Shown here: in pieces, positions 1 through 43,199 of the stretch | Position numbering within the stretch: position 1 is the stretch's first letter | How the letters are laid out: each line of letters opens with the position of its first letter | DNA from: Bryobacterales bacterium | Lineage (GTDB): Bacteria > Acidobacteriota > Terriglobia > Bryobacterales > Bryobacteraceae | Reading direction: 5' to 3' | Assembly (NCBI GenBank): GCA_003136575.1 | Contig: PLEX01000059.1 | Coordinates: forward strand, 2,964 to 46,162 | DNA: 43,199 nucleotides | Program-made: the position numbers and the translations under genes | Notes under the pieces: model-generated | Told to the model about the DNA's origin: nothing | The model's input: only the letters and a program-made list of their open reading frames with translations | Databases searched by the model: none

Positions 1-48
1 GACCTCTTCCATGCCATGGAAGCGCGCTCCCAACTGCGCCACAGGCCC
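1..48 (-). tRNA. tRNA-Ala(GGC), 5' portion, cut by window edge
   Basis: Read on the minus strand from position 48, the sequence folds as the first 48 nt of a tRNA. It has a 7-nt acceptor strand GGGCCTG, T8, and a D-stem GCGC pairing with GCGC around an AGTTGGGA loop. The anticodon stem CTTCC pairs with GGAAG around the loop ATGGCAT, giving anticodon GGC (alanine), followed by AGGTC. The T-arm, 3' acceptor strand and CCA lie beyond the left end of the window, so acceptor pairing cannot be checked. All visible positions match canonical tRNA numbering. Confidence 0.9.
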
Positions 49-128
49 ACACGGAGAGGAACGAAACCATCATACCATCGGACAATCTTTACAGTGTGGT
101 CGCCGCCCACGCCTTACAATAAAGGCTG

Positions 129-1010
129 ATGAGTAAATCGCACCGGTTGCGACCGGTAGCCGTTGCACTCCTGCTTGCCTTGGTCCTGACGTCGTGCGCC
201 GGGGGGACGCATCGCCCTTTTTTCCGAAGGCACAAGCAGGTCACCGGCACGCCACCGGTACTGAAGGTCGCGACCCGCGATGAACTCAACGCCATCATCG
301 CGCGCACGTACAACGCAGTCCACTCCTTCCAGGCCACCAATGTGGACCTGACGGCATCCTCCGGAAACGTTCACCAGGCCGACATCAAAGATTATCCGGC
401 GCTTTCCGGTATTATCCTCTTCCGCAAGCCGGATGGCATTCGCGTTCAGGCCACCCTTCTCGGCGCACTGGCGTTCGATATGGTGTCCGATGGCACGCGT
501 TTTCGGGTCTTCCTGCGGAAGGGTAGCCTGTTCTTCGAGGGCCTGAACTCGGCGCCCGCGACGTCGGCGAACAAAATGGAAAATCTCCGGCCGGAGGCTT
601 TCCTTTCGTCGATGTTAATTCCTCCCTGGGACCCGGCGACCGAATCTGTCATGCTCAAGGACGATACCGACGAAGACGATGCCCTGTACCGTCTGGAATT
701 CAACCGTAAAGCGAAGGACGGAACGCCGATCCCCGGCCGCGAAGTACTGTTCGATCGCGAGGATCTCAGTATTGTCCGCCAAAAAGTTTGGGACGCCGAT
801 GGAAACATCGTCAGCGACACCGCCTATTCCAAATGGCAGATGTTCGGCGGCGTGCCGTTTCCGGCGCACATCGACATCAACCGGCGGATCGATGGCTACG
901 GCGTCGCAATTGAAATCGACAAAGACAAAATGCAGATGAACAAAGACCTGACCGACGAGCAGTTCGTGCTCGAACAGCCGGAAGGCTCCACGCGCAGGGT
1001 GATCGAGTGA
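129..1010 (+). CDS. LolA-like (DUF4292-type) lipoprotein
   Basis: 293-residue predicted lipoprotein. A basic N-terminus and a Leu/Ala-rich core end in a lipobox LTSC with the lipidated Cys at residue 23. The rest is soluble with alternating beta-type segments, resembling the outer-membrane lipoprotein-sorting or carrier fold (LolA/LolB, DUF4292 group). The family is inferred from general pattern and context, not from a diagnostic motif. The stop overlaps the GTG start of the ABC permease (GTGA), and an ATPase follows, so this is likely the lipid- or lipoprotein-handling partner of a small Lol/Mac-like exporter. The ATG lies at the end of a leader with little SD signal. The protein probably acts at the periplasmic face of the inner or outer membrane. 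Confidence 0.6.
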   Translation: MSKSHRLRPVAVALLLALVLTSCAGGTHRPFFRRHKQVTGTPPVLKVATRDELNAIIARTYNAVHSFQATNVDLTASSGNVHQADIKDYPALSGIILFRKPDGIRVQATLLGALAFDMVSDGTRFRVFLRKGSLFFEGLNSAPATSANKMENLRPEAFLSSMLIPPWDPATESVMLKDDTDEDDALYRLEFNRKAKDGTPIPGREVLFDREDLSIVRQKVWDADGNIVSDTAYSKWQMFGGVPFPAHIDINRRIDGYGVAIEIDKDKMQMNKDLTDEQFVLEQPEGSTRRVIE

Positions 1011-2119
1011 TCCTCCGGCTGGTTTGGGAAAACATTCGGTTTCGCCCTATGCGGACGCTGCTCAGCGTGCTGCTGATCGGCGTTCCGGTGATGCTGATTC
1101 TGACGCTGGTGGGCGTCAGCCAGGGTTTCATGGAGGATTCGAGGCAGCGCACCAGAGGCGTGGGAGCGGACATCATGGTGATGCCCGCCAACAGTTCCTT
1201 CACCACGGGCGCGACTGCCACTCTGCCCGAAAGCATGGTGGGCTTCCTGAAGAAGCTGCCACACGTTATCGAGACGGTCGGCGTCGACCGCGCCTTATCC
1301 GGCAAGCTTTGGGATAGCCTGAGCGGAATCGATTACTCCGCGTTTAAGAGGATGAACGGCGGATTCAGATTCGTCGAAGGCGACGAGGAACACGCCTTCC
1401 GCCAGCCGCGCGATGTCGTCGTGGACACGCTCTATGCCGCCGAGCAGCATCCGAACCTGCACGTTGGAAGCCGGACGAAGCTCCTGAACCAGTGGTGGAA
1501 CGTGTCAGCCATAGTCGACTCCGGCAAGCTGGGCCACGTTTTCGTGCGGATCGGAGAATTGCAGGAACTGACCGAGTCTCAGGGCAAGGTGAGCCAGATA
1601 TACCTGAAGCTCGACGACCCGAAGAACATCGACGCCGTAATCGAAACGCTTCATGGGCTGCTCGCCGGTTATACCGTCGTCACGATCAAGGAGTGGATCG
1701 AGATGACGAGTGTCGATCAGATACCGGCGCTAAAGATATTCGTCAACGTGATCATCGGGATCGGGGTTGTCACCGGACTGGTTGTGGTGTCGCTGTCGAT
1801 GTACATGGCGGTGCTTCAGAGAACGCGGGAAATCGGCATTTTGAAATCTATGGGAGCGACGAAGCTATTCGTCATGAACCTGATTCTCTGGGAGGCGGCC
1901 GCCATGGGGCTAGGCGGGACAGTGGTCGGTATCGCGCTGAGCTTCGCGTCCAAAGCCGCCCTGAAACACTTCGTGGCGGCATCGTTGCCGCAGGCGATCG
2001 TGCCGGACTGGTGGCCGATCGTGTTTGGCATAGCCCTGGGTTCCGCGTTACTCGGCGCGATTTACCCCGGCATGATCGCCGTTCGGCACGATCCCATTGA
2101 GGCGCTCTCGTATGAGTAG
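1007..2119 (+). CDS. ABC transporter permease, MacB/FtsX (LolCE-like) type
   Basis: 370 residues. An N-terminal membrane segment (about 15-40, with RTLLSVLLIGVPVMLILTL) is followed by a periplasmic domain of about 200 residues and a C-terminal FtsX-like bundle of three helices (about 245-365). That bundle contains the typical RTREIGILKSMGA coupling segment. This is the type VII ABC (mechanotransmission) architecture of MacB, FtsX and LolC/E, which move substrates from the inner membrane or periplasm rather than across the membrane. The GTG start overlaps the preceding lipoprotein stop, and the end overlaps the ATPase start, so the three genes are translationally coupled. The substrate is unknown; lipoprotein or lipid extraction is plausible from the neighbour. 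Confidence 0.85.
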   Translation: MILRLVWENIRFRPMRTLLSVLLIGVPVMLILTLVGVSQGFMEDSRQRTRGVGADIMVMPANSSFTTGATATLPESMVGFLKKLPHVIETVGVDRALSGKLWDSLSGIDYSAFKRMNGGFRFVEGDEEHAFRQPRDVVVDTLYAAEQHPNLHVGSRTKLLNQWWNVSAIVDSGKLGHVFVRIGELQELTESQGKVSQIYLKLDDPKNIDAVIETLHGLLAGYTVVTIKEWIEMTSVDQIPALKIFVNVIIGIGVVTGLVVVSLSMYMAVLQRTREIGILKSMGATKLFVMNLILWEAAAMGLGGTVVGIALSFASKAALKHFVAASLPQAIVPDWWPIVFGIALGSALLGAIYPGMIAVRHDPIEALSYE

Positions 2120-2831
2120 CGCGCCGGTTCTCAGCCCCGTGCCCGAGACCATCATTCGGCTGCGCGGTTTGCGCAAGGTTTACAAAACGGGCAAGGTCTC
2201 GGTGGAAGCGCTGCGTGGCGTCGATCTGGATGTTCCCAAGGGCGAATTCCTCTCCGTCGTTGGACCGTCGGGATCGGGCAAATCTACGCTGTTCCACATT
2301 GTCGGCGGCCTCACCCCGCCCACCGCGGGCGATGTCATTGTCGGGGGCATGGACGTCGGCAAAGTGAGCGACGCCAAACGCACCGAACTCCGCCGCACCA
2401 CGGTCTCGTTCGTGTTCCAGAAGTTCAACCTGCTGCCGAATCTCACGGCGCGCGACAACATCCGCACGGCGCTCTACATCGCGGGCCGCCCGATGAAACG
2501 CTTCGAGGCCGAACTCAGCAATGTACTCGAGCTTCTCGGAATCGGAAGCCGCCTCGATCACCGGCCCAACGAGATGTCGGGCGGCGAACAGCAGCGCGTG
2601 GCCATCGCCCGCGCGCTTGCCACCGGACCGGCCATTTTGCTGGCCGACGAGCCGACAGGCAATCTGGATTCGACCAACTCGCTCGCCGTCCTGAATCTTC
2701 TGCGCGATCTGAACGAACGCCTCGGCCAGACAATTCTGATGATCACCCATAACGCGGAGGCCGCCGCTTTCGGGCACCGGACCGTGCACATGCGCGATGG
2801 CAGGATCGTGGAAACACTGGCACACAGCTAA
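2112..2831 (+). CDS. ABC transporter ATP-binding protein, LolD/MacB type
   Basis: About 239-residue ATPase with all signature elements: Walker A GPSGSGKST, Q-loop VFQKFNLLPNLT, ABC signature MSGGEQQRVAIARA, Walker B ILLADEPTGNLD and H-loop MITHN. The FQ.FNLLP and EPTGNLD forms are typical of the LolD/MacB/FtsE branch that pairs with FtsX-like permeases. ATG 2112 overlaps the permease stop by 8 nt and is preferred to an in-frame TTG at 2097. It presumably forms a homodimer on the cytoplasmic side of the permease encoded just upstream. Confidence 0.9.
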   Translation: MSSAPVLSPVPETIIRLRGLRKVYKTGKVSVEALRGVDLDVPKGEFLSVVGPSGSGKSTLFHIVGGLTPPTAGDVIVGGMDVGKVSDAKRTELRRTTVSFVFQKFNLLPNLTARDNIRTALYIAGRPMKRFEAELSNVLELLGIGSRLDHRPNEMSGGEQQRVAIARALATGPAILLADEPTGNLDSTNSLAVLNLLRDLNERLGQTILMITHNAEAAAFGHRTVHMRDGRIVETLAHS

Positions 2832-2844
2832 ACGAGATTCAGGG

Positions 2845-4428
2845 ATGTTTGCGCCAGAAACACATGCAGAAGCCACAAACCCACAGAGTGCGGTCGACCC
2901 GGTTCCGGACTCGCCCGCCGTCGCGGAAAAACAAAGCCGTGGCCCGCTGATTGCAGCAAGCCTCGCGATCCTGCTGGTAACCGCAGGGCTCCTCGTATAT
3001 TCGCAGACGCTCGCGTTTGCGTGGGACGAGGGCTACCATCTTGTAGCCGCGTTTCTGATTGCGCACGGCAAGATTCCGTACATCGATTTCGTTTTTCCGC
3101 AAACGCCGCTCAACGCCTACTGGAACGCCCTGCTGTTGAAAATATTCGGCGAAAGCTGGCGAGTTCCGCACACAGCCGCGGCGATTCTCACATCCTGCGC
3201 GGTCGCGATGATCGCCGGTTACGTTTACCGCACTCTTCCCGCGTCGCGATCCTGGCGCGGCGCTGCCGCCATCGCCGCCGCCGTGATCATGGGCTGCAAC
3301 ACCGCCGTGGTGGATTTCGGCTCGCTTCAGGCTTACGGGATGTGTCTGGTCATGATGGTTGCAGCGTACCTCGCGACCGTAAGCGGCGTGAATCGCGCGA
3401 GTCTGCTGCGGCCGGCGTTGGCGGGACTTTGCGCGGGCGCCGCGGCGGCATCCTCCCTGCTGACGGCTCCGGTAGCGCCGGTATTGGTGGTCTGGATGCT
3501 GCTCGTGAATCGTGCCGGCGTCCGGATCGGAAAACTTGCCGTTTTTTGCGTGGGCTACGTGGTCGCGTTTATCCCCCTGCTGCGGCTGCTCGTCAAAGCG
3601 CCGCACCCGGTGATCTTTGGCTTTCTCCACTACCAGTTGCTCTATAGAAAAGTAGAGTGGGATGGCGCCGGCGTGCATAATCTCGGCGAAGTACTGAGTT
3701 GGGCGAATTCGAGCCAGGCGGTCCTGCTGGTGTTGCTGGCAGCCGCGGGAATCGCGTTCGCGGACCACCGACGATTGCAGTCGCCCGGCGGTTCCGCTTC
3801 CTGGCGAACGTCGCCTCAATCCGAGTTGTACCTCTGCGGCTGGCTGGCGATCGCGCTGACCATTCATCTGCTCACGGCGCGCCCCACATTCACCCGGTAC
3901 TTCCTGCTGACTGTACCGTTTCTTTCCATTCTCGCGGCCAATGGCTTATATGAGGTGACGACGCGCCTTGCCTCGCGCCCCCGCCCATGGCTCGCAGCCG
4001 GAATCCTTTGTGCGATTACCGTATACGGTCTGAGCGCATCTCTGTTCGACGAACGCGACGACCTCATGTGGAAAGACGTGGAACAAGCGGCGGCTAAAGT
4101 TCGCGAGGTCACGCCACCGACAGCCGCGCTGCTGGCGGACGAAACCGTCTACTTCCTGTTGCGGCGCACTCCGCCCTCCGGCATGGAACTGGAGGACTCA
4201 CACAAGCTCAGGTTTCCCGATTCCGAAGCCGCCGCGCTGCATATCGTGCCACGCCCCAAACTGGATCTCATGATCAGGGCCGGCCGCTTCGACACGGTCG
4301 AAATGTGCGACGACGACGAAATCAGCCGTATCGGTCTGGCGACGCTCTACGGGAAGAGCGCGACGGTCGGGACCTGCCAGGTGTTCTGGAGCTTCGGCAC
4401 TAAACCACAGCCCGAAGCCGAAAAATAG
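2845..4428 (+). CDS. Polytopic membrane glycosyltransferase (GT-C / GT39-like)
   Basis: About 527 residues with roughly ten or more hydrophobic segments. The first external loop carries WDEGYHL (Asp-Glu) and a following YIDFVFPQTPLNAYW stretch. This is the layout of PMT/ArnT-like GT-C glycosyltransferases, where the acidic pair is catalytic and the donor is a polyprenyl-phosphate sugar. The C-terminal 120 residues are soluble. ATG 2845, with AGGG just before it and located after the ATPase stop, is preferred to the in-frame ATG 2797 inside the ATPase gene. It follows the ABC genes by 13 nt, so it is probably in the same operon, and converges on the TIR gene with only 5 nt between stops. Donor and acceptor are unknown. 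Confidence 0.75.
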   Translation: MFAPETHAEATNPQSAVDPVPDSPAVAEKQSRGPLIAASLAILLVTAGLLVYSQTLAFAWDEGYHLVAAFLIAHGKIPYIDFVFPQTPLNAYWNALLLKIFGESWRVPHTAAAILTSCAVAMIAGYVYRTLPASRSWRGAAAIAAAVIMGCNTAVVDFGSLQAYGMCLVMMVAAYLATVSGVNRASLLRPALAGLCAGAAAASSLLTAPVAPVLVVWMLLVNRAGVRIGKLAVFCVGYVVAFIPLLRLLVKAPHPVIFGFLHYQLLYRKVEWDGAGVHNLGEVLSWANSSQAVLLVLLAAAGIAFADHRRLQSPGGSASWRTSPQSELYLCGWLAIALTIHLLTARPTFTRYFLLTVPFLSILAANGLYEVTTRLASRPRPWLAAGILCAITVYGLSASLFDERDDLMWKDVEQAAAKVREVTPPTAALLADETVYFLLRRTPPSGMELEDSHKLRFPDSEAAALHIVPRPKLDLMIRAGRFDTVEMCDDDEISRIGLATLYGKSATVGTCQVFWSFGTKPQPEAEK

Positions 4429-4433
4429 ACGGA

Positions 4434-4979
4434 TTACGCCGCTTCCCTCCGCCTGGCCTCTATCGTGGCCACCACGCGTTCAACCCCCCCGTCGAAATCG
4501 GGGAACAGATCAACGTACTGCGTTTCGCGCTGAATCCTGGCCGGAACCCGGCACTCGTCCAGCCGAACCGGGATCAGGAAAACGTCGTCGATCGGCAGCC
4601 GGCTTGCGCAATCCAGCGCATACCGTACTTCGGCCTGAAACCCGCCGCGCTTTTTTACCGAATGCGAAGAGAAGCAGGCGATGAAAAAATCGGCGTTAGC
4701 TATGGCGTCTTCAATGCGCCGGGGCCAGTTCTGGCCGGGCAACAGCCTTCGCCGATCCAGCCATGGAGAATACCCGCGGGACCGCAGTACGTTGAACAAG
4801 CGCTCCGACGTCGCAAGGTCCTCCGTTGCGTAGGCGATAAAAACGCGGAGCCGGTTTGCCTCGCGCAGCGACACACGCCCGGTGTTGCCCCGCTCGAACA
4901 CTCCCAGACCGTCGACTTCCACGCGCCGGGATCGCCGCAGAGACCGGCGAATCAGTTGCGCCAGTTGTTCACTGTCCAT
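4434..4979 (-). CDS. TIR-domain protein with HU-like N-terminal segment
   Basis: 181 residues. Residues 1-40 contain QLIRRSLRRSRRVEVDGLGVFERG, resembling the helix plus GFG.F strand region of HU/IHF proteins. Residues 45-175 form a TIR domain: RVFIAYATEDLATSERLF, then RGYSPWLDRRRLLPGQNW, then DFFIACFSSHSV, with a Glu at about 117 where NAD-cleaving TIR domains carry their catalytic Glu. No membrane segment is seen. The ATG is embedded in the end of the upstream small gene (11-nt overlap), so the two are co-translated. Bacterial TIR proteins often act as NADases in anti-phage defence or as signalling adaptors. No second effector gene (SIR2, STALD-type or nuclease) is adjacent, so the function is open. 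Confidence 0.8.
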   Translation of the reverse strand: MDSEQLAQLIRRSLRRSRRVEVDGLGVFERGNTGRVSLREANRLRVFIAYATEDLATSERLFNVLRSRGYSPWLDRRRLLPGQNWPRRIEDAIANADFFIACFSSHSVKKRGGFQAEVRYALDCASRLPIDDVFLIPVRLDECRVPARIQRETQYVDLFPDFDGGVERVVATIEARRREAA

Positions 4980-5217
4980 GGTTTTTCGGATTCGCCTCCG
5001 CTGGGTGTTTTCGCTTCTCCGGGTGGAAAATCCACCGTTTCCCCGGTTGGATGGTTCCGAGGCCAGGGAGTTCGGCGGGCCGCCCGCTGCGCAACGCGCG
5101 AATGATCCGATTCACTACGCGATCCATCTGGTCCGCCGCGTCGCCGGGAGCTACCCGCTGCCTGCGGGCTTCATGATTTGCCAATTCCGCTTTCTTCATA
5201 CGCCCAGAGAGTAACAT
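4969..5217 (-). CDS. Small HU/IHF-like protein overlapping the TIR gene
   Basis: About 82 residues from ATG 5217, which has GAGGA 10 nt upstream; in-frame ATGs at 5262 and 5199 are alternatives. Residues 29-60 (helix DQMDRVVNRIIRALRSGRP, then AELPGLGTIQPG) resemble the helix and beta-hairpin start of HU-type DNA-binding proteins. They also align with residues 1-31 of the TIR protein: I-R-x-LR-x-x-R, then E-x-x-GLG, then G. The C-terminus is basic and ends soon after, so it is shorter than true HU (about 90) and lacks a full arm. It overlaps the TIR start by 11 nt. The DNA-binding role is inference from weak similarity. Confidence 0.6.
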   Translation of the reverse strand: MLLSGRMKKAELANHEARRQRVAPGDAADQMDRVVNRIIRALRSGRPAELPGLGTIQPGKRWIFHPEKRKHPAEANPKNHGQ

Positions 5218-5279
5218 GCGGAGAGAATCCTCAACGCATAAATTATTGATAACAAAAGGCAAAATTCACGAACTGTTAA

Positions 5280-5317
5280 ATGAATCATATTTAATCGCGC
5301 CTTAAGGGATGATTCAT
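5280..5317. promoter_or_regulatory. 9-bp inverted repeat, possible operator
   Basis: ATGAATCAT (5280-5288) and ATGATTCAT (5309-5317) form a perfect 9-bp inverted repeat with a 20-nt spacer. It lies in an AT-rich stretch between the divergent HU-like/TIR genes and the small secreted peptide gene. The spacing of about three helical turns would suit a dimeric regulator. The regulator is unknown and no promoter boxes are clearly placed around it. Confidence 0.35.
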
Positions 5318-5381
5318 CTCGGTTCCGCTATGATTCTGACAGACGAATCCGTCGTCGAAATCTAAAGGAGATATCACAATT

Positions 5382-5525
5382 ATGAAAAAACTTATGACCA
5401 TCGCTCTCGGCCTCGGGCTCGTGCTCGGTGCCGTATCGTTCGCTGCCGATGCACCCGCAAAGGCCACCAAGGCGAAGACCACCAAGGCAAAGTCCACCAA
5501 GACGAAGTCGACCGCCAAGATGTAG
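5382..5525 (+). CDS. Small secreted Lys/Thr/Ala-rich peptide (47 aa)
   Basis: A 47-codon gene with a strong Shine-Dalgarno AAAGGAG ending 11 nt before the ATG. Residues 1-22 are a clear signal peptide: MKK, a hydrophobic core of Leu/Gly/Val, and SFAA as the likely cleavage site. The mature part of about 25 residues consists almost only of Lys, Thr, Ala and Ser, with irregular TKAKTTKAK-like repeats and no Cys. It resembles other tiny exported lysine-rich proteins of acidobacteria, whose role is unknown to me. Charge binding to envelope polymers or nucleic acid is only a guess. A 12-bp perfect stem-loop follows 6 nt after the stop. Confidence 0.75.
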   Translation: MKKLMTIALGLGLVLGAVSFAADAPAKATKAKTTKAKSTKTKSTAKM

Positions 5526-5531
5526 TTTTCC

Positions 5532-5566
5532 GGGCTGACTGCCTCGGAAAAAGTGGCAGTCAGCCC
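5532..5566 (+). terminator. Stem-loop after the small secreted peptide gene
   Basis: GGGCTGACTGCC (5532-5543) and GGCAGTCAGCCC (5555-5566) form a perfect 12-bp stem around an 11-nt loop, directly after the stop of the 47-residue gene. No U-tract follows, so it may act as a transcript 3' end or stabilising hairpin rather than a classical intrinsic terminator. Confidence 0.6.
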
Positions 5567-5626
5567 ATCACCTCCCTCCCCGTTTTGCCCGTCCCCGCAG
5601 TCTCCCGTCGTCCTTTTTTCGGCACC

Positions 5627-5656
5627 TTGACGTTGTCCCTACGAATCATCTAATCT
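5627..5656 (+). promoter_or_regulatory. Candidate promoter for rrf2-cysK
   Basis: TTGACG (5627-5632) and TAATCT (5651-5656), separated by 18 nt, resemble sigma-70 boxes. They lie about 80 nt upstream of the Rrf2 gene. The following stretch around CTAGTAGTATTATCTAG (5657-5673) is AT-rich and partly symmetric, a reasonable place for an autoregulatory Rrf2 site. Confidence 0.4.
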
Positions 5657-5733
5657 CTAGTAGTATTATCTAGTTGGCATGTCTGGCTGTGCCGGGAGAT
5701 TTGCAGCCCCGTCCCGGTTCCCGGCAATCAACC

Positions 5734-6159
5734 ATGAATATATCCGTCAAGGGCGAATACGCGCTGCACGCCATTTTCGACCTGGCCTCACAACCGGGCA
5801 AGGATCCGGTGAGGATCGCCGACATTGCACGACGCCAGCAGATCCCGCAAAAATTTCTTGAACTCATCCTCGCCAGCCTGAAACAGGGCGGGTTTGTGGA
5901 ATCGCGTCGAGGCGCCGAGGGGGGCTACTTGCTGGCCCGCCGCCCGGAATCCATCAACGTGGGCGAGGTGCTGCGTTTCGTCGAAGGCAGACAGGAAGAA
6001 CGGTCGCGCCTGCGGAGACAAACCGACTCTCCGCTGGGCGACCTTTGGGAGAGAACCGACAAAGCCATGGACGCAGTCCTCGACTCCGCCACATTCGCAC
6101 AACTGGTCCGCGACTGGACCGAACGTCACAACCGATTCGTACCAAACTGGGAGATCTGA
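5734..6159 (+). CDS. Rrf2-family transcriptional regulator, CymR-like
   Basis: 141 residues, the usual Rrf2 length. It starts [18 protein letters not shown], has a winged-helix segment (about 25-65: [19 protein letters not shown], then a [17 protein letters not shown] wing), then a C-terminal dimerisation helix. The three-Cys cluster that binds Fe-S in IscR/NsrR is absent, as in CymR. The stop overlaps the cysK start (TGATG). In Bacillus, CymR controls cysteine metabolism and is itself bound by CysK, so the coupling suggests a cysteine-responsive regulator controlling its own operon. ATG 5734 matches the family N-terminus and is preferred to an upstream in-frame start at 5674. Confidence 0.88.
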
Positions 6160-7115
6160 TGTTTTTCGAAGACAACTCATTAAGCATTGGCCGGACTCCG
6201 CTGGTCCGCCTCAATCGCGTTACCGACGGGGCGCCGGTTACGCTTCTCGGCAAGATCGAAGGCCGTAACCCGGCCTATTCCGTGAAGTGCCGTATTGGCG
6301 CGTCCATGATCTGGGACGCCGAAAAGCGCGGCATTCTGAAGCCGGGCAAGGAACTGATTGAGCCGACGAGCGGCAACACCGGGATTGCTCTGGCGTTCGT
6401 GGCCGCCGCCCGGGGCTATCCCATTACGCTCACCATGCCGGAGACGATGTCGCTTGAACGCCGAAAAGTTCTGAGCGTTTTCGGCGCCAGGCTCGTGCTG
6501 ACGGAAGGTTCGCGAGGCATGAACGGCGCGATCGCCAAGGCACAGGAGATCGTCGCATCGGACCCGGACCGATACGTCCTGCTCCAACAGTTCGAGAATC
6601 CCGCGAATCCGGATATCCATTTCAAGACGACCGGTCCCGAAATCTGGGATGACACCGACGGCAAGATCGATGTGTTCGTGTCGGGCGTAGGCACCGGCGG
6701 CACCATCACCGGCGTTTCGCGCTTTATTAAACAGGCGAAGGGAAGACCGATCATAACGATTGCGGTTGAGCCCACCGGCAGCCCCGTCATTACCCAGACA
6801 CGTCACGGCGACCCGGTGAAGCCGGGGCCGCACAAGATCCAGGGCATCGGAGCCGGCTTTATACCCGGCAATCTGGATCTGTCTCTGATTGACCGCGTCG
6901 AGTTGGTTACGAATGAAGAATCGATAGAGATGGCGCGTCGGCTGGCGCGCGAAGAAGGCATCCTCGCCGGAATCTCCTGCGGGGCCGCCGTCGCCGCGGC
7001 TGTTCGCATTGCGAAGGAAGAGCAATTCGCAGGCAAAACGATCGTTACCGTTCTCCCGGATTCCGGTGAACGCTATCTCACCAGTATTCTGTTCGAGGGA
7101 ATGTTCGAATCCTGA
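6159..7115 (+). CDS. cysK: Cysteine synthase A (O-acetylserine sulfhydrylase)
   Basis: 318-residue PLP-dependent enzyme making L-cysteine from O-acetylserine and sulfide in the cytoplasm. Visible motifs are the PLP-binding Lys at residue 43 in [11 protein letters not shown], the substrate loop [12 protein letters not shown], the phosphate-binding [10 protein letters not shown], and the C-terminal [10 protein letters not shown] with the Ser that contacts the PLP pyridine nitrogen. Length and motif order are those of CysK. The start overlaps the rrf2 stop by one base, so expression is tied to that regulator. No cysE is nearby. Confidence 0.96.
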
Positions 7116-7116
7116 T

Positions 7117-7146
7117 CGCCGGGTTGCCAATGGCTTCCGCCCGGCG
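7117..7146 (+). terminator. GC-rich stem-loop after cysK
   Basis: CGCCGGG (7117-7123) pairs with CCCGGCG (7140-7146), with an inner GCCA/TGGC that could extend the fold. It sits 1 nt after the cysK stop and has no U-tract, so it is at best a weak or factor-dependent terminator. Confidence 0.35.
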
Positions 7147-7216
7147 CATACAGGACTTTGCGGTGTGTGACAAAATATTACCGCCCGGGGCGATGTTTTT
7201 CCACTAAGCTGGCCAC

Positions 7217-8164
7217 ATGGCCATCAACGTCGACAGCACATTCCCATATCTGAGCCGCCGCGGTTTTATCCTTGCGGGCGGCGCAGCGCTCACGGCAGTG
7301 AGCGCGTTTCCGGCCGACCCGGCCTGCACGCTGTTCACCGAGCAGGAGGAGGGTCCTTACTACGTCGACGATGAAACGCTTCGGAGCAACGTAACTGAGG
7401 GCAAGCTCGGCGTCCCGATTCAGCTGGCTGTCATGCTTGTCGACTCCCGGACGTGCAAGCCGCTGAGTGACGCCGCGCTCGACATCTGGCATTGCGACGC
7501 CACGGGTGTTTACTCGGGATTCACGGCGATGAATCCCGACGGCCCTCCGGGCGGCGGCCCGGGCGGTCCCGGCGGTCCGGGAAGACGCGGACCAGGGGGC
7601 CCCGGCGGTCCTCCACCGGATTTTGCCGGTGGGCCCGGCGGACCACCTCCCGGAAGTTTCGGACGCGGCGGTTTCGGTCCTGGCGGACCCGGTGGTCGCG
7701 GCGAACGAAAGATCGATCCGACACGCTTCCTCCGCGGCGTACAGCTGACCGACGCGAAAGGACGCGCGGAATTCTCAACCATTTACCCCGGCTGGTACTC
7801 CGGACGGGCCATTCACATCCACGTCAAAGCGCATGTCGGAGGATCGGCTGCGGCAAAGTACTCCGGCGGACACGTCGCTCATACAGGCCAGTTTTTCTTC
7901 CCGGAAGACCTTACGGAACGAGTCGCCCGCCTCGAACCGTATGCGAAACGGCTGGCCGTCCATCGCACCACGCAGGAAGAAGACGATATCTTCCAGCATC
8001 AGCACGGCGCAGAAGGTATGCTCCGAATGGAGCGGCTCGGCAAGACGGACGCAGAGGGTTTTCGCGCTACGATCACGGTGGCGATAAATCCCGAAGCCAT
8101 ACCTGAGCCGGTTCAGGGTGGACCGGGTCGCGGCCGCAGTGGTCCGCCTCCGGGGCGCGCATAG
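7217..8164 (+). CDS. Tat-exported intradiol dioxygenase-like protein with Gly/Pro-rich insert
   Basis: 315 residues. A twin-arginine motif SRRGFILAGGAALTA (13-27) marks export. The core matches the intradiol ring-cleavage dioxygenase fold: GPYYVDD (47-52), DIWHCDATGVYSGF (89-102, Tyr99), then STIYPGWYSGRAIHIHVKA with Tyr194, His200 and His202. These supply the Tyr, Tyr, His, His set that binds non-haem Fe(III). Between the two halves (about 102-165) lies a low-complexity insert of GPGGPGG-type repeats, and a second short one is at the C-terminus (GGPGRGRSGPPPGRA). The family cleaves catechol or protocatechuate rings; the substrate of these exported members is not known. It stands alone, between cysK and an unrelated cluster. 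Confidence 0.85.
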   Translation: MAINVDSTFPYLSRRGFILAGGAALTAVSAFPADPACTLFTEQEEGPYYVDDETLRSNVTEGKLGVPIQLAVMLVDSRTCKPLSDAALDIWHCDATGVYSGFTAMNPDGPPGGGPGGPGGPGRRGPGGPGGPPPDFAGGPGGPPPGSFGRGGFGPGGPGGRGERKIDPTRFLRGVQLTDAKGRAEFSTIYPGWYSGRAIHIHVKAHVGGSAAAKYSGGHVAHTGQFFFPEDLTERVARLEPYAKRLAVHRTTQEEDDIFQHQHGAEGMLRMERLGKTDAEGFRATITVAINPEAIPEPVQGGPGRGRSGPPPGRA

Positions 8165-8463
8165 GCGGTGAAGACGGCGTGCGGGCTCGGCGGATAGAGA
8201 GCACTAACTCGCCGCGCCTCCCGCCTGAAGCGTTCGGCGCACACTTTCGCAGGTACTCCCGGTCCCCGACTCCGATCGTGCAACAATTGGACGCAAAGTT
8301 GCGTCCGGGATCGAATGACGGCCCTCAGCCACGCGGGCAATAAGCGGGAGTAGCTACAAACAGAAAGCTGCAAATGAATGACAAATAAATAGCTTGACTT
8401 AAAGGCAATTAAACTTTACACTCGGGTTGCCACTATAATTAGTCCGCTGCGGAGGGTTAGAGG
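8165..8463. other. Intergenic region with an 18-bp palindrome and a promoter
   Basis: No gene is seen in these 299 nt. It contains GGACGCAA-AG-TTGCGTCC (8289-8306), two perfect 8-bp arms around a 2-nt centre, which looks more like a dimeric protein-binding site than a hairpin. The promoter for the following cluster is at 8394-8422. Confidence 0.6.
8394..8422 (+). promoter_or_regulatory. Sigma-70-like promoter for the 8464-10589 cluster
   Basis: TTGACT (8394-8399), a 17-nt spacer and TACACT (8417-8422) resemble sigma-70 boxes. A consensus TATAAT at 8434-8439 could be an alternative -10 with a poorer -35. Start of translation follows at 8464, with GGAGGG at 8451-8456. Confidence 0.55.
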
Positions 8464-9108
8464 ATGAGCCTTACAGGTACGCACCATATTTTCGGAGGCA
8501 TCAGCGAGACTGGGTTAAATAATTTTCTGAATGTCTTTTTTACGGCTCGCCCGCATCTGCTTGCCTACGGCAGCGCGTATTATGCCGGCGATCCGACTCA
8601 GGTCACGCTGATCGACCTATCCAGCCTCCCGTTCGCGCTCTCCGGACTACAGTTTCTTCTCCAGCTTCAGATACCCAGTGTCGATATCACACCCGCGAAC
8701 TCAGCGGGTGAGCTATTACCTCCCGGGCCGGACCAATTCACGATCTTCACCGAGGTGCTGATCCGTTTCCTCTGCGGACCGTCGATTGTCGGGATTACGC
8801 GCGTTCAGCCTCCTCATGAGATTGACGTTACGTTCAACGTGGCAGCCCTCTGCGCTCCCCGGGTGATCGATCCGACGCCGGGTACAGGGACCATAGGCAT
8901 CGACCTGGTGGAACTGGAGATTACCGGGATTGCCCCGGAAGGCCTGGAGGAAATCCTTGAATGTATTCTGACTGCACTGCTGCGCGGCGCACTCTCCCAG
9001 GTGATCGTCCCCTTCAGCGTTTTTACCCTCGATGGGGTGTCGCTTACGCTCCAGCAGGGTCCGATAGCAGCGGCCAATCAGATTGAAGTTTTTGGAGACA
9101 TTAGCTGA
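8464..9108 (+). CDS. Protein of unknown function, first gene of three-gene cluster
   Basis: 214 residues, not recognised. No signal peptide or clear transmembrane helix. It is rich in alternating hydrophobic beta-type segments (VTLIDLSSLPFAL, FLLQLQIPSVDI). A C-terminal half begins IGIDLVELEITGIAPEGLEEILECIL and ends with amphipathic strands and NQIEVFGDIS. The pattern of beta strands plus one long amphipathic helix could suit a lipid-binding (TULIP-like) fold, but this is a guess. Its ending resembles that of the next protein (NKAELVVTADIAA). The SD is strong (GGAGGG, then AGAGG), the promoter is good, and the stop is 1 nt before the next ATG, so it heads an operon. Confidence 0.75.
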   Translation: MSLTGTHHIFGGISETGLNNFLNVFFTARPHLLAYGSAYYAGDPTQVTLIDLSSLPFALSGLQFLLQLQIPSVDITPANSAGELLPPGPDQFTIFTEVLIRFLCGPSIVGITRVQPPHEIDVTFNVAALCAPRVIDPTPGTGTIGIDLVELEITGIAPEGLEEILECILTALLRGALSQVIVPFSVFTLDGVSLTLQQGPIAAANQIEVFGDIS

Positions 9109-9109
9109 C

Positions 9110-9910
9110 ATGCCCGACATTACATTAGCCGCCGACCAGACCGCCGCCACCAGGCTGGTGCATGACGCTGAGACGATTTTCGGTACGCAGTCGAAGAGCG
9201 GCTCGGGCAGCCTGGGGCCTTTCGTGGCCAGTTATGGCGTCAGCGCCTCGTTTTCTGGCGGCAGTGTCGCCCTTCAGGCGCCCAATATTATCGGCCTCGA
9301 CGACATTCATCTCAACTATTCGCTGGACCTTTCCTTTGGCATCGACCTGAATAGCTTCCTGCCGCATTTCTGTCTGCCACAGATATGCGTAACGATCCCT
9401 TTTATCGGAACCATCTGCACACCGAAGATCTGTATCAACTGGCCAACGATAACGTTTCCGTTCAGCTACTCCGATTTTGTCGATTTCTCCGCCGATTTTC
9501 AGGTCATCCCCCATTTGAGCGGAAGCAACTGGCTGATCGACATACGAATCGTTTCGATCCCGACGCTCGCGATCAGCGTGGCGGCGGCGGCGATTCTGAC
9601 CGCTTTGGGTCTGGCCCTCGGTGCCGCTGTCTCCTGGATTCCCTTCATAGGTCCGTTGCTGGACGTCCTGATAGCGGCGGTGATGGCAGGGATCGGGATT
9701 GCCGGAATCACTGGTCTGCTGGGTCCCTTGTTGACACTGTTCGTTTCCGGATTAACGTTCACTATCTACAAAGAGCCGCAGATTCAGCAGGTTCTGCCCG
9801 CGGCCGGCCCGAACGACCCGGCGGTATCGATAACGATCACCGCACTGGACTGCGTAGTCCAGCAGACAAACAAGGCCGAACTTGTGGTAACCGCCGACAT
9901 TGCAGCCTGA
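9110..9910 (+). CDS. Protein of unknown function with Cys/Pro motif and hydrophobic core
   Basis: 266 residues from ATG 9110; a TTG at 9083 in frame is less likely. Not recognised and no signal peptide. A beta-rich N-terminal part (about 30-85) is followed by a striking segment with four Cys in CLPQIC and CTPKIC surrounded by Pro/Ile (about 85-115). Three Gly/Ala-rich hydrophobic helices (about 155-225) come next, with PFIGPLLDVLIAA, then a polar beta-type tail ending NKAELVVTADIAA. The hydrophobic block could insert into a membrane or line a lipid cavity. GGAG lies 12 nt before the ATG. It is flanked by cotranscribed unknown genes with 1-nt and 10-nt gaps. Confidence 0.72.
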   Translation: MPDITLAADQTAATRLVHDAETIFGTQSKSGSGSLGPFVASYGVSASFSGGSVALQAPNIIGLDDIHLNYSLDLSFGIDLNSFLPHFCLPQICVTIPFIGTICTPKICINWPTITFPFSYSDFVDFSADFQVIPHLSGSNWLIDIRIVSIPTLAISVAAAAILTALGLALGAAVSWIPFIGPLLDVLIAAVMAGIGIAGITGLLGPLLTLFVSGLTFTIYKEPQIQQVLPAAGPNDPAVSITITALDCVVQQTNKAELVVTADIAA

Positions 9911-9920
9911 GGATATTCGA

Positions 9921-10589
9921 ATGAACCTACTTGACAGCCGTTTCCTGTACCCCGGTGACACTTATGCCCAGCACTTCGCGAAATCCGGAGGGTATCGTTA
10001 CGCGGTCGGGATTCAGGGCAGCGTTGCTCAGGTTGATCATGACGATCCATTCAGCATCACGGTCGATGCCGGAGAGGGCGCAGCGCAAAAAACACATTAT
10101 GTCTCGGTAACGTACACAAATGGCAGTTTCAGCGCCAGCCCGTTGTGCCTGGATATTAACAGGGGCGACGTGGTTCTGTGGGCCGCCACGGCGGCGGGCG
10201 CGCCCGGTTTCGCCGTATACGGCCAGAGTGAACAGGACCGCTTTGACAGCGCAGAGATCGGTATGAATGGAATGTACTCTCATGCCTTCGGCCTGGCTGG
10301 CGAATTCGAATGGGGAGATGCGCACGTGCCCGGGCTGCATGGCACGATCATCGTCGAGGCGCATCCCCGGTGCCGCACCCATGGAGAGCGGCAGGCTTAC
10401 GCTCAGGTACTTGGCAAGGGGACTGTGGTGACGATCGAAGACGGCCAGGCGTATCCCGACAAAGTGAGAATTACCGTTGGTCAGACCGTATTTTTTGCCG
10501 TTAAGTCGGGCCGAGGCGTTTCAATCGTAGATAAGACGCTGCTGCGCGCCTTCCTCAACCCGCAACCGCTGCCGCCCGGTCGACAGTGA
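9921..10589 (+). CDS. Cupredoxin-fold protein lacking copper ligands, C-terminal NPQPLPPG
   Basis: 222 residues, GAGG 8 nt before ATG. Residues about 60-145 follow cupredoxin order: LDINRGDVVLWAATAAG, then MYSHAFGLAGEFEWGD, then AHVPGLHGTIIVE. The Cys expected just before the AH position is absent, and the early His is replaced (APGFAVYG), so a type-1 copper site looks lost. Residues about 160-210 (VVTIEDGQAYPDKVRITVGQ) resemble a second cupredoxin-like module. The C-terminus ends FLNPQPLPPGRQ. No signal peptide is present, unusual for cupredoxins. It is the last gene of the three-gene cluster. The role is unknown; a structural or binding use of the fold is inferred. Confidence 0.7.
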   Translation: MNLLDSRFLYPGDTYAQHFAKSGGYRYAVGIQGSVAQVDHDDPFSITVDAGEGAAQKTHYVSVTYTNGSFSASPLCLDINRGDVVLWAATAAGAPGFAVYGQSEQDRFDSAEIGMNGMYSHAFGLAGEFEWGDAHVPGLHGTIIVEAHPRCRTHGERQAYAQVLGKGTVVTIEDGQAYPDKVRITVGQTVFFAVKSGRGVSIVDKTLLRAFLNPQPLPPGRQ

Positions 10590-10819
10590 CAAAGAAGATT
10601 CCGCCAGGGGACTGGAACACCGTCTCCGCCAGTCTGTGTCGTTGACTTCCCGATAGCCCGGGCCGTGAACTGGCAACCCGCCAAACTGAGACTGGGGTGC
10701 CCATCGCAGCCGAAGTCACTTGCACGCTCATATCAGCGCCTATAGGCGAGGCGGCACGCATCTCGGCTCCTGGGCCTGGGAGGTATCTCGGTTTCACAAC
10801 CGAAACGGGAGTGTGCCCG

Positions 10820-11791
10820 TCAGCGCAGCGATGCCACGAGCCGAGTGCTGCCAGGTCCCAGATGGATGTGCGCGCCGGTGGCTCGGTGCGCGACCGCCGC
10901 GCGGAAGGCAAAGAACGGAATATGGTTCCGCTCCAGGTAGCGGATCAGCCATGCGCCTTCGGTTTGGTCCGGACTCAGCGCGATGTCGATGCGGCCGGCG
11001 TGATTGAACCCCATCGCCCGATGAACGGCTGTTTGTCCGTCAGCGCTGACCGGAATGGGATGACCGAAGGCGGCGAGGAAGGCGGCCGAAATCCTATCGA
11101 AATCCGCGCGGGTGAAGATGCCGTTACCGTCGTAACGGGTATAGAGCTGGCCATTCAGTTCGGGATGCGACTCGGCGTCGTTCTCGGCCTCGGCCAGAAC
11201 CTTCTGCATGCGGATAGATTCCGCAATCTCCTGCACAAGGTGCGCGCGCTCGGTGGCGAGGTCGAGCTCCATCTTGGCCGTGAGAACGTCGCCGCCGGAA
11301 GCCTCGGCCTCCGCGCGGGAAATGACGCCGGAGTCGGCGAGGAGCTGGGCCTGAATTACGCGCTTCTGCCGCCGCAGCAGCATGCGCTCGGCGACCGACA
11401 CCATCTGTTCGGCCTGGTCCGGCGTCAGATCGCGGGTATAGGCGCTGTAGCGAAGGATCGAGGTGTCGAGCGCGTCCTGGAGCTCGTCCTGCGCCCTGTT
11501 CAGGTTATTCATCGGCAGCGCCCCCTGACGGACCAGGATGCGGATGCGGTCAAGGCTCAGCTGCGCGCGAACGACGCCGGGATCGGAGAGGTCGGGCTTG
11601 ATTTCGTTGGATGGAGGAGTGGCTGTGGCGTCGGAGGATTCGGATCGGGCTGCTGTCGAGGCGTCAGGCGAAACGGCCGGGGTGCTTTCGGCGGCGCTGG
11701 CCGGCTGGGGCGCATTCGCGCCCGAGGGAGCCGATTGGCCAAACAATGCAATCGAAAGCAGGGCGATGACTGAAGTAAGACGAAAAAGCAC
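10820..11791 (-). CDS. Exported peptidase M15-like protein with coiled-coil region
   Basis: 323 residues. Signal peptide (about 1-19, ending LFGQ/SAPSG), then a Ser/Ala/Pro-rich linker to about residue 65. A helical region (about 70-215) is rich in Ala, Glu, Arg and Gln and likely coiled. The C-terminal domain (about 225-315) has GFNHAGRIDIAL and later ATGAHIHLG. This H-x-x-G-x-x-D then H-x-H pattern recalls the Zn ligands of M15-type D-Ala-D-Ala peptidases, so murein processing in the periplasm is possible. Overall similarity is weak and a catalytic Glu is not obvious. It is divergent from rsfS with only 38 nt between starts. Confidence 0.6.
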   Translation of the reverse strand: MLFRLTSVIALLSIALFGQSAPSGANAPQPASAAESTPAVSPDASTAARSESSDATATPPSNEIKPDLSDPGVVRAQLSLDRIRILVRQGALPMNNLNRAQDELQDALDTSILRYSAYTRDLTPDQAEQMVSVAERMLLRRQKRVIQAQLLADSGVISRAEAEASGGDVLTAKMELDLATERAHLVQEIAESIRMQKVLAEAENDAESHPELNGQLYTRYDGNGIFTRADFDRISAAFLAAFGHPIPVSADGQTAVHRAMGFNHAGRIDIALSPDQTEGAWLIRYLERNHIPFFAFRAAVAHRATGAHIHLGPGSTRLVASLR

Positions 11792-11829
11792 GCGTATTCC
11801 TATAGTACGATAGCGGTCGGAGGCGAATT

Positions 11830-12363
11830 CTGGCGCAAACGCAATCGGTCGCTAAAAAGAAGGCCGTCAGGAAGACGGCTGTTAAGAAGGCATCGGCAAA
11901 GAAGGCCCCCGCAAAGAGTCCGGCGGCAAGACCGCCCGGGGATCCAACGTGGCTGACGGCGGTTCGGGCGGCTGAAGAGAAGAAAGCGCTGGATATCAAA
12001 GTTCTGGACCTGACCGGAGTGTCCTCCTTCACGGATTTCTTCGTGATCTGCACAGGTTCGAGCGCAAAACAGAATCAGGCCATCAGCGACGAAGTGGCGA
12101 TCCGCATGAAGAAGCGCGGTGAGTTGCCCTTGAGCGTGGAAGGATACGGCCAGGCCGAATGGATTCTGACGGATTATGGCGATCTCGTGGTGCACGCGCT
12201 GACGCCGAAGTCGCGGGCTTATTACGACCTGGAGCGATTGTGGCGGGATGGCAAACCGGTCGAGATTCCAGCTGAAGCTCCGGTCAAAACCCGGAAGCGG
12301 GCTTTGAAGGCAGTTGCGGCCGATGTGCCGGCCGACGAGGCAACCGCGCCGCCGACAGATTGA
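11830..12363 (+). CDS. rsfS: Ribosomal silencing factor RsfS, apparent non-ATG start
   Basis: About 177 residues. The conserved RsfS core starts at TWLTAVRAAEEKKALDIKVLDL and continues SSFTDFFVICTGSS, GEWILTDYGD-like (here AEWILTDYGDLVVHAL) and YYDLERLW. RsfS binds L14 (uL14) and blocks subunit joining. An in-frame stop is at 11803. Between it and the core there is no ATG, GTG or TTG; GGAGG (11819-11823) precedes CTG 11830 by 6 nt and ATT 11827 by 3 nt. GTG 12019 would delete a conserved helix. The N-terminal extension is Lys/Ala-rich (KKAVRKTAVKKASAKKAPAK), and a basic/acidic tail follows the core. It is coupled to rlmH by a 4-nt overlap. Confidence 0.88.
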   Translation: MAQTQSVAKKKAVRKTAVKKASAKKAPAKSPAARPPGDPTWLTAVRAAEEKKALDIKVLDLTGVSSFTDFFVICTGSSAKQNQAISDEVAIRMKKRGELPLSVEGYGQAEWILTDYGDLVVHALTPKSRAYYDLERLWRDGKPVEIPAEAPVKTRKRALKAVAADVPADEATAPPTD

Positions 12364-12779
12364 AACTCTTCCTTTACTATATCGGGAAGCCGAAGGACCC
12401 GCATGCCAACGCGATGGCGGCGGAGTACATCAGGCGGGCCGCGCATTATGCCGCGTCGGTGATGGCGGAGATTCGGCCGGAGCGGACCGATATTTGGGAG
12501 AAACACCCGACGGCTAAGAAGATCCTGCTCGATCCCGCGGGAAAGGCGCTCGACTCGGCCGCGTTCGCGGGCCTGATCGAGAAGGCCGAGATGCAGGGGC
12601 ACGATCTGGTTTTCGCCGTGGGCGGCCACGACGGTTTGCCCGAAGCGTGGCGAAAACGCGCCGATCTGCTGGTGTCGCTCTCGGCGATGACCATGCCGCA
12701 TGAGCTTGCCCGAGCCGTGCTGGCGGAACAGATATACCGGGCGTTTACGATGCTGCGAGGGCATCCTTATCCGCGCTGA
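12360..12779 (+). CDS. rlmH: 23S rRNA pseudouridine1915 N3-methyltransferase
   Basis: 139-residue SPOUT (trefoil-knot) methyltransferase. It uses SAM to methylate N3 of pseudouridine 1915 in helix 69 of 23S rRNA on assembled 70S ribosomes. Visible are the SAM-loop DLVFAVGGHDGLP, the knot segment LLVSLSAMTMPHELARAVLAEQIYRAF, and a C-terminus HPYPR where the family usually ends with PYH plus one or two residues. The TTG start overlaps the rsfS stop (TTGA), the usual gene order, and there is no separate SD. Slightly shorter than the E. coli protein (155). Confidence 0.93.
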   Translation: MKLFLYYIGKPKDPHANAMAAEYIRRAAHYAASVMAEIRPERTDIWEKHPTAKKILLDPAGKALDSAAFAGLIEKAEMQGHDLVFAVGGHDGLPEAWRKRADLLVSLSAMTMPHELARAVLAEQIYRAFTMLRGHPYPR

Positions 12780-12824
12780 CACGTTGTCGACCAAGGGATC
12801 TCTGAGACTAGCGAGTCGACCCGC

Positions 12825-14081
12825 TCAAACCTTCCATGGCACATGGCCAAATTTGGAAATCGCTATTCGCTCCAGATGTCCGACGTAGCCATCAAGGTGC
12901 GCTTCCCGGCACCACAGACGAACGAAGGCATCGTAACCCTTTTGGCCGAGATCGGTGCGAAGCACGGGCGAATCCGCGATGCGGCCGAGCGCGGCGAGCA
13001 GTTCTTCGTCCGTGCGATACGTGAACCCTCCTCCGCTCTCTTCGATCGCTTCCGGCAGTGCGCCGAGGTCGCGGACGACCGCGGGCGTCTTCCGCGCGAA
13101 CGCCTCCACGGTGGTCAGACCGAATGTTTCGTAAGTCACCGACGGAACGATGCAGGCGAGCGCGTGATGGTACAGCGCTCCCAAATCCTTCTGTGATAGG
13201 GGTCCCAGAAACTTAATCCGCGGTTTACCGGACGACATGGCGCGCAATTCCGGTTCGTACGCGCCCGTACCAGCGATCAGCAGGTCGCACTGCGGCACGC
13301 GGTCCCAAACCGAGATGAGCGTCTGCAGGCCCTTGATCAGTTCGAGCCTGCCCACGAAAAGGAAATAAGGCGCGTCCTGCGGACGGGGGGCCGGATTGCG
13401 CCAATCGTCGTCCACACGATCAATAAAGTTCGGCAAGTGCGCAAAGGGCTGGCTGAAACCGCGCTCGGCGTGCATGCGCGCGGTAAAGCGGCTGGGCGCG
13501 ACGAACTGATCCACATGCCGCGCCATTCGGTCGAGCAAACCCGTGTATCGCCATAACTGCGGCGGGCGTTTCGCCTGAAGCGTGCAGCGCAGGCAATCGG
13601 GCTTTTCGCATGGCCGGCTGTTGAATTTCCAGAGGACGTGCGTCGGACAGATGAGCCAGTGCTCATGCGTGGTGTACATTTTCACGGCCTTTCCCTGCGG
13701 CGGTTCGATAGCGAGAACGCCCGGACCCAGCAGTGAAATGTTGTGAAAATGAATTACGTCGTAAGGGCGCTCGCGGAGCACTGCGTCGATGGCATCGCGC
13801 TTGAGCCACGGTTGACCGCTTTGCTGCGTCAGGAACGGCGAAAGACCTTTGTACGGGCTGCGCAACTCGTGCCGGACGACGTTCGGATGCTCGGCGAATT
13901 GCAGCGGCGGGTCGGCCGGGTGGAGCAGATGGTAGGCATCGACGCAGTGAATCACGTCGACATGATGCCCTTCCGCCGCCAGAGCGTGGCAGAGACGGTA
14001 CAACTGGATGGCGTCGCCGCCGAAGCTGTAAGGCGGGTAGAACGTCGTGAGGTGGAGAAAATTGAGCGGGCGGCTCGTCAT
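12825..14081 (-). CDS. Glycosyltransferase family 4 (GT-B)
   Basis: 418 residues. The N-terminal Rossmann half begins FLHLTTFYPPYSFGGDAIQLYRLCHALAAEGHHVDVIH. The C-terminal half contains FVGRLELIKGLQTLI, LLIAGTGAYEPEL, and the nucleotide-sugar site SVTYETFGLTTVEAFARKTPAVV with the E-x7-E motif of retaining GT4 enzymes. Between the domains is a Cys-bearing stretch (FNSRPCEKPDCLRC, about 150-170) that also occurs in several GT4 proteins. Cytosolic or membrane-associated. It is the last gene of a leftward four-gene glycan operon, 10 nt after the preceding GT4 gene. Sugar specificity unknown. Confidence 0.88.
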   Translation of the reverse strand: MTSRPLNFLHLTTFYPPYSFGGDAIQLYRLCHALAAEGHHVDVIHCVDAYHLLHPADPPLQFAEHPNVVRHELRSPYKGLSPFLTQQSGQPWLKRDAIDAVLRERPYDVIHFHNISLLGPGVLAIEPPQGKAVKMYTTHEHWLICPTHVLWKFNSRPCEKPDCLRCTLQAKRPPQLWRYTGLLDRMARHVDQFVAPSRFTARMHAERGFSQPFAHLPNFIDRVDDDWRNPAPRPQDAPYFLFVGRLELIKGLQTLISVWDRVPQCDLLIAGTGAYEPELRAMSSGKPRIKFLGPLSQKDLGALYHHALACIVPSVTYETFGLTTVEAFARKTPAVVRDLGALPEAIEESGGGFTYRTDEELLAALGRIADSPVLRTDLGQKGYDAFVRLWCREAHLDGYVGHLERIAISKFGHVPWKV

Positions 14082-14091
14082 TGGGGGGCAG

Positions 14092-15273
14092 TCATTGGGG
14101 CCGACGAGAGGGAGCTACGGCGCGGATTACCTCCATCATCTGGCGGCCCGCTTGATCCCAGGTGAGATTTGAAGCGGCGGCGAGTCCGGCCTCGCCCATG
14201 GTTCGCCGAAGGTCCGCCGAGGAAAGGATCCGGTCGAGCGCACGGGCAATCTCGTCTTCGGATGGGTCGATGTAGACGCCACCCGCGCCCAGCAGGCCTT
14301 CGAGAGGGCTGGCATGGCTGGCGATCACGGGGCATCCGCAGGCTGCGGCCTCAACCGCGGGAAGCCCGAAGCCTTCCATCAGCGAAGGCAGCGCCAGAAC
14401 GGAGGCGACGTTGAGGAGTCCGACGAGATCTTCGTCGGAAACGAACCCGGTGAAGATGACGCGGTCCTGCAGTCCCAGCGACTGCACCTGGGCCGCTATG
14501 GTTCCGTAGTAAGTGTGAAACGCGTCGCCGGACGTGTCGCCGACCATGACCAGGCGGACGTCGGAGAATTCGGGCCGCGCAGCGGTGCGGGCGAAGGCCG
14601 AGACCAGCGCTTCCAGATTCTTGTGCGGGCTGAAACCGCCCACGTAAACCGCGTTACGGAGCGTGGGGTCGACGCCTTTGGCAACAAGGGACGGCGCGAG
14701 TACTGGGTTTTCGAGATTGCGAAAGACGGGGTCGGCCGCTTCGCCGACCACGAAGACGCGGCGCGGGTCGGCGCCGAAGCGCTTCAGGATGCAATCGCGG
14801 GAGTAGTCGGAGACGGTGATTAGAGCGTCGGCCTGCCTGCGACCCAGCGCTACTTTGGCATTCCAGAACAAACGCGCGGTGAAGCGCGGCACGGTCAGCT
14901 GCGGGTAGGTTTCCGCGATCACGTCGTGGATCATCACGAGTTTGCGCGCCAGGCTGAACACGGGGACGTAGCTGTAGATGGTGGGAAACAGGACCACGTC
15001 GAACTCGCGGGAAGAAAGGGCGCGCGACATGCGCCACATGTCGCGGGGCGACCGGCTGCCACTGGCGGACGCGGCCTGCACGGTCGGGACGGAGGAAGCG
15101 AGGATGCGAACTTCGCAGCCATCGGGTGTGGGTTCGGCGACTTCGGTCGAATCCAGCAACAGAACGTAACGATTGTCCTGGTCGAGCTTCACGAGGGCTC
15201 GCAGCAATGCCCTCGCGTGCCGTCCGTACCCGCGACGGTTGTGCCAGCATGTTGCATCGATGCCAATTCGCAT
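14092..15273 (-). CDS. Glycosyltransferase family 4 (GT-B), second copy
   Basis: 393 residues. It starts MRIGIDATCWHNRRGYGRHARALLRAL, a typical GT4 N-terminus with the acceptor-side Gly-rich loop. Downstream are VYVGGFSPHKNLEALVSAF, VMVGDTSGDAF and SLMEGFGLPAVEAAACGCPVIAS, with the E-x7-E pair contacting the nucleotide sugar. It is closer to mannosyltransferase-like members than the neighbouring GT4, with which it shares little sequence. It lies 21 nt downstream of the GT2 gene and 10 nt upstream of the other GT4, all on the minus strand. A role in capsule, O-antigen or exopolysaccharide assembly is inferred from the operon. Confidence 0.88.
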   Translation of the reverse strand: MRIGIDATCWHNRRGYGRHARALLRALVKLDQDNRYVLLLDSTEVAEPTPDGCEVRILASSVPTVQAASASGSRSPRDMWRMSRALSSREFDVVLFPTIYSYVPVFSLARKLVMIHDVIAETYPQLTVPRFTARLFWNAKVALGRRQADALITVSDYSRDCILKRFGADPRRVFVVGEAADPVFRNLENPVLAPSLVAKGVDPTLRNAVYVGGFSPHKNLEALVSAFARTAARPEFSDVRLVMVGDTSGDAFHTYYGTIAAQVQSLGLQDRVIFTGFVSDEDLVGLLNVASVLALPSLMEGFGLPAVEAAACGCPVIASHASPLEGLLGAGGVYIDPSEDEIARALDRILSSADLRRTMGEAGLAAASNLTWDQAGRQMMEVIRAVAPSRRPQ

Positions 15274-15294
15274 AGTTTTTTCGGCCGGAAATCG

Positions 15295-16284
15295 CTACTC
15301 GGCGTCCCCACGCCGTGCGAAGAGAGCCTGCGCCCTCGCGATTTCCGAAGAAACGGCGCGGCGCGTGATGTAACCGATCAGTTCGCCACAAGACCAACTT
15401 ACCGTGAGGAGGAAGGTGAGAGGCAAGGCCCGGAGGAATGCGCCCAGATTCCGCCGCTTTTCGAGCGCTATCCGGGTGCGCCGAACGGTGAGGAGAAACG
15501 GCAGAATCGGCGAAAAAACGATCCAAACGAGCCGCTGTGCGAGTCCTGCCCGCAAGCACCGCCACGCCCCGAACGAACGGCCCCAGATGAACCTTTCTTC
15601 GAGTGCCGTGCCCAGTTGAAGATCCTTGCGCCTCTGGTAAACGACCACGTGAGGATCAAGAGCGAGCTTCTCGCCGCATTCCGCCAGCGCGCCGTTGACG
15701 GAAGCCTCGTGAAACTCCTTTTCCCAAAGGGCCCGGATCTTTTCGAGCGCGGACTTTTTATAGATGACGCAGGCGTCGCTGGCGCGCGCCGAGGGGCCTG
15801 CCTGCAGGGGGTTCTGGTAGAGCTGAAAATCGGAGAAATAAACGGCCCAGTTCAGCGGAGTATCGACGCTGTTCTCAATCGCTCCTCCCACGCCGGCCCA
15901 GGCAGACTGGTGAGCTCTCACCGCATTCGCGCTCCAGTCCGGCGCGGGCATATCGTGATCTTCGATGAGTGCGATCAACGCGCCGCGCGCCTGGGCGAAA
16001 CCTCGGGCGATGAGTTCGCCATGGTGCTCGCGGCTGCGGCCTTGCCGGCTGTACTTGCGCAGATCGGCATATTCGAAGAAACGCACATCGCGAAACCGCT
16101 CGCGCAGCGAATCGATGCCGACGACACCGACCGGCAGCGGGACGATGATCTCCATCGGCGGCGAATCGGTTTGGGCCTCCAGCGCGGCCAGACACGGAGC
16201 AAGATGCCGGGTGTCGGTCGGGCTGATGGTATCGCTCGCGATCGCCACAACGACGGACAGGATTGGCGGGTTCGCGTCAGTCAA
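15295..16284 (-). CDS. Glycosyltransferase family 2 with C-terminal membrane segments
   Basis: 329 residues. It begins with the GT2 nucleotide-binding segment ILSVVVAIASDT and LAPCLAALEAQTDSPPMEIIVP. The metal site region ALIALIEDHDMPAPDW replaces the usual DDD/DxD with EDHD. The C-terminal third (about 240-320) has two or three hydrophobic helices (LVWIVFSPILPFLL, FLRALPLTFLLTVSWSCGELIGY), placing it at the inner membrane. It overlaps the upstream polytopic protein gene by 8 nt. Acceptor unknown; probably one step of the polysaccharide made by this operon. Confidence 0.82.
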   Translation of the reverse strand: MTDANPPILSVVVAIASDTISPTDTRHLAPCLAALEAQTDSPPMEIIVPLPVGVVGIDSLRERFRDVRFFEYADLRKYSRQGRSREHHGELIARGFAQARGALIALIEDHDMPAPDWSANAVRAHQSAWAGVGGAIENSVDTPLNWAVYFSDFQLYQNPLQAGPSARASDACVIYKKSALEKIRALWEKEFHEASVNGALAECGEKLALDPHVVVYQRRKDLQLGTALEERFIWGRSFGAWRCLRAGLAQRLVWIVFSPILPFLLTVRRTRIALEKRRNLGAFLRALPLTFLLTVSWSCGELIGYITRRAVSSEIARAQALFARRGDAE

Positions 16285-18007
16285 CTGGTCCCGCCGGAGA
16301 ATCTTCGCACTCAGTCGCCAGTTTAGCCTGTCCGAACCCCCGCCAGCGCTGCGTTGGCGCGAACCAGATCAGGGCGAGCGCGAGCGCCAGAGCGAGGAAT
16401 ATCGCGGGTGTCCACCACAGCGTCACAGGCGCGCCGGCACGGGCGGCGCGGAGCATCCACACCAGTTCAAAATGCCGATGCCAGATTGCGGAGGCGAGCC
16501 GGATATCGTTCTCGTGGGAAGCCGCCATGAGCAGACTCTGCGCAAGGGTGACGACGGCGATGATCTGTCTGACGAGCGACGGCAGTCCCTGCACAGCTTG
16601 TACGGCAAGCAGGGCGAGGCCGGGCACGACCGGGACAAGATAGCGGAATCCCGTCAGCGGTTGAAGCCAGGAATACTGGTTCGCGGCACAAAACAGTACG
16701 AAGAGCCCAAAGTAAACAAAAAGCAGCCACATCTCTGGGGAAGGAAGCCGGTATGGTTGAGCAGACGCACCATCTGTCGGGTGCACGTCGCCGGACGGTT
16801 GCTCCCGTGTTGTTTGGCGCCGCGCGTCGAGACCCGTGCGCTCCTGTGGAATACGTGTGGTTCCGGCCGTCGGAGTGGAGGTTACGGGATGCGCCTCCGC
16901 TGCCCGGCGTCGCGCCCGGTGTTCCTGAAATGGGACCAAAAATGCCAGCAGAAGTGCCGGACAGTATGCGAACAGGCCGAATCGCGGATCGAAGAAATTC
17001 GCCCAGGCCAGCGCGGGCGACGGCCAATCAATACCACGGTAGCCGTGCGAAGTGGGAGCCGTCGGGGTCATGTAATGCTGCGAGGGGTGGTAGAAGCTTC
17101 CAAACGCCCAGGTCTGGTAGAGCGCCAGACACAAAACTCCGGGAATTACTCCGGCCGTGTAGCAGGCCGCAATTCGCGTTCTTTCCCGCCCCGGCAGGTT
17201 GGCGGAAAGGAGCAAGACGTAAAGACCGATCACGCCGACGACTACCACTCCCGAGTAGTCGCACAAAACAGTGTATCCAGCCAGCAGACCCGCAACAGTC
17301 GCCCGCAGCGATCCGGGGGTGCGGGTTGGTGCGGAACCTGTCCGCGGCCTGGCGGCGTCGCCATTTTCCGGCGCCGCGCGCCGGGGTGCGTGCCCTTTGT
17401 GGCCCCACAACAGCAGGAGCGCGGCGAATCCGGCGTCGCACACCAGCAGATTGTGGTTCAGATGCGCGGTGCGGAAAAGGATGGGAGTGCCAAGCCAGCA
17501 AAGCAGAGCCGTTTGGGCGGCGGCAACGTGTGGGACGCCGGCTTCAATCAACCGCGAACACAGGAAGGCGGCGGTCGCCGCGGTGATCGGGGCCATGACG
17601 AGGGCCACGGTGAGAAAACCGATGAGCAGGAAATAGAACGCCCGGCCTTCGTCCAGTGTTCGTCCAAAAACTTCGCCATCGTCGGGCCTCCGCGCGGGCC
17701 GTGGCAATGTCCGGTTCCATGCATCGACGCGGGTGAGAAGCGGGCGTAGAAGCACCAGAGGGAGGGCGGCCGTCAGCGAGGCACCGGGATTGTTGTTGAT
17801 AAAGGCCCCGCCTTTGGGGCCGGGGAAAATATCCTCGGTCCACCCGAGGTAGCGCTCGACGTTCAGGCTTCCGCCCTCAGCAACAGCGAGCGCGGGAAAG
17901 TGTTCGCGCACGATGTATGGCGTCCAGAAGGCGCAATAGACCAGCCAGCATGTCAGGAACACCCGGAATGACCATGCGCGACGGCCGGTATCGCACGATT
18001 CTGTCAT
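16277..18007 (-). CDS. Polytopic membrane protein of glycan operon (GT-C-like)
   Basis: About 576 residues from ATG 18007; an in-frame ATG 18061 or GTG 18106 would add 18 or 33 residues, and SD signals are poor for all. There are ten or more hydrophobic segments, the first at VFLTCWLVYCAFWTPYIVREHF. A long cytoplasmic or periplasmic low-complexity loop (about residues 365-430) is rich in Thr, Arg and Pro. The first external loop has NVERYLGWTEDIFPGP, in the place where GT-C enzymes carry acidic catalytic residues. The gene starts the operon and overlaps the GT2 gene. It could be a lipid-linked-sugar glycosyltransferase; no specific family recognised. Confidence 0.65.
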   Translation of the reverse strand: MTESCDTGRRAWSFRVFLTCWLVYCAFWTPYIVREHFPALAVAEGGSLNVERYLGWTEDIFPGPKGGAFINNNPGASLTAALPLVLLRPLLTRVDAWNRTLPRPARRPDDGEVFGRTLDEGRAFYFLLIGFLTVALVMAPITAATAAFLCSRLIEAGVPHVAAAQTALLCWLGTPILFRTAHLNHNLLVCDAGFAALLLLWGHKGHAPRRAAPENGDAARPRTGSAPTRTPGSLRATVAGLLAGYTVLCDYSGVVVVGVIGLYVLLLSANLPGRERTRIAACYTAGVIPGVLCLALYQTWAFGSFYHPSQHYMTPTAPTSHGYRGIDWPSPALAWANFFDPRFGLFAYCPALLLAFLVPFQEHRARRRAAEAHPVTSTPTAGTTRIPQERTGLDARRQTTREQPSGDVHPTDGASAQPYRLPSPEMWLLFVYFGLFVLFCAANQYSWLQPLTGFRYLVPVVPGLALLAVQAVQGLPSLVRQIIAVVTLAQSLLMAASHENDIRLASAIWHRHFELVWMLRAARAGAPVTLWWTPAIFLALALALALIWFAPTQRWRGFGQAKLATECEDSPAGPVD

Positions 18008-18195
18008 GGTTCGATCGGCGAACTCGCCGAATCGCCGGTTGGACGAGGACCGGGGATCCATTGGCTGAATCCCGGAGGCCGAATAGCGTTCACGTATATT
18101 CACCACGATATCAACTTCTGGTCGGTGCGCGGCCGGAAGTTGTAACGGTCGGACCCACCCATGACCGACTGGCGAGGAACGTGGAGTTCAAGCGT

Positions 18196-18228
18196 AAGAT
18201 TCTGTGCCTTGAACCATCGGTTGGCCGC
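18196..18228 (+). repeat. Left 33-bp terminal inverted repeat of IS21-like element
   Basis: This 33-bp block, AAGATTCTGTGCC followed by TTGAACCATCGGTTGGCCGC, matches the reverse complement of 22037-22069 at 30 of 33 positions. The last 20 bases recur nearby at 18232-18250 and 18307-18325, with more degenerate copies (for example 18274-18295). Multiple transposase-binding repeats inside the ends are typical of IS21-family elements. No target duplication is evident. Confidence 0.7.
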
Positions 18229-18326
18229 AAATTGAACCATCGCTTGGCCACGCGAGGCGCGTAAATCGCTTGGATTCAAAACTGCTTCTATGGCCGATTC
18301 TGGCGTTTGAACCATCGTTTGGCCGG
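18209..18326 (+). repeat. Repeated TTGAACCATCG-TTGGCC boxes
   Basis: Three clear copies of TTGAACCATCGnTTGGCC at 18209-18228, 18232-18250 and 18307-18325, all on the plus strand with uneven spacing. Two more at the other end (22016-22035 plus, 22037-22056 minus) are arranged head to head around a 1-nt centre. They look like transposase-binding subterminal repeats. Confidence 0.7.
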
Positions 18327-18328
18327 AA

Positions 18329-18809
18329 GTGCAGAATCTGCAGCATCCGATGGCCAAGAGTACACAGCCACAGGTTCCGATCCGAAGGCCAAGTAAACAC
18401 TTTGCGACTAGGCAGGATCAGCTGTTCGAAACGTCGGATTCGAGAACCGAAGCTGGGCCAGAGTCCGAGATGCCGGCATATCCGGCCAATCTGATGCCCG
18501 CTTCACATCTAACCTCCTCAGCGTGAACGACTTAGGCGCGCGTGCACAGATTGGAACCGGATATGTCATTTTAAGCCGGCCAAACTGCCTGATTCCAAAG
18601 CCACTTACGCTTACTTCTCACGCCGGCAGATTTGGGCCGGTTTAAAACGGCAAACCAGCCAGGTGCATAGATTCCGGATGGCCATACGCCCTGGGGGCAC
18701 AGAAGCGAGTTGTCATTGGCGGCCGCCCTCTGAAGCGAAATTTCACGAACCGTCCGGGAACATTCGGACCACAGAACGCGTAGGATGCCCCAGGAGGTAT
18801 CATCCGCCG
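18329..18809. other. Gene-poor stretch inside the IS-like region
   Basis: About 480 nt without a believable gene. It holds degenerate versions of the end repeat (GCATCCGATGGCCAAG near 18343, GATCCGAAGGCCAAG near 18379) and no recognisable transposase remnant. The SD of the esterase gene lies at its end (AGGAGG, 18792-18797). Confidence 0.5.
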
Positions 18810-19742
18810 ATGAGATTCGTTCCGCTTTTGGGTCTGGCAGCGCAGTTCGCAATTTCAGGTCTTTGCCTGGCACAACAGCCGTGCAAATCGACTGTGGTCG
18901 GAGACCTTCGAATCTCGCACTTCGATAGCAAGATCTACGGCAGGTCGATGACGTTGCGCATCTGGTTGCCGCCTGGCTATGGCGATTCCGGCAATGCCGC
19001 ACACAAATATCCAACGCTGTACCTGCTCGACGGACAAACTGCGTTTGACGACTGTACCGCTTTCCCCGGCGAGCACGAGTTGCAGGTCGACGAGACGGTC
19101 ACCAGACTAGTTGAGGAACACAAGATCCCGCCCGTCATCGTAGTAGGAATCGACAGCACCGAACACAGAGCATTCGAGTACTCTCCGTATAAGGACACGA
19201 TTACCGACGCGCGCGCTCCGGAGCCGATCGGAAAACAGCTTCCCTCCTTCGTCGCCGATGAGGTCATACCTTTCGTTTCATCGCGTTACCGTGTATCGGA
19301 TTCAGCTGCCGAGACAGGAATCGGGGGAACGTCGCTGGGTGGCTCCGCGGCGCTCTACGCCTCCCTGGCCAGGTCCGATCTGTTTGGTTTAGCGTTGATT
19401 CAGAGTCCGAATCTTCTGCTCGGCAACGGGCAGCTCCTGCGCGATACCGCGCTGGTCGCGCGAGCTCCGGATCGAATCGTTATCGGCGTTGGCACGACCG
19501 AACTGAACCTTCCTGGGATCGATGGGTACCTTGCATCGTTGAGGCTCACGCGCGCGGAGGCAGAGGCTGGAGAGGTGAGAATGAACCGGACGCTGGCGTC
19601 AAACCTGCAGGCGGCATTCATGAAGCATTCGCAGGTGAAGCTCGTTGTCGAGCCCGGTGCAAATCATAGATCAGAATCCTGGGCGCGCCGTATTCCCGAG
19701 GCAATCAGCTTTTTGTATGGCGACGCCGAAGCTGTGCAGTGA
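18810..19742 (+). CDS. Secreted esterase, PF00756 (esterase D / enterochelin esterase-like) fold
   Basis: 310 residues from ATG 18810, with AGGAGG 12 nt upstream; an ATG at 18663 is rejected because the signal peptide starts at 18810 (MRFVPLLGLAAQFAISGLCLAQ). The alpha/beta-hydrolase core shows LRIWLPPGY, PTLYLLDGQTAFDD, PPVIVVGIDS, the nucleophile elbow GIGGTSLGGSAALY (Ser175) and a C-terminal GANHRSESW His. This is the putative esterase family that includes siderophore esterases and IroE; the substrate is unknown. It sits alone inside the region bounded by the 33-bp inverted repeats, so it could be cargo of a mobile element. Confidence 0.85.
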   Translation: MRFVPLLGLAAQFAISGLCLAQQPCKSTVVGDLRISHFDSKIYGRSMTLRIWLPPGYGDSGNAAHKYPTLYLLDGQTAFDDCTAFPGEHELQVDETVTRLVEEHKIPPVIVVGIDSTEHRAFEYSPYKDTITDARAPEPIGKQLPSFVADEVIPFVSSRYRVSDSAAETGIGGTSLGGSAALYASLARSDLFGLALIQSPNLLLGNGQLLRDTALVARAPDRIVIGVGTTELNLPGIDGYLASLRLTRAEAEAGEVRMNRTLASNLQAAFMKHSQVKLVVEPGANHRSESWARRIPEAISFLYGDAEAVQ

Positions 19743-20525
19743 GGTTCCCGCGCAGGAAGGGCGGGCCAGCTCTCAGGCACTGATCGCGTTCTCTCGCGGA
19801 CAGGTCACCGCCCTTTCGGGCGAACGGAGTCCAAAGCGTTGGCTGGATAATTGGCTGTGAAGTTTGCTCGCGAGACAGCGCATCCGAAACTAATTCACAT
19901 GAGTGGAAAACGCCCGTTGCTGATTGTTGCCGGTCAGATCCTCCCTGACGGCGACCTGTTTACAAGCCGGCGCTCATCGCTTGAAAGTGGGGCCATCGCG
20001 TCGCGGTTTCGTCCCGCGGTGGTGGAAACCGCGGCGGAAAACATCCAACTCCGAACAGAGCTATTGAAAAATGGTCTGCTTCGCCGTATGATGCATGTGT
20101 GTTAACCATCACACGTACATGAACGAAACACCCGAACAGGTCATGCGCTGGTTCCATGCATCCGTGCAGAAGCATCGACCCCTGTACTGGCGCTCTGGCG
20201 GCGCAAACTCCCCACGGGACTTTCGGCACGGACCACCACACCGGGGCGCAGGTCCTTTCCCGGTACTCTGTTGGCACAGGGGCGGCCAGGCGCTCCCAGC
20301 GGGCAGTCGAGTCACTACTGGCTAACTATATTCAGTAGCTGTCTAAAAGGTACAGGGGCGGTAGCCCTTGTCCCCGTCTCAGCACAAAGTGACCCCGAAG
20401 CGCGAATAGCGCTTCGGGCCGTAACAGGGGATTATCACAACTTCTCAGCGGCCAAAAGGCCCGGCCCGAAGTACCGGATTGTAAACGCTACGCCGTGGAT
20501 CGGGCGCTATGCGCCTGGGCGTCCC
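19743..20525. other. Non-coding stretch with a strong hairpin
   Basis: 783 nt without a supported gene; the short ORFs have no SD and no recognisable sequence. CCCGAAGCGC (20394-20403) and GCGCTTCGGG (20409-20418) form a perfect 10-bp stem with loop GAATA. No U-tract follows. It may be remnant or regulatory DNA belonging to the IS-like region. Confidence 0.5.
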
Positions 20526-21368
20526 TCAGTTTGCCGAGGGTTTTTTGACGTGGTCGATGACAAGAACCTCAACCGGCCCTCTGTCCGGCGATAGCTTCAG
20601 GCCGAGTTGTTCCTGAACTGCCGTGAAGACAGATGGAGCTGTGTCGTCGGCGGCACCGCCCGGCGCAGCCGAATTCTCAAGACCGGAGAATTCGAGGTGG
20701 ATATCGAACAGGCCTGTGATACTGGTCCGGTCGATTACGGGCCTGTCCAGCGTATCCCGGAATACTCTCGACGCAAACTCAGCGACGGTCATTCCTTTCG
20801 CATCGGCCACCCTCACGGTACCGCGCGTCATCTCGAATCGTCCGCAGTAGTTGGGTCCGGCGGAGCCCTTCAGCACAGACTTCATATCGATGACGACGCA
20901 ACTTCCTGGCTTCGATGGAGTCAGCTTGGCGCCACCCCCAGCGGCGGTGAGAGCGTATACCGGGAGTTCCCTGATCTCACTGTGAACCTTCAATCCGAAG
21001 CGGTCCTCGAGAAGCGCACGCAACATTGGTCCATACATCTCGTCGAGTCCGGTTTCCCCTGGTGCCTTGGCCACGATGTCATAACGGTCCGTATCCACCC
21101 AATCGGGGCCTCCCAGGACTTTGGGTGGCCTGACGTTTGGATTGCGGCCAAACCCGTACGATCCATACGCGCCCCGAATGTAATCGCGCAGCGACACGCA
21201 TTCCACGCCAAACCTGCCCGGCGAGAGATGCTCCAGCCCGCCGCCATTGCAGGCTTCGTTTAGCCGGATCGTCGCAACTTCGAACTCGACGCCCTGAGGC
21301 GTTTGCGCGACGCTATGGAATGCGAACCACGAGAGAGCCGCCAAGACGATGAGCTTCGGGCGAACCAT
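20526..21368 (-). CDS. TIGR03435-family exported protein
   Basis: 280 residues. Signal peptide MVRPKLIVLAALSWFAFHSVAQ, then the family pattern: FEVATIRLNE, a GRFGVECVSLRDYIRGAYG block, GGPDWVDTDRYDIVAKAPG, MLRALLEDRFGLKVHSEIRELPVYAL, GMTVAEFASRVFRDTLDRPVIDRTSITGLFDIHLEF and a C-terminal VFTAVQEQLGLKLSPDRGPVEVLVIDHV. TIGR03435 is a paralogous family greatly expanded in Solibacter and some other soil bacteria. Its function is not established; the periplasmic location is inferred from the signal peptide. It lies inside the inverted-repeat-bounded region, next to the broken istB. Confidence 0.92.
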   Translation of the reverse strand: MVRPKLIVLAALSWFAFHSVAQTPQGVEFEVATIRLNEACNGGGLEHLSPGRFGVECVSLRDYIRGAYGSYGFGRNPNVRPPKVLGGPDWVDTDRYDIVAKAPGETGLDEMYGPMLRALLEDRFGLKVHSEIRELPVYALTAAGGGAKLTPSKPGSCVVIDMKSVLKGSAGPNYCGRFEMTRGTVRVADAKGMTVAEFASRVFRDTLDRPVIDRTSITGLFDIHLEFSGLENSAAPGGAADDTAPSVFTAVQEQLGLKLSPDRGPVEVLVIDHVKKPSAN

Positions 21369-21492
21369 CTCCCGATTATGCCACCATGGAGACCTCCCTC
21401 ACCTCCCGATCTGCCCGCTCCTGGCGGCCGGTTTTAATAGGGGAAACTCGCAACATTCCGCCCGGCACCCTCCGTGCGGGTTAGCGCGATAG

Positions 21493-21824
21493 CTATGTAG
21501 TCGGCTTTCCGCGATTCTTACGCATCGAATCCCCGCGCATCTCGATCCGGTGCGCCTTAGGTACCAGCCGGTCGAGGATGCCATCGGCTACGGTCGGGTC
21601 GCCGATCTGTTCGTGCCACCGGGCCACAGGTAACTGCGACGTTAGTATCAGAGAGCGTACTTGATAGCGGTCCTCGAAAATCTCCCAGAAGTCCCTGCGC
21701 TCTGGTTCTGACAGAGGCGCCATAGCCCAATCGTCAATCACCAGTACGTCAGTCGGCTCAACCGAGCCAGCACACTGCGGAAACTTCCGTCGGCGCGTGC
21801 CAACGCCAGATCGCGGAACAGTGC
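21493..21824 (-). pseudogene. istB remnant (IS21-family helper ATPase), truncated and frameshifted
   Basis: Two adjacent minus-strand frames together give the C-terminal half of IstB. LFRDLALARADGSFRSVLARLSR is in one frame (about 21821-21753). TDVLVIDDWAMAPLSEPERRDFWEIFEDRYQ, then ILTSQLPVARWHEQIGDP and ILDRLVPKAHRIEMRGDSMRKNR, are in another, ending with TAG at 21493. Loss of one base near 21750 explains the switch. The N-terminal half with the Walker A motif is missing and no istA is visible, so it cannot work. IstB normally supports the IstA transposase by binding ATP and target DNA. Confidence 0.88.
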
Positions 21825-21854
21825 AGCCCACCATTCCGCTGGCGAGCGATTACC

Positions 21855-21947
21855 GATCGCCTTCAGACCGGAATCACTGATCGGCTTGGCTCCGGAATGG
21901 GTGATCGGCTTGCCGCCGGAATCGTGATCGCCTTCGACCGAATTCCT
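21855..21947 (+). repeat. Four 23-24-bp tandem repeats at the IS21-like end
   Basis: Units begin GATCGSCTT and contain CCGGAAT. Copies at 21855-21878, 21879-21902 and 21903-21925 are contiguous, and a degenerate fourth follows at 21926-21947. They lie between the istB remnant and the right-hand inverted repeat. There are no spacers, so this is not a CRISPR. An open reading frame (21738-22004, minus) reads through them into istB sequence but is not credible as a gene. Confidence 0.65.
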
Positions 21948-22015
21948 CACCCGATTGCGGTATCGGCTTTTATCAGCGTTCGTTCCCTTCTGCTTGATGT
22001 CCATCCATCCGATGT

Positions 22016-22069
22016 TTGAACCATCCGTTGGCCGCAGCGGCCAAACGATGGTTCAAGTCACAGATTCTT
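22016..22069 (-). repeat. Right terminal inverted repeat of IS21-like element
   Basis: 22037-22069 is the reverse complement of the left end (18196-18228) with three mismatches. Just inside, TTGAACCATCCGTTGGCCGC (22016-22035) is a second copy facing the other way, so the two form a near-perfect palindrome of about 41 nt. Confidence 0.7.
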
Positions 22070-22370
22070 GCCGAACAAGACAGACTTTTTCACAGGTTAA
22101 ATAATTTTAATCGTTTTAAATACATAAGGATCCGATCCCAACGCACCCGAATCGAAGTTCTTGATAAACTAAAGTACTAAAATGGGCATTGTGACGTCTG
22201 GCACCCATGCAGTTTCCTGGGGAGGACGCCATTGCCAGAGTTAACGGAACCATTGAGGCAAATTGTGTCGGCGGGCATCCTTGACATGAGGCGGTAGCAC
22301 TGGAACCCCTGTTTTTTTATATGTTCAAATGTTTCAGCCGGGAACCGAATATACTATAGGGAGGAAGGAA
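22070..22370. other. AT-rich leader upstream of the subtilase gene
   Basis: About 300 nt, AT-rich in its first third (AATAATTTTAATCGTTTTAAATA). TTGACA at 22281-22286 lacks a matching -10 at 16-18 nt. A run of seven T lies at 22312-22318. The SD is GGGAGGAAGGAA, directly before ATG 22371. No gene is seen. Confidence 0.5.
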
Positions 22371-24317
22371 ATGTCCATTACGACACGATCATTGTCAAAG
22401 GCGATATTGGTCACGCTGCTGGCCAGTGCAGCTTCGTTCGCCGGCTCGGTTGCGCCGGATTTGAATGCGCTTAGTTCGAATACCGTTCTTCAGGTCATTG
22501 TCGGCCTCAATCCGGCGCAAACGCCGTCCCCAGCCAACATGATTGGCGCGGTTACGGTGGCCACACTTCCCAGTGCGCTCGTATTGCAAACCACGGCCGG
22601 CACCGCGATCAACCTGGCCACCGACCCCGCGGTTAGCCATGTCGCGGTCAACCATACGCTGATCGGGAGCGGCTCGTTCGTTTACGATTATTTGCCCGCG
22701 GCCGTGCAGCCCGTATCGGCTCCTTATGCTGGAATTGCGCCTGCCGGGAGCTTTGGCGCAGGCGTCGGAGTGGCTGTGATCGACAGCGGTATCCACACCG
22801 GCAGCACCGACCTCATCGGCAACGGGCGGAACGGCGTGGGCGCTTCGCGCGTGTGGTATTCGCAAAGCTTCATTCCATACGAGACGACGCCCGACGATCT
22901 TTACGGCCACGGTACTCACGTTGCCGGAATTATTGCCGGCGACGGATCCAACAGTTACGGTCCGCTTTACTTTAACGATATTCATGGTGTCGCTCCCGGG
23001 GCTCACCTGATCAACCTGAAGGTCATCGATCAGAACGGTGTGTCCAACGACGCCGAGGTCATTCAAGCCATCCAGACCGCGATTCAGCTTAAGGATGTGT
23101 TTAACATCCAGGTGATCAACCTGTCGCTGGGCCGGCCCGCGTTTGAGAGCTACACGGTCGATCCGCTGGATCAGGCCGTGGAACAAGCCTGGGCCGCCGG
23201 CATCACAGTGGTCGTGGCTGCCGGCAATGGAGGCCGTCACGAACCCGGCGCCATTACAAGAGGCTACGGCACGATCGAAGTACCTGGCAACGATCCGCTC
23301 GTAATCACCGTTGGAGCCATGAATACCAAAGGTACGGCTACCCGTTCGGACGACATCATAACGTCGTACAGCTCGAAGGGACCGACAATGGGCGACGCCG
23401 TAGTGAAGCCGGATCTGGTCGCCCCCGGCAATCTCATCTTTTCCATCCGCATTCCGGGTTCGACGCTCGATCTCGCGGAACCGACCAATGCCGCGCCTTT
23501 GTCTGCATACGTCACTTCCCCGGCAGGCCAGGCACAGAACTACTTCGTCTTGAGCGGTACGAGCATGGCAGCCGCGGCGACGAGCGGCGCTGTCGCATCG
23601 CTGCTGAGCACATCGGCTAACGCGAACCTGACACCGGATCAGGTCAAGGCGCGACTGATGCTTACGGCCACGAAGAATTTTCCTCAGTATTCGATCATCA
23701 CCGATTCGATCACCGGCCAGAAGTTCGACGTCGCGTACGACATATTCACGGTGGGAGCGGGTTATCTGAATCTGGACGCGGCGATCGCCAGCACGGCGAC
23801 CCTTCCGACCGGGATGAATGCAGCCTCTCCGATTGCGAATGTGAACGGCACACTCGATGCGAACGGTCGGGCGATCGTCACGATCGTGAACGACCTCTCG
23901 GCTGTCTGGGGCAGTTCGGCCGTCTGGGGCAGTTCAGCGGTCTGGGGCAGTTCGGCTGTCTGGGGATCTTCCGTTTGGTCCGCCGGCCAATCCGCCGTGT
24001 GGGGTAGTTCGGCAGTGTGGGGTAGTTCCGCAGTGTGGGGCAGCTCCGCTGTGTGGGGGAGCTCGGCCGTCTGGGGTAGTTCGGCGGTCTGGGGCAGCTC
24101 CGCAGTATGGGGTAGCTCCGCGGTGTGGGGAAGTTCGGCCCCCACAAGCAGTTCAGCAGTGTGGGGCAGTTCCGCTGTCTGGGGCAGCTCGGCAGTCTGG
24201 GGTAGTTCCGCAGTCTGGGGCAGCTCTGCAGTCTGGGGCAGCTCAGCGGTTTGGGGCAGTTCCACGATTTGGTCGGACTCGGCCGTGTGGGGAAGCCTGC
24301 TGGACGGCGATCAGTAA
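22371..24317 (+). CDS. Secreted S8 (subtilisin-like) serine protease with AVWGSS-repeat tail
   Basis: 648 residues from ATG 22371 (SD GGAGGAAGGAA); an in-frame upstream ATG at 22329 is less likely. Signal peptide (MSITTRSLSKAILVTLLASAASFAG). Catalytic Asp138 is in VAVIDSG, His180 in YGHGTHVAGIIAG, Ser near 398 in LSGTSMAAAATSG, with the oxyanion region VVVAAGNGG between. From about residue 508 to the end runs a low-complexity tail of AVWGSS hexapeptides: 18 exact copies by my count in blocks of 4, 8 and 6, broken by VWSAGQS and APTSSS, then TIWSDSAVWGSLL. The tail may anchor or multimerise the enzyme, or form a stacked beta structure; this is inference. A terminator follows. Confidence 0.93.
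   Translation: MSITTRSLSKAILVTLLASAASFAGSVAPDLNALSSNTVLQVIVGLNPAQTPSPANMIGAVTVATLPSALVLQTTAGTAINLATDPAVSHVAVNHTLIGSGSFVYDYLPAAVQPVSAPYAGIAPAGSFGAGVGVAVIDSGIHTGSTDLIGNGRNGVGASRVWYSQSFIPYETTPDDLYGHGTHVAGIIAGDGSNSYGPLYFNDIHGVAPGAHLINLKVIDQNGVSNDAEVIQAIQTAIQLKDVFNIQVINLSLGRPAFESYTVDPLDQAVEQAWAAGITVVVAAGNGGRHEPGAITRGYGTIEVPGNDPLVITVGAMNTKGTATRSDDIITSYSSKGPTMGDAVVKPDLVAPGNLIFSIRIPGSTLDLAEPTNAAPLSAYVTSPAGQAQNYFVLSGTSMAAAATSGAVASLLSTSANANLTPDQVKARLMLTATKNFPQYSIITDSITGQKFDVAYDIFTVGAGYLNLDAAIASTATLPTGMNAASPIANVNGTLDANGRAIVTIVNDLSAVWGSSAVWGSSAVWGSSAVWGSSVWSAGQSAVWGSSAVWGSSAVWGSSAVWGSSAVWGSSAVWGSSAVWGSSAVWGSSAPTSSSAVWGSSAVWGSSAVWGSSAVWGSSAVWGSSAVWGSSTIWSDSAVWGSLLDGDQ
23896..24299 (+). repeat. 18-bp coding repeats (AVWGSS)
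   Basis: About 18 intact 18-bp units of the form GCn-GTn-TGG-GGn-AGy-TCn, with synonymous drift between units. This indicates selection for the hexapeptide rather than recent perfect duplication. Two interruptions separate blocks of 4, 8 and 6 units. Confidence 0.9.
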
Positions 24318-24346
24318 AAAGGCGGGACCACGATTAGCCTGATTCC

Positions 24347-24384
24347 AGAGGGCGTTAGTTCCGCCGGAACTAACGCCCTCTTTG
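24347..24384 (+). terminator. Intrinsic terminator after the subtilase
   Basis: AGAGGGCGTTAGTTCC (24347-24362) pairs perfectly with GGAACTAACGCCCTCT (24366-24381) around a GCC loop, 29 nt after the stop, followed by a short T-rich run (TTGTCGTT). The converging dinB gene ends just beyond it. Confidence 0.8.
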
Positions 24385-24394
24385 TCGTTCCATA

Positions 24395-25648
24395 CTATGA
24401 ACGCGGGCGCGGTTCTTTTCCGGGCAGAGCGGCGGGGTTTTCCTGCACCCTTTCCTTGTACTTGCCGCGAAGCCCCGATCCCAGCGAGACGGCCGACTCG
24501 CCGTACTTGTCCCTGAGCCGATCGGTGGCCAGAAGCGCTTGCCTCCAGCGTTCCGAGCGGCCATCGTCGATCAGATTCATCTGCCCCTGCTCTTCGGTGA
24601 AACCCGACGCGTGAATCCCGATGAGCCGCACGGCCTGGCGGCGGTCCCAATTGGCGTGCAGCAGACGGCGTGAATGTTCGACGAGGTCGATATCGATCTG
24701 GGTCGGTGCCGGAAGCGAATGCGCGCGGGTAATGGTCGTGAAGTCCGAATATCGCAGCTTGAGTTGGACCGTGCGGGCGTGGAGGCCGTGTTCGCGCAGG
24801 CGCCGGCCGACTTTTTCCGCGAGATGCGCCAGCGTCGCCTCAATCTGAGCGGCGTCCGGCGTGTCGCGATTGAACGTGTGCTCATGGCTGATCGATTTCG
24901 GTTCGGCGCGTTCACCGGAGGCGGCGTCCGGCATCTCCCTGTCAAACCAGCCCCCGGCATCCACGCCCCGGGCTTTACCCGCCAGCGCCAGGCCCCACTT
25001 GCCGAAACGGGCTTCGAGATCGGATTCGGCAAGGCTGGCGAGATCGCCAATGCGGCGAATGCCGATCGCGTGCAGGTTCTTCTCGGTCACCTTACCCACG
25101 CCTGGTATGCGGCGCACTTCAAGAGGCGCGAGAAAGTTGGCTTCCACGCCGGGCATGACGGAAAGGATGCCGTTGGGCTTCGCTTGATCGGAGGCTATTT
25201 TCGCCACCAGCCGCGAGGTCGCGATGCCGACCGAACAGTTGAGCCCGGTTTCGGCTTTCATGGTTTCGTGCAACGCATGGGCGGACCGCAGAGGCGGACC
25301 GAGGAGGCGCTCAGTGCCCGTCATATCGACATAAGCCTCATCCACGGACGCCATCTCTACCAGCGGCGAGAAGTGCTGGAGAACGGCGTAAACGCGGCCG
25401 GAGTAATCGCGATAACGCTCGGGATGGCCTTCGACGAAGATGGCCTGCGGACAAAGCTTGTGCGCGGTGCGCAGCGGCATTGCGGAGTGGACACCGAATT
25501 TGCGCGCGGCGTATGAGGCTGCGGAGACGACGCCGCGCTCGTCGCTCTTGCCGCCGACGACGACGGGCTTGCCTTTGAGGGAAGGATCGAAGATCTCTTC
25601 GACGGAGACGAAGAAAGCGTCCATGTCGACGTGGAAGATGGTCTTCAT
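24395..25648 (-). CDS. dinB: DNA polymerase IV (Y-family translesion polymerase)
   Basis: 417 residues from ATG 25648, 13 nt after the prmC stop; an in-frame start at 25726 lies inside prmC and is rejected. The start MKTIFHVDMDAFFVSVE carries the first metal-binding Asp (residue 8). ASVDEAYVDMTGTERL supplies the catalytic Asp-Glu, and SAASYAARKFGVHSAMP and IATSRLVAKIASDQAKPNG are finger and palm signatures. The helix-hairpin-helix RRIPGVGKVTEKNL and little-finger domain are complete. The last 40 residues form an unusual basic tail in place of a clear beta-clamp-binding motif. Likely cotranscribed with prmC, unlike the usual stand-alone dinB. Confidence 0.95.
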   Translation of the reverse strand: MKTIFHVDMDAFFVSVEEIFDPSLKGKPVVVGGKSDERGVVSAASYAARKFGVHSAMPLRTAHKLCPQAIFVEGHPERYRDYSGRVYAVLQHFSPLVEMASVDEAYVDMTGTERLLGPPLRSAHALHETMKAETGLNCSVGIATSRLVAKIASDQAKPNGILSVMPGVEANFLAPLEVRRIPGVGKVTEKNLHAIGIRRIGDLASLAESDLEARFGKWGLALAGKARGVDAGGWFDREMPDAASGERAEPKSISHEHTFNRDTPDAAQIEATLAHLAEKVGRRLREHGLHARTVQLKLRYSDFTTITRAHSLPAPTQIDIDLVEHSRRLLHANWDRRQAVRLIGIHASGFTEEQGQMNLIDDGRSERWRQALLATDRLRDKYGESAVSLGSGLRGKYKERVQENPAALPGKEPRPRS

Positions 25649-25661
25649 TTCCCGCAGGGCC

Positions 25662-26489
25662 TCATGATGGCTTCTCGCAGGACAGGACGCGCGGGATGCC
25701 GGCCAAGTCCGCTGCGATTTCCACATTCTGCCAGTCCGCAGCGAACGCGGAAGCGGAGTCGGCCAGTCCGCAGCCGAGTTCGAGTGCCAGCAAGCCCCCT
25801 GGCTTCAAGACGCGCCATGCTTCGGGAAACAGCCGGCGATAGATGTCGAGTCCGTCGGGACCGGCGAACAGCGCGAGATGAGGCTCCCAGTCGCGGACCT
25901 CGCGCTGCATCGATTCGCGGTCTGTGAGCGACACGTAGGGAGGGTTGGAAACAACCACTTCTATCGACGCGTCGGCAATTGGCGTGAGCAGGTCAGCGGC
26001 AACGAAGCCGACCCTCGCCTGAAGGAACACTGCATTCGCGCCTGCGACGCGCAGTGCGGCCGACGAAATGTCCGTGGCCATCACGGACACACCCAGTTCC
26101 AGGGCGAGCGTGATCGCGATAGCCCCCGATCCGGTTCCAACGTCCACTATCGTTCCCGCATCCGGCCTGCGTTTGACTACAGTCTCGATCAGAAGCTCGG
26201 TCTCCGGGCGCGGGATCAGTACGTCGGGCGAAACGGCGAACGGGCGGCCGTAGAATTCCTGCTTCTTCGTGATGTACTGGAGCGGCTTACCCTGCATCCG
26301 CTCGTGCAGCCAGCGGCCGTAGTGGATCCATTCGACTTCGCGAAGTTCGCGCTCGGGATGGGCGTACAAATACGTCCGCTCGCAGCGGACCGCATGGCAG
26401 AGAAGCAGCTCGGCGGTGAGACGCGGCTCCGGCGTACCCGAGCCGGTGAGGAGATCCGTGCCCTGGGTCACTGCCGTACGGAGAGTCAA
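25662..26489 (-). CDS. prmC: Release factor glutamine N5-methyltransferase
   Basis: 275 residues. The N-terminal helical domain includes GKPLQYITKKQEFYGRPF, and PDVLIPRPETELLIE precedes the SAM-binding motif I VDVGTGSGAIAITLA. The catalytic NPPY (VVSNPPYV) contacts the Gln side chain. It methylates the GGQ glutamine of RF1 and RF2. It lies 15 nt downstream of prfA, its substrate gene, a conserved pairing in bacteria. Confidence 0.96.
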   Translation of the reverse strand: MTLRTAVTQGTDLLTGSGTPEPRLTAELLLCHAVRCERTYLYAHPERELREVEWIHYGRWLHERMQGKPLQYITKKQEFYGRPFAVSPDVLIPRPETELLIETVVKRRPDAGTIVDVGTGSGAIAITLALELGVSVMATDISSAALRVAGANAVFLQARVGFVAADLLTPIADASIEVVVSNPPYVSLTDRESMQREVRDWEPHLALFAGPDGLDIYRRLFPEAWRVLKPGGLLALELGCGLADSASAFAADWQNVEIAADLAGIPRVLSCEKPS

Positions 26490-26504
26490 TGCCTTTGCAA
26501 GCCG

Positions 26505-27584
26505 TTACGCGGCTATGCCCTCTTCGCCCAGTTTCTCGGCCTGGTAGTGCGCGACCAGCGCGTCGATGATTTGGTCGAGCCGGCCCTGCATCACGAGATC
26601 GAGTTGGTGCAGAGTCAGCCCGATGCGGTGATCGGTGAGCCTGTTCTGCGGGAAGTTGTAAGTGCGGATTTTTTCGCTGCGGTCGCCGGTGCCGACCATG
26701 GCGCGCCGATCCGCGCCTATGGCATCCTGCTGTTTCTGAAGTTCGATTTCATAGAGCCGGGAGCGCAGCACCCGCATAGCCTTCGCGCGATTCTTGATCT
26801 GCGATTTTTCGTCCTGGCAGGACACGATTACGCCCGTCGGCAGATGCGTGATCCGAACGGCGGAATAAGTCGTGTTGACCGACTGGCCACCGGGACCCGA
26901 AGAACAAAAAGTGTCGATGCGGATATCCTTCTCTTCGACCTTGATTTCGACTTCATCGGCTTCGGGAAGCACGGCCACCGTGATCGCCGAAGTGTGAACG
27001 CGCCCCTGCTGCTCGGTCTCCGGCACACGCTGCACGCGATGCACGCCGCTCTCGTATTTCATGCGGCTGTAAACGCGATTCCCGCTGATGAGCGCCAGCA
27101 CTTCCTTGAGCCCGCCGACCGCCGAATCGCTCGAAGACGTTACTTCGACCCGCCATCTCTGGGTTTCGGCATAGCGCAAATACATGCGGAAGACTTCCGC
27201 GGCGAAGAGACTGGCTTCGTCCCCGCCCGCGCCCGCGCGGATTTCGAGAACCACGTCTTTCTCGTCGAGCGGGTCTTTCGGAAGCAACAGAATCTTGAGA
27301 TCCTGCTCGATCTGCGCCATACGGGGTTCAACGCCTTCGATCTCCAGTCGCGCCATCTCGCGCATATCGGGATCGGGCTCGTCGAGCATGGCTTTCGCCT
27401 GATTCAACTCGTCTTCCGCCACCTTGTAGTCGCGGTACTTGGCGACGATCTCCGACAGATCGCTGTGGGTTTTGGCGACTTTACGGTACTGGTCGCCGTC
27501 GCTTATGATTGCCGGGTCGGCCATTTGCGCCGTCAATTCGGCGTATCGGGCCTCCATCTGGTCCAGTTTGTCGCGGTATTTCAT
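26505..27584 (-). CDS. prfA: Peptide chain release factor 1
   Basis: 359 residues, full length for RF1. It reads UAG and UAA and triggers peptide release. GGQ is in [24 protein letters not shown]. The codon-recognition tripeptide is PET in [15 protein letters not shown], where E. coli has [17 protein letters not shown] is the domain 2 signature. It sits 3 nt downstream of the DUF1385 gene and is followed by prmC, its modifying enzyme. Confidence 0.97.
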
Positions 27585-27587
27585 GAG

Positions 27588-28598
27588 TTACGCGATCACA
27601 AGTTCGCCGCCCTGGCGGGCCTCAAGCGCCATCGCGCCATCGAGCGCGCGGATAGCGACTTCGGCCTGCTCGTCTGAAGGAGGCTTGGTGGTGATGCGTT
27701 GGGTCCAGAGGCCCGGGGCGGCCAGAAGCGCAAGAAACGATCCGCGGCGCTTCGCGGCAAAACGGATGAGTTCGTAGCTCAGGCCGGCGATTAATGGCAG
27801 AAGCGCGACGCGGATGGCGAACTTCGCCACAAAACCGTGCACGGGTATGAACATGTAGACGACCATCGAAATGACCATGATCACGAACATGAAACTGGTG
27901 CCGCAACGCGGATGCCATGTCACGAATTGCTGCGCGTTGGCGACATTTACTGGTTTGCCCGACTCGAAATTGAAAACGACCTTATGCTCCGCACCATGAT
28001 ACTCGAACACGCGGCGGATTTCCTTCGAGCGCGACAGAAGGAAAAGGAAACCGACGAAAATGCCGAGGCGGATGATGCCGTCGACGAGGTTGAACAAAAT
28101 CTGTCCCTTGATCCCCGAGGCATTCATGGCGGGCGCAAAACGGGAGAGCATTTCGGTCAGCTTCAGGGGCACCAGCTTGTACAGCACGATAAAAAAGAGC
28201 ACCGAGAAAATAATCTGGCCGTTCATCATCCACGACGAAACCGCCGGTTTCGATACGGCATCTTTCGTTGCTTCCGGTTTGGCGACGTCGTCGAGAATGG
28301 CATTGGCCGAGAATTTGAGCGCCATCATGCCAAGCGACATCGCCTGGCCAAGAGTTCCGAGACCGCGCAGGATGGGCCACTTGAAGTATTTGTGCTTCTC
28401 CGAGACGCGGGCGACCGGCATTTCTTCGGTCACTATTTCGCCCGATGGTTTGCGGACGGCGACGCAATAGCTATGGGGCGCGCGCATCATGACGCCCTCC
28501 ATCACAGCCTGGCCGCCGACGAGAGTTTCCTCGCCGCTTTCAAGTATGGGAAGCATCTGGACGTGCGCAAACAGACGGAAAAAAGTGCGGAGAGACAA
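27588..28598 (-). CDS. DUF1385 family membrane protein (YqhQ-like)
   Basis: 336 residues; in-frame ATG 28556 (MLPILESGEETLVGGQAVMEG) is an alternative start. The DUF1385 signature GGQAVMEGVMMRAPHSYCVAVRKPSGEI opens the protein. Four or more membrane segments follow (IFSVLFFIVLYKLVPL, GIIRLGIFVGFLFLLS, FMFVIMVISMVVYMFIP), plus a conserved YHGAEHKVVFNFESG and a WHPRCGTSF block. Function is unknown, but the gene precedes prfA in many bacteria, as here. Confidence 0.9.
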   Translation of the reverse strand: MSLRTFFRLFAHVQMLPILESGEETLVGGQAVMEGVMMRAPHSYCVAVRKPSGEIVTEEMPVARVSEKHKYFKWPILRGLGTLGQAMSLGMMALKFSANAILDDVAKPEATKDAVSKPAVSSWMMNGQIIFSVLFFIVLYKLVPLKLTEMLSRFAPAMNASGIKGQILFNLVDGIIRLGIFVGFLFLLSRSKEIRRVFEYHGAEHKVVFNFESGKPVNVANAQQFVTWHPRCGTSFMFVIMVISMVVYMFIPVHGFVAKFAIRVALLPLIAGLSYELIRFAAKRRGSFLALLAAPGLWTQRITTKPPSDEQAEVAIRALDGAMALEARQGGELVIA

Positions 28599-28714
28599 TC
28601 GTATTCCTTTGATAGTCTTATTATCCCACAGTTGGAATTTGGAGCGCTTCCAGCGGAGAGCCGGACAATTCTTTTGGCGCGTGCCTTCGTCGTGCGGCGG
28701 GAGGACTCGCGAAA

Positions 28715-28752
28715 TAAAAAGGGGCCGATACCCGTTCGCCGGGTATCGGCCC
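28715..28752 (-). terminator. Intrinsic terminator of the TonB receptor gene
   Basis: On the minus strand a perfect 13-bp stem, GGGCCGATACCCG with CGGGTATCGGCCC (28722-28734 / 28740-28752), has a 5-nt loop and is followed by CTTTTTATTTC. This classical intrinsic terminator lies 30 nt after the receptor stop. Confidence 0.92.
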
Positions 28753-28782
28753 TTCCGCCTGCCTGAATTGCAGCCCTCTCCG

Positions 28783-31700
28783 CTAGAACTGGAGCCTGGC
28801 CGAGAATGCCATAATACGGGCGTTAGCCGTACCGGTGGGCAGGCCTACGGCGTTCGCATTCGACACCTGGTTCGTTGTCGGATTAAACGTGATGCCGGTG
28901 TTCATGCCGTTGAATTCCGAGTGGTTAAACGCATTGTAAGCCTGTGCCTGGATCTTCAGGACACGCTTCTCGCTTCCGAGCGGGATGATCTTTGTCATCG
29001 TCATGTCGAAGTTCGTAATGTGCGGGTAAGTAAGAACACCGGCACCCCCGCCCAGATTACCGAGAGCCGGCGGCCCGACGATCGAGTTATTCGGTCCGGT
29101 CGCCAGCGCGGGCATGGCGAATGCGTTCGGATTGAAGTACGTGCCGGCCGGGACGTTCGCCAGCGGATTGCCGATCACCGCGCAACGCTGACCGACGTCG
29201 GGCGTTCCGGTATATCCGCCGGTGACGCTCGCCGCACCGGAAGTCAGGCCGCAACCCGGATTAAACGGGGCACCGCTCTGAACCGCGGTGATCCCGGAAA
29301 ACTGCCAGTGATCGGTGATGTAGCCCAGTCCCTTGACTCCCATCTTCTTCGCGATGCCGGGAATGTCGTAGGAATAATTGATCTGAAGGTTGATCGGGCG
29401 GTCGGTGCCGATCCGGCCGTAATTCCATTGTTCGTTGCTTGGTACGCCGTTTGTGCCGGTGAGGACCGGGGAGTAACTGGTCGTCCCCATCGCCTTGGAG
29501 TAGGTGAACGCTGTCCCGAGGGACAATCCGTGCGAATAACGCTTGTTGATCGTCGAAGTCAGAGCATTATAAGTGGAGTGTCCGAGGAACTGATTTACCG
29601 TGATCGAGCCGTACCCTGGGTAAATATTCCTCTCCAGATTGCTGTTCAGGTTATTGCTGGTGTTGCCGCCCGTGGTCGGATCCAGATTTGCGGCGTTGAA
29701 CGGCCATTCTCCACCGACGGGAATGTAGTTCTCGTCGTAGGTGAGATGCTCATGATAAACGTACTGTAGCGTGTAGCCGATGTCGACCACGAGGTTGCTC
29801 CCGAACGTGTGCTGAAGGCCGGCGCTGGCGCTTTGCACCGTGTCCCACGGTACCTGGGCGGGATAAACGGTCGGAGCGACTGGAGAGACACCAGCCTGTG
29901 TGCTGAGGGATGGAACCGTACCGGTATTCGCGGCCGAGATCTGACCAAGGGTCAGATTGCTGACACTGACGGCATAAGCCTCAGGAGCCTGGCCGGAGAG
30001 ACCATAATATTGGTTGCCATCCAGACGGTTGTAGAAAATGCCCCATCCGCCGCGGAAAGCCGTCTTACCGTCGCCAAACAGGTCATAAGCAAATCCGAGA
30101 CGCGGCGCGGCCACCAGCGCCTGCTGATGGTAGGGGGCTTCCGGCACTCCGCCGGGACCGCCGAGGACCTGCATTCCCGATGCCGGAAGGCCGGAGTTCG
30201 GAACCAGATCGCCAATCTGCGAACTGCTCACCGTGGCGCCCGTAGCCGGGTCGCGCGCCACAAGCCCGTTGTTGGCGGTGCAGGTGGCGGCGCCATTCGA
30301 GCAGAACGGCGTGTAGAGACGCGCCTGAGCCGATTTCGAATAAAGGCTCGGGAAGAAGTTCTCATTCGTGAAGTTATTGTCTTCCTGCGGTGACTGGTGG
30401 TAGAAGCGAACGCCCAGATCGAGCGTCAGCCTGCGATTCACTTTCCAGTTATCCTGGAAGTACTCTTCGTAGTTCTGATAGACAAAGTTGAAGGTGGTCG
30501 TTTCGTTCCACTGCGTGTAGCTGGAAACGTTACCCAGCAGGGCATTGGCAAGACCATCGCCGCTGTTCAGGAATGGAGTCGAAGTCGATGCGCCAAAGCT
30601 GTAGGCGCCCGCATAATTCCTGTAAGATCCCTGATACTTTGTGTTGAACTCGACGTAGATGCCGGCCTTCAGCGAATGATGGCCGACGATCTTGCTGATA
30701 TTATCCATGTAATACCAGGTCGGATTCGTAGCGATTTCCTGGCCCGCGGCCGCTCCGGTGCGACCGTAAGACATCAAATTGCCCGTCGGCAGGCTGCCAA
30801 AGCTGAAAGTCGGCAGAATGGTCGGATTCGCGTAACCGTTGATTCCCTGCGACGGGTCGGTCGGTACCGGGAACAGCGTGGGAATGTTCGGAATCAGCGA
30901 ACGGGCTTCGGTGGCGAAGTTGTCCGTGGTGATATACGTGTACTGGTCCCAGTTGTATGCCAGAGTCGTTTCGTTGACCATGGTCGGCGAAATGGTGTAA
31001 GTCAGCGTGCCGGAATCGCTGTGCCCGCCGTTCGGGTGGTTGATAGGCGAGATCCCTTTGGCGCCGAGCAACCCTCCGATATCCGTGCTGAACTGCACGC
31101 CGTCATAAAGGTTGTACATATAATCGGCGTCGTTCAGCCAGCGGACATAACCGCTCAGTTTGCTGTTGATGTAAATGTCCGACCGGGCGACGCTGTTCAG
31201 GCGGGGGTGGATTGCGCTGGCCTGCTCGAAGTAGTTAACAACGTTCAACTGGTTGGCCAACACAGGGGTAAAGTTCGGGAGGGGGAAGAAATTCAGCATT
31301 GCCTGGCCTACCGGATTCAGACGCGACGCCGGAATCATGTTGTTGGCGAACTGCACGTTGCCGTTCGAGGGGTCGAGCAGTTTGATCGCCGTGCCGTTGT
31401 TGTTGAACGTCTGCGAAAAGTCGCCATTGCGCTCAAGGGCTGTCGGCGTGTAAACCGATTCCGAACCGCCGCTGACGAACTGTCCGGTGCGCTCCTGCGA
31501 CCAGAAGAAGAAGAGGCGCTTGCGGTCGCGGTTGAAATGCTTCGGGATGAATACCGGTCCGCCGATGCTGTAGGTTTCGACGTTGTACCGGTAGGGCACG
31601 CGCGGTGTTGCGGCGCCGTTCTTCAGCGTGTGATTGTTCGCCCAGGTATCGGCGTTGAATTCTTCGTGGCGATGGTTCCACGCCGCGGTCCCGTGAAATT

Positions 31701-32445
31701 CCTGCGTGCCATTCTTGGTGACGACCGTGATCTGGCCGCCAGAGTTGTGGCCGAATTCCGCCTGGAAATTCGATGTCAAAACCTTCAACTCCTGAACCGC
31801 ATCGAGGTTGGGTTCCACCTGAAGCGAGGTGTTCGAACCCGTGTCCATATCGGTGACGCCGTCGACCGTGAAGTTGAGCGCCGTAAAGCCACCGTTGATG
31901 TTCATTCCGCTGATTGCGCCGTGGCTGGTAACGTCGCGGCTGGCGGTGTCGATGACGCCGGGAACGAGGCGGACATAGCCGAACAGATCGCGGCCCTTGA
32001 GAGTGAGGTCGTCGAGGTCGGCCGAATCTACCGTCTGAGATTTTTCGGAACTCTGGAGTTGCACCGCGGCCGCTTCGGCTGTGACGGAGATCGATTCCGA
32101 TACGCTGCCGAGCTGCAAGATCATCTTGCCTGCGTTGTGAGTCTCTTCGGCCGTGACGACGATTCCGGTCTGCGTTTCGCTCTTGAAGCCCGTCGCCTTA
32201 ACGACGATGTTATAGTTGCCGGGCTTGACTTCGGCGAAACGATAATTGCCGAGGCTGTCGGTGGTTCCCGTACGAACCTCACCGGTGTCGACGCTGTTCA
32301 GCGTCACAGGCGCGCCCGAAACTACGGCGTTCGCCGGATCGACGACGGCTCCGACGATCGAGCTGGTAACGGTTTGTGCAAACAAGCTGACACTGCTGAG
32401 TGACAGCACGGCAAAGACGAGGCGTGCTTGGTTCTGAATTTTCAT
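28783..32445 (-). CDS. Oar-type TonB-dependent outer-membrane receptor
   Basis: 1,220 residues. Signal peptide (about 1-23, ending LFAQ), carboxypeptidase-regulatory-like domain (about 27-105: SSIVGAVVDPANAVVSGAPVTL, GNYRFAEVKPGNYNIVVKATGF), plug domain (about 115-250: VQLQSSEKSQTVDSADLDDLTLKGRDL, GQITVVTKNGTQEFHGTA), then a long beta-barrel ending with the aromatic C-terminus FSARLQF. This architecture (OMF_Oar group) is massively expanded in Acidobacteriota and is linked to uptake of polymers, mostly sugars or peptides. SD AGGGG lies just upstream. It is divergent from two sugar isomerase-like genes, which suggests a carbohydrate ligand, though no SusD partner is present. Confidence 0.95.
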   Translation of the reverse strand: MKIQNQARLVFAVLSLSSVSLFAQTVTSSIVGAVVDPANAVVSGAPVTLNSVDTGEVRTGTTDSLGNYRFAEVKPGNYNIVVKATGFKSETQTGIVVTAEETHNAGKMILQLGSVSESISVTAEAAAVQLQSSEKSQTVDSADLDDLTLKGRDLFGYVRLVPGVIDTASRDVTSHGAISGMNINGGFTALNFTVDGVTDMDTGSNTSLQVEPNLDAVQELKVLTSNFQAEFGHNSGGQITVVTKNGTQEFHGTAAWNHRHEEFNADTWANNHTLKNGAATPRVPYRYNVETYSIGGPVFIPKHFNRDRKRLFFFWSQERTGQFVSGGSESVYTPTALERNGDFSQTFNNNGTAIKLLDPSNGNVQFANNMIPASRLNPVGQAMLNFFPLPNFTPVLANQLNVVNYFEQASAIHPRLNSVARSDIYINSKLSGYVRWLNDADYMYNLYDGVQFSTDIGGLLGAKGISPINHPNGGHSDSGTLTYTISPTMVNETTLAYNWDQYTYITTDNFATEARSLIPNIPTLFPVPTDPSQGINGYANPTILPTFSFGSLPTGNLMSYGRTGAAAGQEIATNPTWYYMDNISKIVGHHSLKAGIYVEFNTKYQGSYRNYAGAYSFGASTSTPFLNSGDGLANALLGNVSSYTQWNETTTFNFVYQNYEEYFQDNWKVNRRLTLDLGVRFYHQSPQEDNNFTNENFFPSLYSKSAQARLYTPFCSNGAATCTANNGLVARDPATGATVSSSQIGDLVPNSGLPASGMQVLGGPGGVPEAPYHQQALVAAPRLGFAYDLFGDGKTAFRGGWGIFYNRLDGNQYYGLSGQAPEAYAVSVSNLTLGQISAANTGTVPSLSTQAGVSPVAPTVYPAQVPWDTVQSASAGLQHTFGSNLVVDIGYTLQYVYHEHLTYDENYIPVGGEWPFNAANLDPTTGGNTSNNLNSNLERNIYPGYGSITVNQFLGHSTYNALTSTINKRYSHGLSLGTAFTYSKAMGTTSYSPVLTGTNGVPSNEQWNYGRIGTDRPINLQINYSYDIPGIAKKMGVKGLGYITDHWQFSGITAVQSGAPFNPGCGLTSGAASVTGGYTGTPDVGQRCAVIGNPLANVPAGTYFNPNAFAMPALATGPNNSIVGPPALGNLGGGAGVLTYPHITNFDMTMTKIIPLGSEKRVLKIQAQAYNAFNHSEFNGMNTGITFNPTTNQVSNANAVGLPTGTANARIMAFSARLQF

Positions 32446-32887
32446 ATTTTCCCCTGGGTCATACCAATTGGCGGATTCCGACGCACTATCCCCTCGGCGC
32501 GGCCGGACGCGAATCCCTTGGAGACGATACCACCGTTACAAGGCTATGTCAATGGCCGACGACCACTTTTTTGGCGTCGCCCGAAAAAATCAGCGAACTG
32601 GCATCCAAGCCATTGTAAACAATGATATTGTAGAGACTCGGAACGACACGGCGGAGTTGGAGCAGTCGCCGGAAACCTCCGCGTCGGTGCCTTTAGTCAT
32701 CAAACTGTGGCTATGCCAAATCATAATGAATTCTCCGGCGGTCCGGCCCGGCGAGGGGCGGCACTATTTGCTGAATGGGCAACTCCAAGGGCAGCAGCCG
32801 GAACGTATTGGAAGATGCCCGGCCGGACGTCCGCTTCTGAGTTCAGACAGCGTCCCGAGATGATATAGTCCCTTTGGGAGCAAAGCA
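32446..32887. other. Divergent intergenic region with palindrome
   Basis: 442 nt between the TonB receptor and the sugar isomerase-like gene. It holds CATTGT-AA-ACAATG (32611-32624), a 6+2+6 palindrome overlapping CAAT-GAT-ATTG (32620-32630), a candidate operator for a regulator serving both sides. No gene is seen. Confidence 0.5.
32611..32624. promoter_or_regulatory. Candidate operator palindrome CATTGTAAACAATG
   Basis: Perfect 6-bp arms around AA, in the shared upstream region of divergent transport and catabolic genes. The regulator is not in the window. Confidence 0.35.
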
Positions 32888-33829
32888 TTGAATCACCGAT
32901 CCGTCATTCTTCCGTCTGAGACTTCACTTTCCGGGGAGCGCACGCAGGCTAAGGCGCCGGCTCCGGCCGGGCAATCTCGTTTGACCAGACGCGCACTGCT
33001 GGCCGCAACCGCTGGCGCGGCACTCGCGCAGTTGTCGGCCTTCGCCAAAATCCGGGGCGTGGAACTGGGCGTCACCGGACGCGCGGAAGACTTTCCGAAG
33101 GCCGATCAATATGGCTTCGATTATTTCGAGCCGGGCGGATCGGCCATCGCCGGAATGACGGATACGGCCTTCGCCGCTTTTCGCGATCAGGTGAAAGCGT
33201 CGCGCATTTACTGCCAGAGCGTGATCACGCTGATTTCCAATCCCAAACTGAAGGTCGTCGGCCCGGACGTGGATCTGGATGCCGTGTCTTCGTATCTCGA
33301 TTCCGCGTTCGACCGGTTCAAGAGCCTCGGCGTCAGCGTGGCTGTTTGGGGAAGCGCCGGTTCGCGCCGCGTTCCCGAGGGTTATTCGCGCGACACCGCG
33401 TGGGATCAGATCAAGGCTTTTCTGGCGCGCGCCGGCGTTATCGCAAAGGCAAAGCAAATAGTGATCGGCATCGAGCCGCTCCGAAAACAGGAAAGCAATA
33501 TCATCAACACCGGAGCTGAGGCGCTGAAGCTTGTGCATGAGGTCAATCATCCCGCCGTGCAGATGATCATCGATTATTACCACTTGCGCGTCGAGAACGA
33601 GGACCCCGAAATCGTGCGCACCGCCAAGGACCATATCGTTCATCTGCATTTCGCGAACCCTACCGGACGACGCTGGCCGCATTCGCCGGATGAAGACCCG
33701 GTTTACGGCAGATTTTTTCAGATCCTGAAGGAGATCGACTATAAGGGCGGGCTTTCGATCGAAGGCAACGGCACGTTTGAGGCCGACGCCGCGGCGAGTC
33801 TGGCGTTCTTCAAGAACGAACTGGCGTGA
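32888..33829 (+). CDS. Tat-exported sugar phosphate isomerase/epimerase-like protein (AP_endonuc_2 fold)
   Basis: 313 residues with a TTG start at 32888, GGGAG 7 nt upstream. A twin-arginine-type segment LTRRALLAATAGAALAQLSAF follows a 30-residue polar lead. The xylose-isomerase-like TIM barrel shows VELGVTGRAEDFPKADQYGFDYFEPG, IGIEPLRKQESNIINTG with metal-site Glu, MIIDYYHLRVENEDPE with Asp-x-x-His, DHIVHLHFANPTGRRWP and GGLSIEGN. These are the usual Glu, Asp/His, His and Glu metal ligands of the family. The substrate is a sugar or sugar acid, not specified. Next gene follows after 13 nt and is of the same family type. Confidence 0.85.
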   Translation: MNHRSVILPSETSLSGERTQAKAPAPAGQSRLTRRALLAATAGAALAQLSAFAKIRGVELGVTGRAEDFPKADQYGFDYFEPGGSAIAGMTDTAFAAFRDQVKASRIYCQSVITLISNPKLKVVGPDVDLDAVSSYLDSAFDRFKSLGVSVAVWGSAGSRRVPEGYSRDTAWDQIKAFLARAGVIAKAKQIVIGIEPLRKQESNIINTGAEALKLVHEVNHPAVQMIIDYYHLRVENEDPEIVRTAKDHIVHLHFANPTGRRWPHSPDEDPVYGRFFQILKEIDYKGGLSIEGNGTFEADAAASLAFFKNELA

Positions 33830-33842
33830 CAGGAGACGGCCT

Positions 33843-34856
33843 ATGTTCACCAGACGCCAATTCGGAAGACTCACGCTCGGCGCACTGCCGGCATCGGCGG
33901 CTTTAGCGAAAATTTCCTCGAAAATACACGGCGTTCAGATCGGCGTGGCGACGTACAGCTACAACCCTCTGCCGCGGCAGGGCATGCTGGACCTGATTAT
34001 CAGCTCCATGGTGGATGCCGGCATTGGCGATTGCCTGCTGAACCCTCCCGCTACCGAACCTCCCGATCTTGCCGAGAAGGCGAGACCGGCGCGGGGTGGT
34101 GGCGCGGGCCGCGCCGGAAGCGGTGGACAGGGACGCGGTGGCGCAGGTGCGAGCGGGGCATTCGGGCGGGGCGGCGGAGGCCGTGCGCCTCTGAGTCCGG
34201 AACAGGCGGCGGCCGCGGAAGCGCTGCACCAGTGGCATTTGACCGTGCCGCTCAGCTACTACACCTCCATGCGGAAGAGTTTTTCCGACGCCGGTCTGGA
34301 AATCTATATCTACGAACCTGCGCTTGGACCCAACACCTCAGACGCGGATATCGATCGGGCCTTTGAAGTGACCAAGGCGCTCGGCGCGCGTGTCCTGGCG
34401 GATGCTTACACGAAATTGGTCGCCAAGCGGGTCGCGCCTTTCGCCGAAAAGCATGGAATTAAGGTTGCGCTACAGGGCCGGCCAAACATGAACTCCACCG
34501 ACCCGGAAGCGATGGCGAAGCCCGCCGATTTCGAAGAAGTCATGGGCTACTCGAAGAACTTTGGCTCAAGTATCGACGTTGGCGACGCGACCGGCGGCGG
34601 CTGGGACGCGCTGAAGTTCATTGAGGACACACATTCGCGCGTTATTTCGCTGAACCTGAAGGACAAGACAAAGGCGGGAGTCAGCATGCCTTGGGGGCAG
34701 GGCGATTCGCGCATCAAAGACATTCTCCGTCTGATTCGCGACAAGAAATACCCGATTCGCTGCTATATCGATTGCGACTATGCGACGGCCGAAGGTGGCA
34801 GCCGGGTCGCGGACGTGAAGCGGTGCTTCGAATTCGCAAAGGCCGCTCTCGCGTAG
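33843..34856 (+). CDS. Tat-exported TIM-barrel isomerase-like protein with Gly-rich insert
   Basis: 337 residues from ATG 33843 (AGGAG 7 nt upstream), preferred to an in-frame start at 33777 inside the previous gene. Twin-arginine segment FTRRQFGRLTLGALPASA. The barrel shows VQIGVATYSYNPLP, LEIYIYEPAL, GARVLADAY, HGIKVALQGRPNMNSTDPEAM, SSIDVGDATGGGWDALKFIEDTHSRVISLNLKDK and YPIRCYIDCDY. These correspond to barrel strands of AP_endonuc_2 proteins, with some metal ligands less obvious than in the upstream gene. Residues about 83-118 are an inserted Gly/Arg/Ala low-complexity segment. It forms an operon with the upstream isomerase-like gene. Confidence 0.8.
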   Translation: MFTRRQFGRLTLGALPASAALAKISSKIHGVQIGVATYSYNPLPRQGMLDLIISSMVDAGIGDCLLNPPATEPPDLAEKARPARGGGAGRAGSGGQGRGGAGASGAFGRGGGGRAPLSPEQAAAAEALHQWHLTVPLSYYTSMRKSFSDAGLEIYIYEPALGPNTSDADIDRAFEVTKALGARVLADAYTKLVAKRVAPFAEKHGIKVALQGRPNMNSTDPEAMAKPADFEEVMGYSKNFGSSIDVGDATGGGWDALKFIEDTHSRVISLNLKDKTKAGVSMPWGQGDSRIKDILRLIRDKKYPIRCYIDCDYATAEGGSRVADVKRCFEFAKAALA

Positions 34857-35280
34857 TATCTGATTTCGGAGTTCGCGCACTTATACCCGCACCGCAGCTA
34901 AGCGAGAGGAAACGTTGCCGCCGGACGGAGAGTCATCTGTCGCCGCGAGACCCGCCAACCATCGGATGACGGTGAGTGGAGTTCGCACGATGACACTCGC
35001 CCGAAGACGCCTTTGTCTGCATCTGTCGCCTTTCTTTGTCGCAAGCGGACCCGGAAACTCGAAATCGATTGAAGAAGACGCTGTGGGGTTTTCGCTAAAA
35101 TCGAATTGCCGTGAGCTTCGAATAAGAGTGGCGCGATGCGGCTGCCCAGGTGGTGCCGATCTTACGGAAATGAACTTTGGGAGTTTGGTGAGCAGGGTCT
35201 GATGCGCCGCCGTCCGGCGAGTATCAACGATGCGGTAATCCGGCAAGAAGAACGACGCATCGCGTGAAGGGAAAATCGAA
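34857..35280. other. Intergenic region, no gene recognised
   Basis: 424 nt between the isomerase-like pair and the MOSC gene. A short AT-rich patch TTTTCGCTAAAATCGAATTG (35089-35108) could hold a -10 box, but no -35 fits. No other signal is visible. Confidence 0.4.
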
Positions 35281-35946
35281 ATGCACGTGGCGGAGTTATG
35301 GCGATACCCGGTGAAATCCATGGCCGGAGAGCAATTGCAAATGGCCCGGGTGACGCCAACGGGGATCGAGGGCGACCGTATCGTCCAGGTTCAGAATGCC
35401 CGCGGACGCACAGCGACATCGAGGACCTATCCCGGGCTGCTGGGGTTCAAAGCCACGCTGGACGAGCGCGGCGAACCTCTGGTTGACGGCCTCCTGTGGA
35501 GCGATCCGGCGGTGCTCGCGGCAGTGAGGGAGGTCGTCGGACCCGGCGCGCGCCTGGTTCGCGACGAGTCTCCGTCACGATTCGACATCCTGCCCTTGCT
35601 GGTCGCGACGGATGGAGCACTGGCCGAGTTTGGACGCGACCGCAGGCGGCTTCGGCCAAACATCGTCGTTGGGGGCGTCACCGGTTTGGATGAGCGGGAG
35701 TGGGAGGGCGGGCGGTTGTTTGCGGGAAGTGCGGTGATCGACATACACGACCTCCGCGGCCGCTGTATCATGACTAGCTTCGACCCGGATACGCTTGCCC
35801 ACGACCCGGAGGTACTTCGGGATATCGTCCGGCGCTTTGGCGGTAAACTCGCGCTGAACTGCGACGTAGCCACACCGGGAGAGATACGGGTGAATCAGGA
35901 AGTCGCGGTCGTGCGGCCGGGGACGGTATTGAATGGCAGATCCTGA
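35281..35946 (+). CDS. MOSC-domain protein (molybdenum-cofactor sulfurase C-terminal-like)
   Basis: 221 residues. The N-terminal MOSC_N beta barrel is ELWRYPVKSMAGEQL and GIEGDRIVQV. The MOSC core carries FDILPLLVATDGAL, RRLRPNIVVGG and the conserved Cys in LRGRCIMTSFDPDTLAHDPEVLR, the residue that binds sulfur or molybdenum in mARC/YcbX-type proteins. Shorter than mARC (about 330) and lacks a ferredoxin domain. ATG follows a weak SD (AGGGAAAAT). The end overlaps the next gene by 14 nt, so the two are coexpressed. Confidence 0.9.
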   Translation: MHVAELWRYPVKSMAGEQLQMARVTPTGIEGDRIVQVQNARGRTATSRTYPGLLGFKATLDERGEPLVDGLLWSDPAVLAAVREVVGPGARLVRDESPSRFDILPLLVATDGALAEFGRDRRRLRPNIVVGGVTGLDEREWEGGRLFAGSAVIDIHDLRGRCIMTSFDPDTLAHDPEVLRDIVRRFGGKLALNCDVATPGEIRVNQEVAVVRPGTVLNGRS

Positions 35947-36478
35947 CGCTACAGCGCGGCGCCGGCAGCGGCTGCGAAGGAGCTTCCAGCCGGCGCGCGT
36001 TCGGTTGCTCTTTATTGGTGAAGCTCCTCCCGCTTCGGGAAGATTCTTCTACCAGCGCGACTCAGGGCTGTACCGGGCGATGCGGGACGCGTTCTTGAGC
36101 GTTGATCCTTCGATCGACGATGAAACTTTTCTGCCGGCGTTCCAGGCCTCAGGTTGCCACCTGATCGATCTTTGCCGGCAGCCGGTTGATCGTCTGGATT
36201 CACATTCGCGACGTGCCATCTGCCGGTCCAGTGAGAACTCGCTTGCGCGCGCGATCGCCCGGCTTCAGCCGGACATGATCGCGACCCTGCTGCGATCTGT
36301 CGAAGGTAACGTCGCGCGATCTGCCTCACGCGCGGGGTGGCGAGGGCGATTCATTTATCTGCCGTACCCGGGAAGGTGGTCGCGGCACAAGAGCGCCTTC
36401 CTGCGCGCACTCATTCCCGAAATCCAGGCCCTGATGCATGGTTCCGGCGGCGGCCTTCTGGATTCAGTTTCGGTCTGA
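35933..36478 (+). CDS. Uracil-DNA-glycosylase-superfamily-like protein
   Basis: 181 residues, ATG inside the MOSC gene end. RVRLLFIGEAPPASGRFFYQRDSGLYRAM resembles the GEAPG motif region of UDG-superfamily (family 4-like) proteins. FLPAFQASGCHLIDLCRQPVDRL and FIYLPYPGRWSRHKSAFLRAL fit later strands, the latter near the HPSP-like position but without the His. There are no Fe-S cysteines like those of family 4/5 enzymes. Catalytic ability is therefore doubtful; nucleotide or nucleic-acid binding is plausible. It converges with and overlaps the following minus-strand gene by 15 nt. Confidence 0.55.
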   Translation: MADPDATARRRQRLRRSFQPARVRLLFIGEAPPASGRFFYQRDSGLYRAMRDAFLSVDPSIDDETFLPAFQASGCHLIDLCRQPVDRLDSHSRRAICRSSENSLARAIARLQPDMIATLLRSVEGNVARSASRAGWRGRFIYLPYPGRWSRHKSAFLRALIPEIQALMHGSGGGLLDSVSV

Positions 36479-37468
36479 GACAATTCTCAAGGCCTCGCCG
36501 AAACGTGCCTGCCTCATGCTTTGCAAGAGTCGTGCCCAATGAACTCTGCCGTAGACCCACTTCGCGTGGTTATCGGACAGACCGGCCTCACGCGCCCAGA
36601 AGCGCCGCTGGAAGTCATCGTATGAAGGTACGGGTTCGCCCCAATCGATCGGCTTACCAGGCGATTCGAGCGGCAAGAACGCCATGGCGTAGAACATATG
36701 TGCCAGCTGTCTCATCAGATAGAATCGGGCTCGCTGGTACTCGTCCGGAAGTTCGCCGAGATATTCTCGAAGAAAAGCCTCTTCCGTAGATTCATTGGTG
36801 ACGATCATGTTCGCAACCACCGCCAGATCGGCATAACGATCGTTCTGGAAAGCCGCCTCCCAGTCCACCAGCCACAGACGGGTGCCGTCGAACAGCATGT
36901 TGTCCGGCTTGAACAGGTCGTTATGGCCCGGCGCCGAATCGTGACGCGGGTACACATCGGCCAGTTGCTGGTAGCAGGCGAAAAGCTCCTCAGTCTCGCT
37001 TTCGTGCAGAATCCCCGATGTCCGGAACTTTTGGAGGAAACCCTCGAGGGCAGGCCCTTTGTTCAGCAGGAACGTGCAAGTCGTATTGAATGGTGCCGCG
37101 GGGAACGGCGGCAAGGCGTGCAGGGCTCGCAGCGCGGCGGGAATCCGAACCAGCGCTTCGGCCGCCGGAAAAGGTATCGCCTCCACGAAATCTGTGATGG
37201 AGATCCGGTCTTCGGCGCTGGCGTACCTGACGCGCGGTGCGAGGCCTGCATCGGCCGCCGCCTGCATGCAGGCGAAATGACGGGCCATATCGCCGGGACG
37301 CGTGTTGATTCGCAGCAGATACGCGGATCCTCGCAGTACGATGCGAAAAGCCCGGTTCGAGCCGGGCCGCTCCGTCAGGTCGCGGATGTCTTCGAATTCA
37401 GTAACACCGAAGGCCCTGTTCAGTCCGAGAAGCACGGCCTCGCTCTTGTCATGTGGAATCGTAAGCAT
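36464..37468 (-). CDS. APH / choline-kinase family phosphotransferase
   Basis: 334 residues with a eukaryotic-like kinase fold. The N-lobe includes GSNRAFRIVLRGSAYLLRINTRPGD with a probable ATP Lys or Arg replaced in the LLRI strand. The catalytic loop PGHNDLFKPDNMLFDG has the HND-x5-N form of aminoglycoside phosphotransferases and choline or ethanolamine kinases, and the metal Asp is in LWLVDWEAAFQNDRYADLA. HND and VDWE make choline/ethanolamine or thiamine-type small-molecule kinase more likely than an antibiotic resistance enzyme. It stands alone on the minus strand, with a 221-nt upstream region shared with the next gene. Confidence 0.85.
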   Translation of the reverse strand: MLTIPHDKSEAVLLGLNRAFGVTEFEDIRDLTERPGSNRAFRIVLRGSAYLLRINTRPGDMARHFACMQAAADAGLAPRVRYASAEDRISITDFVEAIPFPAAEALVRIPAALRALHALPPFPAAPFNTTCTFLLNKGPALEGFLQKFRTSGILHESETEELFACYQQLADVYPRHDSAPGHNDLFKPDNMLFDGTRLWLVDWEAAFQNDRYADLAVVANMIVTNESTEEAFLREYLGELPDEYQRARFYLMRQLAHMFYAMAFLPLESPGKPIDWGEPVPSYDDFQRRFWAREAGLSDNHAKWVYGRVHWARLLQSMRQARFGEALRIVSDRN

Positions 37469-37689
37469 AAAGCGATTATGATCGATTTTCTACCTGCGGG
37501 CGAGTTTTAATTCCGCTGCGAGGCAACATGTATCTTGTTTATTTTCTTCTAGTTAGACTTCTTTATCATCGCCCTGCTATCCTGAAATTGGGGGACATTG
37601 AGTCTGCCTGGCTCCGGCGGTCTCGGTAAGACGGCGTCATTCGCAACACAACCGCCGGCAATTCGCGCAATAATAACGATGGTGAATTT

Positions 37690-38961
37690 ATGAAAACCTC
37701 GGCACATCTCGTCAGCATCACTTCGTCGCGATATCTGGCGGTCGCAACGTTATTCCTGACGGCGTCCCTCGCCTGGCCGCAAGCGCCCGCTACCGGAGCC
37801 GGCGGCCGTGGCGGAAGCGGACGCGGCGGTGGACGCGGACTTGCGGCGGATCCCGATCATCCAATCATGCCCATCGGTACGCATATCCCGGATTTCACGC
37901 TTCCGGGCGCGGATGGCAAGACGCACAGCCTGAGCGAATGGGAAAACGCCAAAATCCTCGCCGTCGTCTTCGAATGCAATCACTGCCCCGTTTCTCAGAT
38001 CTATGAGGGCCGGATCAAGAAGCTTTACGACGATTACCGCGGCAAAGGCGTGGCTCTCGTGGCGATCAACCCAAACAATCCGGGATCGGTTCGCCTCAAC
38101 GAGGAAGGCTACACCGATCTTGAGGATTCTCTGCCGGAAATGAAACTCCGGCTCGCCGACCGCCACATCACCTGGCCTTATCTCTACGACGGCGAAACGC
38201 AGATCACCGCGACGAAGTTCGGCGTGGTCGCAACACCGCACATCTATCTCTTCGATCAGGAGCGGAAACTTCAGTATCAGGGGCGTATCGACGACAATCA
38301 AAACGAAACGCTGGTCAAGTCGCAGGACGCCCGCGCGGCTCTGGACGCGTTACTCGCCGGCAAGCCGGTGCCCGTCGCCAACACGCGCGCCTTCGGCTGC
38401 TCAACCAAATGGCTTTCAAAGGCTGTAGGTTCGCAATCGCGCGGCGCTGAGATGGAGAAGATCAAGGCCGAACCAGTGAAGCTCGATGCGGCCGGCGCGG
38501 ACGAACTGAAGAAGCTGCGCGCCAATTCCTCCGGCAAGGTTCAGGTTGTGACCTTCTGGTCGACCAGGTGCGCAAGCTGCGCCGATAGCTTCCACGATCT
38601 CGAGACGACCTATCGCATGTACCGGTTGCGCGCCTTCACGCTGGTCACGGTCGCGACCGACCCGGTGGCCGATAAACCGGCGATCATGGATTTCCTGCAG
38701 AAACAATATGCGTCCGGCACGAACCTTCAGTCGAGCGTCGACCACAATGCGCTGCAGGCGGCATTCGGCGAGAAGTGGAAGTCGAACTCGCTGTTCACCG
38801 AGGTCATCGCGCAGGATGGCACGGTCATTTACAAGAAGGAAGGGAAGCTCGCGTTGCCGGACCTGTTGGCTCTGCGGCGTATCTCCCAGGCGCACATGCC
38901 CGACACGGGTTATCCCGGCAGCCAGGCGTATTGGCAGGAAGATTTCAAGAAGTCGCGCTGA
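37690..38961 (+). CDS. Exported protein with two thioredoxin-fold domains
   Basis: 423 residues. Signal peptide (about 1-31, ending LAWPQ), a Gly/Arg-rich segment (about 36-52), then two redoxin-like domains. The first (about 57-220) has IPDFTLPGADGKTHSLSEWENAKILAVVFECNHCPVSQIYEGRIKKLY with a C-x-x-C (CNHC) redox pair and a later VVATPHIYLFD cis-Pro loop. The second (about 255-400) has VQVVTFWSTRCASCADSFHDLETTY, again C-x-x-C, and an LFTEVIAQDGTVIYKKEG end. Tandem domains could act as a periplasmic thiol reductase or peroxiredoxin-like protein. The upstream region is 221 nt, with no clear promoter. Confidence 0.82.
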   Translation: MKTSAHLVSITSSRYLAVATLFLTASLAWPQAPATGAGGRGGSGRGGGRGLAADPDHPIMPIGTHIPDFTLPGADGKTHSLSEWENAKILAVVFECNHCPVSQIYEGRIKKLYDDYRGKGVALVAINPNNPGSVRLNEEGYTDLEDSLPEMKLRLADRHITWPYLYDGETQITATKFGVVATPHIYLFDQERKLQYQGRIDDNQNETLVKSQDARAALDALLAGKPVPVANTRAFGCSTKWLSKAVGSQSRGAEMEKIKAEPVKLDAAGADELKKLRANSSGKVQVVTFWSTRCASCADSFHDLETTYRMYRLRAFTLVTVATDPVADKPAIMDFLQKQYASGTNLQSSVDHNALQAAFGEKWKSNSLFTEVIAQDGTVIYKKEGKLALPDLLALRRISQAHMPDTGYPGSQAYWQEDFKKSR

Positions 38962-38978
38962 CGTTTGCGAGCCGGAGT

Positions 38979-40529
38979 TTACGCGCGCGGAAGGACGGCC
39001 TCGATCAGCCTCGGCCCCGGTTCGCGCATGGCGGCGCTGAATTCGCGGATGAACTCGTCGGCGGTGGTAGCGCGCACAGCCTGAACGCCGAGGCCTTCGG
39101 ACAGTTTGACCCAATCCGGCTCGGGGCGCGTAAGATCGAGCATTTCGTCGGCGCGCGGGCCGACTGCTCTCGCGCCGGTTCGCTTCATCTCAACATCTAG
39201 AATGCGATATCGCCGGTTCGCGAGAATCACGATAGTAACGTCGAGCTTTTCGCGCGCCATGGTCCAAAGCGATTGGAGCGTATACATGGCGCTGCCATCG
39301 GCTTCGAGCGCGACCACCTTACGGCCGGGACACGCCAGCGCCGCGCCCAGCGCAACGGGAAGACCCTGGCCGATCGATCCGCCGGTAACGGGGAGATGAT
39401 CGTGCGCCGGAGCGCCCGCCAGATGGGGCCAGATCTGCTCGTTGCAGGAAACGGTTTCGTCCGAAAAGATCGCGCCCTCCGGCACTAACGCGCCCACGGC
39501 GCGGCCGATGGCCGAAGCGGTGAGCGGCTCGCCAATCGGCAGCACCGGTCGAACAACAGCGCCAGATGGGACGGGACCTGCGCCAAGTTCGTCGGCCAGC
39601 CATTCAAGTGCGCCGATGCCATCCTGATCCAGCGATGCGAGGATATCGAAAACGCATTCCGGCGGCGCAAGCGTCGATCTCAACCCCGGATACCCGAAGA
39701 ACGATACCGGCCGTTTAGCTTCCACAAGGATCATCCGCTCAATTCCCGCGAGCAAAGATTGCGCCGCTTCGGGAAAATACGGGATGCGTTCGGCGGCGGG
39801 GATGTCGCCGCCGCGCGCCATTCGCGCCCCGTTGCGATTGGCAAAAACTCTCGCTGCTGTAGCGGCCCGAAGCCGATCCGCCGCGCGAAGGCCACGCGCC
39901 TGAAGAGCAGTTCCGCTGAGAAGCAAACCAACGGGCCGCCCGGAACGAAGCACAGCGGCGATATCGCGGACTGTTTCGCTTGTCGGCAACGATCGTGGCG
40001 CCCGTTGAACAACTGCGCCAGGCTCTCCCGCCTCGCTCCACGAGTAGTCCGCCGGCACAATCAGGCTCGCGACTTGTCCCGGCGGGCCAATAGCGGCTGT
40101 GATCGCTGCCGACGCCGTCTCGCCCATCGCCGAGGCACATTCCAGCGTTCGGACCCAGCCCGATACCGGCCGCGCGAATGCCTCAATGTCGGCAGTTAGC
40201 GGCGCATCCTGTCCGAGGTGCTGCGTGGAATGTTCGCCAACGATATTGACGATGGGGGACAACGCCTTGCGGGCGTTATGAAAATTGGCGAGGCCGTTGG
40301 CAAGACCCGGGCCAAGGTGCAATAAAGTGGCTGCCGGCCTTCCGGTCATGCGGGCATATCCATCGGCCGCGCCGGAACAAACGCCTTCAAACAAGCCAAG
40401 CACGCCGCGCATGCCGGGTACCCGGTCGAGCGCCGAGACAAACTGCATCTCGGACGTTCCCGGATTCATAATGCATAAATCCACGCCATTGGCGAGCAGG
40501 GTTCGGAGAAGACACTCGGCGCCGTTCAT
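38979..40529 (-). CDS. ThDP-dependent enzyme, acetolactate synthase / IlvX-like
   Basis: 516 residues, three ThDP-enzyme domains. The N-terminal Pyr domain has the catalytic Glu in LGLFEGVCSGAADGYARMTG. The central domain has VRDIAAVLRSGRPVGLLLSG. The C-terminal PP domain has GGSIGQGLPVALGAALACPGRKVVALEADGSAMYTLQSLWTMAREKLDVTIVILANRRYRIL, where the ThDP motif reads ADGS rather than GDGS. This matches a family often called acetolactate synthase large subunit (ilvX) but with benzoylformate-decarboxylase-like features. The true reaction is unknown; a 2-keto-acid decarboxylation or carboligation is expected. Its start is 33 nt downstream of the ATP-grasp/SET gene, so likely cotranscribed with it. 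Confidence 0.85.
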   Translation of the reverse strand: MNGAECLLRTLLANGVDLCIMNPGTSEMQFVSALDRVPGMRGVLGLFEGVCSGAADGYARMTGRPAATLLHLGPGLANGLANFHNARKALSPIVNIVGEHSTQHLGQDAPLTADIEAFARPVSGWVRTLECASAMGETASAAITAAIGPPGQVASLIVPADYSWSEAGEPGAVVQRAPRSLPTSETVRDIAAVLRSGRPVGLLLSGTALQARGLRAADRLRAATAARVFANRNGARMARGGDIPAAERIPYFPEAAQSLLAGIERMILVEAKRPVSFFGYPGLRSTLAPPECVFDILASLDQDGIGALEWLADELGAGPVPSGAVVRPVLPIGEPLTASAIGRAVGALVPEGAIFSDETVSCNEQIWPHLAGAPAHDHLPVTGGSIGQGLPVALGAALACPGRKVVALEADGSAMYTLQSLWTMAREKLDVTIVILANRRYRILDVEMKRTGARAVGPRADEMLDLTRPEPDWVKLSEGLGVQAVRATTADEFIREFSAAMREPGPRLIEAVLPRA

Positions 40530-40562
40530 TCGGTTTCATTTCATGAGAACACGGCGAAGCAA

Positions 40563-42521
40563 TTAGCGAGCTCCGGACGTCGGATCTGCAAGGGCTCTGA
40601 CCTCTTCGCGCAGTCGGAGCCTTCGGCGAATGAAGTCCGCCGCCGCATTGCGGTCCAGCGCATCCCTGTGCGTCTGCGATGCGCCCTGAATCAGTCCGAG
40701 GCAATCCGGCGCGCCGCAGCGGCACTCAAACGGTTCGGCCAGATCCCATTCGGTCGAAGGATAGAAGTAACGCAATTCGTCGCCCGGTTCGATGTCGCGG
40801 AACGCGCGCAACGCGCCTGCTTCGATATCGAACGCCACATTCGGCGAACACGAATGGTTAATGTAGCGCAACTCAAAAGGCTCCGGCTCGGCATGTTCCG
40901 CTTCCCCGATCTGCACCGTCCACCGGCTTGGTTCGCCCGACCGCTTGCGCCATGCAAGCAGAACGATCTCTTCGCCCGCAAGCCATGCGCGGCGCGCGAC
41001 AAGTCCCAGACCAAAGCTGTTCTGCACGATTTCATAAACTGGACGCCAGTCCGGCGATGTATTGTGCCAGATGCCGCGCACAAAATCCGAAACGTGGTCC
41101 CCATATTTTTGGCGCAACCGCGGCAGCAAATGGTCGCTGCCAAGTATCGCCTGACGGCAATCCGCCGCGCCGCAGCGGCACTCGAAAGGGGACATCGCGG
41201 GGCCGCAAAATGTGGCGTAATCCACGGTCAACTCTTCGCCTGTCGGAATGTCCCGACGAGCAACCAGATCGAGCCCGTCGAGCCATGTATTGGGATCGCA
41301 GGAGTGATTCACCGGACGCCAGTCGTCGGGATTGTCGGACCACATCACGTGCAGGCCGGCTGTGACGGGCCACGCGTACTGGTCGAACCACATTCTGCGC
41401 AGCCCCCGCCATTCGCGCTCCACCCGGCGTCGCGAAACCAGCGTGTGCGGCTGTTCCTCGTACCGCACCGCGACCTCTCCTGCGCGCACCGTTCTCGACG
41501 CAAACATACCGAAGCCGAGCCCCGGCGTGAACTGCAGCTCCCAGGCTCGTTGCGCGCCGTCGCGGCGGCGGAAAGCGCACGCAATCAGGTGTTCGAGAAA
41601 CCCGCGATGGCCGGCCGGATCCGCCGCGAGGATAAAATCGGCGCTGCCGTAGCTACCCTCGGCGTAGAAGACGCCGCAGTTCGGATTGATTTCGAGAACA
41701 TAGATCCGGCCCTCCGCGTCCACCCGGATATCGCACCTTCCGTAACCCGACCCGCCGAGGGCTGCGAACGTGAGGGCGGAAGCCTCTTTCAGACGGCGGG
41801 CCAGCTTCGCGTCCTCAACCCGAGACGCCTGCATGGACTCGTATTCTTTCCACTTCAGCTCGAAATGCTTGAACGATTCGCCCGGAGGAAAACGGAACTC
41901 CACAGGCTCCAGCGCCCACGCGGGTTCGGACTCGTCCCGTGCCTCAGCCACAAGCACGGTGAATTCGCGGCCTTCGATGAATTCCTCGATCAGCGCCGCG
42001 CCAAATTCCCCGATCAGCCGCGCCGCCTGTAATTGCAGGGCTTCGGCATGGTTCACCACTGAATCTCTGGTGAGGCCAACGCTGGCATAGCCCTGTGGAT
42101 GCTTGACGATCATGGGGAAACGCAGCTTCGACACAGCCCGCTCCACGTCGCCGGGCCGGCGAGCGACGACGTAGGCGGGAAACATCACGCCAGCCGAATG
42201 GCAGGCCATCTTCATTGCCTCCCGGGAGGGATCGTAGAACCGCGATCCAGCGCCGGTGAAAGCCATGTTGACTTGCTCGAGCGCCTGCACTACCTCAATG
42301 CCTGCTCGGTCTTCGTCTTTCGCGCCGTCGCACAGGTTGATCGCGACATCGAATCCCTGGCGCGCGATCTCGGTCAGGTGCCGCCAGGCCAGCGCCTTCG
42401 CGATGTTGAAGTGCGTGGTCTTGGCGTCAGGCAGAAAACGCGACGGATCGCAGGTGGAATCGAAATCGCGAAAAGGCGCGTCGGATCCTTCATAAGACGA
42501 ATGCAGAACGGCGATTTTCAT
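40563..42521 (-). CDS. ATP-grasp (D-Ala-D-Ala ligase-like) protein fused to two SET domains
   Basis: 652 residues. The ATP-grasp domain (about 1-320) starts MKIAVLHSSYEGSD. It has the adenine/phosphate Lys region RFPMIVKHPQGYASVGL, the EEFIEGREFTVLV strand, and the Mg-binding YGRCDIRVD...VLEINPNCG with Asp264, Glu277 and Asn279, so ligase chemistry looks intact. SET1 (about 330-456) has GLGFGMFASRTVRAGE, NHSCDPN (405-411), DYATF and post-SET CRCGAADC. SET2 (about 498-607) has GLGLVARRAWLAGE, NHSCSPN (555-561), RYFYPS and CRCGAPDC. SET domains are SAM-dependent lysine methyltransferases. The combination suggests ligation of an amino acid or peptide plus methylation of a protein; this is inference. 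The ThDP-enzyme gene follows 33 nt downstream. Confidence 0.9.
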   Translation of the reverse strand: MKIAVLHSSYEGSDAPFRDFDSTCDPSRFLPDAKTTHFNIAKALAWRHLTEIARQGFDVAINLCDGAKDEDRAGIEVVQALEQVNMAFTGAGSRFYDPSREAMKMACHSAGVMFPAYVVARRPGDVERAVSKLRFPMIVKHPQGYASVGLTRDSVVNHAEALQLQAARLIGEFGAALIEEFIEGREFTVLVAEARDESEPAWALEPVEFRFPPGESFKHFELKWKEYESMQASRVEDAKLARRLKEASALTFAALGGSGYGRCDIRVDAEGRIYVLEINPNCGVFYAEGSYGSADFILAADPAGHRGFLEHLIACAFRRRDGAQRAWELQFTPGLGFGMFASRTVRAGEVAVRYEEQPHTLVSRRRVEREWRGLRRMWFDQYAWPVTAGLHVMWSDNPDDWRPVNHSCDPNTWLDGLDLVARRDIPTGEELTVDYATFCGPAMSPFECRCGAADCRQAILGSDHLLPRLRQKYGDHVSDFVRGIWHNTSPDWRPVYEIVQNSFGLGLVARRAWLAGEEIVLLAWRKRSGEPSRWTVQIGEAEHAEPEPFELRYINHSCSPNVAFDIEAGALRAFRDIEPGDELRYFYPSTEWDLAEPFECRCGAPDCLGLIQGASQTHRDALDRNAAADFIRRRLRLREEVRALADPTSGAR

Positions 42522-42708
42522 GCTGCATCACGAAAATAGCAAAGCGCGGAACGCCGACAGCATCGCCGCTATGGTTTCGCGAGATCGCGCGTCTCCGTTC
42601 ATGTCTGAAACAGCCAGGACTCTGAGATCGTACCCGCCGAACCACGTCTGCGCTTGACGCCTCCGCAAGGCGCGTTACCCTGAGGGAACGGGCTTCGGTC
42701 GGTAAACG
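42522..42708. other. Divergent intergenic region
   Basis: 187 nt between the ATP-grasp/SET gene and the membrane protein gene. No confident promoter boxes or other genes; no hairpin of note. Confidence 0.4.
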
Positions 42709-43199
42709 ATGGCACAAACGCGCGCAGCCGGGAGATGGCTGGTTTACATCTTAATGACGGTCTCGCTGGCCGCCGCCGTTTTTCTGAAAGGCGGGAAACC
42801 CGCCGGCCAATGGGAATGGAGCGCCCTCGGTATTTCTATCGCGGCGGTTCTGGCCCTCCTCCCTTCGCCGAAATCGGAAGAACGAACGCCGGTAGAGCCG
42901 ATCGGGTTCGGCATCATGGTTCTGCTGGCGGGGTGGATGCTCCTCCAGATCGCGCCGCTTCCGCCGGCGATGCTCAACTGGATCGCCCCGATCCGCTGGC
43001 AGGCGATTGAAGCCGCGCGCAAGGCAACCGGCGAGCCACTCGGAACGTGGGCGGCTTTGTCGGCCGCTCCCGCCGCCAGTTTCGCCAAACTACTGGACGT
43101 CTTTCCGGCAATGGCGGCCCTTGTTGCAGCTCGCGAGATGGCGTGGTGGTGGCGCGACCGGATTTCCATCGTGCTCGCCCCGGTGGTCGTAGTGGCGGG
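42709..43199 (+). CDS. O-antigen-ligase-like membrane protein, N-terminal part (cut by window end)
   Basis: Open from ATG 42709 to the window end (163 complete codons). Membrane segments are at WLVYILMTVSLAAAVFL, LGISIAAVLALLP and GFGIMVLLAGWMLLQIAPLPPAMLNW. The phrase WMLLQIAPLPPAMLNWIAPIR is typical of the start of O-antigen ligase/polymerase (Wzy/WaaL-like) proteins, followed by a soluble loop of the kind seen here (SAAPAASFAKLLDVFPAMAALVAARE). Assignment rests on this part only. It is divergent from the ATP-grasp/SET gene. Confidence 0.7.
   Translation, partial: MAQTRAAGRWLVYILMTVSLAAAVFLKGGKPAGQWEWSALGISIAAVLALLPSPKSEERTPVEPIGFGIMVLLAGWMLLQIAPLPPAMLNWIAPIRWQAIEAARKATGEPLGTWAALSAAPAASFAKLLDVFPAMAALVAAREMAWWWRDRISIVLAPVVVVA

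Follow-up and report, generated by a model that had tools for sequence, protein, structure and literature searches.

A bacterial ATP-grasp ligase fused to two SET domains of different origin, one of them related to the methionine methyltransferase BurB

The established role of SET domains is the methylation of lysines in proteins, and ligases of the D-alanine--D-alanine ligase (Ddl) type join free amino acids. In graspetide systems, ATP-grasp enzymes occur together with tailoring enzymes and exporters, and it is in this combination that they and the L-amino-acid ligase pathways resemble the genes described here. We know of no graspetide or L-amino-acid ligase pathway with a SET methyltransferase, and our literature search found none.

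Two bacterial proteins are exceptions among the SET domains, as far as the accessible parts of the reports go (PMC12542666, PMC7496086). BurB of Burkholderia thailandensis (PDB 9l4t, 9l4v) is a SET-domain L-methionine S-methyltransferase, which methylates free methionine at the sulfur (PMC12542666). Among methionine, MTHB and MMPA only methionine was a substrate (PMC12542666; PMC7496086). The counterpart from Streptomyces mobaraensis, which is 35% identical to BurB, likewise acts on free methionine (PMC7496086).

A SET-like domain and an ATP-grasp-type domain are united in the eukaryotic protein TTLL12, but according to the accessible text it has one SET-like domain instead of two, this domain is N-terminal, and the ATP-grasp domain is of the TTL type; critical residues are lost and activity was not seen in vitro (PMC3520985). 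By title, no description of a bacterial ATP-grasp-SET architecture was found among the open-access papers listed. The terms "ATP-grasp" and "SET domain" occurred together in the open-access text of the TTLL12 paper and of a paper on drug side effects (PMC4029543), neither of which is by its title about a bacterial protein. Neither "ATP-grasp" nor "ligase" occurs in the accessible main text of a review on SET proteins in bacteria (PMC3980110). The fusion architecture is undescribed in the searched literature and is best read as a variant of the ATP-grasp peptide-ligase pathways with SET-type methyltransferases.

The fusion protein and its ligase domain

The stretch of DNA that we analysed (the window, 43,199 nt) carries the fusion gene at 40563..42521 on the minus strand, where its domains and motifs and the neighbouring ThDP gene also lie. 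It is a single uninterrupted ORF (42521..40563) of 652 codons with an ATG start and a TAA stop. The first-pass annotation had described an intact D-Ala-D-Ala-ligase-like ATP-grasp domain and two complete SET domains in one polypeptide, and both descriptions held. The ATP-grasp ligase domain (residues 1-320, 41562..42521) has a Ddl fold and matched Dala_Dala_lig_C (PF07478) at residues 118-283 with 64.1 bits (cut-off 24). The SET family (PF00856) was matched over two stretches with 84.4 bits (gathering cut-off 22.4). SET1 (residues 323-484, 41070..41555) contains an NHSC motif at residues 405-408 (41298..41309) and the post-SET motif CRCGAADC at residues 448-455 (41157..41180). In SET2 (residues 503-641, 40599..41015), NHSC is found at residues 555-558 (40848..40859) and the post-SET motif CRCGAPDC at residues 600-607 (40701..40724). 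NHSC and the post-SET cysteines (CxCxxxxC) are intact in both copies, and GxG motifs open each SET domain (residues 334-338 and 504). Structures were modelled from the alignments A4 and A6 and not from A3, which seemed to put lone SET domains onto SET1; the AlphaFold2 model of the fusion protein, based on an 18-row alignment, reached a mean pLDDT of 89.3 and a pTM of 0.71.

The three-domain layout is also present in eight other genomes. In seven of these the gene is open (L011-L017, 59-67% identity), and in one (L020) the copy is split across two frames. Chance or a frameshift or assembly artefact was rejected because seven other genomes carry open three-domain genes: the ATP-grasp-SET-SET fusion is a real, conserved enzyme architecture. 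Separate SET genes elsewhere together with a frameshift here had been named as an argument against a fused enzyme. A separate SET2 gene indeed occurs in seven other fusion loci, but the fusion in the window is open and found in other genomes.

The best fold match of the ligase half was 8evz (Foldseek, E 3.7e-19), and the best 50 matches were all D-Ala--D-Ala or D-Ala--D-lactate ligases. Residues K140, S147, E179, E180, E186, K223, R262 and D264 are invariant across all 18 alignment rows, K104 and E277 are conserved in 17 and N279 in 16 of these rows. These residues presumably have the ATP-grasp and Mg-binding roles that are assigned to them from work on Ddl. The stretch C-terminal to E277-I-N279 commonly reads NPNC.VFY....GSAD in the alignments and differs from the corresponding stretch in Ddl. 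The two exceptions at N279 are L012 and L013, which both contain tandem copies (L012 8455-11920, L013 8617-12106). There, the N of E-x-N is retained in the upstream ligase, whose SET domain is shortened; in the downstream two-SET copy S replaces this N, and another partial SET with NHSA lies upstream. This suggests divided roles or decay.

Different origins of the two SET domains

We compared the SET domains of the window with two profiles, one built from 15 free-standing SET domains without the window sequence (A2) and one built from 14 SET1 domains with the window sequence included (A5). SET2 scored 164 bits with the lone-SET profile versus 45 bits with the SET1 profile. SET1 reached 278 bits with the SET1 profile, which contains its own sequence, versus 54 bits with the lone-SET profile. 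In a SET tree (IQ-TREE, 48 rows), in which the bootstrap was not settled and BurB formed a long branch, 8 SET2 rows, 16 lone SET domains and BurB fell on one side with a support of 97/89. All 19 SET1 rows, MLL1 and three other bacterial SET domains were on the other side. The SET2 domains of the two-SET forms made up a single clade (99/98). A tandem duplication was rejected, since the profile scores and the tree separate SET1 from SET2. The sequence comparisons indicate that the two domains are of different origins: SET1 belongs to the ligase, and SET2 is a captured stand-alone SET domain.

The nearest solved relative of SET2 is BurB and not a histone enzyme, by sequence, tree and fold. When searched against the PDB, the lone-SET profile retrieved BurB first (94.3 bits) and MLL1 next (48.2 bits). 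With the SET1 profile the two were nearly tied (BurB 60.9 bits, MLL1 59.4 bits), and the tree places SET1 on the MLL1 side. Among 20 near-invariant columns of the lone SET domains, window SET2 has 19, BurB 16, the SET1 rows 9-12 and MLL1 8. A separate model of SET2 (pLDDT 92.5) had three BurB chains as its top PDB matches with E-values of 1.8e-11 to 1.5e-10, the next match being at 9.0e-8, although the rmsd to BurB was large (7.4-7.8 A). BurB differs from SET2 in that it is a single domain of 172 aa without a ligase and in some of the SAM- and methionine-contact positions, as far as these are given in the accessible text (PMC12542666). Of the BurB SAM-contact positions R42, H72, H93, R133 and H138, H93 is kept in window SET2, W, E and R stand at positions 72, 133 and 138 respectively, and R42 lies outside the alignment.

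Gene neighbourhoods and distribution

We compared 41 fusion loci, many of which are related and 17 of which come from one phylum sample. SET2 is fused in nine of them (the window, L011-L017 and L020). Seven others combine a fusion that has one SET domain with a nearby gene of the SET2 type (L021, L022, L025, L026, L029, L050, L147). In the remaining 25 loci SET2 was absent within 6 kb or the contig, some contigs ending early. Since SET genes are rare (the genome of the window, of which the assembly is 83% complete, has two), SET2 neighbours in 7 of the 32 loci without a fused SET2 would by rough judgement be well above chance. The fusion has another ATP-grasp gene of a distinct kind (AG_B) as its neighbour in 15 of 41 loci (26 without), and an ABC exporter in 4 (L016, L020, L021, L050; 37 without). 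The ABC transmembrane gene of L147 (PF13748, 144.7 bits) is outside this count. The neighbour scan of the 41 loci found neither a second ATP-grasp ligase nor an ABC exporter beside the fusion of the window.

Several of these genes overlap by 4 nt, namely SET2 and the fusion in L021, the fusion and SET2 in L025, and AG_B and the fusion in L050, L139 and L143. The gene order in L050 is SET2, ABC exporter, ATP-grasp, ATP-grasp, ATP-grasp-SET. In this locus SET1 is decayed (36 bits with the SET1 profile), and the ABC gene matched MsbA-related models best, followed by peptide exporters, all below the cut-off among the matches listed. When 423 neighbour genes of 43 loci were compared, the ABC exporter was the sole family besides ligases and SET proteins that was common to five of the labelled groups; three groups shared two families that resemble regulators or kinases. 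We also inspected 20 loci with the ligase alone, which comprise 19 of the 41 ligase-alone matches from three phylum samples and L031. Locus L031 has SET2, AG_B and ABC genes nearby, and L107 has a different SET gene at a distance of 7 nt. The association of these genes recurs over several phyla.

Other neighbours were seen in single loci or groups of loci. A large gene of one family lies near the fusion in L139, L141, L142, L144, L145, L147 and L148, all from one phylum sample; the copy in L139 matches Peptidase_M14, and this may be plain local synteny. The broken two-SET copy of L020 (5635-9530) has a cupin_8/JmjC-like gene and a gene of the LicD family as flanking genes. In L022 (2892-7049) a DUF3326 gene, present as two ORFs, is located between the lone SET gene and the fusion. 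Lone SET2-type genes of Bacillota (L033, L038, L039, L040) are found near YheC/YheD-type ATP-grasp genes. We gave this proximity little weight, because three of the four loci look syntenic and the genes are multi-copy. In L040 a lysine-2,3-aminomutase-like gene adjoins the lone SET gene, which hints at lysine derivatives as possible substrates of the lone-SET family. In L060 (contig C221 of the window's genome, 461-2710) and L058 (7179-9840), apart from the SET system, a GNAT-like gene follows two Ddl-like ATP-grasp genes in tandem, and a similar pair of ATP-grasp and GNAT genes adjoins the SET-system genes in L031 (8427-10152).

The distribution of the gene was followed in phylum searches, in which few candidates were scored per genome. 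At E <= 1e-25, 10 of 396 genomes of the own-phylum sample matched, with 2 fusions (the window and G135), 6 cases with the ligase part only and 2 weak matches. The phylum of L014 (record title Planctomyces) gave 30 matches in 246 genomes (2 fusions, 26 ligase part only, 2 weak), that of L023 (Hyalangium) 14 in 195 (2 fusions, 9 ligase part only, 3 weak), and that of L031 (Gemmatimonadetes) 23 in 200 (22 fusions, 1 ligase part only). Further homologues carry the record titles Bacteroidota, Proteobacteria, Methylomirabilis and Zixibacteria; most of these are metagenome-assembled genomes (MAGs), and titles are fallible. A contig titled Klebsiella pneumoniae (L027, MAG) has a ligase-SET gene that groups with those of Acidobacteria and Planctomycetes, and its title is probably wrong. 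By record titles and phylum samples, fusions are present in some eight phyla. In three of the phylum samples (own phylum, L014 and L023), ligases that stand alone, with no SET domain at all, are common.

In a tree of 65 ATP-grasp rows, stand-alone ligases group with the fused ones in a single clade (100/99), AG_B forms a clade of its own (100/99), and the weak match L088 is outside. Most stand-alone ligases sit among the fused forms. If the root is right, this scatter suggests that SET1 was lost more than once. The two-SET forms are mixed with one-SET forms in a clade of 13 rows (100/98), which together with the single SET2 clade would fit one capture of SET2 followed by losses. Among the nearest relatives, 3 of 61 genomes matched at E <= 1e-20 (the window, G020 and G057). 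The fusion gene was found in none of the 18 genus mates at this threshold, so that it was likely gained recently by transfer.

Proposed function and alternative explanations

A role in joining and methylating, as suggested in the first-pass annotation, is plausible for a single polypeptide that unites a Ddl-type ligase fold with two SET domains with intact motifs. On balance, and by a narrow judgement, we consider the protein to be a multifunctional small-molecule enzyme in a route to a short methylated peptide or amide that needs neither the ribosome nor a non-ribosomal peptide synthetase (NRPS). The Ddl-fold ATP-grasp domain would activate a carboxylate as acyl phosphate and join it to an amine, so that an amide is formed. 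SET2, and probably also SET1, would transfer methyl groups from SAM either to one of the amino acids used or to the amide once it is made, with sulfur (for which BurB is the precedent) or nitrogen as the acceptor atom. In the fuller clusters of relatives the second ATP-grasp ligase may extend the product and the ABC exporter may carry it out. We infer the small-molecule substrates, the order of the steps and the export. Several results count against this reading: the near-tie of BurB and MLL1 for SET1 and its place on the MLL1 side, the changes to W, E and R at SAM contacts of SET2, the large rmsd between SET2 and BurB, the long BurB branch in a tree with unsettled bootstrap, the many fusion loci without SET2, AG_B or ABC genes, the frequency of SET-free ligases, and the scores of the L050 ABC gene below the cut-offs listed, which leave its cargo unspecified.

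More tentatively, and with some doubt, one may think of a widespread and undescribed class of natural-product pathways independent of ribosome and NRPS, in which Ddl-fold ATP-grasp and SET domains, often fused, build short sulfonium or methylammonium peptides that are exported in some lineages. If this is true, SET domains would have a second bacterial life as small-molecule methyltransferases coupled to ATP-grasp ligases. Fusions of a BurB-side SET domain to an amide-forming ligase would make the substrates of bacterial SET domains testable with single purified proteins, and might bring to light methylated peptides of a class not seen so far.

The first-pass annotation had suggested attachment to a protein and methylation there. 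The ATP-grasp domain would then add an amino acid or a tag to a protein or a cell-wall peptide, and the SET domains would methylate target lysines. The NHSC and post-SET motifs of both SET domains are common to histone enzymes, and SET1 stands with MLL1 and other bacterial SET domains in the tree, which is in line with this idea. However, SET2 groups with BurB, the ligase fold is of the type that joins free amino acids, and a conserved target or precursor gene was not found near the loci. We therefore regard the marking of a protein as unlikely, and as less likely than the formation of a small methylated amide or peptide. It is rather improbable that the ligase and the SET domains mature a ribosomal precursor peptide in a graspetide-like (RiPP) pathway. 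Known graspetide systems likewise combine ATP-grasp enzymes, tailoring enzymes and exporters, and a membrane-protein-like ORF of 58-60 aa, called as a gene, is common to L142, L144 and L148. Against such maturation, the ligase is Ddl-like, and a conserved precursor peptide was not found among 424 small ORFs from 38 of 43 loci (L016 and L022 were left out of the scan, and L031, L138 and L139 had no scannable ORF remaining). All matches were between pairs of loci from a single phylum, so that none of these ORFs is conspicuous as a precursor peptide. That the fusion is a housekeeping D-Ala--D-Ala ligase which incidentally bears SET domains was rejected and is hardly credible. Its closest Pfam, NCBIfam and PDB relatives are Ddl enzymes, and it shares their fold and ATP-grasp residues, but its score with TIGR01205 (D-Ala--D-Ala ligase) was 72.3 bits, far below the curated cut-off of 245.65, and a separate true Ddl, encoded on a different contig of the window's genome, scored 360.9 bits.

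The gene next to the fusion (38979..40529) encodes a ThDP enzyme of 516 aa, which matched NCBIfam PRK07586 with 709 bits (cut-off 363). It begins 33 nt past the stop of the fusion on the same strand, and no terminator-like site was found in this gap in the terminator listing. One could assume that the enzyme supplies the acid or amino acid for ligation and methylation in a pathway of this one lineage, and the common strand, the short gap and the unlisted terminator agree with this, but we consider it very improbable. The ThDP gene adjoins the fusion in only one of 41 loci, the window itself. Close homologues (E <= 1e-100) are present in 18 of 36 relatives besides the own genome, including 16 of 18 genus mates, none of which has the fusion, and in three sister genomes (G012, G007, G001) the gene has other neighbours. 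Because of the single locus and the homologues in genus mates, the ThDP gene is probably not part of the ligase-SET system; of the link made in the first-pass annotation, the 33-nt distance stands and the functional connection is not supported. In G012 the ThDP gene directly adjoins homologues of the window genes at 32981 and 33843. The stretch 32981-38979 of the window seems to have gained insertions, since several genes there separate what adjoins in G012. An ORF at 35933-36478 of the window showed a sub-threshold match to uracil-DNA-glycosylase (21.8 bits, cut-off 24.3).
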